Below, piece by piece: positions 1 through 64,000 of a stretch of 64,000 bases of DNA. Under the pieces are notes generated by a model, which worked only from the letters and a program-made list of their open reading frames with translations, made no database searches and was not told the origin of the DNA. Both the position numbers and the translations under genes were made by a program. How positions within the stretch are numbered: position 1 is the first letter of the stretch; every line of letters begins with the position of its first letter. Source of the stretch: an uncultured Geobacter sp. (lineage in GTDB: Bacteria; Desulfobacterota; Desulfuromonadia; Geobacterales; Geobacteraceae). The DNA lies in NCBI GenBank assembly GCA_903925075.1, contig CAIYDQ010000025.1, positions 1 to 64,000 of the forward strand, given 5' to 3'.

Positions 1-748
1 CCTTGCCGGCCACCATGACGTCGGTGGCGCGCTTGATGCCGTCCATCAGGGACTCGCGGCAGCCGTAGATGTTGTCGAACTTGGACTTGGTCACCGAGTC
101 GTTGACGTTGATGGCCGGGAACTTGAGGGTCCCCTTCTCGTGCATCTGGTACAGGCGGTGCACGCCGGTGGTGGTTTCTTCGGTGACCCCCTTGATGCTG
201 GCGGCGGCCTTGGAATACCAGCCGGGCTGTTCGGCCAGACGCTTCTTGATGGCGGCGAACAGGCACTCTTCCTCTTCGCAGGTGGGATTGGCGATCACGG
301 AGGGATCTTTTTCGGCGTCGCTCCCCAGGTGCAGCAGCAGCGTGGCGTCGCCGCCGTCGTCGAGGATCATGTTGGGCGAACCGCCGTCGTGCCAGTCGAA
401 GATCCTGTGGGTGTAGTCCCAGTAATCGGTGAGGGTTTCGCCCTTGATGGCGAAGACCGGGATGCCGGCGGCGGCAATGGCGGCGGCGGCGTGGTCCTGG
501 GTGGAGAAGATGTTGCAGGAAGCCCAGCGCACCTCGGCGCCCAGCGCCGTCAAGGTCTCGATCAACATGGCGGTCTGGATGGTCATGTGCAGCGAGCCGG
601 CGATGCGGGCGCCTTTCAGCGGCTGCGTCTTGGCGAATTCCTCGCGGATCGCCATCAGCCCCGGCATTTCCGTTTCGGCGATGATCATTTCCTTGCGTCC
701 CCAAGCTGCGAGGGCCATGTCCTGTACGATGTAGTCGTTTGCTTTCAT
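1..748 (-). CDS. ahcY: Adenosylhomocysteinase, N-terminal part (runs off window edge)
   Basis: Hydrolyses S-adenosylhomocysteine to adenosine and homocysteine in the cytoplasm, removing the product inhibitor of SAM-dependent methyltransferases. About 248 N-terminal residues are visible. They include the family segments [15 protein letters not shown], a region reading [11 protein letters not shown], a GETLTDYW stretch, [11 protein letters not shown], and [11 protein letters not shown]. The NAD-binding half lies beyond the window edge. The ATG at 748 is preceded by an AAAGGAG ribosome-binding site with normal spacing. The gene lies downstream of, and on the same strand as, an ArsR-methyltransferase fusion resembling SahR, the known regulator of this cycle. 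metK is about 5 kb away. The 270-bp gap before it is filled with a dispersed repeat. The identification is very secure; only the C-terminus is missing. Confidence 0.96.
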
Positions 749-784
749 AGAGTCGTCTCCTTTTTATGTGCTGCTAATCGATAG

Positions 785-943
785 TCAAAACCATTTGCCA
801 CGGAGAACATCTGAGAACTTCCGAGAACTGCCAAGTCAAAGGCTTAAATTTGGTTAAGTCAAAACCCAAATTTGCCACGGAGAAAATATGAGAACGTCTG
901 GGAACTGCCAGTCAAAAGCTTCAAATCCAGAAAGCTGGTTAAG
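785..943. repeat. Dispersed repeat family A, two tandem units
   Basis: Two diverged units of about 80 bp lie in tandem upstream of ahcY. Each starts with a core reading GCCACGGAGAA and continues through a TGAGAAC segment, a CTGCCAGTCAAA-like segment and GGTTAAG. The same core recurs inverted at 1010-1038 and direct at 5069-5097. Unit 2 and the inverted copy face each other and could pair as a long imperfect hairpin. Confidence 0.75.
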
Positions 944-1009
944 ACAGAAGCAAACGGAACCCAAAAGACGGTTTTACCCGATCTGGTTTTTCCGTTTCGC
1001 TTGTTTTAC

Positions 1010-1040
1010 CTCAGATTTCCTCAGATTTTCTCCGTGGCAA
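1010..1040 (-). repeat. Dispersed repeat family A, inverted copy
   Basis: The 29 bases at 1010-1038 are, on the minus strand, identical to 5069-5097. The copy overlaps the 3' end of the ArsR-methyltransferase gene. Read on the minus strand it encodes the terminal residues FATEKI and the TGA stop codon of that protein. Confidence 0.85.
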
Positions 1041-1956
1041 AAGGTTTTTCCGCCCGCACCAGCAGCACGTCCTCCTGCCCTGCCGCCGCTGCCACGCGCT
1101 GCTCCTCGATCTGCTCGAAGCCTGCCGCTTTCAGCCATTCCCGCAGTTCCGTAGTTTCGAAGCCGAGCCATTGGTCCGCCAACTGCTCCCGCGCCCATTC
1201 CCGCTCGTGGCGCGCCAGATCCGCCAGCACCAGCATCCCTCCCGGCTGCAGCACCCGCAGGATCTCGCGCAGCACCGCCAGCGGATCGGCCGCATGGTGC
1301 AGCACCATGTTGGCAACCACGCACCCCGCCCCCCGGTCCGATATCGGCAGGTGGGTCATTTCGCCAAGACGCAGCTCTATCCCCTCCTCGCCGTCCGCCG
1401 CCAGCCGCCGACGCGCCTCGCCCAGCATGGCAGGCGAATGGTCCACGCCGATCACTCGGCCGGCGCGGCTGGAAAGGCTCGGCAGCAAGGCTCCGGTGCC
1501 GACGCCGATCTCCAGCAGGACGGGAACCTCAGGCAGCAACGCCAGCAACCGATCCAGGTAATCCGGGACCGGCAGCAGGGTGCGCGACAGGCTGTCCCAT
1601 TGCCGGGCATGACGATCGAAAAACTCCAGGCTGCGCCTGCGACGCGCCTCCAGGGCGCTGGCCACGGCGGCCAGATCGTCCAGTCGCTTTGGAAGCTTGT
1701 CCAACTCCAACTCGAAGGCCGGCCGGATGGCGCAGAAAAAGGCGTTTTCCTCTCCCGCGCGATAGTAGCTCCAGGTCCCCTGGCGCTTCACCGACAAAAT
1801 GCCCGCCTCGGTCAGTATCTTCAGATGCCGGGAGATGCGCGACTGCCCCATCCCCAGCATGCGCGTCAATTCCTGCACGGTAAATTCCCCGCGCAGGAGC
1901 ACCGCCACCAGTCGCAGTCGGCAAGGGTCAGCCAGTGCTTTGAATAGATCGATCAT
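1021..1956 (-). CDS. ArsR-family regulator fused to SAM-dependent methyltransferase domain (SahR-like)
   Basis: A 311-residue two-domain protein. Residues 1-80 form an ArsR winged helix, with the recognition helix around GMGQSRISRHLKIL. Residues about 145-260 form a class I methyltransferase fold, with motif I EIGVGTG at 149-155, an acidic VDHS strand end near 171, and LQPGG at 236-240. SahR proteins of Deltaproteobacteria are ArsR regulators, some carrying such a domain, that sense S-adenosylhomocysteine and control ahcY and metK. Here the gene lies directly upstream of ahcY on the same strand, with metK close by, so this role is the best inference. The last six residues come from a dispersed repeat. 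A plain methyltransferase with an autoregulatory HTH is the alternative. Confidence 0.8.
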   Translation of the reverse strand: MIDLFKALADPCRLRLVAVLLRGEFTVQELTRMLGMGQSRISRHLKILTEAGILSVKRQGTWSYYRAGEENAFFCAIRPAFELELDKLPKRLDDLAAVASALEARRRRSLEFFDRHARQWDSLSRTLLPVPDYLDRLLALLPEVPVLLEIGVGTGALLPSLSSRAGRVIGVDHSPAMLGEARRRLAADGEEGIELRLGEMTHLPISDRGAGCVVANMVLHHAADPLAVLREILRVLQPGGMLVLADLARHEREWAREQLADQWLGFETTELREWLKAAGFEQIEEQRVAAAAGQEDVLLVRAEKPFATEKI

Positions 1957-1960
1957 TCAG

Positions 1961-2005
1961 GTATCAACTTTGACGATTTTATTAAATCAGGTTTTCTTGA
2001 TATAC
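1961..2005 (-). promoter_or_regulatory. Possible autoregulatory inverted repeat upstream of the SahR-like gene
   Basis: GTATCAA (1961-1967) faces TTGATATAC (1997-2005) in the AT-rich stretch just before the ATG at 1956. ArsR proteins usually bind inverted repeats at their own promoter. The match is imperfect and no matching site was found before metK, so this is tentative. Confidence 0.25.
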
Positions 2006-2082
2006 CATAAAGACCCGGGCTGCGCAAGAAAAAAGCCGACCACGAAGGGACGCGGAGCAAGAGCCGAGCAGAGGCAAAATCA

Positions 2083-2123
2083 AAAAATCCCCCTGTCGCA
2101 TCGGCAGCGATAGGGGGATTTTT
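2083..2123. terminator. Strong bidirectional intrinsic terminator
   Basis: A perfect 12-bp stem, AAAAATCCCCCT (2083-2094) with AGGGGGATTTTT (2112-2123), encloses a 17-nt loop. The stem carries its own T tract on both strands. It ends the nitronate-monooxygenase-like gene before the SahR-like gene begins. Confidence 0.85.
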
Positions 2124-2177
2124 GAAAGACATACTGCCGGATATCCGGCTAAAGGATGGAGCGCCGGGGGCCGGCCG

Positions 2178-3266
2178 TCAGGCCGCCTCGTTGACGACGA
2201 CGGCTTCCGCTGCGAACAACTCGTCGAAGATCTCCTGCACGGTGCCGATCCGGTCGGCCTTCCAGGCGTTGGTGCCGCAGAAAATCAGCCCGGTGTCGAC
2301 CTCACCGCGCTGGGCGCGGTCCAGCGACTTGACGATGCAAAACCGCTCCCGGCTCTCCTTGTACGAGCATTTCTTCAGGCAACCCAAGGTGCACGGGGTA
2401 TGGCGCTCCTTGTCGTAATCGATGATGGCTTGCTGATTGCTGAGGATGGCGCGCCCTGGGAGGCCGGCCGGACTCATGATCAGGCCGATGTCCTCCTTTT
2501 TGCAGTCCAGGTAGGCCTGCTTGAAGGCGTCGTCGGCGTCGCACTCCACGGTCGGCACGAAGCGGCTCGCCATCTGCACGCCGTCGGCGCCTTCGGCCAG
2601 GGCGTGCAGCAGGTCTTCCCGGTCCCAAATACCGCCGGCCGCGATCACCGGCACGTCGCGACCGTACTCGGCCCGGAAAAATTCCTTCACGCCGCGCACC
2701 GTCTCGTACTGATCGTAATCCCCGTTGCCTATGTTCTCCAGCTTCTCGCCCAGATGCCCGCCCGCCGTATCCGGGTCCTCGACCACGAAGGCGTCCGGCA
2801 ACCGGTTGTAGCTCTTGTCCCATTTCTTGGCGATCAGTTGCGCCGCGCGCACCGAGGAGACGATCGGCACCAGGGCGACGTCGGGCGCATGCGCGGTGAG
2901 ACCGGGCAGCGTCATAGGCAGGCCCGCGCCGCACACCAGCAGTTTCGCGCCCCCCTCGACCGCCGCCTGCACCAGCTGCTCGAAATCGGAGAGCGCAACC
3001 ATCACATTCACCCCGATGATGCCGTCCGGAGCGATCTGGTAGGCCTTCTGCAACTCCGCCTTCAAAGCCAGGGAATTGCTTTGCAGATAGTTTTTACCGT
3101 TGAACAACTCGCTGTTCAGCGCTATGCCGGGAGAGGCGACCAAACCGACGCCGCCGCATTTGGCGACGTGACCGGCGAGCGAACCTGCGGAGACCCGCAC
3201 TCCCATGCCGCCCTGAATCAGCGGGTACCGGGACTCGTGTTTTCCAATGCGCAACGGTTTAAACAT
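2178..3266 (-). CDS. Nitronate monooxygenase / 2-nitropropane dioxygenase family flavoprotein
   Basis: A 362-residue FMN-dependent TIM-barrel protein of the NMO/FabK-like family. Family members oxidise alkyl nitronates or reduce enoyl thioesters. Visible motifs are QGGMG at 18-22 (flavin binding), GVNVMVA, a CGAGLP strand, TAGGHLG (the region bearing the catalytic His in the family) and AAGGIWDRED for phosphate binding. Near residues 288-310 there is an unusual cysteine set, CTLGCLKKC followed by a further FC, which is not part of the classical NMO core and might bind a metal. The gene is monocistronic, divergent from a two-component pair, and followed by a strong terminator. The ATG at 3266 has an AGGAGG site upstream. 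The family is secure; the substrate is unknown. Confidence 0.85.
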   Translation of the reverse strand: MFKPLRIGKHESRYPLIQGGMGVRVSAGSLAGHVAKCGGVGLVASPGIALNSELFNGKNYLQSNSLALKAELQKAYQIAPDGIIGVNVMVALSDFEQLVQAAVEGGAKLLVCGAGLPMTLPGLTAHAPDVALVPIVSSVRAAQLIAKKWDKSYNRLPDAFVVEDPDTAGGHLGEKLENIGNGDYDQYETVRGVKEFFRAEYGRDVPVIAAGGIWDREDLLHALAEGADGVQMASRFVPTVECDADDAFKQAYLDCKKEDIGLIMSPAGLPGRAILSNQQAIIDYDKERHTPCTLGCLKKCSYKESRERFCIVKSLDRAQRGEVDTGLIFCGTNAWKADRIGTVQEIFDELFAAEAVVVNEAA

Positions 3267-3295
3267 ACTTCCTCCTGAGAGCCGGCTTCAATAGC

Positions 3296-3342
3296 TTTAC
3301 ATTAACAGAGAACGCCGTTTTGCTTTGTAATACTAATGTAAA
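3296..3342. promoter_or_regulatory. Inverted-repeat operator in the divergent promoter region
   Basis: TTTACATTA (3296-3304) and TAATGTAAA (3334-3342) form a perfect 9-bp inverted repeat separated by 29 bp. It sits in the 130-bp gap between the divergent flavoprotein gene and the two-component operon. It is a good candidate site for a dimeric regulator, perhaps the adjacent OmpR-type response regulator; which protein binds is an inference. Confidence 0.45.
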
Positions 3343-3396
3343 ACAAGGGACCAGATACCCCTTGCAAAATGCGATCTCGGATGCTACAGCTGACGC

Positions 3397-4365
3397 ATGA
3401 AACTGCACAGAAAGATGTCAAATCCGCTGATAGCACTGATCGGCATCCAGCTTATCTGGGTGGTGGTGGTGGTTTTCTGGGTCTACTGGTTCATCGGCCG
3501 CAGCCAGGAATTCCGGGAACTCGCCTTGCGCTACAAACCGGAGCTGGTGACCAAGGGAGTGGAGTGGCTGGTGCTGGTGGAGGGGCTTTTGATGCTGGTG
3601 GCCATCCTCGCCGGGGTGTACGTCATGTTCCTCTATTGGCGGCGCCAGGCGAAACTCTACCTGCAGCAGCGCAGCTACATCTCCCAATTGACCCACGAAC
3701 TGAAATCGCCGCTCGCCTCCATCCAACTGCACCTGGAAACGGTGAAACTGAGGGACCTTCCCAAAGAGAAACTGGAGGGCTTCATCGACACCATGCTCTC
3801 GGACACGGAACGGCTGAACATCCTCACCAGCAACCTGCTGATGGCCACCCGCATCGAGTTCCGGCAACTGGGAGAAAAGGCGAAGCGCATCGATTTCTCC
3901 CGGTTCGTCACCGAGTACCTGGAGAAAAAGCGCGACACGCTTCCCGAGGGGGGGAGGATCGCGACCGAGGTGGAGCCCGGCATCCACGCCGTCATCGACG
4001 TCGAAGGGATGGAGATGGCGCTGCGCAACCTGCTGGAGAACGCGCTGCTCTATTCGCCGGTCTCACCCGAGATCCGGGTCTCGCTCAAGCGCAGCGGCCG
4101 CAACTGCCTGCTCGAATTCCAGGACAACGGCAAGGGGCTCAAGCGGCAGGAACTGGAGCCGATTTTCGACATGTTCTATCGGGTGCGCACGCCGGGGGAG
4201 AACATCAGGGGGACCGGGCTTGGGCTCTACATCGTCAAGTCGGTGGTGAACGCCCATGGCGGCAAGATCTCGGTGGAGAGCCCCGGCCCCGGCAAGGGGT
4301 GCACGTTCCGCATCATGCTGCCGCTCCCCGGCGACAGCAAACGAGGTGAGCTTCATGTCCGGTGA
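3397..4365 (+). CDS. Membrane-bound sensor histidine kinase
   Basis: A 322-residue orthodox kinase. Two membrane segments (about 9-33 and 58-80) flank a very short periplasmic loop of about 25 residues, so it probably senses a signal in or near the membrane. The phosphoacceptor is H100 in QLTHELKSPL. The ATPase domain carries the N box (NLLENALLYS), G1 (DNGKGL) and G2 (GTGLGLYI). There is no HAMP or PAS domain. The last 11 bases overlap the start of the response regulator gene, so the pair is translationally coupled. It is divergent from the nitronate-monooxygenase-like gene. Confidence 0.92.
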   Translation: MKLHRKMSNPLIALIGIQLIWVVVVVFWVYWFIGRSQEFRELALRYKPELVTKGVEWLVLVEGLLMLVAILAGVYVMFLYWRRQAKLYLQQRSYISQLTHELKSPLASIQLHLETVKLRDLPKEKLEGFIDTMLSDTERLNILTSNLLMATRIEFRQLGEKAKRIDFSRFVTEYLEKKRDTLPEGGRIATEVEPGIHAVIDVEGMEMALRNLLENALLYSPVSPEIRVSLKRSGRNCLLEFQDNGKGLKRQELEPIFDMFYRVRTPGENIRGTGLGLYIVKSVVNAHGGKISVESPGPGKGCTFRIMLPLPGDSKRGELHVR

Positions 4366-5086
4366 AAAGCCGCAGATACTGCTGGTTGAGGACGAGATCC
4401 ATCTGGCGCGGGGGATCACCTTCAACCTGGAACAGGAAGGGTTCCTGGTGAGCCACGTGGAGAGCGGCGAAGAGGCCCTGGACAAGGTGAAGGTGGAAAA
4501 ATTCGAGCTGATCATCCTGGACGTCATGCTGCCGGGGATCAGCGGCTTCGAGGTCTGCCGTCGGGTGCGGGAACTGGACTCGCGCGTCCCGGTGCTGATG
4601 CTGACGGCGCGCTCGGACGAGCAGGATCGGATCGCCGGGCTGGCGGAGGGGGCGGACGACTACCTGATCAAGCCCTTCAACCTGAAGGAGTTCCTGCTGC
4701 GGGTCTCGGGGATGCTGCGGCGCTCGGCCTGGTACCGCCCGGAGCCGGTGGAGGAGGGATACCGTTTCGGGGACAACGAGGTGTTCCTGCTTTCCTATCG
4801 CGCCAGGACCAGGCAGGGCGAGATCGATCTGACCGATCTGGAGGTGCGCATGCTGTCGCTTTTCTTCCATCGGGAAGGAGAGGCGATCCCGCGGGGGGTG
4901 ATCCTGGAGACGGTTTGGGGCTACTCGACCGACGCCGAGACCCGCACCCTCGACAATTTCATCGTCCGGCTCAGGAAGTACTTCGAGCCCGAGCCCTCCC
5001 GCCCCATTTTCTTCCAGACCGTGCGCGGGGTAGGCTACCGCTTCAGCAAAAACAAGGCAAACCCGTTCGCCACGGAGAAAATCTGA
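4355..5086 (+). CDS. OmpR-family response regulator
   Basis: A 243-residue DNA-binding partner of the upstream kinase. The receiver domain (about 5-120) has acidic residues VEDE, phosphoacceptor D56 in LDVMLPG, T84 and K106 in LIKPFN. A winged-helix effector follows, ending in the typical RGVGYRF strand. The ATG at 4355 is chosen because GAGGTGAG precedes it directly and the receiver starts at once; an upstream in-frame extension would lie inside the kinase gene. The C-terminus runs past the normal end of the winged helix into a dispersed repeat, which encodes the terminal FATEKI and the stop codon. The same tail occurs on the SahR-like protein. Confidence 0.93.
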   Translation: MSGEKPQILLVEDEIHLARGITFNLEQEGFLVSHVESGEEALDKVKVEKFELIILDVMLPGISGFEVCRRVRELDSRVPVLMLTARSDEQDRIAGLAEGADDYLIKPFNLKEFLLRVSGMLRRSAWYRPEPVEEGYRFGDNEVFLLSYRARTRQGEIDLTDLEVRMLSLFFHREGEAIPRGVILETVWGYSTDAETRTLDNFIVRLRKYFEPEPSRPIFFQTVRGVGYRFSKNKANPFATEKI

Positions 5087-5097
5087 GGAAATCTGAG
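5069..5097 (+). repeat. Dispersed repeat family A, direct copy
   Basis: Identical over 29 bases to the reverse complement of 1010-1038. It overlaps the 3' end of the response regulator gene and supplies its stop codon. Weaker similarity to the upstream tandem units continues to about 5150 (GCTTGGTTGAGGCAAAA). Confidence 0.85.
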
Positions 5098-5186
5098 TAA
5101 ATGCGAAAGGCAGACCTCAAGCTTGGTTGAGGCAAAATCAAAATCTGTCGGGGCGGGGTCGAAACCTCTCGGCGTGCGTCATGTGA

Positions 5187-5217
5187 AAAGGGCCGTCTCC
5201 TTGAGAGACGGCCCTTT
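5187..5217. terminator. Bidirectional terminator between convergent genes
   Basis: A perfect 13-bp stem, AAAGGGCCGTCTC / GAGACGGCCCTTT, with a 5-nt loop. It lies between the convergent response regulator and metK genes and can serve both strands. Confidence 0.85.
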
Positions 5218-5295
5218 CCATTGTTAGCTCTTCAGCTCTTCATTTTTCAGGTTCCGGCAAAGCAGGGCAAGCGTCGACGCCCCTTGAGCATCGCT

Positions 5296-6465
5296 TTACA
5301 GCCCGGCTTTTTCCCTGATGATGGCGGCCTTGTCGGTGCGCTCCCAGGTGAACTCGGGAAGCTCGCGGCCGAAGTGACCGTAGGCCGCCGTCTTCTTGTA
5401 GATCGGACGCAAGAGGTCGAGTTCCTCGATGATGGCGCGCGGACGCAGGTCGAACACCTCGCGCACGATCTCGGCGATCCGCTTGGAGGGGATCTTGCCG
5501 GTGCCGTTGCAATCGACCATCACCGAGACCGGCTCGGCGACGCCGATGGCGTAGGCCACCTGCACTTCGCACTTATCGCAAACACCGGCGGCGACCAGGT
5601 TTTTCGCCACATAACGCCCCATGTAGGCTGCCGAGCGGTCCACCTTGGAGGGGTCTTTTCCGGAGAAAGCGCCGCCGCCGTGGGCGCCGTGCCCGCCGTA
5701 GCTGTCCACGATGATCTTGCGGCCGGTAAGCCCGCAGTCGCCCATCGGCCCGCCGATCACGAAGCGCCCGGTGGGGTTGATCAGGAAGCGGGTGTTGGCG
5801 TCCATCAACTCGGCCGGGACGATCTTTTTCACCACCTCTTCGATGATCCCTTCCTTGATCATCTCGTAGGAGACCTCGGGGGAGTGCTGGGAGGAGATGA
5901 CCACCGTGTCCACGTGAACCGGCTTGTCGTTGATGTATTGGATCGACACCTGCGACTTCGAGTCGGGGCGCAGGAAATCCAGCACGCCGGTCTTGCGGAC
6001 CTCGGCAAGCCTTTGCACCAGTTTGTGCGCCAAGAGGATCGACATCGGCATCAGTTCCGGCGTCTCGTTGCAGGCGAAACCGAACATCAGCCCCTGGTCG
6101 CCCGCCCCCTGCTCCTTGAACATCCCCTCGCCTTCGGTCACGCCTTGCGCGATATCGGGGGACTGCTTGTCGATCGAGGTGAGGATCGCGCAGGTCTCCC
6201 AGTCAAAACCCATGGCGGAGTCGTTGTAGCCGATCTCGCGGATGGTCTCTCTGACCACCTTCGGGTAATCGATGACCGCGTTGGTGGTGATTTCGCCGGC
6301 GATCACCGCCATGCCGGTCGTCACCATGGTTTCGCAGGCCACGCGGGACCTGGGATCCTGAGTGAGAATGGCGTCAAGAATGGCATCGGAAATCTGGTCC
6401 GCAACCTTGTCCGGGTGCCCCTCAGAGACAGATTCGGAGGTGAAGATAAAGTCTTTCATTTCCAT
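5296..6465 (-). CDS. metK: S-adenosylmethionine synthetase
   Basis: A 389-residue cytoplasmic enzyme making SAM from methionine and ATP. It carries the family signatures [14 protein letters not shown] at the N-terminus (ATP/Mg site), a [10 protein letters not shown] motif (the conserved hexapeptide region), and [16 protein letters not shown] (phosphate-binding loop). Length and ends match the family. It is the methyl-donor end of the same cycle as the nearby ahcY and SahR-like genes. A near-consensus promoter lies 56 bp upstream of the ATG. An in-frame second ATG at 6459 (MKDFIF) is an alternative start. Confidence 0.98.
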
Positions 6466-6520
6466 ATGATGAAACCCCCATTACAGAATGTGCGGCAAAA
6501 TCGTGAGCTAAAACGGACGG

Positions 6521-6549
6521 ATTGTATAATCGAGAGCCTCTTTTGTCAA
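6521..6549 (-). promoter_or_regulatory. Sigma-70-type promoter of metK
   Basis: On the minus strand, TTGACA (6549-6544), a 17-bp spacer and TACAAT (6526-6521) give an almost consensus housekeeping promoter. I saw no SAM-riboswitch-like fold in the short leader that follows. Confidence 0.75.
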
Positions 6550-6780
6550 CAGTTTAGTGGAGATAACACATTAAATAGCATACTTGCGTTTCAGAACGAA
6601 AGCGATGAGCGGCGTGGCCGGCAATCGATTGCCCGATACACTCATTGCTGTTGGAAAGGCTACGGGAGGAGGCGAGGTGGTGGGGCTGGCATGCTCAGTT
6701 CGCGCTGCAAACGCAGTGAACGGTTGACGCAAATTCCCGCCAACCGTCCACTGTCCCATCTAGTTTATGCAAGAGGTCAC

Positions 6781-6832
6781 AACCCGCAGCAGGTCAACCC
6801 GCAGCAGGTCAACCCGCGGCAGGTGAACCCGC
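6781..6832. repeat. Short tandem repeat, 15-bp unit
   Basis: Three head-to-tail copies of AACCCGCAGCAGGTC (the third slightly changed) plus a partial fourth lie just downstream of the cyclophilin stop codon. The rest of the 6466-6843 gap holds the metK promoter and no convincing gene. Confidence 0.8.
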
Positions 6833-6843
6833 CAAGCTCGCCG

Positions 6844-7371
6844 CTATTCGCAAAGCCTGATCGAGTTGATGAAAACGGGCTCAACGGGAACGTCCTGGTG
6901 CCCACCTTTGTTGCCGGTCTTCACCTCGCGGATCGCGTCGATCACCTCCATACCTTCCACCACCCGGGCAAAGACCGCATAACCGTAGCGATCCGGGGTC
7001 TTGCCGCTGTGGTCCAGAAAGCCATTGTCCACCACGTTGACGAAAAACTGCGAGGTGGCGCTGTCCACCATGCTGGTGCGAGCCATGGCCAGCGTGCCGC
7101 GGGTGTTCTTCAGGCCGTTGGCGGCTTCGTTCTTGATGGCGAACTTGGTTTTTTTCGGGTTCATGTCGACGTCCAAACCGCCGCCCTGCACCATGAAACC
7201 CTTGATCACGCGATGAAAGATGGTGCCGTCGTAGTAGTTGTCCTTGACATAGGAGAGGAAGTTCCGCACCGAGATGGGCGCTTTATCCTTGAAAAGCTCG
7301 ATGGTCACCTTCCCCATCGAGGTCTCCATGACAACCAGGGGATTTTTTTCTTCGGCTGCTTGTTCTGTCAT
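6844..7371 (-). CDS. Cyclophilin-type peptidyl-prolyl cis-trans isomerase
   Basis: A 175-residue cytoplasmic cyclophilin (PpiB-like; no signal peptide) that catalyses proline isomerisation during folding. The active-site pattern is visible: FHRVIKGFMVQGG, then NTRGTLAMART, SQFFVNV, and the VFARVVEGMEVID strand. It lacks the usual tryptophan of the cyclosporin-binding site, as many bacterial forms do. It appears monocistronic, with an AAGGAG site before the ATG. Confidence 0.95.
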   Translation of the reverse strand: MTEQAAEEKNPLVVMETSMGKVTIELFKDKAPISVRNFLSYVKDNYYDGTIFHRVIKGFMVQGGGLDVDMNPKKTKFAIKNEAANGLKNTRGTLAMARTSMVDSATSQFFVNVVDNGFLDHSGKTPDRYGYAVFARVVEGMEVIDAIREVKTGNKGGHQDVPVEPVFINSIRLCE

Positions 7372-7596
7372 TTGTCATTGCTCCTTTTCTTTGGGTTTGA
7401 TACATCTAGTAGTGCTAGCATAAAAACGTCTTGAATAACATAGAAACAGTCACAGGTGAAGATTTTTTTAGACTAGCGGGACGGGCTGCGTCTCCGTCGC
7501 GCCGATTTCACCGGCCTTGACGATTTCGCCGGCCTTGATTTTAGCAGATGCGCGGCAAAACGCTTGCCCAAAGCATCGAACCCTCGGAGGCATATC

Positions 7597-8235
7597 GTGA
7601 AACTCTCCACCGTCAAAATTTCCATCGTCGTACTGCTGGCTGCGCTTGCGCTGCCGCCCGCCATCCCCAGTTCCGCGCTTGCCGCCCCGCTCCCGCAGCA
7701 GACGGCGAAGGTAGGCGAAGCCGCGCCCGGCTTCACCTTGGACGCGCTGGTCGGAACCGAAAAGGGCAAGGAGTTCAAACAGATCTCCCTGAAGGAGTTC
7801 TACGGCAAATGGGTGGTGCTCTTCTTCTACCCGATGGATTTCACCTTCGTCTGCCCGACCGAGATCAAGGGATTCAACGAGGCCGCGGCGACCTTCAAGA
7901 AGCTGAACGCGGTGCTGCTCGGCGTCTCCACCGACAGCAAATATTCGCACCTCGCCTGGGCGCAGCGCGGCGACCTGGGGAGCCTGCAATTCCCCCTGCT
8001 CTCCGACCTGAAGAAGGAGGCCGCCGCAAGCTACGGCTGTCTCGATCAGCAGGCGGGGGTGGCGCTGCGTGCACTGTACATCATCGATCCCGAGGGAGTG
8101 CTGCAGTACCAGGTGGTCCACAACCTGGACGTGGGGCGAAGCGTGGACGAGACGCTGCGCGTGCTGGAGGCGCTGCAGACCGGCTCGCTCTGCCCGCTTG
8201 GCTGGAAGCCGGGAGAGAAGACCCTCCCCCGATAA
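7597..8235 (+). CDS. Periplasmic 2-Cys peroxiredoxin (AhpC/TSA family)
   Basis: A thiol peroxidase of 212 residues. The GTG at 7597 is chosen because CGGAGG precedes it by 6 bases and translation then opens with a signal peptide: VKLSTVKIS, a hydrophobic stretch, and SSALAA with AxA-type cleavage near residue 30. The peroxidatic cysteine is C86 in TFVCPTE. The resolving cysteine is about C199 in SLCPLGWKPGE, the typical AhpC C-terminus. An exported typical 2-Cys peroxiredoxin is less common than the cytoplasmic form; its reductant would have to be periplasmic. It is convergent with the helicase gene, with a 6-bp gap and no obvious terminator. Confidence 0.92.
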   Translation: MKLSTVKISIVVLLAALALPPAIPSSALAAPLPQQTAKVGEAAPGFTLDALVGTEKGKEFKQISLKEFYGKWVVLFFYPMDFTFVCPTEIKGFNEAAATFKKLNAVLLGVSTDSKYSHLAWAQRGDLGSLQFPLLSDLKKEAAASYGCLDQQAGVALRALYIIDPEGVLQYQVVHNLDVGRSVDETLRVLEALQTGSLCPLGWKPGEKTLPR

Positions 8236-8241
8236 CGACGG

Positions 8242-12497
<4,256 letters not shown>

Positions 12498-12508
12498 AGT
12501 CAATATAT

Positions 12509-12541
12509 GTAGGATGCGGTGAACATCGTGAACCGCATCGT
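12509..12541 (+). repeat. REP-like repeat family B, copy 1
   Basis: A hairpin element with arms GATGCGGT and ACCGCATC just downstream of ligA. The 29 bases 12513-12541 match 17210-17238 nearly base for base. Further members are at 17241-17277 and 57945-58048. It may double as the ligA transcript end. Confidence 0.8.
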
Positions 12542-12554
12542 TCCAAAACCGTTT

Positions 12555-12815
12555 TCAGTAATGATAACGACATGCGATCACCACCAGATCGTCATTGTCG
12601 ATGGCGTAAACAAGCCGATTCGCTTCATCAATCCGACGGGACCAGAACCCGGACAGGTTTTCCCTCAAAGGCTCCGGCTTGCCGATGCCGGCGTAGGGAG
12701 AGCGCAAAACATCCTGGATTATTAGGTTAAGCCGCTTGAGCGTCTTTTTGTCCTGCGACTGCCAATACAGGTAATCTTCCCAGGCCGCAAGTGTCCAAAC
12801 TATGCGGCTAGGCAT
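12555..12815 (-). CDS. yoeB: YoeB-family toxin (ribosome-dependent mRNA interferase)
   Basis: An 86-residue toxin very close to E. coli YoeB. The C-terminal half GKPEPLRENLSGFWSRRI, then the NRLVYAI strand and CRYHY, retains the catalytic Glu, Arg and His plus the final Tyr. YoeB cleaves mRNA in the ribosomal A site when freed from its antitoxin. It overlaps the upstream yefM by 8 bp, the usual antitoxin-first order. All key residues are present, so it is probably functional. Confidence 0.95.
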   Translation of the reverse strand: MPSRIVWTLAAWEDYLYWQSQDKKTLKRLNLIIQDVLRSPYAGIGKPEPLRENLSGFWSRRIDEANRLVYAIDNDDLVVIACRYHY

Positions 12816-13062
12816 CCTGAAGACCGTGCACCAGCGTCTTGCCTTTCCGATATTGCTCGATGGAGGTGGCCAGGTGGGCGGCGTTGGCCGGGGTTTTCAG
12901 CAGATGCACCGTTTCCATCAGGCTGTTGAAGGTATCCAGCGACATCAGTACCGCGTCGGGTGCATCTCTGCGGGTGATGATGGTGAAGTCCGAATCCGCC
13001 ACGGTCTGATCCAAAATGCCCTTTAAGGAATTCCGCGCTTCTGAAAAATTGACTACTCGCAT
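12808..13062 (-). CDS. yefM: YefM-family antitoxin
   Basis: An 84-residue antitoxin of the Phd/YefM family. The DNA-binding N-terminus starts MRVVNFSEARNSLKGILDQ, and RRDAPDAVLMSLDTFNSLMET is the typical core. The C-terminal tail wraps and inhibits YoeB. It is co-transcribed with, and overlaps, the toxin gene. A TGTACA hexamer, known as the operator core of E. coli yefM-yoeB, lies 34 bp upstream of the ATG. Confidence 0.95.
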   Translation of the reverse strand: MRVVNFSEARNSLKGILDQTVADSDFTIITRRDAPDAVLMSLDTFNSLMETVHLLKTPANAAHLATSIEQYRKGKTLVHGLQDA

Positions 13063-13095
13063 GTCGTGACCTCGGCTAGCTTATGTCCTATTTGC

Positions 13096-13101
13096 TGTAC
13101 A
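13096..13101. promoter_or_regulatory. TGTACA operator core of the yefM-yoeB operon
   Basis: TGTACA lies in the promoter region of the antitoxin gene. The E. coli YefM-YoeB complex recognises palindromes with this hexamer. On the minus strand a possible promoter, TTGAGA - 17 bp - TAGAGT, lies just upstream of it. Confidence 0.55.
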
Positions 13102-13161
13102 ACTCTAGCATTGCTGAGAAGAATTCTCAAGACATCAATCGCCGTCGCAATAGGCCTTTCA

Positions 13162-13213
13162 TAAACGCAAAGAGGCGGCAACACCGTGTGATGTTGCCGC
13201 CCCTTTGCGTTTT
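13162..13213. terminator. Long hairpin terminator
   Basis: A stem of about 20 bp with one mismatch (AAACGCAAAG, GGCGGCAACA and their complements) around an 8-nt loop. It lies 15 bp past the stop codon of the secreted small protein gene and also faces the toxin-antitoxin promoter. Confidence 0.8.
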
Positions 13214-13227
13214 CGTCGTCGATCGGC

Positions 13228-13503
13228 CTATTTTTTCATGTCCGCTGCCGGCGGAGTTGCCGGCGCTGCCGTTGCCGCAGGTGCTTCGGTCGGAGCAGCT
13301 TGTTTTTTGGCCGCTTTCTTTTTCGTGTGCCGGCGATGTTTTTTTACCTTTTTATGCTTCTTAACCGGCTTCGCTTGCTCGGTGCTCGCCTGCGCGGCGG
13401 GTGCCGGCGACGGCTCGCTGCTGGGAACATCGGCAGCGGATACGATGGCAGCGAAAGAAACAGCGGCGAGTGCGGCAAGGATGGTTGACAGTATCTTTTT
13501 CAT
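13228..13503 (-). CDS. Small secreted Lys/His/Ala/Pro-rich protein (acid-shock-protein-like composition)
   Basis: A 91-residue protein with a clear signal peptide (MKKILST, hydrophobic core, cleavage near IVSAADV). The mature part is low-complexity: an Ala/Pro/Ser region, a basic block (KKHKKVKKHRRHTKKKAAKK) and an Ala/Pro/Thr tail. It has no enzyme-like fold. Composition resembles the E. coli periplasmic acid-shock protein Asr, but low-complexity similarity is weak evidence of shared function. It has its own terminator and an AGGAGA site before the ATG, so it is likely a real single-gene unit. Confidence 0.7.
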   Translation of the reverse strand: MKKILSTILAALAAVSFAAIVSAADVPSSEPSPAPAAQASTEQAKPVKKHKKVKKHRRHTKKKAAKKQAAPTEAPAATAAPATPPAADMKK

Positions 13504-13589
13504 TTGGGCTCTCCTTTCTGATGTGATCTACTTGCATTCTACTTCAGCATAGCCCGTGCCAACTCATAAAACCGCTGTGATTCCGGCTT

Positions 13590-13863
13590 TTATTGCTTTT
13601 TACAGGCTCGTCGCTGGTCCACGCCGGCATTGCATGAACCTGTAATGCTCCAACTGCTACCCCGTTTGGGGTATGAACAACCCGCCTTCGCTTCTGTCAA
13701 GGCCGTCGCCAGCGTGAGCCGCGCAGTTGACGAGCATCGAAGCCAAACCTCCGCCGATGGGGCTGCCATATATTCGGTTGGCGCTTTTGCCAATGGCAGC
13801 TCCTCCCGCACCGGCGCGCACAAAAATCCCCATAATTACAGAAACTTATCAAATACCACATAA
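13590..13863. other. Unexplained intergenic stretch open on both strands
   Basis: Between the small secreted protein and the cys operon, about 250 bp stay open on both strands (77 codons each way: 13590-13823 minus, 13630-13863 plus). Neither has a good ribosome-binding site or a recognisable domain. Base composition differs from the AT-rich DNA that follows. It could be a gene remnant or a non-coding repeat. Confidence 0.3.
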
Positions 13864-13918
13864 GTCTAGTGTATTATGAAAAATATTTCTTGACAATTTA
13901 GCTTTTAAAACCTATGCT
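13852..13918 (+). promoter_or_regulatory. Promoter of the cysHDN operon with upstream operator-like repeat
   Basis: TTGACA (13890-13895), exactly 17 bp, then TATGCT (13913-13918) make a good sigma-70 promoter. Just upstream, 13852-13875 contains an imperfect inverted repeat (AATACCAC ... GTGTATT), a plausible activator or repressor site for sulfur control. Confidence 0.65.
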
Positions 13919-13966
13919 CTGTTCACCTGCTTATTCCATAGCAAACAAGTACAGAACTATCCAGAC

Positions 13967-13982
13967 GCTAACCGCGGTTAGC
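13967..13982. promoter_or_regulatory. Perfect 16-bp palindrome in the cysHDN leader
   Basis: GCTAACCGCGGTTAGC is perfectly palindromic and lies in the 115-nt transcribed leader, between the predicted start site and the cysH ATG. It could be a repressor site or an RNA stem. I do not recognise it as a known riboswitch. Confidence 0.5.
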
Positions 13983-14035
13983 GAAGCTGGTATCAATTGG
14001 GCGCATTTCGATCCGCGCCGTCACCCGGGGGGCTC

Positions 14036-14743
14036 ATGCCTACAACTCAAATCGAGGTCGCTCTTCCGCAGTTTGCAGACGATGCCCAACCAACGGAAAT
14101 CCTGGAAAAAGGCGTCGCGGCTGCGGTCGGAGCCGTGCAACTCGCCTGCTCCTTTTCCGTCGAAGACCTGGTTATCCTTGACCTGATTCACCAACTGCGC
14201 CTGCCGATCGGCGTTTTCGCCCTCGACACCGGGCGCCTCAACGAGGAAACCTATCAAGTCGCCGAGCGCATCTCCGAGCGCTACGGCCTCTCCATCGACT
14301 GGTATTTTCCGAAACACGAAGCAGTAGAGCAACTACTCCGGGCCAAAGGGGCATACTCGTTCCGGGACTCCCTGGAAAACCGCCACGAGTGTTGCCGCCT
14401 GCGCAAGGTCGAGCCTCTTGGCCGCGCCCTCTCGGGACTCAAGGGTTGGGTCACCGGCATGCGCAAGGAACAAAGCACCACCCGCACCGCCCTCCCCTGC
14501 ATCGAAATCGACGTGCTGCACGGTGGGCTGGTGAAGATCAACCCGCTGGCAAACTGGAGCGAGGCGCAGGTTTGGGATTATGCCAAAGAGCACCGCCTCC
14601 CGGTCAACAAGCTCCACGCCCAGGGTTACCCCTCAATCGGCTGCGCCCCTTGCACCAGGGCCATCTCCGAGGGCGAGGAGCCGAGGGCGGGGCGCTGGTG
14701 GTGGGAAAACCCGGAGCACAAGGAGTGCGGACTGCACCGCTAG
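14036..14743 (+). CDS. cysH: Assimilatory adenylylsulfate (APS) reductase
   Basis: A 235-residue cytoplasmic enzyme that reduces activated sulfate to sulfite. The PP-loop region (ACSFSVEDLVILDL) is present. Cysteines C119-C120 and C203/C206 (GCAPCTRAI) are the [4Fe-4S] ligands of the APS-reducing branch, so APS rather than PAPS is the likely substrate. The catalytic cysteine is C231 in the C-terminal ECGLH motif. The ATG at 14036 follows a run of G residues (weak SD) and matches the family N-terminus. It is first of a cysH-cysD-cysN operon, which lacks a cysC kinase; that fits direct use of APS. Confidence 0.96.
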   Translation: MPTTQIEVALPQFADDAQPTEILEKGVAAAVGAVQLACSFSVEDLVILDLIHQLRLPIGVFALDTGRLNEETYQVAERISERYGLSIDWYFPKHEAVEQLLRAKGAYSFRDSLENRHECCRLRKVEPLGRALSGLKGWVTGMRKEQSTTRTALPCIEIDVLHGGLVKINPLANWSEAQVWDYAKEHRLPVNKLHAQGYPSIGCAPCTRAISEGEEPRAGRWWWENPEHKECGLHR

Positions 14744-14771
14744 AGATTAAATTTAGGGAGGATATCGACCC

Positions 14772-15575
14772 ATGTACGATCATCTTGATGAACTTGAAGC
14801 CCAAAGCATTTACATTTTCCGGGAAGCCTACCGTAAATTCGAGAACCTGGCGATGCTCTACTCGATCGGCAAGGACTCGACCACCATGATCCACCTGGCG
14901 CGCAAGGCCTTCTTCGGCAAGATCCCCTTTCCGCTGGTGCACATCGACACCACCTACAAGTACCCGGAGATGATCGAGTATCGGGACAGGATGGCGCGGG
15001 AATGGCAGGCGGACCTGATCGTCGGCAGCAACCAGGAGGCGATTGCGGCCAAGATGAGCCCGGAGGCGGGACGCATGGTCTGCTGCGGCAAGTTGAAGAC
15101 CGAGGGGCTGACCAGGATCATCGAGGAGCGCGACTTCCACGGACTGTTCCTCGGCATCCGCCGCGACGAGGAGGGGAGCCGCGCCAAGGAGCGGGTGTTT
15201 TCGCCGCGCGACAAGAACTTCGAGTGGGCCTACAAAGACCAGCCGCCCGAGCTCTGGGACCAGTTCAACACCACCTTCGCGCTGGGCACGCATGTCAGGG
15301 TGCACCCGATCCTGCATTGGACCGAGCTGAACATCTGGGAATACATTCAGCGCGAGAAGTTCGAGATCTGCCCGCTGTACTTCGCCAAGGACGGCAAACG
15401 GTTCCGGTCGCTGGGCTGCATGCCGTGCACCAAGCCGATCGATTCCAACGCCGTCACGGTCGAGGAGATCATCGCGGAGCTCAAGGTGATCAACACCCCG
15501 GAGCGCGCCGGCCGCGCCCAGGACCAGGAAAACGCCTACGCCATGCAGAAACTGCGCGCCAAAGGGTATATGTGA
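14772..15575 (+). CDS. cysD: Sulfate adenylyltransferase small subunit
   Basis: A 267-residue ATP sulfurylase catalytic subunit that makes APS from sulfate and ATP, driven by the CysN GTPase. It has the modified PP-loop [13 protein letters not shown], the [12 protein letters not shown] segment, [14 protein letters not shown], and the C-terminal [10 protein letters not shown] and [11 protein letters not shown]-like ending. A GGAGG site precedes the ATG. It sits 28 bp after cysH and 37 bp before cysN. Confidence 0.98.
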
Positions 15576-15612
15576 CCCCGGTTGAACCGTTTTTTAGCCT
15601 CCAGGAGGAGAT

Positions 15613-17172
15613 ATGAACCAGGACGAAACCCTTAAAATAGTCATCGTCGGACACGTGGACCACGGCAAATCCACGCTGATCGGGCGCCTTTTCTACGACA
15701 CCGGCAGCATCCCCGAGACGCGCTACCAGGAGATCGCCGCCACCTGCCGGGCGCAGGGGCGCGAGTTCGAGTACGCCTACCTGATGGACGCCCTGGAAGA
15801 GGAGCGCGACCAGAACATCACCATCGACACCGCGTCCACCTTTTTCAAGACCGAGAAGCGCCCCTACGTGATCATCGACGCGCCGGGCCACAAGCAGTTC
15901 TTGAAGAACATGATCACCGGCGCCTCTTCGGCGGACGCGGCGATCCTGCTGGTGGACGGGGTCGAGGGGGTGCGGGAGCAGACCAAGCGCCACGCCTACG
16001 TGCTGTCGCTGCTCGGCATCCGCCAGGTGATCGTCACCATCAACAAGCTGGACATGGTGGGCTACGACCAAAAGGTCTTTCGCCAGGTGGAAAACGACAT
16101 CCGCGCCTTCCTGCATTCGGTGGACATCATCCCCTCCTACGTGATCCCGATTTCGGCGCGCGACGGCGAGAACATGGCGACCCGGCTGGGGGGCACCCCC
16201 TGGTACACCGGCCCCACCGTTTTGGAGGGGCTCGACACCTTCGAAAACGTGCGGGGCGACAGCGATCTGCCGCTGCGCCTGCCGGTGCAGGACGTCTACA
16301 AATGGGACGGCAAAAGGATCTACGCCGGCAGGATCGAGACCGGTTCGGCGCAAAAGGGAGACGAGGTCATCTTCCTCCCCTCCGGTAAGATCACCAGGAT
16401 CAAGAGCATCGAGAAATGGCAGGCGCCCGACCTGGCGCAGGCAAAGGCAGGGGAGTGCATCGGCATCACCACCGAGGACGAGCTTTTCGTGGAGCGCGGC
16501 GAAGTGATCGCCCACCGCAGCAAAGCGCCGGCGAAGACACGGGAGTTCAGGGCAAGCATCTTCTGGCTCGCCGATCAGCCCTTCAAAAACGGCAGGACCT
16601 ACACCCTGAAGCTCGCCACGAGCGAAGTGCAGGCGACCGTGCTGGCCATCGAGGAGCGGTTGGATTCGTCTTCGCTGGAAGTGACCGAGCGGTACGCGGA
16701 AGAGCTGATGGCGACCGAGGTGGGAAACGTGCTGCTGTCGCTGAAAGGAGAAATCGCGGCCGATCTGTTCAGCGACAACATCCGTCTGGGGCGTTTCGTG
16801 ATCGAGGACGAAACCTTCATCGGCGGGGGCGGGATCATCAGGAGCTTTGCCGACAGGGCGGGAAACGCTACGCGCAGGATCAACCTGAGCGAGCAGTTCA
16901 GCGAAGGCGAAGAAGGGAACCTGATCGATCTGACCCGCGAGCGCGGCAGCATCGAATTCGACGTCACCATCAAGTTCCTGGAATCGCTCGCCCAAGGGAA
17001 CCGCATCTTGTTCAGGCTGCGCGATCCCGGTCAGATCGAGCCGGTGGCGCTGCTGGCGTATGAGCACAATCTCAACTTCAGTTTCAGCAGGATCAAGGAT
17101 CAGGTGAACCTGATCCTCTACAAGGAAAAGGTTCCGCGGGTGATCGACCACCCGGAGGACGGCGGTCTGTAG
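15613..17172 (+). CDS. cysN: Sulfate adenylyltransferase large subunit (GTPase)
   Basis: A 519-residue EF-Tu-like GTPase that activates CysD. G motifs: GHVDHGKST (G1), DAPGH (G3), NKLD (G4). A DRNITID-like switch is present as [12 protein letters not shown]. It ends after the third beta-barrel domain; there is no fused CysC (APS kinase) domain, consistent with an APS-reducing CysH. An AGGAGGAGAT site precedes the ATG. Last gene of the operon. Confidence 0.98.
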
Positions 17173-17209
17173 GTTGCTCGTTTAGGGTGGTTCCGGCACG
17201 ATATACCCG

Positions 17210-17277
17210 GATGCGGTGAACATCGTGAACCGCATCGTGCGAACCGCGATGCGGTCGTGCCTCACCGCATCCTACGC
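17210..17277. repeat. REP-like repeat family B, two inverted copies
   Basis: 17210-17238 repeats the ligA-downstream element. 17241-17277 is a second member in opposite orientation, so the pair forms a cruciform-like block after cysN. Further hairpins follow to 17456, including CCGGGCA/TGCCCGG (about 17400-17419) and GGATGTCG/CGACATCC (about 17418-17438). Otherwise the 17173-17456 gap has no gene. Confidence 0.75.
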
Positions 17278-17456
17278 GCGGGAACGATGGCCGCCCGGGA
17301 CGCGGAGAGAGCGAACGCTGGGGAGCGGGGGTGCTGAGATGAGCCCTGGACGGGCAACGTTGCGGCGAAAAAGGGGGCTGATCGAACTGTGCCTCAGGTC
17401 CGGGCACTTGGGTGCCCGGATGTCGGCGAGCGACATCCGAGCCTGGCAGCGATGAG

Positions 17457-17666
17457 CTAGATCCAGTAGGTCAGATCGGAATCCTCGGTATCGGTCTCAT
17501 CCCAATCGGGTGCGAAGTTGGTGGTATTGAGCCTTTTCTCCAGCTCGGACAGCTGTTCCGTAAGTTGTCTGAAAAGCACATTTTTTTCTTTGATATCGTC
17601 CGTCTTATCCAGTTTAGCCAGAAAACTCAGGTAACGAGCATACCCTTCGTCAAAAGTCTTATTCAT
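17457..17666 (-). CDS. Small hypothetical protein
   Basis: A 69-residue soluble, acidic protein I cannot assign. It is mostly helical in appearance: a charged amphipathic middle (LFRQLTEQLSELEKRL) likely forms a coiled coil, followed by an acidic tail (DWDETDTEDSDLTYWI). GGAGG lies 8 bases before the ATG, which supports translation. It stands alone between cysN and a c-di-GMP gene. Confidence 0.6.
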   Translation of the reverse strand: MNKTFDEGYARYLSFLAKLDKTDDIKEKNVLFRQLTEQLSELEKRLNTTNFAPDWDETDTEDSDLTYWI

Positions 17667-18078
17667 GGCAACATCCTCCGGAGCGCCACGTCCGCGCGCA
17701 TGAATATGTGTACCGACAAATTAGAACTTTTTCAAGTTAATTTTGAAAGATTATTTTGAGTGAGGAGATTTTTCTCGGCAAGTCGCCAACGACCCTGCAA
17801 GCCTACCATCCCCCTCCCCCCGATACCACGGCAAATAACCACCACCCGAAAACAGTCCCACCTCCCCTTGCGGGGTCAGGGGGCACTGCCGTCAACTCTT
17901 TAAACCTTAATAATTAGCTATATTTAATAAGCTAAATATCGGCAGACATATCTAACTATATATTGTGTCACAAAAACTTGACTTACAGCCGAAGATGCCG
18001 ATAGAACACTTGTGTATTTTCGCAGAGAATCGATTAGGCTTGGCCGAACTTGTTTACTCCGCCTGAACCAGAGGTGAT
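17667..18078. other. Gene-free region upstream of the PAS-GGDEF-EAL-REC gene
   Basis: About 410 bp without a convincing ORF. It contains C-rich tracts at about 17810-17890 and an AT-rich part at 17900-17960 with the inverted repeat TTAGCT ... AAGCTAA. The latter is a possible promoter or operator zone for one of the flanking genes. Confidence 0.4.
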
Positions 18079-20484
18079 ATGAAGGGTCCCGCTCCGTCGA
18101 CCAAACATTTCAGCCGCCCCTATCTCATTTTGGCCGCGCTGCTGCTGGTCGCTTTTTGCACGGAATTACTGTTGATGTCCCTGCTCCCCCGTCTGCTGCC
18201 GGGAGTCCACGGATCTCTGCTGGCTCTGGCCAACTCCGTGCTTTTGGCAGCCATCAGCGCCCCCGTCTTTTGGTGGCTGATCGCTCGCCCGCTCAGCAGC
18301 CTGGACATGGCCAACTCGGCCAGGACCCGGGAGTTCCTGACCAGCCTCGTACAGCAGAGCGCGGTGCCGCTGTTCGTTGTCAGCCCCGAGCATCGGGTGC
18401 TGATCTGGAACCGGGCCTGCGAAGAGCTGACCGGCGTCGACGCGCAGCAGATGCTGGGGACCGACGACCAATGGAAGCCCTTTTACCAGGAGAAGCGGCC
18501 GGTGTTGGCGGACATCGTGCTGTCGGGCGACCTGGAAGAGGCGCGCAAACGCTACGGCATCTTCGAAAAATCGAGCTTCATCCCGGAAGGTCTGCAGTCC
18601 GAAGGGTGGTACGACATCAACGGCCGGGAGCGGTTCATCGTCTTCAACGCGGCTCCGATCCGCAGCGGCAGGGGAGAACTGCTGGGCGTCGTCGAGACCT
18701 TCAAGGACATCACCCAGCGCAAACGCTACGAGGAGCAACTCGCCTACCAGGCAAACCACGACGGCCTCACCGGCCTCCCCAACCGGAACCTGCTGACCGA
18801 CCGCATCCGTCAGGCGCTGCTCATCTCCCAGCGCAACCGGCAGCAGGTGGCCGTCTTCGTGCTGGACCTCGACAATTTCAAGCTGATCAACGACACGCTG
18901 GGGCACGACGGCGGCGACCTGCTCTTGACCATGGTGGCCGAGCGCGTCACCGCGTGCGTCAGGGCCGGAGACACCGTAGCGCGCCTGGGAGGCGACGAGT
19001 TGGTGCTGATCGTCTCCGACCACAATCTCGCCGATACCGCCCCGTCGATAGCCGTCAAGATCACCGAGTCCGTCGCCCAGCCGCTGCGGGTCAACGGCCA
19101 GGAAGTGGTGGTCACGGTCAGCATCGGCATCAGCATCTCCCCCAAAGACGGCGACGACGTGCAGACGCTGATCAAGAACGCGGAAGTCGCCATGTACCGG
19201 GCCAAGGAACAGGGGAAAAACACCTTCAGCTTCTACATCGGGGAAATGAACGCCTTGTCGCAGGCGCGCCTGACCATGGAGAAGCATCTGCGGCGGGCTC
19301 TGGAGCGCTGCGAGTTGACGCTTCATTACCAGCCGAAGGTGAGCCTGGTCTCGGGCGCCATCACCGGCATGGAGGCCCTGCTGCGCTGGCATAGCCCGGA
19401 GTTGGGCCCGGTGGCGCCCGACGTCTTCATCCCGCTTGCCGAGGAGACCGGGCTGATCGTGCCGATCGGCGCCTGGGTGCTGAGGAGCGCCTGCGCCCAA
19501 AACAAGGCCTGGCAGGACGCCCGGCTCCCCCTTTTGCCCGTGGCGGTCAATCTCTCGCCCCGCCAGTTCAGGCAGCAGAACATCGCCTCGCTGATCGGGG
19601 AGTGCCTGAGGGAGACGGGACTCGATCCCTGTTTCCTGGAACTGGAAATAACCGAGGGGATGGTCATGCAAGACGTGGAGCGAGTCACCTCGGTGCTGGA
19701 CCAGCTGAAACGCTTGGGCGTTTCCCTGGCGATGGACGACTTCGGCACCGGCTACTCCAGCCTTTGCTACATCAAGCGTTTTCCTTTCGACAAGTTGAAG
19801 ATCGACAAGTCCTTCATCAAGGAGATCACCAGCGACCCGCACAACGCCGCCATAGCCAAGGCCGTCATCGCCATGGCGCATTCCCTGCAGATGAAGGTGA
19901 TCGCCGAAGGCGTGGAGACGCAAGGGCAGTTGAACTACCTGCGCAGGCAGGGGTGCGACGAGATGCAGGGGTTTTATTTCAGTCGGCCGATCCCCGCCGC
20001 CGACTTCGAGCGGCTGCTCCTTGGCAGCTGCCACCTCCCCCCGGCGGCGCTCAGCGAAGGGCCTCGGGGGAAAACTGTGCTGCTGGTGGATGACGACGAA
20101 CATGTGCTGAGGGCCTTGCAGACCTTGCTGCTCATGGAGGGATACTGCGTGCTCAGCGCGCCCAACGCCCTGGAGGGATTGGAGATGCTGTCGCTCCACA
20201 GGGTTGCCGTGATCGTTTCCGATTTCCGCATGCCGGGGATGAACGGCGCCCAATTCCTGGGGCGGGTCAAGGAACTCTATCCCGACACGGTGCGCATCGT
20301 GCTCTCGGCCCACGCCGACATGGAGTCGATCACCGACGCCATCAACGTCGGAGCGATCTACAAATACCTCAACAAGCCCTGGCGCGCCGAGGACGTCAAA
20401 GAGAAGGTCGAGGAGGCCTTCAAACATCACGCCCTGCTCTACAGCGGCGAACCGACCACGCCGATGGATGCCGCGCGCCCTTAA
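18079..20484 (+). CDS. Membrane PAS-GGDEF-EAL-REC protein (c-di-GMP turnover)
   Basis: An 801-residue multidomain regulator. Two N-terminal membrane helices (about 16-38, 48-68), a PAS domain (about 88-215), GGDEF (about 225-390), EAL (about 400-650) and a C-terminal receiver (about 670-790). The cyclase signature reads GGDEL rather than GGDEF, so synthesis may be weak or lost. The EAL domain looks complete: [42 protein letters not shown]. The receiver has DDDE, the phosphorylatable D in VSDFRMPG, and NKPW. A receiver at the C-terminus is less usual and suggests a kinase controls c-di-GMP hydrolysis. It lies just upstream of the nitrate reductase operon on the same strand. Confidence 0.92.
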
Positions 20485-20533
20485 ACCTTCCCCTGCGCCG
20501 AGAGTCCCTGCTGCCGTTCTTCCCCCCTCCCAA

Positions 20534-20553
20534 CCTCCCCCCGCTGGGGGAGG
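20534..20553. terminator. GC-rich hairpin, possible transcript end
   Basis: CCTCCCCC / GGGGGAGG, 8-bp stem with a 4-nt loop, 50 bp after the c-di-GMP gene and before the nar promoter. There is no T tract, so any termination would be weak. Confidence 0.4.
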
Positions 20554-20714
20554 AGCCAGTACCAATCCAGCATAAAGCACCACCGTTAAGATAAGCCCGA
20601 TCCCAGTATATCTCCCCAACTTCCCCCATCGCCATGCCCTCGCGCCCTGCGCTCCCCCCCCTCTTTCGTTTAAAAACCGCAAAGTGACCCGCTACGTCCA
20701 GTAACTAGTCTTTT

Positions 20715-20756
20715 TTGACCTGAGTCAAGCCAATGGCCGAAATACTGTTCTAAAGT
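20715..20756 (+). promoter_or_regulatory. FNR/DNR-type operator and promoter of the nar operon
   Basis: TTGACCTGAGTCAA (20715-20728) is a perfect inverted repeat of the CRP/FNR-family form TTGAY-N4-RTCAA. TAAAGT (20751-20756) lies 22 nt downstream as a -10. This is the spacing of a class II activator site near -41.5. It precedes the first nar gene by about 58 bp. The hemerythrin-narK operon has the same layout. Confidence 0.75.
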
Positions 20757-20813
20757 TCCCACACAGTTCAGTCAACATAGGCACCCGACCTTATCAACGA
20801 AGGAGGAACGTAC

Positions 20814-21614
20814 ATGTCCCACCCATTCACGACGCGCCGCTGGCTTCTGGCCCCGCTGTTGCTGCTGCTGGCCGCCGGCCCGGCGCTGGCGGATTCAGGA
20901 AAGGAGCTGTTCGAGAAGCAGTGCTCCGGCTGCCACACGATCGGCGGCGGCGACGGAGCCGGCCCCGACCTCAAGGGAGTGGGCAGCAGACGCTCCGCCG
21001 ACTGGCTGCTCCGCCTCATCGTCGAGCCGGACAAACTCGCCGCTGACAAGGACCCGGTTCAAGTGGAGCTGGTGAAGAAGTACGGCTCCGAGATGCCGAA
21101 CCTCGGCGTCAGCCGCGAGGACGCCCAAAAGATCGCCTCCTTCCTGCAAGGGGGAACGGACGCGGCCGGAGCCTCCGCCGCCGCGCCTGCCGCCGCCGAG
21201 CCCGCAAAAGAAACGGTGCCGACCAAGGAACTGCTCGCCGCCGGCACCGCTCTTTTCACCGGCAAGACGCCGTTGTCCAAGGGCGGCCCTCCCTGCGTCG
21301 CCTGCCATGCGCTGCGCTATCCGGGAATTAACGGCGGCGCGCTGGCCAAGGACCTGACCGGCATCTACGGCAAGATGGGAGAGCCCGGGGTGCGCGGCGC
21401 CCTGAAGGCGCTGAGCTTCCCGATCATGAAGAAGGCCTACGCCGATCGCCCCTTGAGCGAGGACGAGACTACGGCGCTGACGGCGCTGTTCCGGGACGCC
21501 AACGACGCCTCCAAGCGCCAGGAACCGGTCAGCGACCCGTACCCGGCCGCCGGCCTCGGCTTCTTCGCTCTCTGCATCGTGGCAGCCATAATTTACAAGA
21601 GGAGGATCAGCTGA
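20814..21614 (+). CDS. Membrane-anchored diheme cytochrome c (NarC-like)
   Basis: A 266-residue exported cytochrome encoded first in the nitrate reductase operon. It has a signal peptide (residues 1-26, ending GPALAD) and two class I cytochrome c domains with CSGCH (37-41) and CVACH (161-165). Likely axial methionines are M94 and M205. An Ala/Pro linker joins the domains. One C-terminal membrane helix (about 244-261) ends in YKRRIS, giving a periplasmic diheme head anchored in the membrane. Thermus nar operons encode a diheme NarC in the same position; a role linking the quinone pool or other donors to nitrate reductase is inferred. Its TGA overlaps the narG ATG. Confidence 0.9.
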   Translation: MSHPFTTRRWLLAPLLLLLAAGPALADSGKELFEKQCSGCHTIGGGDGAGPDLKGVGSRRSADWLLRLIVEPDKLAADKDPVQVELVKKYGSEMPNLGVSREDAQKIASFLQGGTDAAGASAAAPAAAEPAKETVPTKELLAAGTALFTGKTPLSKGGPPCVACHALRYPGINGGALAKDLTGIYGKMGEPGVRGALKALSFPIMKKAYADRPLSEDETTALTALFRDANDASKRQEPVSDPYPAAGLGFFALCIVAAIIYKRRIS

Positions 21615-24600
21615 TGTCGGAAGATCGGATCAAGGACGAGTGCTCCCCGCAGGGAAGGGACTGGGAGGAGTTTTACCGCAACCGCTGGCAGTACGACAAG
21701 GTGGTCAGGAGCACCCACGGCGCGAACTGCACCGGCGGCTGCAGTTGGATGGTGCATGTGAAGGACGGTATCGTCGGCTGGGAGCTGCAGGCCAACGACT
21801 ACCCGCAGTTCGACGGCACCATCCCGAACCACGAGCCGCGCGGCTGCGCGCGCGGGGCCAGCTTCTCCTGGTACCTCTACAGCCCGATGCGGGTGAAGCA
21901 CCCTTATCTGCGGGGGACACTGATCGACCGCTGGCTGGAAGCCCGGCAGCAGCACGCCGACCCGGTCGACGCCTGGGCGAGCATCGTGGAGAGCCCCGAA
22001 AAGCGCGCCTCCTACGTCACCAAGCGCGGCATGGGCGGATTCCGGCGCGCCAGCTGGGAGACCGTGGTCGAGCTGATCGCCGCCTCGACCGTCTACACCA
22101 CCAAAAAACACGGACCGGACCGGGTGATCGGCTTCTCGCCCATCCCCGCCATGTCCATGATCAGCTACGCGGCCGGCGCCCGTTTCCTGCAGCTTCTGGG
22201 GGGCGTATCGCTCAGCTTCTACGACTGGTACTGCGACCTCCCGCCGGCCTCGCCGCAGATCTGGGGCGAGCAGACCGACGTGAACGAGTCGGCCGACTGG
22301 TACAACGCCTCCTACATCGTGGTCTGCGGCTCCAACATCCCGATGACCCGCACCCCCGACGCCCACTACCTCGCCGAGGCCCGCTACAACGGCACCAAGG
22401 TGGTGGTGATGTCGCCGGACTACTCCATGGCGAGCAAGTTCGCCGACGCCTGGCTCCCCGTTCAGCAGGGGCACGACGGCGCCTTCTGGATGGCGCTCAA
22501 CCACGTGATCCTGAAGGAGTACTACGCGGACCGCACCGTCCCCTTCTTCGACGACTACGCCCGCAAGTACACCGACCTCCCCTTCCTGGTGAAGCTCGAC
22601 GAGAAGGACGGCAGCTGGCGCCAGGGCGAGTTCCTGCGCGCGGACGAGTTCGAGCGCTCCCAAGGGATCGAGCACGCCGACTGGACCTTGTGCGTGGCCG
22701 ACGCCGCGGGCGAGGTGCGCGTGCCGCACGGCTCCATGGGTTCGCGCTGGAGCAAAGAGGAAGGTAACTGGAACCTGGACATGAAGGACATGGTGGACGG
22801 CGCCGAGATCGACTGCGCGCTGAGCTTCCTGGGGCAGCAAACCTGCAAGGTGCGTTTCCGCTTCGAAGGCGAGCAGGACGCGCTGAGGGAAGTGCCCATC
22901 CGCCGGGTCCGGACGCTGGCGGGCGAGATCGCGGTCACTACCGTCTTCGACCTGATGATGGCGCAATTCGGCGTCTCCCGGGGACTCTCCGGAGATTATC
23001 CCCGAGACTACGATTCCGAGCTTCCCTTCACCCCCAAGTGGCAGGAAAAGCATACCGGCATCGACAGCCAGACGCTGATCAACATCGCCCGCGAATGGGG
23101 CACCAACGGCGAGCAGAGCACCGGGCGCAACATGATCCTGATCGGCGCCGGCGTGAACCACTGGTACCACAACGACCTGATCTACCGGGCCGCCATCACC
23201 GCGCTTGTTTTGACCGGCAGCGTCGGCAGAAACGGCGCCGGGCTCGGCCACTACGTGGGACAGGAGAAACTGGCGCCGCTCGCCCCCTGGAACTCGATCG
23301 CCAACGGCCAGGACTGGATCAAGCCCTCCCGGCTGCAGAACACCCCGAGCTTTTGGTACATGCACTCCAACCAGTGGCGCTACGACAGAAGCTTCGTCGA
23401 CTACTTCAAGCCCGAGACCGGCGAGAAGATGCCGATCCACACGGCCGACTTCAACGCCAAGGCGGTCCGGATGGGTTGGCTCCCCTTCGCCCCGCACTTC
23501 AACGACTCCACCTTGAAGCTGATGGAGAAGGCGAAGGCGGAAGGATGCCAAAACGACGCCGAGATCCGGGCCTGGCTGGTGGCGCGCCTGAAAAGCGGCG
23601 CCACCCGCTTCGCCATCGAGGACCCGGACGGGGAAGGGAACTCTCCCAAGGTCTGGTTCATCTGGCGCGGCAACGCCATCTCCTCCTCCGCCAAGGGGCA
23701 CGAGTTCTTCCTGAAGCACGTGATCGGCTCGCCCAACGCCAACTGCACCGCCAAGGAGGCGGCCAAAGGGGTGGTGCAGGACATCGTCTGGCACGAGAAG
23801 GCGCCGCAGGGGAAGATGGATCTGGTGGTCGATCTGAACTTCAGGATGGACAGCTCGACCATGTACTCGGACATCGTGCTCCCCGCCGCCACCTGGTACG
23901 AGAAGAGCGACCTGAACACCACCGACATGCACTCCTTCGTGAACTGCATGGACGCGGCGGTTCCCCCCACCTGGGAGTCCAAGAGCGACTGGAAGATCTT
24001 CGGCATGATCGCCAAGAAGGTGAGCGAGCTCTCCGAGAAGCACCTGGCCACGCCGGTCAAGGACGTGATCGCCGCGCCGCTGCTGCACGACACCCCCGGC
24101 GAGATCGCCCAGCGCCGCGTGCTCGACTGGAAGCTCGGCGAGTGCGAGCCGATTCCCGGCAAGACCATGCCCAACCTGGCCATCGTCGAGCGCGACTACG
24201 TGAACCTCTACAACCGCTTCATGTCGCTTGGTCCCGACATCGGCCACCTGGGCGCGCACGGCAACTACTACGACGCGGACGACGTGCACGAGAAGCTGCT
24301 CACCACCATGCCGACCAGGAGCTGGAACGGCAAGACCTACATCGACATCGAGGACGAGAAGACCATAGCGGACGTGATCCTGTCGCTTGCCTCGGAGACC
24401 AACGGGGAGCTGGCGCACCGCGCCTTTCAGAAGCTGGAGAAGCGGGTAGGCAAGCCTCTGGCGCAGATCTCGGAGAAGTCCCGGGACTTCCGCATGAGCT
24501 GGGAGGAGATCACCCAGAAGCCGCGCCGCATCATCAGCTCGCCTTTGTGGAGCGGGCTTTTGAACGACGGCCGCCCCTATTCCCCGTTCACGCTGAACGT

Positions 24601-25189
24601 GGAGCACGACGTCCCCTGGCGCACCCTCTCCGGCCGCCAATCGCTCTACCTGGACCATCCGTATTACGGCGAGTTCGCCGAGGGGCTCCCCACCTTCAAG
24701 GGCAAGCTCGACCCGGCGCTTCTGGACGAGACCGAAGGGGAAACCGGCCTGGTGCTGAACTTCCTGACGCCGCACGGCAAGTGGGGCATCCACTCGACCT
24801 ACAGCGACAACCTGAGGATGCTGACCCTTTCCCGCGGCGGCCAGGCGGTCTGGCTGAACCACGAGGACGCCCAAGGGGCCGACATCGAGGACAACGAATC
24901 GATCGAGGTCTACAACGCCAACGGCGTGGTGGTCTGCCGCTCCATCGTCTCGGCCCGCATCCCCAAGGGCTCCGCCATCATGTACCACGCGCCGGAGCGC
25001 ACCCTGAACATCAAGAAGTCGAGAAAGACCGGCAAGCGGGGAGGCGTGCACAACAGCCTGTCGCGCGTCCGGCTGAAGCCGACGCTGATGCTCGGCGGCT
25101 ACGCCCAGTCCAGCTACTATTTCAACTACTGGGGCCCCACCGGGGTGAACCGCGACAGCTACGTCGTCGTCAGAAAGCTAAAGGGGTAA
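21614..25189 (+). CDS. narG: Respiratory nitrate reductase, alpha subunit
   Basis: A 1191-residue molybdenum-bisMGD catalytic subunit reducing nitrate to nitrite on the cytoplasmic side. The FS0 cluster ligands are visible as H35-x3-C39-x3-C43 and C78. A YDWYCDLPPASPQ segment holds the expected molybdenum-ligand aspartate, and GQEKLAPL-type and SSTMYSDIVLPAATWYEK motifs are typical of the family. There is no Tat signal, so it should face the cytoplasm. It overlaps the upstream cytochrome gene by one base and is followed 5 bp later by narH. Length is close to E. coli NarG. Confidence 0.98.
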   Translation: MSEDRIKDECSPQGRDWEEFYRNRWQYDKVVRSTHGANCTGGCSWMVHVKDGIVGWELQANDYPQFDGTIPNHEPRGCARGASFSWYLYSPMRVKHPYLRGTLIDRWLEARQQHADPVDAWASIVESPEKRASYVTKRGMGGFRRASWETVVELIAASTVYTTKKHGPDRVIGFSPIPAMSMISYAAGARFLQLLGGVSLSFYDWYCDLPPASPQIWGEQTDVNESADWYNASYIVVCGSNIPMTRTPDAHYLAEARYNGTKVVVMSPDYSMASKFADAWLPVQQGHDGAFWMALNHVILKEYYADRTVPFFDDYARKYTDLPFLVKLDEKDGSWRQGEFLRADEFERSQGIEHADWTLCVADAAGEVRVPHGSMGSRWSKEEGNWNLDMKDMVDGAEIDCALSFLGQQTCKVRFRFEGEQDALREVPIRRVRTLAGEIAVTTVFDLMMAQFGVSRGLSGDYPRDYDSELPFTPKWQEKHTGIDSQTLINIAREWGTNGEQSTGRNMILIGAGVNHWYHNDLIYRAAITALVLTGSVGRNGAGLGHYVGQEKLAPLAPWNSIANGQDWIKPSRLQNTPSFWYMHSNQWRYDRSFVDYFKPETGEKMPIHTADFNAKAVRMGWLPFAPHFNDSTLKLMEKAKAEGCQNDAEIRAWLVARLKSGATRFAIEDPDGEGNSPKVWFIWRGNAISSSAKGHEFFLKHVIGSPNANCTAKEAAKGVVQDIVWHEKAPQGKMDLVVDLNFRMDSSTMYSDIVLPAATWYEKSDLNTTDMHSFVNCMDAAVPPTWESKSDWKIFGMIAKKVSELSEKHLATPVKDVIAAPLLHDTPGEIAQRRVLDWKLGECEPIPGKTMPNLAIVERDYVNLYNRFMSLGPDIGHLGAHGNYYDADDVHEKLLTTMPTRSWNGKTYIDIEDEKTIADVILSLASETNGELAHRAFQKLEKRVGKPLAQISEKSRDFRMSWEEITQKPRRIISSPLWSGLLNDGRPYSPFTLNVEHDVPWRTLSGRQSLYLDHPYYGEFAEGLPTFKGKLDPALLDETEGETGLVLNFLTPHGKWGIHSTYSDNLRMLTLSRGGQAVWLNHEDAQGADIEDNESIEVYNANGVVVCRSIVSARIPKGSAIMYHAPERTLNIKKSRKTGKRGGVHNSLSRVRLKPTLMLGGYAQSSYYFNYWGPTGVNRDSYVVVRKLKG

Positions 25190-25194
25190 ATGCC

Positions 25195-26646
25195 ATGGAC
25201 GTTAGAGCACAAATAGTGATGGTTTTCAATCTGGACAAGTGCATCGGCTGCCACACCTGTTCCATCTCCTGCAAGAACATCTGGACCGACAGGAAGGGCG
25301 CCGAGTACATGTGGTGGAACAACGTGGAGACCAAGCCCGGGGTCGGCTATCCGAAGCAGTGGGAGAACCAGCAGCGCTTCAAGGGGGGCTTCGTGGTCGA
25401 CGGCAAGAAGCTGAGGCTAAAGGCGATGGGGAAGGGGCCGACGCTTTTGAACATGTTCTTCCAGCCCAACATGCCCAAGATCGAGGACTACTACGAGCCG
25501 TTCGACTTCGACTACGGCAACCTCGCCGGCGCCAAGGATTCCGACGACCAGCCGGTGGCCCGGGCCTTCTCCCAGATCTCGGGAGACGACATCGACGAGA
25601 TCCAGGGTGGTCCCAACTGGGACGACGACCTCTCGGGGAGCCAGATCTACGCGGCCAAGGACATGAACCTGCAGGACAAGCAGGTGGTCGACCAGTACGA
25701 CACCATGTTCATGCAGTACCTGCCGCGCATCTGCAACCACTGCCTGAACCCGGCCTGCGTCGCCTCCTGCCCGTCGCGCGCGCTCTACAAGCGCGGCGAG
25801 GACGGCATCGTGCTGGTGGACCAGAACGTCTGCAAAGGGTGGCGCTTTTGCACCAGCGCCTGCCCCTATAAGAAGGTCTATTTCAACTGGCAAAGCGGCA
25901 AGGCGGAGAAGTGCATCTTCTGCTACCCGCGGGTGGAGAGCGGCCAGTGCAACGCCTGCGCCCACAGCTGCGTGGGGCGCATCCGCTACGTGGGCGTGCT
26001 CTTGTACGACGCCGACGGGGTGGAGGCCTCGCTCACCGGCAGCGACGATCAGCTGGTCGACGCCCAGCGCGCCCACATCCTCGACCCGAGGGACCCGAAG
26101 GTGCAGGAGGGGGCCAGGAAGAACGGCATCACCGAGCAATGGCTGGAGGCCGCCGTCAAGAGCCCGGTCTACACCCTGGTGAAGGAGTTCGGCATCGCCC
26201 TGCCGCTGCACCCGGAATTCCGCACCATGCCGATGGCCTATTACATCCCGTCGCTCTCGCCGGTGCTCTCCGTGTTCGGCGAGACCCACAAGCTTCTGGA
26301 GCACGGCATGATCCCGGCGCTGGAGAAGCTCAGGGTGCCGATCGGCTACCTGGCGAGCCTTTTGGCAGGCGGCAACCACCAGGTGATCGAGAAGGCGCTT
26401 AGAAAGCTGATCGCCCTCAGGGTCTTCATGCGCGGCGAGAACCTGGGCGCCCCGGTCGACGCCGCGGTATTGAGCGACGCCGGCATGGACCGGGCTTCGG
26501 CCTTGAAGCTCTACCGCCTGTTCACCCTGGCCGGCTACAACGAGCGCAACGTGATTCCCGCGCAGCAGCGCGAGGACCAGGACCCGGAAAAACGCAAGCA
26601 GCAGGCGGGCTTCGGCATCCTGGAAAAGACCCGGAGGGCCAAATGA
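25195..26646 (+). CDS. narH: Respiratory nitrate reductase, beta subunit
   Basis: A 483-residue iron-sulfur electron-transfer subunit. Four ferredoxin-type cysteine groups are seen: CIGCHTCSISC near the N-terminus, CNHCLNPACVASCP, CKGWRFCTSACP (a Trp replaces one Cys, as in the NarH 3Fe-4S site), and CIFCYPRVESGQCNACAHSC. It carries electrons from NarI to NarG. The ATG at 25195 gives the family start MDVRAQIVMVFNLDKC; an upstream in-frame extension runs inside narG and is not real. It overlaps narJ by an ATGA. Confidence 0.98.
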   Translation: MDVRAQIVMVFNLDKCIGCHTCSISCKNIWTDRKGAEYMWWNNVETKPGVGYPKQWENQQRFKGGFVVDGKKLRLKAMGKGPTLLNMFFQPNMPKIEDYYEPFDFDYGNLAGAKDSDDQPVARAFSQISGDDIDEIQGGPNWDDDLSGSQIYAAKDMNLQDKQVVDQYDTMFMQYLPRICNHCLNPACVASCPSRALYKRGEDGIVLVDQNVCKGWRFCTSACPYKKVYFNWQSGKAEKCIFCYPRVESGQCNACAHSCVGRIRYVGVLLYDADGVEASLTGSDDQLVDAQRAHILDPRDPKVQEGARKNGITEQWLEAAVKSPVYTLVKEFGIALPLHPEFRTMPMAYYIPSLSPVLSVFGETHKLLEHGMIPALEKLRVPIGYLASLLAGGNHQVIEKALRKLIALRVFMRGENLGAPVDAAVLSDAGMDRASALKLYRLFTLAGYNERNVIPAQQREDQDPEKRKQQAGFGILEKTRRAK

Positions 26647-27188
26647 GCATAATCGAAAGCTATCGCGGCCTGTCGCGACTTTTGGACTACCCGAACGACC
26701 GGGAAGGGCTCCTCGCGTCCTACGGCAGCCTTGCCTCCCATCTGGAGCAAGAGGGGCTCCCCTCGCCCGCCCTCCCCGTCGCCTCCTTCGTGCAGGGCTC
26801 TACGCTTGCCGAGCTGCAGGAGGATTACGTGGCCAATTTCGACTTCAACCCGGCGGCCGCCCCCTATCTCGCCCACCACCTGTACGGCGACAACCAGAAA
26901 AAGGGCGCCTTCCTGATCCGGGTGAAGCAGGAGTTCGGCAGGCACGACTTCACCCCCGAGGGGTGCGAGCTCCCCGACCACCTGGCGGTGCTCTTGAGCT
27001 TCCTGGCCCACCTGGCCAAGCGCGGCGAAGACGCCTTCCGGCGCAGCTTCATCGAGGAGATGGTGCTTCCCGGACTGAACAAACTGGTGGAGGGTTACGC
27101 AAGGCACGCCGCCTCCCCCTGGCTCGCCCTGGTGACGGCGGCGGAAATTCTCTGCAGCGCCGACTGCAAGGAGGTATCGACATGCTGA
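26643..27188 (+). CDS. narJ: Nitrate reductase assembly chaperone
   Basis: A 181-residue cytoplasmic chaperone of the NarJ/TorD family that holds the NarGH complex for cofactor insertion and membrane docking. Typical elements are the N-terminal LSRLLDYPNDRE, LQEDYVANFDFNPAAAPYLAHHLYGD, and the DHLAVLLSFLAHL helix. Start and stop overlap narH and narI, giving tight coupling. It is not part of the finished enzyme. Confidence 0.95.
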   Translation: MSIIESYRGLSRLLDYPNDREGLLASYGSLASHLEQEGLPSPALPVASFVQGSTLAELQEDYVANFDFNPAAAPYLAHHLYGDNQKKGAFLIRVKQEFGRHDFTPEGCELPDHLAVLLSFLAHLAKRGEDAFRRSFIEEMVLPGLNKLVEGYARHAASPWLALVTAAEILCSADCKEVSTC

Positions 27189-27856
27189 ACGCTTTGATCT
27201 TCATCGCGCTCCCCTACGCGGCGCTGGCCCTGTTGCTGGTGGTCACTCCGCTTCGCTTTTGCAGCCGCCGGCTCACCTGGTCGGCCTACTCCACCCAGTT
27301 CCTGGAGCGAAAGCTCCTCTACTGGGGGATCAACCCGTGGCACTTCGGCATCCTGCCGATCCTGATCGCGCACGTTTTCGCCTTCGCCTTCCCCGGCCTC
27401 ATGAAGGGCTTTCTCGGCAACCAGACCACGCTTTTGATCCTGGAGAGCCTGGGATTGGCGCTCGGCCTCTTCGCCCTGCTCGGCATCGTGCTGCTCCTCT
27501 TGCGCCGCGCCAACTCGGGCATGCTGAAGCAGGTGACCTTTTCCTCCGATTGGCTGCTCCTCTTCCTGCTCGCCTTCCAGGCCGGCACCGGGGTCTACAT
27601 CGGCTGCTTCATGCGCTGGGGCTCCCAGTGGTACCTGTACACGGCGGTCCCCTACCTCTGGTCGATCGTCTCCTTCAACCCGCAGCTGGGGTACGTGGCC
27701 GACTTCCCGCTGGTCTTCAAGCTGCACGCGGCCTGCGCCTTCCTGATCGTGGCGCTGCTTCCCTTCACCAAGCTCGTGCACATGCTCTACCTGCCGATCG
27801 ACTTCGTGAAAGATCCGCCGATCCTCTACCGCTGGCGCTCCAGGGGCAACCTTTAA
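27182..27856 (+). CDS. narI: Respiratory nitrate reductase, gamma subunit (cytochrome b)
   Basis: A 224-residue diheme membrane subunit that oxidises quinol. About five membrane helices are seen. Candidate haem ligands are the histidines in NPWHFGILPILIAH (helix 2) and in KLHAACAFLIVALLPFTKLVH (helix 5). AAGGAGG precedes the ATG inside the narJ end. Last of the structural genes; narK follows after 60 bp. Confidence 0.97.
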   Translation: MLNALIFIALPYAALALLLVVTPLRFCSRRLTWSAYSTQFLERKLLYWGINPWHFGILPILIAHVFAFAFPGLMKGFLGNQTTLLILESLGLALGLFALLGIVLLLLRRANSGMLKQVTFSSDWLLLFLLAFQAGTGVYIGCFMRWGSQWYLYTAVPYLWSIVSFNPQLGYVADFPLVFKLHAACAFLIVALLPFTKLVHMLYLPIDFVKDPPILYRWRSRGNL

Positions 27857-27916
27857 CGGCAATCCGACCCAAATGGCAGGCATTAACTATATTTCACTCA
27901 TAGGAGGAGTAGATAC

Positions 27917-29302
27917 ATGGCATCGCGCGTTTTAAAAAAGTGGCAGCCTGAAGACCACAAATTCTGGGAGAACGAGGGGAAGGCGATCGCTTCGCGCAAC
28001 CTCTGGATCTCCATCCCGTCGCTCTTTCTCTCCTTCGCCGTCTGGATGGTCTGGAGCGTGGTGGTGGTCAACCTCCAGTCCATAGGCTTCGGCTTCGACG
28101 CCAACAAGCTCTTCTGGCTGGCGGCGCTCCCCGGCCTCACCGGCGCCACCCTCAGGATCTTCTACTCCTTCGTGGTGCCGGTCTTCGGCGGCCGGGTCTG
28201 GACCGCGATCTCCACCGCCTCGCTGCTCTTGCCGGCCATCGGCATCGGCTTCGCCGTGCGCGACCCGAACACGAGCTACGCCACCATGCTGACGCTGGCT
28301 CTTTTGTGCGGCCTGGGGGGCGGCAACTTCGCCTCCAGCATGTCCAACATCAGCTTCTTCTTCCCCAAGGCGCAGAAGGGGACCGCCCTCGGACTGAACG
28401 CGGGGCTTGGCAACCTGGGGGTCAGCGCCATGCAGTTCCTGGTGCCGCTGGTGATCACCACCGGCGTGTTCGGCGCCTTGTGCGGCGGCCCGCAGCTCTG
28501 CGTGGTCAAGGGGGTGAGCAAGTCGCTCTGGATGCAGAACGCGGGCTTCGTCTGGGTGCCGTTCATCGTCGCCTCCGCCGTCGCCGCCTGGTTCGGCATG
28601 CACGACATCGCCGACGCCAAGGCCTCCTTCTCGGAGCAGTCGGTGATCTTCAAGCGCAAGCACAACTGGATCATGTGCTGGCTCTACCTCGGCACCTTCG
28701 GCTCCTTCATCGGCTACTCCGCCGGGCTGCCGCTCTTGATCAAGTCCCAGTTCCCCGGCGTCAACCCGACCCAGTACGCCTTCCTGGGCCCGCTGGTGGG
28801 CGCCCTCGCCCGTCCGGTCGGCGGCTGGATGTCGGACAAGCTGGGTGGGGCGCAGGTCACCTTCTGGAACTTCGTGGTCATGGCGGCCGCCGTCTTCGGC
28901 GTGCTCCACTACCTCCCCGGCCACGGCGCGGCCGGCAACTTCTGGGGCTTTTTGGCCATGTTCATCCTGATGTTCATCACCACCGGCGTCGGCAACGGCT
29001 CCACCTTCAGGATGATCCCGGTGATCTTCCTGACCGAGCGGCAGCGCGCCGCGGCCGGCCGGGGAGAGGCCGCGGAGAAGCAGGCGATCGCCGAGGCCGG
29101 CAAGGAAGGAGCGGCCGTGCTCGGCTTCAGCTCGGCCTTCGCCGCCTACGGGGCCTTCTTCATCCCCAAGGCGTTCGGCACCTCCATCTCGCTCACCGGC
29201 GGCCCTCAGGCGGCGCTCTACGGCTTCATCATCTTCTACCTGAGCTGCATACTGCTGACCTGGATCTGCTACTCCCGCAAGAACTCCGGCATGCCCTGCT
29301 GA
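27917..29302 (+). CDS. narK: Nitrate/nitrite transporter, NarK family (first copy)
   Basis: A 461-residue MFS transporter with about 12 helices, close in length to E. coli NarK. Nitrate signatures are present as LLCGLGGGNFASSMSNISFFFPKAQKG in the N-half and a TTGVGNGSTFRMIPVIF segment in the C-half. It should import nitrate for, or export nitrite from, the cytoplasmic NarG site. A strong AGGAGGAG site precedes the ATG, and it lies in line with narGHJI. Its loop between helices 10 and 11 carries a charged Ala/Glu insert (AAAGRGEAAEKQAIAEAGKEG). Confidence 0.95.
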   Translation: MASRVLKKWQPEDHKFWENEGKAIASRNLWISIPSLFLSFAVWMVWSVVVVNLQSIGFGFDANKLFWLAALPGLTGATLRIFYSFVVPVFGGRVWTAISTASLLLPAIGIGFAVRDPNTSYATMLTLALLCGLGGGNFASSMSNISFFFPKAQKGTALGLNAGLGNLGVSAMQFLVPLVITTGVFGALCGGPQLCVVKGVSKSLWMQNAGFVWVPFIVASAVAAWFGMHDIADAKASFSEQSVIFKRKHNWIMCWLYLGTFGSFIGYSAGLPLLIKSQFPGVNPTQYAFLGPLVGALARPVGGWMSDKLGGAQVTFWNFVVMAAAVFGVLHYLPGHGAAGNFWGFLAMFILMFITTGVGNGSTFRMIPVIFLTERQRAAAGRGEAAEKQAIAEAGKEGAAVLGFSSAFAAYGAFFIPKAFGTSISLTGGPQAALYGFIIFYLSCILLTWICYSRKNSGMPC

Positions 29303-29340
29303 CGTCGGCGCCGCATCCCCCAAAGCAGATCGAAAAAATC

Positions 29341-29370
29341 GCCAAGGCGAGGCTCATGCCTCGCCTTGGC
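29341..29370. terminator. Perfect hairpin after the nar operon
   Basis: A 12-bp perfect stem, GCCAAGGCGAGG / CCTCGCCTTGGC, with a 6-nt loop, 38 bp past narK. An A tract precedes it, so the T tract is on the minus strand. It likely ends or stabilises the nar transcript. Confidence 0.7.
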
Positions 29371-29577
29371 GCGTTCCGGGTCCCGCACGCAAGCCGCGCC
29401 GCGGCCGCACTACATTAATATTTTTTTACAATTCCGATTGAAATCGAGCCGTGTCAGGCTACTCTTGGAGTTTTTGATTCGTCGCGGCGCCGCCGGCAAT
29501 CCAGGAAGCGGCTCCCGGCGCTTCGTCCATGAGCATGCGGAACAGGGCTGACATTTTCGATTCATCGGAGGTAGCGC

Positions 29578-31206
29578 GTGAAAAATCTCAAGATCGGCGT
29601 CAGGCTGGGGCTGGGCTTCGCGGGCATGGTGCTCTTAATTCTGGCGGTCGCCGCCGTGGCCTATTTCAATGCGGCCACCATGCACGAGCAGGTGACGAAA
29701 CTCACCGGCAGCAACAGTCCGAAACTGGTCGCCACCTACGAGGTGCAACGCTCCGTGCTGAACATCGTCAGGTCCACGGCCATGATCGTCGGCATCGCCG
29801 ACGAGGCCTTCAGGGCCAAGGAGCAGGAAGACATAGAGCATGAGCGGGCGCAGTACCGCGAGAATCTGAGCAGGCTGGAAAAGCTGGAGAGCTACCCGGA
29901 AGGAAAGGCGCTGATCGAAAAACTAAAGAGCAACATCGTCACCCTGGCCGAGATCGACAACAGGGCCATCGCGCTGGTGACCGAGAAGAAACAGGAGGAA
30001 GCCGATTGGGTGCTGAGAACGGAATTGCCGGCGCTGGTGCCGGTGCTGGCCTCCATCACCCGGGAGATGGTCGACTTTCAACAAAAGCTGGCGGCGACGC
30101 GCACCCGGGAGGCGGGGAGCGCCTTCAGGTCCACGCTGACCGCCCTGGCGGCCGCCTCGCTGGTCTCGGTGCTGGCGGCGCTGACGCTGGGCATGATCAC
30201 CGCGCGCAGCATCACCAGGCCGCTCGGCAAGATGAGAGACATGCTTCAGGACATCGCCCAAGGCGAGGGAGACCTCACCAAGAGGCTCGACGACAGCGGC
30301 AAGGACGAGGTGGGCGAGGCCAACCGCTGGTTCAACACCTTTATCGACAAGTTGCACGGCATCATCGCCAAAATAGCCGAGAGTTCGGTGCAGGTGGCCG
30401 CCGCCTCGAACCAGCTCTGCGCCACCGCGGAGCAGATCGCCACCGGCGCGGAGGAGGTGGCCTCGCAGACCGCCACCGTGGGCACGGCCAGCGAAGAGAT
30501 GGCCGCCACCTCGGGGGATATCGCCCGCAACTGCCACCTGGCCGCCGACACCTCCAACCTGGCCATGGAGACGGCGCGCTCCGGCGTGGCGGTGGTGCGC
30601 AACACCATCGACGGCATGGACCGCATCGCCAAAAAGGTCAGGGCGGCGGCCAAGACCGTGGAAGAACTCGGCTCCCGCTCGAACCAGATCGGCGCCATCA
30701 TCGGCACCATCGAGGACATCGCCGACCAGACCAACCTCTTGGCCTTGAACGCCGCCATCGAGGCGGCCCGCGCCGGAGAACAGGGACGCGGCTTCGCCGT
30801 GGTGGCCGACGAGGTGCGCGCCCTGGCGGAGCGCACCACCCGCGCCACCTGCGAGATCAGCGAGATGATCAAGGCGATCCAGCAGGAGACCCGGGGAGCG
30901 GTAGCCGCCATGGAGGAGGGGGTCGCCGAGGTGGAAAAGGGGACCGCCTCCTCGATCCAGTCGGGGCAGGCGCTGGAGAGCATCCTGAACCAGATCAACG
31001 ACGTCTCCATGCAGGTGAACCAGATCGCCACCGCCGCCGAGCAGCAGACCGCCACCACCAGCGAGATCACCTCCAACATCCACCAGATCACCCAGGTGGT
31101 GCACGCCACCTCCAAAGGCGCCTCCGACACGGCCTCGGCCTCCTCGGGGCTGTCGCGCGAGTCGGAACGGCTGCAAAAGCTGGCGGGGCAGTTCCGGCTG
31201 GCCTGA
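29578..31206 (+). CDS. Methyl-accepting chemotaxis protein
   Basis: A 542-residue chemoreceptor. A short cytoplasmic N-terminus, membrane helix 1 (about 10-30), a periplasmic four-helix-bundle ligand domain (about 31-186), helix 2 (about 187-209), HAMP (about 210-262) and a cytoplasmic signalling domain follow. The hairpin tip [20 protein letters not shown] is intact. The GTG start at 29578 follows GGAGG by 6 bases. It lies between the two nitrate operons, so nitrate, nitrite or a redox signal is a reasonable but unproven ligand. A similar tip is found in the MCP-hemerythrin fusion later in the window. Confidence 0.94.
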
Positions 31207-31219
31207 GGGGGGCGCCGTT

Positions 31220-31239
31220 ATCCGACCGATCGGTCGGAT
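31220..31239. terminator. Perfect 20-bp palindrome between convergent genes
   Basis: ATCCGACCGATCGGTCGGAT is perfectly self-complementary and lies midway between the convergent chemoreceptor and second narK genes. It may end both transcripts, although no T tract follows; an operator is the alternative. Confidence 0.45.
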
Positions 31240-31265
31240 CCGCGTGCCAGCCTCTGCCGGGGCTT

Positions 31266-32795
31266 TCAGCACTTCTGCCTCTCGCCCTCCACAGCCCGCA
31301 TCTCCCCGAGCTCCTTTTCTTTGGTCATCTTCCGCACCACGTACTGCAGCGAAACCAGGCAGGCCACGGAAAGCGCCAGCATGAACATCCAGCAACTGGT
31401 CCAAAGCCCGGTCCATTCCAGCAGATAGCCGAAGACGATCGGGCAGACGAAGCCGCCCAGCCCCCCCAGCACCCCCACCATCCCCCCCACCACGCCGACC
31501 TCGTCCGGGAAGTAGTCCGGTATCAGCTTGTAGACCGCCGCCTTGCCGACCCCCCAGATGGTCCCCAGCACCAGCACCAGCACGGCGAAGATCCAGACGT
31601 TGGCCTGGAAGAAGATGCGCGTCATCCCCTTGGCCAAAAGCTCCTTCTTCTTGACGCTCTGCCCGGCCTTGACCACCGGCTCCTGCCAGGTCTCCTTGCC
31701 GGGAAACACCTGCAACCGGTCGTCGAAATTGGCCAGCACCGCGGGCTTGGCCTGCAGCGGGTAGGAGCGGTCGCCGAGCACGGCGGCGGCGCCCTTTTCC
31801 TCCAGGATCACGGCGCCGGCGCTGACCGCCTTTACCACCCCGCTGCGCTTGGCCATCACCCCGCGGCCGGGGGAGTAGATCTCCATCCTGGGGACGATCA
31901 CCAGCAGACTGATCACGGTGGAGGCGCCCAGCACCCAGTACATGATGGTACGGCCGCCGTATTTGTCCGACATCCAGCCGCCCAGGGCGCGGATCACGCC
32001 CGAGGGGAGGCTGAACATGGAGGCGAACAGCCCGGCGGTCACCAGCGGCAGGTAGTAGACGTTGACGAAATAGGGAACCAGCCACTGGGAGAAGGCCACG
32101 AAACAGCCAAAGACCAGGAAGTAGTAGAGGCCGAAGCGCCAGACGCGCGGGTGCTTTAACGGGGTGAGCATCTGGCGGAAGCTCTTGCCGGAGCTGGCGG
32201 GCTTTCGGTTCTCGCTGAAGATCAGGAAGATCACCCCCATGGCGGCCAGGATCAAGGCGTAGTAAACCGGCAACTCGCGCCACCCTTCCAGGTTGGCGCC
32301 GTTTTTGGTCAGCTTGTTGAGCATGCTCGGTGCCAGCAGCGTGGTGAGCGCCGCCCCGGCGTTGCCGGCCCCGAAGATCCCCAGCGCCGTCCCCTGGCGC
32401 TCGCGGGGGTACCAGACCGAGGTGAAGGCGATGCCGATGGAAAAGCTCACCCCCACCATGCCGAAGCCGAAACTGCAGAGGGCGAAGGAGGCAAATCCGT
32501 CCGCCTTGGAGAGGAGGTACATGGGAACGGCGCACAGGATCAGGAGCGCGCCGAACACCGGTTTGCCGCCGTATTTGTCGGTGAGCATGCCGGCCGGCAG
32601 GCGAAACAGCGAGCCGGTCAAGACCGGGATGCCGAACAGCCAGCCGACCTGTACGGGCCCCCAGTTGAAGAGCTGGTTGTCCACCAGGAAAGTGACCAGC
32701 ACGCCGTTGAACATCCAGGCCGCGAAGCAGACGGTGAAGGCCAGGGTGTTGAGCATGAGAATTTTGTGCGATTTCCAGTTCGCGGTTGCTTGCAT
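31266..32795 (-). CDS. Nitrate/nitrite transporter, NarK family, with inserted beta-rich domain (second copy)
   Basis: A 509-residue MFS protein of the nitrate/nitrite porter family. Signatures are GFGMVGVSFSIGIAFTSVWYP (about 110-130) and GVGKAAVYKLIPDYFPDE (about 415-432). Between predicted helices 9 and 10 lies an extra segment of about 90 residues (roughly 303-393) that is not part of the MFS fold. It is rich in Val/Gly/Ala and ends in PVVKAGQSVKKKELLAKG, which resembles barrel-sandwich (lipoyl-like) turns. With the N-terminus inside, the insert would be periplasmic. It lies about 110 bp downstream of the hemerythrin gene on the same strand, probably sharing its FNR-type promoter. Confidence 0.9.
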   Translation of the reverse strand: MQATANWKSHKILMLNTLAFTVCFAAWMFNGVLVTFLVDNQLFNWGPVQVGWLFGIPVLTGSLFRLPAGMLTDKYGGKPVFGALLILCAVPMYLLSKADGFASFALCSFGFGMVGVSFSIGIAFTSVWYPRERQGTALGIFGAGNAGAALTTLLAPSMLNKLTKNGANLEGWRELPVYYALILAAMGVIFLIFSENRKPASSGKSFRQMLTPLKHPRVWRFGLYYFLVFGCFVAFSQWLVPYFVNVYYLPLVTAGLFASMFSLPSGVIRALGGWMSDKYGGRTIMYWVLGASTVISLLVIVPRMEIYSPGRGVMAKRSGVVKAVSAGAVILEEKGAAAVLGDRSYPLQAKPAVLANFDDRLQVFPGKETWQEPVVKAGQSVKKKELLAKGMTRIFFQANVWIFAVLVLVLGTIWGVGKAAVYKLIPDYFPDEVGVVGGMVGVLGGLGGFVCPIVFGYLLEWTGLWTSCWMFMLALSVACLVSLQYVVRKMTKEKELGEMRAVEGERQKC

Positions 32796-32907
32796 GGCGG
32801 GCCCTCTTTAGGCAATCGTTGTCCCCTCGGCGGGGGGCGGCGGTTGGGGCGCCGGCGCGCGCCGGCAATCGCCGGCCCGGCTACCGGGCGCCCGTCTGGT
32901 TGACGGC

Positions 32908-33318
32908 TTACAGTTGGAGCTTTTCGTATTCGCGGTAGAGGGTGGTTTCCTCGCTGCGCAGTCTGCCGGAAATGGCGGCAAAGACGTCGCCGAAGGCTTT
33001 GGCGAATTCCCGGTCGATGCGCGAGTCGCGACGCGAGTATTTTTCGAAGAACTCCACGGCCCTGCGGGTGATGCCGTCCATGTCCCTGGCGTAGAAATCG
33101 AGCGTGCGCTTCAAACCGGCATCGTGCTGGGCGGCCTCGCTCAGCGCGGGATACAACTCGACGTCCTCCCTCCTCAGGTGCGCGATCAGACTGTTTTGGG
33201 CGGTGAGCAGGATCTTGTGGGCCTCCTCGTCGCAGATCTTGGGATCCTTGACCCTGTCGAGCAGTGCGGCAATCGCCGCATGGTCCTTTTTCAGTTCGTC
33301 TATCAGTGTCGCCATCAT
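32908..33318 (-). CDS. Hemerythrin-like HHE-domain protein
   Basis: A 136-residue four-helix protein of the HHE cation-binding (RIC/DnrN-like hemerythrin) type. H13 in KKDHAAIAALL, the HLRREDVELYPAL helix (H and E ligands) and a C-terminal EETTLYREYEKL helix are visible. Proteins of this type bind a di-iron centre and are linked to NO stress or iron-sulfur repair. The gene is preceded by an FNR/DNR-type promoter like that of the nar operon and followed by the second narK. A role in handling nitrite-derived NO is inferred. The first ATG (33318) or the second (33315) could start it. Confidence 0.85.
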   Translation of the reverse strand: MMATLIDELKKDHAAIAALLDRVKDPKICDEEAHKILLTAQNSLIAHLRREDVELYPALSEAAQHDAGLKRTLDFYARDMDGITRRAVEFFEKYSRRDSRIDREFAKAFGDVFAAISGRLRSEETTLYREYEKLQL

Positions 33319-33452
33319 CCCCTCCCCTTAAGCCAAGCAGTGTCCATCGTGCTCTTCCCAGCGGCAAATCGCCCTCCGGCAGCGGCCTACCGCCGGTCCC
33401 CGGCAGCGGTGCGCTTTCGCTTGGGCGCGGCCTCGCCGCCTGTCGTAGCCCG

Positions 33453-33494
33453 ACAGTAGCGGCTGCGGCGAGCCGATGCCTTGATGCAGGTCAA
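33453..33494 (-). promoter_or_regulatory. FNR/DNR-type operator and promoter of the hemerythrin-narK operon
   Basis: On the minus strand, TTGACCTGCATCAA (33494-33481) is followed after 22 nt by TACTGT (33458-33453). Spacing and half-sites match the nar operon promoter at 20715-20756. The remaining 33495-33679 holds GC-rich DNA with no gene. Confidence 0.7.
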
Positions 33495-33679
33495 GTAATC
33501 GGATAAAAATGGTCGGCCGGGGGCAAGCCTCGCCGATTCGGCCGGGCGGAGCTCGCCTTTGCCCTGCGGGCCGGCGAGTTTCGAGGATGGGGATGAGAGA
33601 GTTTTGGGGGAGGGAAGTGATAGGCGAAAGATTAGCGTCAAGCAAACGACTTAAGGATATCGCCGGTCCGATCCGAACT

Positions 33680-34984
33680 TCAAGCCGGAGCGGGCGCCGG
33701 CTGCTCTTCGTAAAACAGGTAGCTGTTTTTTCCCTCCCGCTTGGCCCGATACATGGCGGCGTCGGCGTTTCTGATCAGCGCGTCCAGGTCGGCGCCGTCC
33801 AGCGGATAGACGGCGATGCCGATGCTGGGGGTGACGACGATCTCCCTGCCGCAGACCTCCACGGCAATAGCCAGGCTCTCCAGCACCTTCTCGGCCGCGC
33901 TGGCCGGATCGGAGGTCCGGTTCACCGCGTTCAGCACCACCAGGAACTCGTCCCCTCCCAGCCGGCTGACCGTGTCCGAGGAGCGGAACAACCCCTGCAG
34001 CCGCCGGGAGACCTCCTGCAGCACCCAATCGCCGGCCTGGTGCCCCAGCGAATCGTTGACCTGTTTGAAGTTGTCGAGGTCGACGTACAAAACGGCCAGA
34101 TATTCGCCGTTGCGGCAGGCGGTGGCCAGCGCCAGGTCGAAGCGCGCCTTGAGCAGATAGCGGTTGGGTAGCCCGGTCAGCGGGTCGTGCATGGCGAGCT
34201 GCCGGATATGCTGCTCGGCGGCCTTGCGCTTGCTGATGTCGGTGAACATGCCGATGTAGTTGGTGATCCGGCCGCTTTGGTCGGTAAGGGTGGTGATGGC
34301 CAGCCACTCCGGATAGAACGAGCCGTTTTTGCGCCGGTTGCAGATCTCGCCCTGCCAGGCCCCCTTCTCCTTGAGCTCGCTCCACATCCCCTCGTAGAAC
34401 GAGCGCTCCTGCGCGCCGGAGGCGAGGATGCTCGGATTGCTCCCCAGCACCTCCTCCGCCTCGTAGCCGGTGGTCTGGCAGAAAACCCGGTTCACCGAAA
34501 CGATCAGATTGTCGGCGTCGGTGATGACGATGGCCTCCAGGCAGTTGTCGAAGACCGCCGCCGCCAGTTTCAGCTGCTTTTCGACCCGCAGCCGGTAGGC
34601 GCAGGCCAACAGGCGCTGGTAAAGCCTGCCGGTGTCCACCGGCTTGGTCACGTATTCGTTGATGCCGATGTTGATGGAGCGCAACAGGTACTCGGTCTGC
34701 TCGAAGGCGGTGGTGACGATGATCGGCACCTCGCTCCCCATGGCCCGGATCTGCTGGGCCATGGTCAAGCCGTCCATCACCGGCATCTTGATGTCGGTGA
34801 TCACGATCTGCGGCCTCTCCCGGCAAAAGACCTGCACCCCTTCGGCCCCGTTGCCGGCGGTGAGCAGCGTGCCGACTCGGCGCGCCAGGAACTGCCCCAG
34901 TTGCAGGCTCACGTCCCGGTCGTCCTCGACGTAGAGCACGGTCAGCGTCCTTAAGAAGGCCTCGTCACGCAGCAGGTAGCTCAC
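33680..34984 (-). CDS. Response regulator with PAS and diguanylate cyclase (GGDEF) domains
   Basis: A 434-residue protein. The receiver (about 10-125) has VEDD, D64 and K114; then PAS (about 140-250) and GGDEF (about 265-430). The cyclase site SRLGGDEF is intact, and RSSD five residues upstream is a product-inhibition I-site. The GTG start at 34984 shares bases with the TGA of the upstream kinase (GTGA overlap) and has GGGGGAG before it, so it is translated with that kinase. Its receiver matches those of two other proteins in this cluster, with D64 and K114 at the same positions. Likely makes c-di-GMP when phosphorylated. Confidence 0.92.
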   Translation of the reverse strand: MSYLLRDEAFLRTLTVLYVEDDRDVSLQLGQFLARRVGTLLTAGNGAEGVQVFCRERPQIVITDIKMPVMDGLTMAQQIRAMGSEVPIIVTTAFEQTEYLLRSINIGINEYVTKPVDTGRLYQRLLACAYRLRVEKQLKLAAAVFDNCLEAIVITDADNLIVSVNRVFCQTTGYEAEEVLGSNPSILASGAQERSFYEGMWSELKEKGAWQGEICNRRKNGSFYPEWLAITTLTDQSGRITNYIGMFTDISKRKAAEQHIRQLAMHDPLTGLPNRYLLKARFDLALATACRNGEYLAVLYVDLDNFKQVNDSLGHQAGDWVLQEVSRRLQGLFRSSDTVSRLGGDEFLVVLNAVNRTSDPASAAEKVLESLAIAVEVCGREIVVTPSIGIAVYPLDGADLDALIRNADAAMYRAKREGKNSYLFYEEQPAPAPA

Positions 34985-37668
34985 GGCTCCCCCTTCGCCA
35001 GCGGCGTGATCACGGTGAATTCGGCGCCCCCGGCGACGTTTCTGGCGCAGATGCTCCCCCCCATGTTGCGCTCGATGATCATCTGGGACATGTACAGACC
35101 GATGCCGGTCCCCATCTCCTTGGTGGAGAAATAGGGCTCGAAGATCCTGTCCATGCTCGGCAACGGGATGCCGCCGCCGTTGTCGGTGACCGTGACGCAC
35201 CCCCGGCCGTCCGACTCGCTCAGCCGGATCACGATGCTCCCCGGTTGGTTGCCGCGGGAGACGATGGCGTCCCGGGCGTTGGACACCAGGTTCAGCAGCA
35301 CCTGGGAGTATTCGTTGGGAAAACCGCTCAGGTAGACTTCCCGGTCCGCCTCCAGTCGCAGCTCAATGCCGCTGTTCTTGAAGCTCGACTCCACCAGCGC
35401 GATCGCCTGGGCGATCTGCTGGCGCGCGGCGAAGGCGACCGCCTCCTTGCCGGGATTGAAAAAGTCGCGAAAGTCGTTGATGGTGGCGGACATCTTCTGT
35501 ATCAGCCGGTTCCCCTCGGCGATGGAGCGCTCCAGATAGGGCTCGTCCAGCTCCTGGTAATGCTGGGCGTCCTTGATGTTGGCCAAAAGCAGGCCGAGGG
35601 CGTTCAGCGGCTGGCGCCACTGGTGGGCGATGTTGCCGATCATCTCGCCCATGGCGGCCTGCCGGTTCTGGGAGATCAGCACCTGGTCCTTTTGGCGCAG
35701 CTCCGCCACCGTCTGGGCGATGCGCTCCTCGAGCGAGCGGTTCAACTCCTCCAGTTGCCGGCGTTGGGCATGCAGGGTTGCCTGGGCGTTTTGCCGCTCC
35801 TCGATCTCCCGCCTGAGCATGGCCTGCTGCTCGTGCAGCTCCTTCTCGCCTCGCTTTCTCTCGGTGATGTCGTGCACGATGGAGACCAGCAGCGGTTTCC
35901 CCTCGTCGGCTATGGGCGTGCTGTAGACCTCGACGATCCTGAACTCGCCGTTGGCCAGCCGGTGACGGAAGGTGAAGTAGCTCCGTTCCCCGCGCGCCGC
36001 GCGCTGCCGCTGCAACTCGACCTCTTTGGGGTCGAGGGTGTTGATCCGGTCGATGCTGAGCCCGATCAGCTCCGACAAGGGGTAGCCGTAGAAGTCGGCC
36101 GCCGACGGGTTGGCGTCGACGATGATGCCGCTGTCCGGCTCGATCAACAGCATCACCGAGGCGTTGCGCTCGAACAGCCGCCGGAAGCGGGCCTCGCTCT
36201 TGGCCAGCGATTCCTCGGCCGCCATTTGCTCGGTGATGTCGCGATTGCTGCCGCGCGTGCCCAAAAACCGGCCGTCCGCGTCGTGAATGGGGAGGCAGAC
36301 GTGGTCGATCCAGCGCTGCTCGCCGCTCTTGGTGATGATGCGAAAGCGCATGGGGAACGGATTGCCGCGGCTGTCGGCCAGATGGGCGTGATCGCGCCAG
36401 CGCGCCAGGTCGTCGGGATGGATCATCAGCTCCGCCAAAGAGGGGCGCCCGGTCAGCTCGGCGGCCGTGTAGCCGCTCACCTTTTCGCAGGCGGGCGAGT
36501 TGTAGCGCATATAACCGTTCTCGGCGCGCCAGAACACCCAGTTGCTGGAAAAGTCGGCCAGGGTCTGAAACAGCTCGCGCTCCTGCAAAAGCGTGCGCTC
36601 GTTGTCGCGAATCAGCTCCAATTGGCGGTTGAAGGCCTCGGCCAGGTCGCCGATCTCGTCGCTGGTCGTCACCTGCACCTTGTCGAGCCCCTTGATGTCG
36701 CGCACCTGCCGGGTGAGGGAGAGGAGCGGGCTCGCCAGGCGGCTGGTCAACAACCAGACCGTGCAGGCCTGCAGCAAGCCGAAGGCGGCGATGAACAGCC
36801 AGATGCCGCGTTCGGTCCGGCGGATGCCGGCGTAGGCTTCTTTTTGCGGCAGGTTGGCGGCCAGTATCCAACCGGTGGTTTTGAGCCTTCTGAAGCTGGT
36901 CAGCATCGGCACCCGCCGGGAATTGACGGTCTCCCCTCCCCCTTCGAAGCCGGAGAAGGCCCGGTCCAGGAGCAGGTTGGAGCCCAAGGGGGCGTCGCTC
37001 TTCATGATGCGGGACGGGTCCGGGTGCATGATCAGGGTGCGGTGCTCGTCGATCAGGTAGTAGTAGCCGCTCTTGCCGATCCTGGTGCGGGCCAGGTCCC
37101 CGATGAAGTTGGGCCTCATCAGGTCCAGGCTGCCGCCGAGGATGCCGGCCGTGGAGCCGTCGCGGTTGAGAACCGGCGCGGTGAACATCACCGACGGGTG
37201 GTGATGCGGCTGGCTGGAGATGTAGGGGGCCGAGATCAGCGGACGCCTGGAGGCGAGCGGCTGTTTGAGGTAATCGCGGTAGGAGAAGTCGGCACCCACC
37301 CGGGGGGGACGCACCATGGTTTCGGCGATCAGGATGCCGTCCGGGGTGAAGCAGTAGATGCCGTTGCCGAACATCGCTTTCAGGGCCAGTCGGCTGTCGA
37401 TGAATTGCTGGGCGGCGGCGGGACCGGCGAAGATCGCCGCGGGGGCGTTGTTTCGGGCGATCTCGATCAAGATGTCGTGCACCATGCCGAACTTGTGGTC
37501 CAGGTCCTCCGCTTCGCGGTTGATCATGGCCGTTTGCTGCTGGACGATGCTGTTTTTCATCTCCTGCTCGAAGTAGGCGATCATGTAATAGGAGGAGATC
37601 GGCACCAGTCCCAGGAAGAACACGGAGATGCTCAGCGCCATTTTCATTTTAAGGCTGATACGTGTCAA
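34981..37668 (-). CDS. Membrane sensor histidine kinase (dCache-HAMP-PAS-PAS-HisKA)
   Basis: An 895-residue kinase. Helix 1 (about 8-30), a large periplasmic dCache-type domain (about 35-285), helix 2 (about 288-309), HAMP (310-360), two PAS domains (about 366-482 and 490-603), a coiled coil, HisKA with H682 in NIAHQWRQPLNAL, and the ATPase domain (about 770-890) with DNGGGI and GTGIGLYM. The transmitter half is nearly the same as that of the next upstream kinase, while the sensory halves differ. It overlaps the receiver-GGDEF gene, its likely target. Confidence 0.93.
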   Translation of the reverse strand: MTRISLKMKMALSISVFFLGLVPISSYYMIAYFEQEMKNSIVQQQTAMINREAEDLDHKFGMVHDILIEIARNNAPAAIFAGPAAAQQFIDSRLALKAMFGNGIYCFTPDGILIAETMVRPPRVGADFSYRDYLKQPLASRRPLISAPYISSQPHHHPSVMFTAPVLNRDGSTAGILGGSLDLMRPNFIGDLARTRIGKSGYYYLIDEHRTLIMHPDPSRIMKSDAPLGSNLLLDRAFSGFEGGGETVNSRRVPMLTSFRRLKTTGWILAANLPQKEAYAGIRRTERGIWLFIAAFGLLQACTVWLLTSRLASPLLSLTRQVRDIKGLDKVQVTTSDEIGDLAEAFNRQLELIRDNERTLLQERELFQTLADFSSNWVFWRAENGYMRYNSPACEKVSGYTAAELTGRPSLAELMIHPDDLARWRDHAHLADSRGNPFPMRFRIITKSGEQRWIDHVCLPIHDADGRFLGTRGSNRDITEQMAAEESLAKSEARFRRLFERNASVMLLIEPDSGIIVDANPSAADFYGYPLSELIGLSIDRINTLDPKEVELQRQRAARGERSYFTFRHRLANGEFRIVEVYSTPIADEGKPLLVSIVHDITERKRGEKELHEQQAMLRREIEERQNAQATLHAQRRQLEELNRSLEERIAQTVAELRQKDQVLISQNRQAAMGEMIGNIAHQWRQPLNALGLLLANIKDAQHYQELDEPYLERSIAEGNRLIQKMSATINDFRDFFNPGKEAVAFAARQQIAQAIALVESSFKNSGIELRLEADREVYLSGFPNEYSQVLLNLVSNARDAIVSRGNQPGSIVIRLSESDGRGCVTVTDNGGGIPLPSMDRIFEPYFSTKEMGTGIGLYMSQMIIERNMGGSICARNVAGGAEFTVITPLAKGEP

Positions 37669-37784
37669 TGGTCCCTCGCTCTCCGCGGCCGCCTCGCTTT
37701 TCCACGCCGGCTCTTTCGCCGCAGCGTCCTTTGCCGGTCTTTCGCCGGCCGTAGCCGTTTAAGTTGAGCTTTTGCCGAGGCTCC

Positions 37785-37807
37785 CCCCCTCCCCTTGCCG
37801 GAGGGGG
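37785..37807. terminator. Hairpin between the two paralogous kinases
   Basis: CCCCCTCC / GGAGGGGG with a 7-nt loop, 23 bp past the stop of the upstream kinase (minus strand). There is no T tract; it may attenuate rather than end the transcript. Confidence 0.35.
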
Positions 37808-37829
37808 ACTGTTTTGTGCGGCCTTTTCA

Positions 37830-40394
37830 TTAACTTAACGCCGCCGCTTTCGCAAGCGGTGTGCAGATGGTGAACTCCGCGCCCTGCTCCAGGTTTCGCA
37901 CCTGCACGCTGCCGTGCATGTTGCGTTCGATGATCATCTTGGACATGTACAGGCCGATGCCGGTGCCAAGCTCCTTGGTGGAAAAGTACGGTTCGAAAAT
38001 CCTGTCCAGATTGCCGGGCGCGACGCCGCCGCCGTTGTCGGCAACCGTGACGCAGCCGACCCCGTTGCGCTCGCTCAAGACGATCTCGACGCTGCCGACC
38101 TTGACGCCGGTGGAGGACATGGCGTCCCGGGCGTTGGAAAGCAGGTTCAAAAGCACTTGCGAATACTCGTTGGGGAAACCGAACAGCTCCACGTCCCGCT
38201 CGGCCCACAGCCGAATGCTGATGTTGTCGTTGACGAAGCTCGACTCCACCAGGGCGATGGCCTCCTGGATCTGGCGCCGCGCCGAGAAGGAGACCGCCTC
38301 CTTGCCCGGATGGAAGAAGTTGCGGAAATCGGTGATGGTCACCGACATCTTCTGCACCAATCGGTTGCCCTCGTCCACCGCCTGTTCCAGATAGCCGGCA
38401 TCCAGTTCCTGGAAATGGTAAGCGTCCTTGATGTTGGCCAAAAGCAGGCCCAGGGCGTTCAGCGGCTGGCGCCACTGGTGGGCGATGTTGCCGATCATCT
38501 CGCCCATGGCCGCATGCCTGCTTTGGGCGATCATCACCTGGTCCTTCTGGCGCACCTCGGCCACCGCGCTGGCGACCCGCTCGCCCAAAAGGGAGTTCAG
38601 CTCCTCCAGTTGCTCCTGCTGGCCGGCCAGATCCGACTGCGCCGCCTGCCGCTCGTCAACCTCCCTTTTCAGGCGCCGGTTGGCTTCGGTGAGCTCCAGG
38701 GTGCGCAGCTCGACCCTCTTTTCCAGATCCTGGTTGAGCGCGTTCAGCTCCAGGACGTGCTGCTGCAAGGTGCAGGCCATCAGTCGGAAATTGGCCATCA
38801 GCCCCTCCGCCTCGCGGGTGAGAGGGGCGGGCCAACCGATCAGCGCTCCCGAGACGATCCGTCCCGGCAGTTCGTCGGTGGCCGCCTGCAGCTTGTAGAA
38901 CACCTCCGAGAGGCGACCCGCCAGCCAGCGGGACAGGCCGATGATGACCAGCAGCAGCAAAGCTACCGTCCCCAGGGCGCTGACCATCTTGGCGTTCAAC
39001 TCGTCCAGCATCGGCTTCAGCGACGATTCCACCACCATGCTCCAGCCGGTCTCAGACGAGATCGCCGCTTCCTTCAGGTAGAAAGAGCCGGTCCAGCGCT
39101 TCATGGCGCTGACGCCTTTGGCCGCGTCCGGTACCCAGTGAAAGACGCCATCCCCGACCGGCAACATGCGCCCCCCCGCAGGGAGGGCGAAAGGCTGCAT
39201 CGGCTTGAGCGCCTCCCGGCTGCTGGCCACCACCCGCCGGCGTTCGTCCAAAAGGGTGACGGCCGTGGGCTCCCCTGCGGCCGCCCGCAGCAGCAGCTGG
39301 CGCAGCCTGTCCGGATCGAGCACGCCCAGGGCCGCGCCGCTCAGGGCCGCGCCGCTCAGGGCCGCGCCGCTCAGGGCCGCGCCGGAATAAACCGGGACCA
39401 CCAGCACCACCCGGGGGGCGGGCTTGCCGATCCTGCCGATCACCAGCTCGGCGACCACCGGCGGACGCCCGTCCCTCACCTTGTGGATGTAACCGCGGTC
39501 GGCCAGGGAAACCCCGACGGCCGAGGAGCCGTCCTCCATGACCGCCGGGGAAAAGGAGGCCGTCACCCCACGGCTGTCGACCACTCCGAGCCTGCCGAAT
39601 TCCGGGTTGGAGGCGCGCGTTTTATCCAAAATGGCGGCCATCCGGCCGGCGCTTACCCCCGGCTCCGCGCTCAGGCCGGCCAGCATCTCGATCTTGCGTT
39701 GATTCTGCCCGATCCAAAGGGAGGTGAAATCGACGCAGACGTCCAGGGTGCGCGAGGTGGCGTTGCGAAGGCCCGCCAACTCCTGCCGCAGCAGCGCCTG
39801 GAGATCGAAGTAGAGGTAGACGAAGGCCGGCGTCACCACCATGGTGGACATCGCCACGAAGAGCAACTGCCGCAGCGAGGGGAGCGGCCGCCGGCCGTCC
39901 CGCCGGCCGACCAGCAGCAGGTCGAGAGCCGTGGCGATCAGCGTGTTGAGCACGCCGTTGATCCCCTGCTTGAGGGCCACCACCAGCGTGCTCTGCACCG
40001 GGAACCCCATCACCTGGTGATAAAAAACAAAGACCAGCAGCGCCCCGACGCTGAACCAGAACACGATGTCGGCGGTCAATAGCTCCCAGTCGCGGCGGCG
40101 GTGCAGCCAGCCGACCAGGAGCGCCTCGGCCGTCCAGATGACCATGGCCCAGGGATGATGCCAGTGCAGGTAGGTGCAACCGGAGACCACCAGGCCGACG
40201 GCCACGCCCGCGGCCAAGCCGCAGCGCAGCAGCGCGAACATGACGAAGACCGAGCCGAACAGAAAGTCGCAGTCGAAGAACAGCTCCAGCTTGAACCAGT
40301 TGCCGAGCAGGCCGGCCGCGGCCAGCAGGAGCAAGAGGCCGGCCGATCTCCAGGAGGTCCCGGCGGCGTCGCGGCTCAGGGAGAATGCGCGCAT
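37830..40394 (-). CDS. Multi-pass membrane sensor histidine kinase
   Basis: An 854-residue kinase. The N-terminal region (about 15-170) has several membrane helices, resembling an integral-membrane sensor, followed by a periplasmic Cache-like domain, another membrane helix, a HAMP-like linker, a long coiled coil, HisKA (NIAHQWRQPLNAL) and the ATPase domain (DNGGGV, GTGIGLYM). In the Cache-like domain a four-fold SGAAL repeat is encoded by a 15-bp tandem repeat. AAAGGAG before the ATG at 40394 and the 11-bp gap from the upstream gene support this start. The transmitter is paralogous to the kinase at 34981-37668. Confidence 0.92.
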   Translation of the reverse strand: MRAFSLSRDAAGTSWRSAGLLLLLAAAGLLGNWFKLELFFDCDFLFGSVFVMFALLRCGLAAGVAVGLVVSGCTYLHWHHPWAMVIWTAEALLVGWLHRRRDWELLTADIVFWFSVGALLVFVFYHQVMGFPVQSTLVVALKQGINGVLNTLIATALDLLLVGRRDGRRPLPSLRQLLFVAMSTMVVTPAFVYLYFDLQALLRQELAGLRNATSRTLDVCVDFTSLWIGQNQRKIEMLAGLSAEPGVSAGRMAAILDKTRASNPEFGRLGVVDSRGVTASFSPAVMEDGSSAVGVSLADRGYIHKVRDGRPPVVAELVIGRIGKPAPRVVLVVPVYSGAALSGAALSGAALSGAALGVLDPDRLRQLLLRAAAGEPTAVTLLDERRRVVASSREALKPMQPFALPAGGRMLPVGDGVFHWVPDAAKGVSAMKRWTGSFYLKEAAISSETGWSMVVESSLKPMLDELNAKMVSALGTVALLLLVIIGLSRWLAGRLSEVFYKLQAATDELPGRIVSGALIGWPAPLTREAEGLMANFRLMACTLQQHVLELNALNQDLEKRVELRTLELTEANRRLKREVDERQAAQSDLAGQQEQLEELNSLLGERVASAVAEVRQKDQVMIAQSRHAAMGEMIGNIAHQWRQPLNALGLLLANIKDAYHFQELDAGYLEQAVDEGNRLVQKMSVTITDFRNFFHPGKEAVSFSARRQIQEAIALVESSFVNDNISIRLWAERDVELFGFPNEYSQVLLNLLSNARDAMSSTGVKVGSVEIVLSERNGVGCVTVADNGGGVAPGNLDRIFEPYFSTKELGTGIGLYMSKMIIERNMHGSVQVRNLEQGAEFTICTPLAKAAALS
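39331..39384. repeat. In-frame 15-bp tandem repeat inside a kinase gene
   Basis: Three perfect copies of GCCGCGCCGCTCAGG and a partial fourth. Because the unit is 15 bp, copy-number change adds or removes five residues (SGAAL) of the sensory domain without a frameshift. Confidence 0.85.
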
Positions 40395-40405
40395 GCTTGC
40401 TCCTT

Positions 40406-41554
40406 TCAGGCCACCGGGAGATGCAGGTGAAAAACGGCGCCGCCGCCGGGAGGCGACTGGACGCCGATCAGGCCGCCGTGTTTCCAGAGGATGGCGTGGC
40501 AAAGGGCGAGGCTCAGCCCCACCCCCTTTTTGCACCCCATCTCCTTGGTGGTGAAGTAGGGCTCGAAGATCCGCGGCAGGTGCTGGGGGGGGATGCCCGG
40601 ACCGGAGTCCTGAAAGACGATGTGCAGGTAATCGCCGGCGGGGAGCGGCGGCAGTTCCCCCTCGCCCAGGCTCTGCAGTCGGCCGACCACCCGCAGGGTC
40701 CCGCCCGAGGGCATCGCCTCCAGGGCGTTGTTGGTCAGCGCGCTGAAGACCTGCTGCATCTGCGCCTGATCGAAGCGGGCCAGCGGCAGATCGTACGGCA
40801 GGTCGAACTGGCAGTTCAAATCGCTGCCGGCGCTGCGCAGCCGGACGGTGCCGATAATGAGCTCCTGCAGCGGGGCCGCCAAGGTCCGCAGGTCGCTCCC
40901 CTTGCCGAAAAGCCGCAGCCGCTCGCCCAGCTCCCGCGCCTGGACGAAGCCGGCTTCGGCCTTGGTCAAGAGCTGCGAGACCACCCCCCCCGGCTCGGCA
41001 TGCCCCTGGGCCAAAGAAACGTAGCCCAGCATCACCTGCAGCAGGTTGTTGTAGTCGTGGGCCATGCCCCCCGCCATCACCCCCATCGCTTCCAGGTGCT
41101 TGAGGCGCAACTGCTCCGCGTCCAGCGCCCGCTGGCGCGCCAGCGACTCCTGCGCGCGCAGGCGGCGGGCGCAGTGCAGCAACGCCTCCAGCAGGCGCTC
41201 GACGTCGATCGGTTTGGTGACGTACTTGTCCACCCCGAGATCGATGGAGCGCATCAGATAGTCGTGCTGCTCGAAGGCGGTGGTGACCACGATGGGCACC
41301 TCCGGGTCCAGCGCGCGGATCTCCCGCCCCATCTGCAGGCCGTCCATGCCGGGCATCATGAGGTCGGTGACCACCAGTTGCGGACGCTGCGAGCGGTAGG
41401 CCTCAAGACCTGCCGCGCCGTTCTCGGCTACGGTCAGGGCGCCGGTGCGGTGCCGCAGAAAGCGGACCAGTTGCCGCCGGACGTCCTCGTCGTCCTCGAC
41501 GTAGAGGACGCTGACGTTGCGCAGATAATCGCCGTCCAGGGTGCGCGGATCCAT
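40406..41554 (-). CDS. Receiver-histidine kinase hybrid (soluble)
   Basis: A 382-residue cytoplasmic protein. The receiver (about 12-128) has VEDDED, D64 and K114. HisKA has H166 in GGMAHDYNNLLQ, a form typical of kinases with N-terminal receivers. The ATPase domain has NALEAMPSGG, DSGPGI and KKGVGLSLAL. No membrane segment. The receiver is nearly the same module as in the flanking REC-GGDEF and REC-HisKA_3 proteins. It may pass phosphate from the two membrane kinases onward. Probably first of the 41554-33680 operon segment. Confidence 0.92.
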   Translation of the reverse strand: MDPRTLDGDYLRNVSVLYVEDDEDVRRQLVRFLRHRTGALTVAENGAAGLEAYRSQRPQLVVTDLMMPGMDGLQMGREIRALDPEVPIVVTTAFEQHDYLMRSIDLGVDKYVTKPIDVERLLEALLHCARRLRAQESLARQRALDAEQLRLKHLEAMGVMAGGMAHDYNNLLQVMLGYVSLAQGHAEPGGVVSQLLTKAEAGFVQARELGERLRLFGKGSDLRTLAAPLQELIIGTVRLRSAGSDLNCQFDLPYDLPLARFDQAQMQQVFSALTNNALEAMPSGGTLRVVGRLQSLGEGELPPLPAGDYLHIVFQDSGPGIPPQHLPRIFEPYFTTKEMGCKKGVGLSLALCHAILWKHGGLIGVQSPPGGGAVFHLHLPVA

Positions 41555-41693
41555 GTGCCCTCCGGTACGACCAGGGGGATCGGCAGCCGGGAAAAACCAG
41601 CGCGGCAGCCGAGTGCGTGCTCCTGAGTCGTCTCCTCGTAACCGGTACTCTGCCTGAAACGGCCCCGCCTCGCTATCGGGTGAAACCCTATCG

Positions 41694-41726
41694 GCTTGTC
41701 CCGGCAGGAGCAGAGCCGGGACAAGC
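41694..41726. terminator. Perfect hairpin after the LuxR-type regulator gene
   Basis: GCTTGTCCCGGC / GCCGGGACAAGC, 12-bp stem, 9-nt loop, 11 bp past the stop of the minus-strand NarL-like gene. It separates this gene from the next kinase genes. There is no clear T tract. Confidence 0.6.
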
Positions 41727-41737
41727 GCCGGGGGCGA

Positions 41738-42352
41738 TCAGGCCAGGCCGACCTTGACGGCGTAGCGCACCAGTTCCGCCGTCGAGTGCCGCTCCAGCTT
41801 GTTCATCAGGTTGCTGCGGTGCGACTCCACCGTTTTCACGCTGATCCCCAGGTCGGCCGCGATCATGCGGTTGGTGCAGCCGCAGGCGATCATGTTCAGG
41901 ATCTGGGTCTCGCGCTCGGTGAGCACGGTATGCCCGGAGCCGGCGCAAAAAGCAAAGCCGTCGTCGCGGGGGCGCGTGGCGTCCTGCTCTGCGCCGGCAG
42001 CGGCCCGGATCGCGCTGAGCAGTTCGTCGAAGGCCTTGTCCTTCAGCATGTAGCCGCGGGCGCCCGCTTCCAGCGCGCGGGTGCGGAAGTAGGGGTCGTC
42101 GTGCATGGTGAGCACGATCGCCTCGGTGCTCCGCTCCTCGGCTCGCAGGGTCTGGATCACCGCGATGCCGTCCATGCCGGGCATGGAAATGTCCAAAACG
42201 GCGACGTCGGGAGCGTGCTCGCGGATCAGTTCCAGGGCTTGGCAACCGTTGCCGCACTCGGCGAGCACCTGGATGTCGGCGGCGCTGCGCAAAAGGTTCA
42301 AAAGCCCCTGTCGAAACATGACGTGGTCGTCGGCGATGATGATGGTGATCAT
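41738..42352 (-). CDS. NarL/FixJ-family response regulator
   Basis: A 204-residue regulator. The receiver has ADDH, D54 in LDISMPG and K104-type lysine in MLKDKAF. A LuxR-type helix-turn-helix follows (LTERETQILNMIACG, VKTVESHRSNLMNKL). The ATG at 42352 overlaps the upstream kinase stop (ATGA) and opens directly on the receiver. It is the cognate DNA-binding partner of the REC-HisKA_3 kinase. Being near nar genes does not make it NarL itself. Confidence 0.93.
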   Translation of the reverse strand: MITIIIADDHVMFRQGLLNLLRSAADIQVLAECGNGCQALELIREHAPDVAVLDISMPGMDGIAVIQTLRAEERSTEAIVLTMHDDPYFRTRALEAGARGYMLKDKAFDELLSAIRAAAGAEQDATRPRDDGFAFCAGSGHTVLTERETQILNMIACGCTNRMIAADLGISVKTVESHRSNLMNKLERHSTAELVRYAVKVGLA

Positions 42353-43470
42353 GGGAGTGGGGCCTCTAAGGTGATGGTGGTGCCCGAGCCGGGCGAGGAA
42401 TCTATGGCGAGCGCGCCCCCCACCAGCGCCGCCCGCTCGCGCATGATGGAGATGCCGAAGCCGGCGTTTTGCTTTTGCTGCGCGCGTTCGGCGCAGATGC
42501 CGCCGCGGCCGTCGTCCCTGATCACCAGCCGCAGCTGCGCCGCGCCCCGGATCAGGGTGATGGAGACCCTGCTGGCGCCGGCGTGCCTGGCCGCGTTGTT
42601 GAGCGCCTCCTGGCAGATCCTGAAGAAGGCGAGCTTCAAGGCGCCGTCGAGGCCGGCGAAGTCCCCCGAGGTGATCAGCTGGAATTCGGGCGCCGGGCGC
42701 GCCTTGAAGCGGTCGCACAGCCAGCGCAGCGCCTGGTCCAGGCGGGTGGTTTCCAGAAAGCTTGGGCGCAGGGCGACCAGTATGTCGCGCAGTTCTTCGG
42801 AGACGCCCCCCATCTCGGCGATCAGTTCCACCAGCGTCTTGGCGTCGCCGCATTGCTTGGCGGCGCAAAGCGGCTGCAGCATCTCCAGATTCAGCTTGAG
42901 CGCCACCAGCGACTGACCGATGCTGTCATGGATGTCGCGTGCGACGCGGGCCCGCTCCTCGGCCTCGATATGCTCGCGCAGCACCTTGCTGCGGTTGAGG
43001 ATTTCCGTCTCCACCAGGGCCAGTTCGGAAAGCCTTCGGTACTCAAGCTCCTGGAGAAGCTGCGCCTCGATCCGCAACCGGTGCGCGCAAACCAGCAGCG
43101 CCGCGGTCATCCGCTCGCCGTTGACCGGTTTGGTCACGTAGCGGTCGATGCCGACTTCGATGGAGCGCAGCAGGTAATCGGTGTTTTCGAAGGCGGTGGT
43201 GACGATGATCTGCACGGTCCGATCCAGATTGTGGATCTCCCCGGCCATGGTCAAGCCGTCCATCCCCGGCATCAGAATATCGGTGACCACGATCTGGGGG
43301 CGATGCAGCCGGAACGCCTCCAGCCCCTGGACGCCGTTGTCGGCGGTGACCAGCGCGCCGCAGCGGCGCCTCAGGAATCGGGAAAACTGTTCGCGCACGT
43401 CCTGGTCGTCCTCGACGTAGAGCAGGGTGAGCGTTTTCAGGTGCCGCTGGTCCAACTCCAAGTCATCCAT
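42349..43470 (-). CDS. Receiver-HisKA_3 histidine kinase (NarX/DegS-type transmitter)
   Basis: A 373-residue soluble protein. The N-terminal receiver has VEDD, D64 and K114. A coiled coil is followed by a HisKA_3 site (H181 in ARDIHDSIGQSL) and a compact ATPase domain (NNAARHAGAS, DDGRGG, GFGISIMRERA). This transmitter type pairs with LuxR-type regulators, and such a gene follows with an overlapping start. The receiver suggests its activity is set by other kinases in the cluster. First gene of the minus-strand signalling block. Confidence 0.92.
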   Translation of the reverse strand: MDDLELDQRHLKTLTLLYVEDDQDVREQFSRFLRRRCGALVTADNGVQGLEAFRLHRPQIVVTDILMPGMDGLTMAGEIHNLDRTVQIIVTTAFENTDYLLRSIEVGIDRYVTKPVNGERMTAALLVCAHRLRIEAQLLQELEYRRLSELALVETEILNRSKVLREHIEAEERARVARDIHDSIGQSLVALKLNLEMLQPLCAAKQCGDAKTLVELIAEMGGVSEELRDILVALRPSFLETTRLDQALRWLCDRFKARPAPEFQLITSGDFAGLDGALKLAFFRICQEALNNAARHAGASRVSITLIRGAAQLRLVIRDDGRGGICAERAQQKQNAGFGISIMRERAALVGGALAIDSSPGSGTTITLEAPLP

Positions 43471-43532
43471 GGCCCTGTCCTTTCGCTCGGCGCTGGCGCG
43501 CCCGCGCCTTTTCCCGGCGCTTTGGCGGGCTC

Positions 43533-43561
43533 AGTTTACTTTTACTATCAGATCCTTGCAA
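43533..43561 (-). promoter_or_regulatory. Possible promoter of the signalling cluster
   Basis: On the minus strand, TTGCAA (43561-43556), a 17-bp spacer and TAAACT (43538-43533), followed by a 60-nt GC-rich leader to the kinase ATG at 43470. A reasonable but not consensus sigma-70 promoter. Confidence 0.45.
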
Positions 43562-43600
43562 GGAAATAACGCGGGAACGGGGGGAAGCGACGGGTTGGGG

Positions 43601-43692
43601 GGAGGGAGAGCTATGGCGAGCTTTTCACCCTCTCCCCGACCCTCACCCATCAAGGGAGAGGGGGGTTTTGATCCGCATCGACCCTTGACTTG
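43601..43692 (+). repeat. Dispersed repeat family C, copy 1
   Basis: A roughly 90-bp element with start GGAGGGAGAGCTATGGCGAG, a C-rich/G-rich hairpin core (CCCTCTCCCC and GGGAGAGGGGG), and an end reading TTTTGATCCGCATCGACC. The reverse complement of 54001-54084 matches it along its length. Fills most of the gap before the bacteriohemerythrin gene. Confidence 0.75.
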
Positions 43693-43827
43693 ACAAAAAA
43701 GCCGACTCGGGGCAGAATCAGCGGCACTTGGGCGGTCGACCCGCATCCTCGCAAGCCGGGCGCGGCGCGTCGAGCGGGCGCAGCCCCGGCCACGACGCCA
43801 ACGCCGCAATTTTCCAGGAGGTCTATC

Positions 43828-44259
43828 ATGCCTATTTTTGAATGGAACGACGGCTATTCGGTCGGCATCGACGACGTCGATCAGCACCACCTGCACCTGG
43901 TGGCTCTGCTGAACGACATGTACGACGGGTTTACCGCGGGGATGGGCGCCGACCAGCTGGCGCCGTTTCTCGACGAGTTGGTCGACTACGCCACCTACCA
44001 TTTTGCCTGCGAGGAACGCTGGATGGCGGCGTCTCTCTACCCGGAGCTGGCGGGCCACAGGATCGAGCACGAGAAGTTCATCGCGGCGGTGGTCGCGCTT
44101 CAGCTGAGAATGATCCGCCAGGAAAGGGGACTCTACCTGGAGACGCTGGTCTTCGTGAAGAACTGGCTGAGCGAACACATCCTGCAGACCGATGCCAGGT
44201 ACGGCCGTTATATCGCCGATGGCCACACCGGCGAGGGGACCACTATCGAGCTGGCCTGA
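43828..44259 (+). CDS. Bacteriohemerythrin
   Basis: A 143-residue single-domain hemerythrin that binds O2 reversibly at a di-iron site. All usual ligands are visible: H20/H21 in DVDQHHLHL, H58 and E62 in HFACEERWM, H77 and H81 in HRIEHEKF, and H117 and D122 in WLSEHILQTD. AGGAGG precedes the ATG at 43828. Soluble and cytoplasmic. It lies near a chemoreceptor fused to the same domain, so this area has two oxygen-binding hemerythrins besides the HHE protein in the nitrate region. Likely oxygen storage, delivery or protection in a microaerobic-sensitive cell. Confidence 0.95.
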   Translation: MPIFEWNDGYSVGIDDVDQHHLHLVALLNDMYDGFTAGMGADQLAPFLDELVDYATYHFACEERWMAASLYPELAGHRIEHEKFIAAVVALQLRMIRQERGLYLETLVFVKNWLSEHILQTDARYGRYIADGHTGEGTTIELA

Positions 44260-44260
44260 A

Positions 44261-44311
44261 CGGCGGCCGGCAAGCCCTCCCGGCGGCCGGCAAGCCCTCC
44301 CGGCGGCCGGG
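44261..44311. repeat. Tandem 20-bp repeat
   Basis: Two perfect copies of CGGCGGCCGGCAAGCCCTCC and a partial third immediately after the bacteriohemerythrin stop codon. Non-coding. Confidence 0.8.
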
Positions 44312-44427
44312 GAAAGAGCGCCGGTGGCGCCGGCGGCGGATCGGCTTGGCGCGCCCTTTCCGGCATGCCGAAATCCGGGGTCAACTATCCGGAATAATAC
44401 AGGGGTGGGCGATGCCGCCGGATCCGG

Positions 44428-45549
44428 CTAGCCGGCGGATCGCTCCTCGCCCTCCTGCCCGACCACGCGCAACTGCCTCACCTTCAGGCTTTGTTGCCTG
44501 ACGCTCTCCCGCTCTCCGCTGAAGCGGTAGCCGTTTTTCCCCTCCCGTTTCACCTGGTACATGGCCGAGTCGGCCGCGCTGACCAGGGCCTCCACGTCCA
44601 TAGAGTCGTCCGCGTAGAAACTGATGCCGATGCTCACCCCGATCCGGCAACTTGCCCCGCACTCGAGCCCGATCGGGGCGGACAGTTCGCCGATGATCTT
44701 CTCGGCGATCTGCCCGGCATGTTCCGGCTCCGAGAGGTTGCCGAGGATGACGGTGAACTCGTCCCCTCCCATCCGGGCCACCGTGTCCGAATCGCGCACG
44801 CAGGCGCTCAGGCGCCGGGCCGTGGCCCGCAGCACCTCGTCCCCGGCCTCGTGCCCATAGCTGTCGTTCACCTTCTTGAAGCCGTCCAGGTCGAGAAAGA
44901 GCAGCGCAAAACTCCTCCCCTCCCGGCGGGAGAGGGCCCGCAGGCACGCCAGCCGGTCGAAGAACAGGGCGCGGTTGGGAAGGGAGGTGAGTTCGTCGTA
45001 GTGCGCCATCTGGTCCAGGTGCGCCAGCAGTTGCTTGCGCTCGGTGATGTTTTCCTTGACGCCGACGAAGTGGGTGATCTCCCCTTTCTGGTTGCGGATG
45101 GGCGAGATGGAGGCCTGCTCCCAAAACAGGGTGCCGTCCTTGCGCTTGTTGTGAAACTCTCCCCGCCACTCCCGCCCGTCCAACAGGGTCTCCCACATCT
45201 CCTTGAAGTTTTCGTCGGCGACCTCTTCCCCCTTGAGCAGCTTGGGGTTTTGTCCCAACACCTCGTCCAGGGCGTAGCCGGTCAACCGGCAAAAGGCCGG
45301 GTTCACGTATTCGATGGTCCCCAAGCGATCCGTGATCACGATCGAGGCGGGACTTTGCTCCACGGCGGTGGAGAGCTTGCGCAGCTCCACCGAGGTCGAT
45401 TGCAGGGCGGCGAACTGCTCCCGCAGCTGCCGGGTGAGCTTCAGGTAATGCAGGGCGGCCACGGCGGCCAGAGCCAGTATCAGCGGCCCCACCATGGTGA
45501 TCGCCGGCATCAATGACAGCAGATGATGGAACTTCAAAAAAAACGACAT
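44428..45549 (-). CDS. Membrane PAS-diguanylate cyclase
   Basis: A 373-residue cyclase. One N-terminal membrane helix (about 14-36), a coiled linker, a PAS domain (about 58-175) and GGDEF (about 185-345). The active site ARMGGDEF is intact, and RDSD upstream forms an I-site for product inhibition. The PAS segment (VITDRLGTIEYVNPAFCRLTGY) closely resembles the second PAS domain of the big hybrid kinase nearby. It lies 70 bp downstream of the MCP-hemerythrin gene on the same strand, so the two may be co-transcribed. Confidence 0.92.
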   Translation of the reverse strand: MSFFLKFHHLLSLMPAITMVGPLILALAAVAALHYLKLTRQLREQFAALQSTSVELRKLSTAVEQSPASIVITDRLGTIEYVNPAFCRLTGYALDEVLGQNPKLLKGEEVADENFKEMWETLLDGREWRGEFHNKRKDGTLFWEQASISPIRNQKGEITHFVGVKENITERKQLLAHLDQMAHYDELTSLPNRALFFDRLACLRALSRREGRSFALLFLDLDGFKKVNDSYGHEAGDEVLRATARRLSACVRDSDTVARMGGDEFTVILGNLSEPEHAGQIAEKIIGELSAPIGLECGASCRIGVSIGISFYADDSMDVEALVSAADSAMYQVKREGKNGYRFSGERESVRQQSLKVRQLRVVGQEGEERSAG

Positions 45550-45619
45550 CGCTTGCCCCGCTCGGTGACGTGCGCAAAGTCCGTGCGCCCGATGGACGAC
45601 CGGACCGCTCCGGTCGCGC

Positions 45620-47173
45620 TTACAGCGCCTTTTTGGCCAGGCACGGACCGTAGAGCTTGTCGACCCCCTTGATGTGGGTGATCAACCAGTCCTGCAGGAA
45701 CTCGATCACGCTCTGGGTGAGCACCGCCTCGCCGGAGTTGAACTTGCCGTGCAGCTCCAGCACCTGCCCCACCAGCTTGCTGTGGTGCTGCTTGTGCTGG
45801 GCCTGGTCCGGATAATGGAACTTGCTGAAGGCGGCCTCCTCGTCGGCGAAGTGGCTGCCGGTGTACTCGATCAGCCGGTTGAGGATGGATCCGATCGCCT
45901 CCTTGCTCCGCTTCTTCTGCATGGCGTCGTGCAGCTCGTTGACCATGTCGAACAGCTTGCGATGCTGCTGGTCGAACTTGACGACGCCGGTGGCGAAGCT
46001 CTCGTCCCACTCCAGCGCGTTGGAGAGCCGGAAATTGGAGACCAGGTTGTGCAGCTCGTCCACCTGCTGGGAAAGCATGCCGGTGGCGACGGTGGTGCCG
46101 CGGGCGTTGTCCACGTTCCGGTTGACCACCTGGGTGATCATCTGGATGTTGCTGGTGATCTCGTGGGTGGTGGCGGTCTGCTCCTCCGCGGCGGTGGCGA
46201 TCTGCGCGACCTGGACGGTGAGCTCGTCGATCTTGACGATGATCTCCTCCAGCGCCTCGCCGGAGCGGGTGGCCTCGTCGGTGCCGCGCTTGACCTCGTT
46301 CACCCCCTCGGACATGGAACCCACCGCGACCTGGGTTTCCGCCTGAATGGTCTTGATCATGGAGCTGATCTCTTTGGTCGCCTTGGTGGTGCGCTCCGCC
46401 AGGGCGCGCACCTCGTCGGCCACAACAGAGAAGCCCCGCCCCTGCTCGCCGGCGCGCGCCGCCTCGATGGCGGCGTTCAGGGCCAACAGGTTGGTCTGGT
46501 CGGCGATGTCCTCGATGGTGTTGACGATGGCGCCGATCTGGTCGGAACGATCGCCCAGGCCGGCCACGGTCCGGGAGGATTCGTTCACCCGCTGGGCGAT
46601 GTTGTCCATCATCCGGGTGCTGTTCAGCACCAGGGCGGCGCCGCTGTTGGTCTGCGCCGTGGCCGTGCGGGCGTTGTCGGCCGCGTACAGGCAGTTGCGG
46701 GCGATGTCGGCCGAGGTGGCCGCCATTTCCTCGCTGGCGGTGGCGATGGTCCCCGCCTGCATGGCCACGTCCTCGGCGGCCGTCACCATAAGAGCGGTGT
46801 TGGAGCTGACCATGACCACCGAGTCGCGGACCAGGTCGGCGACCGAGAAGAACTGGCGCATCGCCTTGTTCATGTCGGTCATCATGGTGTTGAAGGAGGA
46901 GCCCAGCCGCGCGATCTCGCCGAACCCCTCCTGGGCCACCCGCACCGAGAGGTCGCCGCCGGCCGCCTTCTCGATGGCCAGGGTCACCTTGCTAAGCGGC
47001 AGGAACGCCCTGCGGCAAAGAAACCACAAGACCAGGGAAGAGCCGGCCATCATGGTCAGGCAGATCCCCAAAAGCATCAGTTGGTGGTTACTGGGGGAAA
47101 AGAGGCCGATGATCCCCACCGTGAGGAGGATGACGACTGCGTTGCCTGACAGGATGCGGGTAGTGAATGACAT
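45620..47173 (-). CDS. Chemoreceptor with C-terminal hemerythrin domain
   Basis: A 517-residue protein. Two close N-terminal membrane helices (about 8-27, 32-54) with almost no periplasmic loop, HAMP (about 55-108), the MCP signalling domain with the intact tip [20 protein letters not shown], and a complete bacteriohemerythrin at about 385-515. Di-iron ligands are visible in [27 protein letters not shown] and [10 protein letters not shown]. The near absence of a periplasmic domain and the di-iron output end point to cytoplasmic O2 (or NO) sensing, as in DcrH of Desulfovibrio, but with a different layout. Probably drives aerotaxis or controls the downstream cyclase. Confidence 0.93.
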
Positions 47174-47535
47174 GAATGTACTCCCTTTTTAGGCTCCTAG
47201 CAAATGCTCCGTGGGTCGAGAAAAGACCTTTGCAAATCCCCCGAGGCCCGCTGCGCGCCGGATCGGCCGGCCCCTGTCGCCGTCAGAGGGGGCGCGCCGC
47301 GGCCGCTTCAAGACCTAAGCGGCCCGACTTGTCCGGTTGGCCGCGACCAGGGGGCGAAAAAGACGGCTGTCTCCCGCCGCTCGCCTCGCCCTGACCGCAC
47401 CCTTTGTTTATAGACGTTAAAAAATAACGACTTTCGAGAAAATTTCATAAAAAATAAATATCCTGCCATTTAAGGGGATTACCGACGGCATGCGGGCCGG
47501 GCGGTGTCAGAATCGGACAGGGCGCGGGTATCAAT
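47174..47535. other. Gene-free region between chemoreceptor and hybrid kinase genes
   Basis: About 360 bp. The part near 47405-47470 is strikingly AT-rich within GC-rich DNA and, on the minus strand, offers a TATAAA-type -10 for the MCP-hemerythrin gene. 47210-47400 is GC-rich with no supported ORF. Confidence 0.4.
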
Positions 47536-50589
<3,054 letters not shown>

Positions 50590-50759
50590 GCTCTTGATTT
50601 TCAGCTTTGCCAGTTGCGTCCTCGCTTTCAGCCCCCCGGTCGGCGCGCTCCGACCGCTCGCCGTGTCAGCCCGGATCTCGGGGAAGACGGAGCCGGCCCG
50701 GCTCGGCAGGCGCGTCCCGACGGTTATAGGGGGAAGGGGGTAACGGATTGGGTAACGGA

Positions 50760-53700
50760 TTAGCGGAAAGATTCCCGGGAGGCGACGCCGTCGCGCAGTT
50801 CGTGATCGGCGCGGTGCTTTTTCAGCAGTTGCAGGAAACTTCTGTGCAGACGCTCCCGAAAGGCCAGCTCCCAATACTCGGTTTTCTCGCCGCGCAGAAA
50901 TTCGCCGCAGTAGACGCGGATCAACTCGTCCACCCAGGGGGCGATGGCGGCGCACGGCTCCGCGGCCGCCTCCCCGCCGCCGAGGTGGGCGTCGATCCTG
51001 GCCAGGGTCTCCTTGAAGGCCCAGGCGTCCACCCAGCACATCTTGCGGTTCAGGGCCAGCCATCCCTCGCGCGACTCGATCAGGCGCGGCTCGCCCAAGA
51101 GGCGGCGCAGCCGGGAGAGCGCCATCTTCAGGGAGCTGTGGGCCGCGTCCCCGTCGGCCGAGGGCCAGAGCAGATCGCACAGGGTCTCCAGCGGCGCCCC
51201 CCGCTCTCCGTGGACCACCAGCGCCTTCAAAAGCGAGAGCGGCTTTTCCTGTTTTTTGCCGGCGAAGGCGAGCCGCTCCCCCTGCTTCTCGATGCGAAAC
51301 CCTCCCAGGGTCAGGATTTTCAGCGGCCAGGGCCACTGCGCGCTGTTCAACAGGGTCCGGTCCGGCGACAGCCGGTGCCTCACGATCAACTCGCGCACGT
51401 ACTCGGGCTCGATGCGCGCCTGCAGCGCCTGGCAGCAGAGCCTGGCCATGATCTTCGGGGTCCAGAAGTGGTGCATCGCTATCCGCTGCTCGCAGCCGAC
51501 GGCCATCGCCTGGCGCAGATAACAGACGCCGGCCGCGTCGTCCTCCCGGCAAAAGGCGAAGTAGGCCAGGGTGCAGTCGAGCATGTAGCGGATGTAATCG
51601 GAATGGGCGGCGTTGCCGTGACGGACCTCGTGCAGGGAGTCGAGCGCCTCCTGCCGTCTCCCCAGCTCGAAGAGCACCTGGGCGCGGGCGACGACGTTGA
51701 TGGCGATCTCGATGGGAGCCTCGTGGCTGCGCGTCAGCTCCAGGGCGGCTTCCACGTGCTCCAGGGCGCCGCGGTAGTCCCCGGCCGCCATCCGCTTCCA
51801 TCCCAGGACCTGGCGGTGGACGATGGGGTAGATCAGCCCCGGCGCGCCCTGCACCGAGGCGATGCGCTCCAGAAAGTCCTCGATCACCCTCGGGTCCAGG
51901 TCGATGAAGCCGGCCAGGGCGCCGTAAAAGAGGGTGAAGATGTCGTAGACGTGCATGCCGGTGCTGTCGGAGAGGGCCAGCGCCTCGGCGACGCCGTCCA
52001 GGCAGGGCTCCTTGGCCGCGGTAAGTCCGTGATAGGAGGCGGTCAGCATGCGCCAAAGACCCAGCGCCAGGCAGAACTCGCTCTGCTTGTCCCTGGTGCG
52101 CGGCTCGACCACCTCGATGAGCACCTTGGCCTTGGCCAGCTGCCCCATCTTGGTGTAGTGGATCAGCAGGTAGGCGCCCAGCAGCACCAGATTTTCCAGG
52201 GTGAGGACGTTGCTGCGGATCAGCACCCCGGCCCGTTGCTCGTAGAGCAGGACGTTGGCATGCCAGGGCTGCCGGAAGCTGAAGGAAAGCAGGATCACCC
52301 CCAAAAGGCGCGCCTGCAGGTCGGCCGGCAGGTACTCGATCTCCCCTTCCAGCTCCGGCGTCAGCAGGTCGATCTGTCGGTCCAGCCGCGAGAACTGCCG
52401 CCACTCGGTGATGATGTTGATCCCCACCCCGCCCCAGGCCAAAAGCGCGCCCGCCGTCTCGCCGGCCGCGAGCAAGCCGCGGAAGGCGGCGGCGTAGGCG
52501 TCGTGGCTGGCGGGGATGTCGAGGGGATGCAGGCAGGCCCCGCGCCAGTAGCTGAGCCAAGGGTCGGCGGCGAAGGCCGCCGCGGGGAGATGGGAGAGCC
52601 ACTGCTCGACGGTCTTGCTTCTCCCCTGCTCCACCAGCGCCTGGGCATGGGTGGCGATCAGGCCGGAGAGACCGGCGAAGTCCCCGGCGCCGGCGAAAAG
52701 CTCCACGGCGTCGTTCAGATAGCCCGCCTCCTGCAGGACCGCGGCCGTGTGCCTGAGGGTGGCGGTCAAGGCCTCCGGCGGCAGGCTCGCCCGGGCGCGC
52801 TCGCGCAGGAAATCGCGAAACAGCGGATGGTATTGATAGACGGGGGTGGCTCCGGCCCGCCAGTCGGTGAAATAGTTGTCGCGGCTCAACTCGGCCAGAA
52901 AGCGCCCCGCCTGCCCCACGCCCGCCAGCCGCTGCGCCATGCCGGTGGTCATGAAGGGGGCGAAGGCGGTCTTCAGCAGGAAGTCCCTGATTTCCGGGGT
53001 GGAGTTCTTGAAGATCTCGTGGGCGAAGTAATCGAAGACGTCCTCGCGGCTTTGCTCCAGCGAGAGCTGCGCGTCCGGCCCCTCCACCCGGGCCATGCCC
53101 ATCATCAGGATCAGCCCGGCGGCCCAGCCGTCCGCCTTGTCGTGCAGTTGGCGCGCGATGGCCGGCCGCTCCGCCTCCAGACCGTTCAGGCGCAGGATCT
53201 CGAGCGATTCCTCCGGGGAGAGGCGCAGGTCGCTCCACCCCATCAAGGCCATGCGGTTGTTGGCGCGCAGCCGGGCGAGCTGCGAGGGGGCGCCCCCGCG
53301 GCTGACGATCACCACCGCCACCCGCTCGGGGACCGCCTCGATGGCCTGCCGCAGGATATCGTGCAGCACCGAGTGGGCCGGGAGTTCCTGATAGTCGTCC
53401 AGCACCAGCACCGAGCGCTCCGGCCCGGAGTCGGCCGGCAGTTGCCGCGACATCCTGCCGAACAGCTCCTCGAAATAACGGCGCGCGAAGGCGGCCACGT
53501 CCTGCAGATAGTCCGAGCTGAAAAGCGGCAACAACTTCCGCTTTCTCCGGTTCAGCCGGGCCTCGGCCTGCCTCAGGTAATAGAAGAAGGAGGCCGGGTC
53601 CTGGTCGCTGCCGTCGAGCTGGTACCAGATGCAGGGATGGCTGCGCCAATTGAGCCAACTGGCGACCAGGGAACTCTTGCCGGAGCCGGCCGGAGCCGAG

Positions 53701-53819
53701 ATCCAGCAAGCCGGCTTGCAGGTCCCCTGGTCCAGCAGCCTGAACAGCCGCTCGCGCGGGAAGATGTTGCCGGCGTCGGGGCGCGAGAGTTTCGAAATGG
53801 ATGCCGCAAACTGTTTCAT
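50760..53819 (-). CDS. MalT-like STAND ATPase with C-terminal winged-helix/BTAD region
   Basis: About 1019 residues. The N-terminal NTPase has Walker A APAGSGKSS (about 42-50) and Walker B VLVLDD. A helical middle region with TPR-like repeats follows (for example YRGALEHVEAALEL). The C-terminus (about 830-1010) starts LKILTLGGFRIEKQGERL and reads as an OmpR-like winged helix plus bacterial transcriptional activator (BTAD) region, with AAHSSLKMALSRLRRLLG. Such proteins are signal-gated activators that oligomerise on ATP and ligand binding; here BTAD replaces the LuxR helix of MalT. The ATG at 53819 is preferred over an upstream TTG. It is 170 bp upstream of the hybrid kinase on the same strand and divergent from the hydrogenase. 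Target genes are unknown. Confidence 0.88.
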   Translation of the reverse strand: MKQFAASISKLSRPDAGNIFPRERLFRLLDQGTCKPACWISAPAGSGKSSLVASWLNWRSHPCIWYQLDGSDQDPASFFYYLRQAEARLNRRKRKLLPLFSSDYLQDVAAFARRYFEELFGRMSRQLPADSGPERSVLVLDDYQELPAHSVLHDILRQAIEAVPERVAVVIVSRGGAPSQLARLRANNRMALMGWSDLRLSPEESLEILRLNGLEAERPAIARQLHDKADGWAAGLILMMGMARVEGPDAQLSLEQSREDVFDYFAHEIFKNSTPEIRDFLLKTAFAPFMTTGMAQRLAGVGQAGRFLAELSRDNYFTDWRAGATPVYQYHPLFRDFLRERARASLPPEALTATLRHTAAVLQEAGYLNDAVELFAGAGDFAGLSGLIATHAQALVEQGRSKTVEQWLSHLPAAAFAADPWLSYWRGACLHPLDIPASHDAYAAAFRGLLAAGETAGALLAWGGVGINIITEWRQFSRLDRQIDLLTPELEGEIEYLPADLQARLLGVILLSFSFRQPWHANVLLYEQRAGVLIRSNVLTLENLVLLGAYLLIHYTKMGQLAKAKVLIEVVEPRTRDKQSEFCLALGLWRMLTASYHGLTAAKEPCLDGVAEALALSDSTGMHVYDIFTLFYGALAGFIDLDPRVIEDFLERIASVQGAPGLIYPIVHRQVLGWKRMAAGDYRGALEHVEAALELTRSHEAPIEIAINVVARAQVLFELGRRQEALDSLHEVRHGNAAHSDYIRYMLDCTLAYFAFCREDDAAGVCYLRQAMAVGCEQRIAMHHFWTPKIMARLCCQALQARIEPEYVRELIVRHRLSPDRTLLNSAQWPWPLKILTLGGFRIEKQGERLAFAGKKQEKPLSLLKALVVHGERGAPLETLCDLLWPSADGDAAHSSLKMALSRLRRLLGEPRLIESREGWLALNRKMCWVDAWAFKETLARIDAHLGGGEAAAEPCAAIAPWVDELIRVYCGEFLRGEKTEYWELAFRERLHRSFLQLLKKHRADHELRDGVASRESFR

Positions 53820-54000
53820 CGATCTCACTCGTTGTGGCGAAGCGGCGGTCAAAGCCGGGAGGGATGCGGCTGCGCACCCGGCAGCAGACCATAACTAGCT
53901 GCTTAATGAATCTATGTCAAGCAGATCGGACAGTTCCGGGCGGACCAGATGGAGATTTTTCCCTGCGCCCGCCACCCCCGAAGCCCCTGCTCACCTTCTA

Positions 54001-54084
54001 AGTTAAGGTTCGACGTGGATCGAAAGCCCCCTCTCCCCTGATGGGGAAGGGGGAAAAACTCGCCATGGCTCTCCCTCCCTCCAA
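54001..54084 (-). repeat. Dispersed repeat family C, copy 2
   Basis: On the minus strand this matches copy 1 (43601-43692) along its length, including GGAGGGAGAGCCATGGCGAG. A related C-rich block with AAGGGCTCGTCCGCCGAAG (54097-54115) follows and recurs in copy 3. The rest of the 53820-54372 gap holds the hydrogenase promoter and no gene. Confidence 0.75.
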
Positions 54085-54270
54085 CCCCCTCCCGTAAAGG
54101 GCTCGTCCGCCGAAGCCTTGGCGACGGAGGGAGGGGGAACTACCAAGGCCCGAGCTAACGGCCGTGCCCGGAGCGCTCCTGCATACTAAAACTTTGTTAT
54201 TTAGACTTCCGTAACCATTCGGGCCGGTGTTGGCCGGTATTTTTCCGCCCCCGACCGTCGAATTTAAATA

Positions 54271-54298
54271 TTGCTTTAAAACACATTTTTACTATAAT
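54271..54298 (+). promoter_or_regulatory. Sigma-70-type promoter of the hydrogenase operon
   Basis: TTGCTT (54271-54276), 16 bp, then a consensus TATAAT (54293-54298) in AT-rich DNA, 75 bp upstream of the small-subunit ATG. I found no sigma-54 (GG-N10-GC) site. Confidence 0.65.
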
Positions 54299-54372
54299 GC
54301 AAGCCCAAATCGTGTGGATCGTTTCCTCGATCCGTCAGTTCGTTGTCAACTCCAAGCTGAAGGAGGTTTCGG

Positions 54373-55518
54373 ATGGGCAAAAAAAGAGCGGATGCGGCGC
54401 GCGGCAGGCAGGCGGAGGATCTGGAGGAGCGGCACTATTCGGTGGGGGAACTGCTCAAGGAGCGCGGGGTTTCCCGCCGCAGCTTCCTGAAATTCTGCTC
54501 CACGGTAACGGCGGCCCTGGCGCTCCCCGCGTCTTTGGCGCCCAGCGTCGCCCGGGCGCTCGATCAGGTGCAGCGGCCGCCCCTGGTGTGGCTGGAATTC
54601 CAGGGGTGCACCGGCGACTCCGAGGCGCTCTTGCGCTCGGCCAACCCGACGGTGGGCGAGATCGTGCTCGACATCCTCTCGGTCGACTATCACGAAACCA
54701 TCATGGCGGCGGCCGGGCACCAGGCCGAGGCCGCGCTGGACAAGACCATCGCCGACAACAAGGGGAAATACTTCTGCGTGATCGAAGGCTCCATCCCCAT
54801 GAAGGACGGCGGCGTCTACGGCTGCGTGGGGGGGAAGTCGCACCTTGAGCGGGCCCGCCAGGTCTGCGGCTCCGCCGCGGCCACCATCGCCATCGGCACC
54901 TGCGCCTCCTACGGCGGCATCGCCGCCGCCTCCCCCAACCCGACCGGGGCGGTCGGCGTCAAGGAAGCGGTCCCCGGGGCCACCGTCATCAACCTCCCCG
55001 GCTGCCCGTGCAACGCGGACAACCTGACCGCCACCATCGTGCACTACCTGGTGTTCGGCAAGATCCCGGCACTGGACGGCCACGGCCGCCCGCTCTTCGC
55101 CTACGGCAAGCGCATCCACGACAACTGCGAGCGCCGCCCGCATTTCGACGCCGGCCAGTACGTCGAGCATTGGGGCGACGACGGCCACCGCGGGGGCTTT
55201 TGCCTCTACAAGATGGGGTGCAAGGGGCCGGCCACCTTCCACAACTGCCCGACCCAGCGCTACAACGGCAAGACCAGTTGGCCGGTGGCCGCCGGCCACC
55301 CCTGCGCCGGCTGCTCGGAGCCGTCCTTTTGGGACACCATGTCGCCCATGTACCGGCGCCTCCCCAACGTCCCCGGCTTCGGCATCGAGCACTCGGCCGA
55401 CATGATCGGCCTGGGACTGGCGGCGGGCACGGCGGGCGCCTTCGCCGTCCACGGCGCCTTGAACGCCCTGCGCAAGGACAAGGAACCCGCCAACCGCGAC
55501 GAAAACAAGGAGGGCTAA
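54373..55518 (+). CDS. Periplasmic [NiFe]-hydrogenase small subunit (HyaS-like)
   Basis: A 381-residue electron-transfer subunit. A Tat signal is present (R35-R36 in SRRSFLKF), then the proximal-cluster region reads GCTGDSE, with C79 and D82 where most group 1 enzymes have Cys-x2-Cys. Other ligands are YGCVGG, GCPCN, and the distal/medial sets ending PCAGCSEP. It lacks the extra cysteines of E. coli Hya-type oxygen-tolerant enzymes. A C-terminal hydrophobic helix (about 345-365) anchors it. An Asp-ligated proximal cluster is known from actinobacterial-type (group 1h) enzymes; group 1f, typified by Geobacter Hya, is the likely class here. AAGGAGG precedes the ATG. Confidence 0.94.
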   Translation: MGKKRADAARGRQAEDLEERHYSVGELLKERGVSRRSFLKFCSTVTAALALPASLAPSVARALDQVQRPPLVWLEFQGCTGDSEALLRSANPTVGEIVLDILSVDYHETIMAAAGHQAEAALDKTIADNKGKYFCVIEGSIPMKDGGVYGCVGGKSHLERARQVCGSAAATIAIGTCASYGGIAAASPNPTGAVGVKEAVPGATVINLPGCPCNADNLTATIVHYLVFGKIPALDGHGRPLFAYGKRIHDNCERRPHFDAGQYVEHWGDDGHRGGFCLYKMGCKGPATFHNCPTQRYNGKTSWPVAAGHPCAGCSEPSFWDTMSPMYRRLPNVPGFGIEHSADMIGLGLAAGTAGAFAVHGALNALRKDKEPANRDENKEG

Positions 55519-55521
55519 GGG

Positions 55522-57213
55522 ATGGCCAAGATAGTAGTCGACCCGATCACCAGGATTGAAGGACATCTGCGCATCGAGGCGGAGCTCAGCGACGGCAAGA
55601 TAGCCGACGCCTGGGCCTCCGGCACCATGTTCCGCGGCATCGAGAAGATCCTCCAGGGGCGCGACCCGCGCGACGCCTGGTTCTGGACCCAGCGCTTCTG
55701 CGGGGTCTGCACCACCGTGCACTCCATCGCCTCCATCCGCGCCGTCGAGGACGCGCTGAAGATCAAGATCCCGCCCAACGCCCAGTTGATCCGCAACATC
55801 ATCATCGGCATCCAGAACACCCAGGACCACGTGATTCATTTCTATCACCTGCATGCCCTGGACTGGGTGGACATCACCTCGGGGCTCAAGGCCGATCCGG
55901 TGAAGACCGCGCAACTGGCCGCCTCCATTTCCGACTGGCCCAACAACTCGGCCACCTACTTCAAGGGGGTGCAGGACAAGATCAAGGCCTTCGTCGCCTC
56001 CGGCCGCCTCGGCCCCTTCGCCAACGCCTACTGGGGTCACCCCGCCTACCGGCTGCCGCCGGAGGCGAACCTGATGGCCACCGCCCACTACCTGGAGGCG
56101 TTGGAATGGCAAAAGGACGTGATCAAGATCCACGCCATCCTGGGGAGCAAGAACCCCCATCCCCAGACCTTCCTGGTGGGGGGGATGTCGATCCCCATCG
56201 ACCCCGACTCCCAGAACGCGCTCAACGCCGACAAGCTGATGGAGATCAGGCGGCTTTTGAAGAAGTCGCAGGATTTCGTGGAGAAGGTGTACGTCCCCGA
56301 CCTGTTGGCGGTCGCCTCCTTCTACAAGGATTGGGCCGCCATCGGCGCCGGGGTCGGCAACTACATGTGCTACAGCGAGTTCCCCGACGCCAACGGCAAG
56401 CCGTGGCTCCCCGGGGGCGCCATCCTCAACCGGGACATCACCCGCGTGGTGGCAATCGACCAGAAGAAGATCACCGAGCACGTCGACCACTCCTGGTACG
56501 AGGACGCGGGGGGGAAGGGGCTGCATCCCTTCGACGGCGAGACCAAGCCGAACTACACCGGCCCCAAGCCCCCCTACGAGCACCTGGACACCGACAAGAA
56601 GTACTCCTGGGTCAAAGCGCCGCGCTACGAGGAGAAGGCCATGGAGGTGGGGCCGCTCTCCCGGGTGCTGGTGGCGTACGTGTCCGGACACCCGGAGACC
56701 AAGGCCGTGGTGGACATGGTGCTGAAGAAGCTGGACGTAGGCCCGGCGGCGCTCTTCTCGACCCTGGGCAGAACCGGGGCCCGCGGCATCGACTGCCTGC
56801 TGATCGCCCGCCAGACCACCAAATGGCTGGACGAGTTGATCGGCAACATCTCCAAGGGGGACTACCGCATCCACTCGGGCGAGCTGTGGGACCCGGCAAC
56901 CTGGCCGGCGGAGGCCAACGGCTACGGCTGGCACGAGGCGCCCCGCGGCGGGCTGGGTCACTGGATCAAGATCAAGGACCAGAAGATCCTCAACTATCAG
57001 GCGGTGGTCCCCTCGACCTGGAACGCCTCGCCGCGCGACGCCAAGGGGCAGCGAGGGCCCTACGAGGCGGCGCTGGTGGGGACGCCGATCGCCGACGCCA
57101 GCAAGCCGCTGGAGATATTGCGCACCATCCATTCCTTCGACCCCTGCCTGGCCTGCGCCGTGCACGTGCTGGACGCCCGGGGGAACGAAGTGGTGAAGGT
57201 CAAGGTATCCTAG
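55522..57213 (+). CDS. Periplasmic [NiFe]-hydrogenase large subunit (HyaL-like)
   Basis: A 563-residue catalytic subunit binding the NiFe(CN)2CO centre. The L1 motif is RFCGVCTTVH (about 58-67) and the L2 motif is DPCLACAVH near the C-terminus. After the last His, 15 residues (VLDARGNEVVKVKVS) remain for removal by a maturation endopeptidase. It is exported with the Tat-tagged small subunit. It starts 4 bp after the small-subunit stop. No maturation protease or hyp genes are seen here, so maturation must come from elsewhere. Confidence 0.97.
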   Translation: MAKIVVDPITRIEGHLRIEAELSDGKIADAWASGTMFRGIEKILQGRDPRDAWFWTQRFCGVCTTVHSIASIRAVEDALKIKIPPNAQLIRNIIIGIQNTQDHVIHFYHLHALDWVDITSGLKADPVKTAQLAASISDWPNNSATYFKGVQDKIKAFVASGRLGPFANAYWGHPAYRLPPEANLMATAHYLEALEWQKDVIKIHAILGSKNPHPQTFLVGGMSIPIDPDSQNALNADKLMEIRRLLKKSQDFVEKVYVPDLLAVASFYKDWAAIGAGVGNYMCYSEFPDANGKPWLPGGAILNRDITRVVAIDQKKITEHVDHSWYEDAGGKGLHPFDGETKPNYTGPKPPYEHLDTDKKYSWVKAPRYEEKAMEVGPLSRVLVAYVSGHPETKAVVDMVLKKLDVGPAALFSTLGRTGARGIDCLLIARQTTKWLDELIGNISKGDYRIHSGELWDPATWPAEANGYGWHEAPRGGLGHWIKIKDQKILNYQAVVPSTWNASPRDAKGQRGPYEAALVGTPIADASKPLEILRTIHSFDPCLACAVHVLDARGNEVVKVKVS

Positions 57214-57229
57214 CGAAGGAGGCCAGCTC

Positions 57230-57895
57230 ATGCCCAATCAGCCAAAATTCAAACGCTACGTCTGGCAGTTGCCGGTCCGCTGGTGCCATTGGACCAACGC
57301 GCTGTCCATCGTCGTCCTCTGCGTGACCGGCTTCTTCATCGGCACGCCTATCTCCTTCGGCGGCTCGCCCTCGGACTTCACCATGGGATGGATCCGTTTC
57401 TTCCATTTCACGGCGGCCTACGCCTTCACCGTGAGCCTCGCCTCCCGGGTGCTCTGGTCGCTGATCGGCAACGAGTTCTCGGGGTGGCGGGCCTTTTTCC
57501 CCTTTTTCAGCGCCAAGGGGCGCGACAAGATGCTGAAGATGCTGCGCTACTATCTGTTCCTGGACCGGGAGGTGCCGGAGACCATCGGCCACAACCCGCT
57601 GGCGACCACCGCCTACCTGGCGCTCTTTTTCCTCTACATGGTGATGATCGCCACCGGCTTCGCGCTCTACGCCCAGCACGCGCCCCACGGGGTGATGCAC
57701 GCAGCGCTCGGCTTCATGTACACCCTGTTCAGCAACCAGGGGATGCGGCTTACCCACCACCTGAGCATGTGGTTCATCGTCGGTTTCGCCATCAACCACA
57801 TCTACAGCGCCTGGCTGATGGACATCAAGGAGCACGGCGGCGAGATCTCCAGCATGTTCAGCGGCTACAAGTTCACCGTGAAAAAGGAGGATTGA
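57230..57895 (+). CDS. Hydrogenase cytochrome b subunit
   Basis: A 221-residue membrane subunit that passes electrons from the hydrogenase to the quinone pool. Four to five membrane helices and the haem b histidines are visible: VRWCHWTNALSIVVL, RFFHFTAAYAF, and LTHHLSMWFIVGFAINHIYSAW. GAAGGAGG precedes the ATG. It completes a small-large-cytochrome b operon of H2-uptake type. A protease gene often found next in Geobacter is absent; repeats follow instead. Confidence 0.95.
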   Translation: MPNQPKFKRYVWQLPVRWCHWTNALSIVVLCVTGFFIGTPISFGGSPSDFTMGWIRFFHFTAAYAFTVSLASRVLWSLIGNEFSGWRAFFPFFSAKGRDKMLKMLRYYLFLDREVPETIGHNPLATTAYLALFFLYMVMIATGFALYAQHAPHGVMHAALGFMYTLFSNQGMRLTHHLSMWFIVGFAINHIYSAWLMDIKEHGGEISSMFSGYKFTVKKED

Positions 57896-57944
57896 AGCCG
57901 GCGCCGCCGTGCAAATAAACTCAAGTTTCATGTCATATAACCCC

Positions 57945-58048
57945 GATGCGGTTCGTGCCTCACCGCATCCTACGATTGCCCCATGAAATTCGCAGCCCCC
58001 CCGGCATGCGAACCCGTAGGATGCCGGTGAACGCAGTGAACCGCATCG
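57945..58048. repeat. REP-like repeat family B, copies 3 and 4 (inverted pair)
   Basis: 57945-57973 (arms GATGCGGT and ACCGCATC) and 58016-58048 are family B members in opposite orientation, just past the hydrogenase operon. The segment between includes a second, unrelated 40 bp. The pair may end the transcript. Confidence 0.75.
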
Positions 58049-58140
58049 GTTTTTCACCCTCCGCCCCCTCCCCCACCAAGGGCTCGTCCGCCGAAGGAGG
58101 GAGAGGGGGTTTTTGATCCGCGTCGACCCGTAAACTTAAC
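58049..58140 (+). repeat. Dispersed repeat family C, copy 3 (diverged)
   Basis: C-rich/G-rich hairpin core with AAGGGCTCGTCCGCCGAAGG in the middle and the family end TTTTTGATCCGCGTCGACC. It abuts a family B element. The remaining DNA to 58467 has no supported gene; it is AT-rich from about 58395 and probably holds the promoter of the next operon. Confidence 0.7.
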
Positions 58141-58467
58141 GGCAATGCCCCCCGCGCCCTACCCGCCGTCCGCCAGTGCCCGTTACCTTTCTGTATACAG
58201 CCTCCGGCCTCGCCGCCAAGATTCAACTCTGGACTTTCTCTCGCAACGATGCTAATTAAGACTGCCGCTCGAAGATAAAAAGACGTTTGAGCGCTTGGCG
58301 ACAGGGTGCTCGCGGTCCGCCATGAGAGCGGCTTAGGGAAAACCCGCATTCAGCGTGAGCGGCCGCCCATCTTACAGCGGCCGCGCGTCAGTAAGATTGA
58401 TTTCGATTCATAAATAAAAATTTTAATCCAGTGCCGGCGTCGACCCTGCATGAGAGAAAGCCCCTTA

Positions 58468-59583
58468 ATGAGCCAACCTCAAACGATTCTGATCATCGAC
58501 GACACGCCGCTCAACGTCACCCTTTTGGACGTGATCCTGCGTCCGGCCGGATATCGCACGCTCAAGGCCTTCTCCGGCGCGGAGGGAAGGGCACTGGCGC
58601 TGCAAAAATCCCCCTCCCTGATCCTGCTCGACATCACCATGCCGGGGGAAGACGGCATCACCACCTGCCGGATCCTCAAGGCCGACCCGCGCACCAGCGA
58701 GATCCCGGTGATCTTCATCTCCGCTTTGAACAGCACCAACGACAAGGTCTCGGGCTTTGCCAACGGCGCCGTAGACTACATCACCAAGCCCTTCGAAAGG
58801 ACCGAGGTGCTGGCAAGGGTCGCCGCCCACCTGCAGACGCGGGAGAAGATCACCTCGGCCCTGCGCCAGCAGCACCAGATTCTCGACCAGTTGCAGCGCG
58901 CCCAACTGGGGATGCTGGTCAAACCCGAGGAGCTGCCGCAGGCGGGCTTCGCCGTCTGCTACCGAGCCGTGCACGCCGTGGGAGGCGATTTCTACGATGT
59001 CTGCCCCACCAAGGACGGCACCTTCGCCTATTTCGTGGCCGACATCAGCGGCCACGACCTGGACGTCTCCTTCAACACCTCGGCGATCAAGGCGCTCTTC
59101 CGGCAAAGCGCCGGGGCCGACGGCTCGTCCGAAGAGATCCTCGACTCCATCAATCGCGGCGTCATGCCGCTTTTCGACAACGGCATGCATATGACCGGCT
59201 GCCTGTTGCGGCTGGACCGCCTGGCCTCCACCGCGACCCTGGTCAACGCCGGTCACCTGCCGGTCATCCACCTGGGCGCCGACGGCTCGGCGGCGCTGTT
59301 CGAAGCCGAAGGGGATATCCTGGGGGTCTTCGAGCACCTGGTGCTCAAGCCCGCCAGCAAACGGGTGCGCCGGGGGGACCGCTTGTTCCTTTACACCGAC
59401 GGCCTGGTGGAGCTGGACGGGGAGAGCCTGGACCGCCACGAGGGGATCGACCGGCTGCTGGCGCTTTGCCGCGCCACCGCCTCGCTGCCGCTTTCCGAGG
59501 CGGTGGCCGCCATCTGCGCCCGCATCTTTCCCGAGCACCTGCCGCCCGGCGACGACATCATCCTGCTGGGAGTGGAGGTCTAG
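58468..59583 (+). CDS. Receiver-PP2C (RsbU/SpoIIE-type) serine phosphatase
   Basis: A 371-residue response-regulated phosphatase. The receiver (about 6-120) has IDDT, D55 in LLDITMPG and K104-type lysine in ITKPFE. A short coiled coil leads to a PP2C domain (about 165-370) with metal ligands in GGDFYDV, ADISGHDLD and the final PPGDDIILLGVEV. It should dephosphorylate a STAS protein when phosphorylated. The second ATG (58468) is preferred for its GAGAAAG site; an ATG at 58450 is possible. It is followed immediately by the kinase-STAS fusion, its expected substrate. Confidence 0.92.
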   Translation: MSQPQTILIIDDTPLNVTLLDVILRPAGYRTLKAFSGAEGRALALQKSPSLILLDITMPGEDGITTCRILKADPRTSEIPVIFISALNSTNDKVSGFANGAVDYITKPFERTEVLARVAAHLQTREKITSALRQQHQILDQLQRAQLGMLVKPEELPQAGFAVCYRAVHAVGGDFYDVCPTKDGTFAYFVADISGHDLDVSFNTSAIKALFRQSAGADGSSEEILDSINRGVMPLFDNGMHMTGCLLRLDRLASTATLVNAGHLPVIHLGADGSAALFEAEGDILGVFEHLVLKPASKRVRRGDRLFLYTDGLVELDGESLDRHEGIDRLLALCRATASLPLSEAVAAICARIFPEHLPPGDDIILLGVEV

Positions 59584-60345
59584 ATGCTGAACTTGGAGCG
59601 GGAGCCCTCCCGGCTCGATGCGGCCTTCTCCTCGGAACTGGTCCACGTCGAGGAGACCTGCCGCGCCGTGCGGGGCCTGCTCGCCGACCACAGGCTGTCG
59701 CCGCTGAGCTTCGCCTGCGATCTGGTGCTGCGCGAACTGCTGAACAACGCGGTGCTGCACGGCAACCGCAACAACCCGGAGCTGGCGGTCGAGTGCCTGG
59801 TGCTGATCACCGACCGGGCGCTGGTGCTGGAGGTGGCCGACCAGGGAGAGGGGTTCGCCTGGCGGGAGCGCTTCCCGCCCCCCGACGGGGAGTCGCTCTG
59901 CGTGAACGAGCAGGGTGAATTGCTCACCTCCAGCTACGGCATGAGAATACTGGCGGATTACGCCGACGAAGTGATCTTCAACGACAAGGGCAACAAGGTT
60001 GCCGTTCGCATAGATAAACACCTAAGGGAGGGCGCTTTAATGTCCACAGTCCACAAAGAGGGTCAACGAGCCGTATTACGGCCCAGCGGCAATATAGTAG
60101 CGGCGCACATGGAGTCGCTGCGCACGGAGCTGAAGCAGCTGCTGGCGGAAGGGGTGCTGGAGCTGTCGGTCGATCTCGGCGAGGTGAAGATGATCGATTC
60201 GATGGGGCTTGGCGTGCTGATCTCGGCGCACAACTCGCTGAAGAAGGCGGGAGGCTCATTCGCGGTGATCAACGCTTCCAAGGATCTCTACGATCTGTTC
60301 CGCAGCATGCGCCTCACCCAGCACTTTTCGGTGACTGCCGCCTAA
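59584..60345 (+). CDS. Anti-sigma-factor-type serine kinase fused to STAS antagonist domain
   Basis: 253 residues combining two normally separate partners. Residues about 10-146 are an RsbW-like HATPase_c_2 domain (N box RELLNNAVLHGN, DQGEGF, SYGMRI). Residues about 155-253 are a STAS anti-anti-sigma domain with phosphorylatable S206 in IDSMGLG. The join (about 147-153) has no stop codon, and an excellent internal ribosome-binding site precedes M153. Both full-length fusion and free STAS protein may therefore be made. In classical switches the kinase phosphorylates the STAS serine and a PP2C removes it; all three activities are encoded here together. It starts 3 bp after the phosphatase stop. 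Confidence 0.88.
   Translation: MLNLEREPSRLDAAFSSELVHVEETCRAVRGLLADHRLSPLSFACDLVLRELLNNAVLHGNRNNPELAVECLVLITDRALVLEVADQGEGFAWRERFPPPDGESLCVNEQGELLTSSYGMRILADYADEVIFNDKGNKVAVRIDKHLREGALMSTVHKEGQRAVLRPSGNIVAAHMESLRTELKQLLAEGVLELSVDLGEVKMIDSMGLGVLISAHNSLKKAGGSFAVINASKDLYDLFRSMRLTQHFSVTAA
60024..60042 (+). promoter_or_regulatory. Strong internal ribosome-binding site and in-frame ATG before the STAS domain
   Basis: AAGGGAGGG (60024-60032), 7 nt, then ATG (60040-60042), in the same frame as the upstream kinase. This is a near-ideal initiation site exactly at the domain boundary. Confidence 0.75.
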
Positions 60346-60360
60346 CCAAGGGGTATCGAC

Positions 60361-63300
60361 ATGGACATTATCGATGACGAACTGATTGCCGATTATGTGG
60401 AGGAATCCCGCGAGCATCTGGCGGATATCGAAAGCGACCTGCTCACCATCGAGGAGCAGGGCGAGAACATCAACCCCGACCTGGTCAACAAGGTGTTTCG
60501 CGCCGCCCACTCCATCAAGGGGGGCGCCGGTTTTCTGAACCTGAATACGGTCAAGGACCTGTCCCACAAGATCGAAAACGTGCTGAGCCTGGTGCGCAAC
60601 CGGGAGCTGATTCCTACCCCGGAGGTGGTCAACGTCATGTTGGTCTCCTTCGACAAGTTGCGCGAGCTGATCAACAACCTGCAGCAGAGCAACCAGGCGG
60701 ACGTCTCCGAGCTGCTGGTCGCGCTTACCCGGATCATCACCCCGGAAAAGCCCCAGGACAGCGCCCCGAACGCGCCCCTGGAAGAAACGGTGCAGATCCC
60801 CCTGCCGCACGGGGTGGAAAGCATCACCGCCTCCCGTTTCGACCTCAACCAGGCCGCCAAGGAGGGAAACCAGGTCTATCTGGCGGAATTCGATCTGATT
60901 CACGACGTGCACAACCTCTGGCGCACGCCGCACGACCTGATCCGCACCATCGACGGCTGCGGGCTGCTTTTGGAGAGCATGGTGCCGCTCATGGACGTCG
61001 GCACCCTGGACGAGGAGCCGGTCAACCGCATCCCGTTTTACGCGCTGATCGCCAGCTCGCGCAACGCGGCGGAGCTGGCCGCCGAGTTCAAGATCGGCGT
61101 CGAGCATATCGCCTTGGTGAGCGCCGCCGATGGTGCGCCGGTGGCCTCCTCCGCCGCCGGCCCGGCCGCTCCCCTCGCCCCGCCGGCTCTCCCGCAGACG
61201 TCGACGCCGCCGGCCGCGGCGCAGACGGTCGCTGCGCAAACGCCGGCCGCTCCCCAAATGCCGGCCGCCCCGCAGGCGGTCGCCTCGCAAACGCCGGCCG
61301 CGCCGCAAATGTCGGCAACGCCGCAGCTCGCCGCTTCCCTGGAGCATGCCCCGCTCGCGGTCAACGGGAAAACTCCCGCGCCGGGACGGGCGACGACCCC
61401 AAGCGTTGTGAGCGTCCCGGTCTCGCCGCAGACGCCGCTCCCCGCCGAGCAGACCGCCGAATCCACCCTGCGCATCAACGTGGCGGTGCTGGATACGCTG
61501 ATGAACCTGGCGGGCGAGATGGTGCTCGGGCGCAACCAGCTGCTGCAGGCCATCAGCCGCAACGACGCGGTCGCCATCAAGGCCGCCGGCTACCGCATCA
61601 ACACGGTCACCTCGGAGCTGCAGGAAGCGATCATGCTGACCCGGATGCAGCCCATCGGCACCATCTTGAACCGCTTCACCCGCATCGTGCGCGACATGTC
61701 GCGCGACCTGGGCAAGGAGATCGCCCTCACCATCACCGGCAAAGACGTGGAGCTGGACAAGACCATCATCGAGGGTCTGAGCGACCCGCTCACCCACCTG
61801 GTGCGAAACGCGGTCGACCACGGCGTGGAAGGTCCGGCGAAAAGACGCGCGGCCGGCAAGGCCGCGGCCGGCGCCATCGAGCTGAACGCCTTCCACGAGG
61901 CCGGCCAGGTGATCATCGAGATCAGGGACGACGGCGGCGGCATCGACCCCGAAAAAGTGGCGGCGGCGGCGATCTCCAAAGGGCTTTTGACCCACGAGCA
62001 GGTCCGGCAGCTCTCCGACAAGGAGAAGCGCTTCCTGATCATGATGCCCGGCTTCTCCACCGCCGAGACCATCACCGACATCTCCGGCCGCGGCGTCGGC
62101 ATGGACGTGGTGAAAACCAACATCGAGCGCCTGAACGGCCAGATCGAGATCGAGAGCGAGCTGGGGAAGGGCTCGGTGTTCAGGATCAAGCTGCCGCTGA
62201 CCCTGGCCATCATCCCCTCGCTGTTCGTCGAGGCGCAGGGGCAGCGCTTCGCCATCCCCCAGGCCAACGTGGTGGAGGCGATCCGCATCCCGGCGGAACA
62301 GGTCAAAGAGCGCATCGAACAGGTGGGGGACGCCGACGTGCTCATGCTGCGCGGCAGCATCATCCCGATCGTGCGGCTGGCCGACGCGCTGGAGATCGCG
62401 GCGCCGACCTCCCCGGAAGAGCGGCCGCTCCTCGCCGGCCGCGCCCGGCTCCCCTCCCGCCCGCAGGCCAAGGCGTCGCCCGCGGAGCCGGCCGCGGACC
62501 CGGCGACGGACGACGGGCAGCGCGACCTCCCCGCCCCGCTTAGCCGGGGCGCGGACGGCCAGCAGGCGGGGGGCGACCTCAACCTGGTGATCGTCACCAC
62601 CGGCGCCATGCAATACGCCATCGTGGTCAATAAGCTGTTCGACTCCGAGGAGATCGTGGTGAAGCCCCTGGGGCGGCGCCTGAAGCATATCCGGGAGTTT
62701 GCCGGCGCTACCATCATGGGGGATGGCAAGGTGGCCCTGATCCTGGACGCCCCCGGCCTGGCCGCGGTCAGCGGCATCGACGCGGCCGCCGCCACGGCGC
62801 GCGACCAGAAAAAGCTGCAGATCGCGGGAGGCGAGGAGGCCGAGATCCAGGCCCTGCTCACCTTCCACTACGGCGCCGAGCAGCAGCTCGCCGTGCCGCT
62901 GGAGCTGGTGGCGCGGGTGGAGAAGATCGCCCCCAAGGACGTGGAGACGGTGGGCGGCCGGCGGGTCATGCAGTACCGCGGCCAGGTCATGCCGCTGGTG
63001 ATGGTGAACGACACCGCCCTGGTGGACGGGCCGGACCTGACCCGGGACCTGGTGGTGATCGTCTTCGAGGTGGCGGGCCACGAAATCGGGCTGGTGGCCA
63101 ACCAGCCGGTGGATTCGGCCGAGTGCCGGATCGCCATCGACAGCAGCATCCTGCGCCAGCCGGGGATCCTCGGCTCGGTGATCCTGAAGAAGCGCACCCT
63201 GGTGATCGTGGACATCTTCGAGCTGGTGGAGACGCTGCACCCCGAATGGTTCGCGGAGCGCCGCCTGATCCGCGGCGGCGCCACCGCCAAGACCGTGCTC

Positions 63301-63651
63301 TTGGCCGAGGATTCCGATTTCTTCCGGGCTCAGGTGAGAAGGTTCATGGAGGACGAAGGGTACAAGGTGATCGGCTGCGAGGACGGCCAGCTCGCCTGGC
63401 AGGCCCTCGACCGCCAGGAGGAGCCGATCCACCTGGTGGTCACCGACATCGAGATGCCCAACATGAACGGCTACGAGTTGACCAAGCGGATCAGGGGAGA
63501 CCACCGTTTCCGCACCCTCCCCATCATCGCCGTCACCTCGCTGGCCGGCGAGGAGGACATCGAGCGCGGCCGGCAGGCGGGCCTCACCAATTACCTGGTC
63601 AAGCTGGACCGCGAAAAACTGCTGGAAGCGATCGCCGCCCTATCGCTGTAG
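60361..63651 (+). CDS. CheA-type chemotaxis kinase with C-terminal receiver (FrzE-like)
   Basis: 1096 residues. Hpt (H50 in AAHSIKGGAGF), a middle domain (about 140-265), an Ala/Pro/Gln linker, dimerisation and ATPase domains (HLVRNAVDHGVE, DDGGGID, GRGVGMDVV), then a CheW-like P5 region interrupted by a charged insert (about 680-735). A second CheW-like segment (about 820-970) and a receiver (about 980-1095; EDSDFF, VVTDIEMPNMNG, VKLDRE) follow. The receiver phosphosite is present, and the conserved Lys is in LVKLD. CheA-receiver fusions of this type run non-flagellar or alternative pathways. It is 15 bp after the kinase-STAS gene. Confidence 0.93.
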   Translation: MDIIDDELIADYVEESREHLADIESDLLTIEEQGENINPDLVNKVFRAAHSIKGGAGFLNLNTVKDLSHKIENVLSLVRNRELIPTPEVVNVMLVSFDKLRELINNLQQSNQADVSELLVALTRIITPEKPQDSAPNAPLEETVQIPLPHGVESITASRFDLNQAAKEGNQVYLAEFDLIHDVHNLWRTPHDLIRTIDGCGLLLESMVPLMDVGTLDEEPVNRIPFYALIASSRNAAELAAEFKIGVEHIALVSAADGAPVASSAAGPAAPLAPPALPQTSTPPAAAQTVAAQTPAAPQMPAAPQAVASQTPAAPQMSATPQLAASLEHAPLAVNGKTPAPGRATTPSVVSVPVSPQTPLPAEQTAESTLRINVAVLDTLMNLAGEMVLGRNQLLQAISRNDAVAIKAAGYRINTVTSELQEAIMLTRMQPIGTILNRFTRIVRDMSRDLGKEIALTITGKDVELDKTIIEGLSDPLTHLVRNAVDHGVEGPAKRRAAGKAAAGAIELNAFHEAGQVIIEIRDDGGGIDPEKVAAAAISKGLLTHEQVRQLSDKEKRFLIMMPGFSTAETITDISGRGVGMDVVKTNIERLNGQIEIESELGKGSVFRIKLPLTLAIIPSLFVEAQGQRFAIPQANVVEAIRIPAEQVKERIEQVGDADVLMLRGSIIPIVRLADALEIAAPTSPEERPLLAGRARLPSRPQAKASPAEPAADPATDDGQRDLPAPLSRGADGQQAGGDLNLVIVTTGAMQYAIVVNKLFDSEEIVVKPLGRRLKHIREFAGATIMGDGKVALILDAPGLAAVSGIDAAAATARDQKKLQIAGGEEAEIQALLTFHYGAEQQLAVPLELVARVEKIAPKDVETVGGRRVMQYRGQVMPLVMVNDTALVDGPDLTRDLVVIVFEVAGHEIGLVANQPVDSAECRIAIDSSILRQPGILGSVILKKRTLVIVDIFELVETLHPEWFAERRLIRGGATAKTVLLAEDSDFFRAQVRRFMEDEGYKVIGCEDGQLAWQALDRQEEPIHLVVTDIEMPNMNGYELTKRIRGDHRFRTLPIIAVTSLAGEEDIERGRQAGLTNYLVKLDREKLLEAIAALSL

Positions 63652-63709
63652 CCCGACAACTCCACTGACCGGTTTAGGCCGTTGTTCCCCCCTTGGGAGA
63701 GGAAAAAAA

Positions 63710-64000
63710 ATGTTAGAGAACATGACGCTCAAGACCCGCCTCATCGCCAGCTTCGCCATCGTGCTGTCGCTAACCGTCGGCATCAGCCTCGCCGCCCTTT
63801 TCGGCATCGGTCTGTTGCGAAACAACGTCAACGACCTGGCCTTCAAGCAGGGAAAGCTGATGGAAAACGGCCAGCGCTCGCGGGCCAACATCAACATGAT
63901 GAGGCGCTACGAGAAGGATCTGTTCATAAACATCGGCGACGAGGCCAAAACCGAGGAATACAAGAAAAAATGGGACGAAACCCTGGACCACTTCCTGAAG
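63710..64000 (+). CDS. Methyl-accepting chemotaxis protein, N-terminal part (runs off window edge)
   Basis: 97 residues visible: a short basic N-terminus (MLENMTLKTRLIASF), a membrane helix (about 12-36) and the start of a periplasmic helical-bundle ligand domain. GAGAGG precedes the ATG. As the next gene after cheA it is the likely input receptor of this pathway. The signalling part lies outside the window. Confidence 0.85.
   Translation, partial: MLENMTLKTRLIASFAIVLSLTVGISLAALFGIGLLRNNVNDLAFKQGKLMENGQRSRANINMMRRYEKDLFINIGDEAKTEEYKKKWDETLDHFLK

Follow-up and report, generated by a model that had tools for sequence, protein, structure and literature searches.

A kinase-STAS fusion gene in a chemosensory operon

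The window, that is, the whole 64,000-nucleotide stretch of contig CAIYDQ010000025.1 from an uncultured Geobacter sp. (GCA_903925075.1), ends in a signalling operon with the following features.

58450..59583, + strand: REC-PP2C (SpoIIE-type) phosphatase gene, 377 aa, probable antagonist phosphatase (Pfam Response_reg, E 3.7e-24; SpoIIE, E 8.5e-31)
59584..60345, + strand: HATPase_c_2-STAS fusion ORF, 253 aa, no internal stop (ORF list and translation)
59626..60009, + strand: HATPase_c_2 kinase domain, residues 15-142 (Pfam E 8.6e-16; SpoIIAB matches by sequence and fold)
60024..60032, + strand: internal Shine-Dalgarno (SD) sequence AAGGGAGGG, with an ATG at 60040 after N7 (duplex -11.8 kcal/mol)
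60025..60036, + strand: codons of a predicted flexible hinge, residues 148-151 (AlphaFold2 pLDDT under 50)
60040..60345, + strand: predicted free STAS product, 101 aa, from the internal ATG (M153), which corresponds to the start of free STAS genes
60070..60327, + strand: STAS domain, residues 163-248 (Pfam E 2.1e-13)
60199..60201, + strand: S206, predicted phospho-acceptor serine (Ser in 63/65 STAS sequences)
60361..63651, + strand: CheA-type kinase with Hpt, dimerisation, HATPase_c, CheW-like and REC domains, 1096 aa (Pfam)
63710..64000, + strand: start of an MCP gene that continues past the window (ORF; named MCP by sequence reading)

The Pfam matches of HATPase_c_2 and STAS both exceeded the curated cut-offs, and the STAS domain was matched as well when the frame was read from 60040 (E 2.4e-14). 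Thus, the open reading frame, its translation and the domain matches confirm what an earlier note on this DNA had described, namely a kinase and a STAS protein encoded in one frame with no stop codon between them. The same note had the acceptor serine and the kinase motifs as retained, and the comparison bears this out: R50, E51, N55, A56, H59, G60, D86, G88, G90, G119, G136, D205 and S206 are invariant in the 35 aligned fusions, and all of these except A56, G136, D205 and S206 belong to what we take to be the ATP-binding motifs of the kinase. In the window the context of S206 is IDSMGLG, and the only two of the 65 STAS sequences with Ala at this position are those of loci L067 and L068 (the second STAS copies of genomes G035 and G044, on contigs C4 and C337, do not enter this count). 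The HATPase_c_2 match with its invariant residues points to a GHKL serine kinase with ATP-binding motifs, and the STAS match together with S206 points to an antagonist with an acceptor serine, both of the SpoIIAB/RsbW-RsbV type. The third-position G+C content of the ORF ranges from 0.86 to 1.0 over residues 1-121 and falls to 0.48 over residues 141-171.

The AlphaFold2 model, built on an alignment of 35 of the 44 fusions described below, consists of two confident domains (mean pLDDT 87.6, pTM 0.60), and the top Foldseek matches are SpoIIAB, SpoIIAA and RsbV/RsbW (1thn, 1til, 6m36). The pLDDT drops under 50 at residues 99-105, which in this model may be read as the ATP lid, and at residues 148-151, which we read as a probable hinge immediately N-terminal to M153.

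The stop codon of the REC-PP2C gene (TAG, 59581-59583) directly abuts the fusion ATG at 59584, so the receiver-PP2C gene does lie directly upstream, as had been noted earlier; its position and Pfam matches make it a candidate cognate phosphatase that would act on this STAS domain. The CheA gene begins 15 bases downstream of the fusion. Residues 251-566 of the translation from 63710 match the 566-aa receptor frame of locus L064 (3e-129), and the same contig carries more receptor, CheW-like and CheB-like frames beyond the window, named by sequence reading. On another contig of the same genome (C291) there is an ordinary-looking partner switch, in which separate STAS and HATPase frames stand in the opposite order behind a PP2C-like frame.

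Several further observations were made in this genome. Upstream of the signalling operon, at 54373-57895, lie frames resembling the small, large and cytochrome b subunits of a NiFe hydrogenase (sequence reading). At 47536-53892 on the minus strand a 2118-aa open frame overlaps a 1030-aa frame on the same strand and looks in part like an empty G+C-rich frame ahead of a sensor kinase. The genome itself (6.55 Mb) is larger than those of the 18 listed congeners (4.5-5.4 Mb).

The AAGGGAGGG-N7-ATG site that had been pointed out at the domain boundary is present at 60024-60032, with its ATG at 60040. Pairing energies were calculated with a general anti-SD sequence, which may not be that of the host, and of 21 start codons counted in frame within the ORF, the internal one had the strongest predicted pairing (-11.8 kcal/mol). 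The start of the fusion itself, at 59584, gave -9.9 kcal/mol with the same general sequence, which may likewise differ from the host's. A search for the 16S tail in this genome and six others gave no match, two of these seven being one-contig genomes from which the rRNA is possibly absent. The amino acids LREG at the boundary make an SD core likely by themselves (probability 0.81; 0.88 for the boundary of the homologue in genome G116), and the window alone was therefore rejected as proof of an internal start, the support for which is comparative. No sigma-70-like site was detected on either strand of 57800-64000 (0.7 expected in shuffles), which leaves a second transcript from a promoter inside the fusion unsupported, and terminator-like sites in this region were as frequent as expected (5 seen, 5.5 expected).

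Our favoured reading, to which we assign a probability of about 0.6 on the evidence of the sequences, is that one gene gives two products, the fusion and a free STAS protein, and that these serve a partner switch coupled to the CheA cluster.

The internal start across fused genes

Relatives of the fusion were collected by profile searches of the class (277 genomes), a sample of the phylum (395), family f64 (247) and the order of G352 (3), and an additional scan of named genome contigs gave 9 loci. The 65 loci compared here comprise the window, 7 found earlier, 17 from the phylum search and 40 from the later searches. The 40 f64 rows whose E value was 7.6e-51 or lower were all taken (38 of them new, G315 and G562 having been fetched already), together with G814 and G659; of the weaker rows only G543, G482 and G651 were included, which had already come from the phylum search. 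In the phylum search 17 places were taken, the remaining rows, mostly STAS-only, being left out. The order and class searches supplied only G116, G114, G112, G035 and G044. The named-contig scan contributed L035; L034 is the same stretch as L064, L036-L042 were left out and L045 to L048 are uncounted. Genus labels were transferred manually from the tables of the searches.

HATPase and STAS are fused in 44 of the 65 loci and unfused in 21, numbers that represent no frequency because the queries were fused proteins. A PP2C domain is beside or joined to the fusion in 39/44 fused loci, and Hpt or CheA accompanies it in 42/44. The operon of REC-PP2C, HATPase_c_2, STAS and Hpt/CheA occurs in several families of the phylum; the fusion, too, is seen in more than one of them and is one form of a recurring chemosensory partner-switch operon. 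In G562 the order REC-PP2C-HATPase-STAS is contained in one 637-aa frame, and in Desulfobacterales HSG16 (L035, 6480-8729) the fusion reads REC-NMT1_2-HATPase_c_2-STAS, with a substrate-binding-protein-like domain inside the partner-switch kinase.

In two loci the gene after the fusion encodes about 372 aa and carries an Hpt domain at its N-terminus (L102, 8204-9322; L103, 8334-9461). In L102 this gene has a C-terminal STAS_2 domain (Pfam), as if a cut-off CheA front had gained its own STAS.

An in-frame ATG is present in the boundary window at the STAS start in 34 of the 44 fused ORFs, with 19.8 expected from ATG frequency. These ATGs were counted in two ways. When the best-pairing boundary ATG was taken, an SD core lay 5-18 bases upstream in 34/34, compared with 47/209 other in-frame ATGs (Fisher 2e-19, uncorrected for kinship); these controls include ATGs up to 10 codons before the HATPase match, some of which may be real gene starts. 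The mean anti-SD energies of the two sets were -8.05 and -3.18 kcal/mol, again with the general anti-SD sequence, which may not be that of the hosts. When the ATG nearest the STAS start was taken instead and ATGs just before the HATPase were excluded, an SD core was found in 30/34, with 14.7 expected if the amino acids are fixed and synonymous codons are drawn from each gene's usage, and the 184 other in-frame ATGs had no excess (27 seen, 26.2 expected).

Much of the pooled signal comes from the 14 near relatives of g341 (14 SD cores seen, 2.5 expected), whereas g121 (7 seen, 6.2 expected) and g329 (1 seen, 1.2 expected) have little or no excess, and the window and G116 add little. Counted per genus, the SD sum was 8.1 of 9 with 5.0 expected (P for 8 or more 0.014), so that a conserved SD and start codon inside the frame, as in a dual-product gene, are found here with an excess that is modest at this level. 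The boundary ATG is kept over nine genera, with differing amino acids beneath the SD cores, and at the first boundary ATG of the 34 ORFs the cores fall in all three codon phases (21, 6 and 6; one ORF has no core). Met occupies the boundary-ATG column in 27/35 aligned fusions, despite linkers that vary and, in one group, contain an insert some 16 columns long. In addition, the local mRNA structure is weaker at the boundary ATG than at other positions of the ORF (mean difference 4.9 kcal/mol, n=34, Wilcoxon 1.5e-6), and this holds in 7/9 genera (P 0.09).

The ten fused ORFs that have no boundary ATG are those of HSG16, three from g87, G676, three second copies from g329, one from g356 and one from g326; eight of them form one tree group (SH-aLRT 93), in which the linker is short and the fusion adjoins a one-piece Hpt-CheA gene. 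They indicate that not every fusion requires its frame to yield free STAS as well, and by their sequences they look like obligate fusions. The fusion of the window could be of this kind too: only the full-length protein would then matter, acting in cis like the C-terminal half of Rv1364c, which acts on its own antagonist domain (as described in the available part of PMC7693655), and the internal SD could be a relic of formerly separate genes. We consider this unlikely for the window, given that the other 34 fusions keep the ATG over the nine genera, with SD cores in every phase and in excess of the amino-acid expectation both when pooled and per genus. The production of two proteins from the window gene fits this pattern better.

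Split operons and the nearest relatives

Of the 21 unfused loci, 15 contain a HATPase match within the stretch that was fetched (14 within 1.5 kb), and in 11 of them HATPase, PP2C and Hpt/CheA are found together as separate genes in the same order as in the fused operons. The remaining 6 encode a free STAS protein with no HATPase_c_2 match in the fetched locus. The tree, which covers 58 loci, shows fused and split forms changing into one another, six times as it is drawn. Fewer changes are required if only its starred branches count (2 for the split label), and, with long branches and weak deep support, the number of fusion origins is uncertain. The window branches together with G116 and outside the large fused f64 groups.

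The split operons, the loci with free STAS alone and the interchange of forms on the tree could all mean that free STAS is the sole active antagonist and that translation running on from HATPase into STAS is a tolerated consequence of a lost stop codon, the tethered copy being idle. This seems less likely again than an obligate fusion, since many genera retain the stop-free frame, even where linkers differ in length, ten fused ORFs offer no start codon from which a free STAS could be made, and D205-S206 is present in the tethered STAS of 35/35 aligned fusions.

In the Geobacteraceae MAG G114 (locus L034/L064) we found REC-PP2C, a stretch resembling the end of a HATPase, a free 101-aa STAS gene, CheA and a receptor, with no HATPase gene. 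The stretch, at L064 7492-7577 between REC-PP2C and STAS, reads KVTVPMEKHIKKGE and then a stop, and judging from its sequence it is probably the remnant of a deleted HATPase gene. G114 carries a second free STAS gene, and in the fetched locus of G112 there are REC-PP2C and a free STAS but nothing that matches HATPase. M153 of the fusion aligns with the start codon of three free STAS genes of these two genomes (L064, L065 and L066).

G035 and G044, from another family, have a CheX-like/histidine-kinase gene (CheX by sequence reading) upstream of a free STAS gene, CheA and receptors. Here the free STAS adjoining CheA (L067, 5761-6081; L068, 3701-4024) has Ala in place of the acceptor Ser (IDAVG and MDAFG), and these loci have no HATPase_c_2 or PP2C match; their STAS would be a natural non-phosphorylatable version. 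L065 and L110, which also lack HATPase and PP2C matches, keep the acceptor Ser, and the loss of the serine is thus not a simple consequence of the loss of the kinase.

At E 1e-9 the fusion was found in 2/141 genomes of the order, namely that of the window and G116, which belongs to another family; the profile search of the 277 genomes of the class gave no further full-length fused match, and 18/18 congeners had no match to the fusion at E 1e-9. The G116 protein is 64% identical and is encoded in a single frame of 252 aa, flanked by REC-PP2C upstream and CheA downstream, and its junction is AAAGGAGG-N7-ATG. The SD and ATG are kept in both genes while the linker residues differ (LREGALM in the window, PKGGAAM in G116). 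The dN/dS ratio between the two was 0.22 for the HATPase part (dS 1.6) and 0.11 for the STAS part (dS 1.4), with dS near saturation. Moreover, degenerate codons of identical amino acids are unchanged at 9/10 positions within residues 140-160 compared with 68/144 elsewhere (Fisher P 0.009 for this window, which was picked post hoc); a scan of the whole gene gave P 0.055.

The earlier note had reckoned with the possibility that all close relatives carry two separate genes, which is not the case: the nearest full-length relative, G116, is fused, and it is the fetched G114 and G112 loci that have a free STAS and no HATPase_c_2 match. It had also named a sequencing error that hides a stop codon near 60020-60040; an assembly or sequencing error joining two genes, for which the draft state of the genome (368 contigs) and the 18 congeners without a match might speak, is highly improbable because G116 independently has an equally fused gene with its own internal start and both parts are under purifying selection in the same frame.

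A proposed switch with two products and its known counterparts

In the arrangement that we propose, translation from 59584 would give a 253-aa serine kinase tethered by a flexible hinge to its own STAS antagonist, and initiation at the internal SD and ATG (60040) would give a free STAS protein of 101 aa. We infer from the sequences that both proteins are produced and that the kinase phosphorylates S206 of the free STAS and perhaps also that of the tethered one, a phosphorylation that the REC-PP2C phosphatase would reverse. Unphosphorylated STAS would then bind a target. The tethered STAS might occupy or buffer the kinase, and it may compete with free STAS for the kinase or for a common target, while the single mRNA would set the ratio of kinase to antagonist. 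In the simplest wiring, MCP-CheA would donate phosphate to the receiver of REC-PP2C, much as HsbR is phosphorylated by HptB, and by analogy with HptB-HsbR-HsbA and CrsR-CrsA this could alter the amount of unphosphorylated STAS. It had been suggested that the fusion tunes the CheA pathway downstream; a connection with CheA is plausible, but the direction may equally be the reverse, with CheA acting on REC-PP2C. As to the two possibilities first raised for the fusion, dual products are supported by the comparison (conservation of the SD and ATG, codons and the Met column), and a self-phosphorylating switch is compatible with the invariant motifs and with the fusions that have no internal start.

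It seems to us an evenly balanced question whether the arrangement is a conserved device in which one frame provides a kinase with attached substrate and, through a selected internal start, free substrate as well, a single mRNA thereby determining the proportion of tethered and free antagonist in a chemosensory switch. Such a device could have several independent origins, and lineages without an internal start would keep the tethered form only. If true, it would be an unusual way of fixing the proportions in which the components of a switch are made. The working of partner switches is ascribed to parts that bind and separate, and a recurring tethered kinase-antagonist pair, which in 34 of the 44 fused ORFs comes with a start codon for the free antagonist, would offer a clean test of tethering: the free form could be removed by one change and the tethered form by one stop codon. 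In many genomes, moreover, the fusion family connects the PP2C/HATPase/STAS switch with clusters of the CheA type.

The fusion has the same two folds as SpoIIAB-SpoIIAA and RsbW-RsbV, judged by sequence matches and Foldseek, but in Bacillus these are separate proteins. In their solved complexes the partners are separate chains, and a bound sigma factor is known there. In Nostoc punctiforme, HmpU-HmpV-HmpW are a phosphatase, a STAS protein and a kinase of a motility locus whose final target is unknown, according to the available part of PMC8256260. They are three proteins, in contrast to the kinase-STAS fusion of the window, and the likeness lies in their description in that part of the text.

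CrsR/CrsA are encoded inside the che1 chemosensory locus of Shewanella oneidensis (PMC9855816, available part), and HptB donates phosphate to HsbR in Pseudomonas aeruginosa (PMC6482189, available part). What CrsR-CrsA, HsbR-HsbA and the window have in common is a partner switch built from a receiver, a PP2C, a HATPase kinase and an antagonist. However, in CrsR and HsbR the PP2C and kinase share a chain and the antagonist is separate, whereas in the window it is the PP2C that stands apart, and the HATPase is in one chain with the antagonist. For D. vulgaris CheA3, the main text of PMC3944678 does not use the terms STAS, anti-sigma, phosphatase or Hpt and thus offers no tie to the operon.

The premise of the earlier note that known systems keep the kinase and the STAS protein apart was too strong, and as a general statement wrong, given the precedent of Rv1364c from Mycobacterium tuberculosis. 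As described in the available part of PMC7693655, this protein joins sensor, PP2C, kinase and antagonist in one chain and phosphorylates and dephosphorylates its own antagonist domain; its domain order is also given in PMC12143880 and its phosphatase structure is named in PMC7647112, both likewise in the parts available. The window resembles Rv1364c in that kinase and antagonist share a chain, and G562 even has the joined order REC-PP2C-HATPase-STAS. In contrast to Rv1364c, the PP2C ORF of the window ends at 59583 as a separate phosphatase gene, the internal SD and ATG predict a free STAS, and CheA and MCP belong to the operon. An internal start for Rv1364c is not mentioned in the available parts of PMC7693655 and PMC12143880.

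Our literature search, with most subscription journals outside its scope, found no kinase-STAS fusion with an internal start; its Geobacter/CheA/STAS part gave nothing tied to the window locus, and its internal-start part nothing on kinase-STAS fusions. In-frame internal starts are familiar from E. coli cheA, where one frame gives long and short forms, the C-terminal product arising from the internal start. HrcQ has an in-frame internal start as well (PMC8553256, available part). Thus, both the joining of kinase and antagonist (Rv1364c) and internal starts that give C-terminal products (cheA, HrcQ) are already known. The short forms of cheA and HrcQ probably differ from the free STAS predicted here, which would be a substrate of the kinase domain of the long form.
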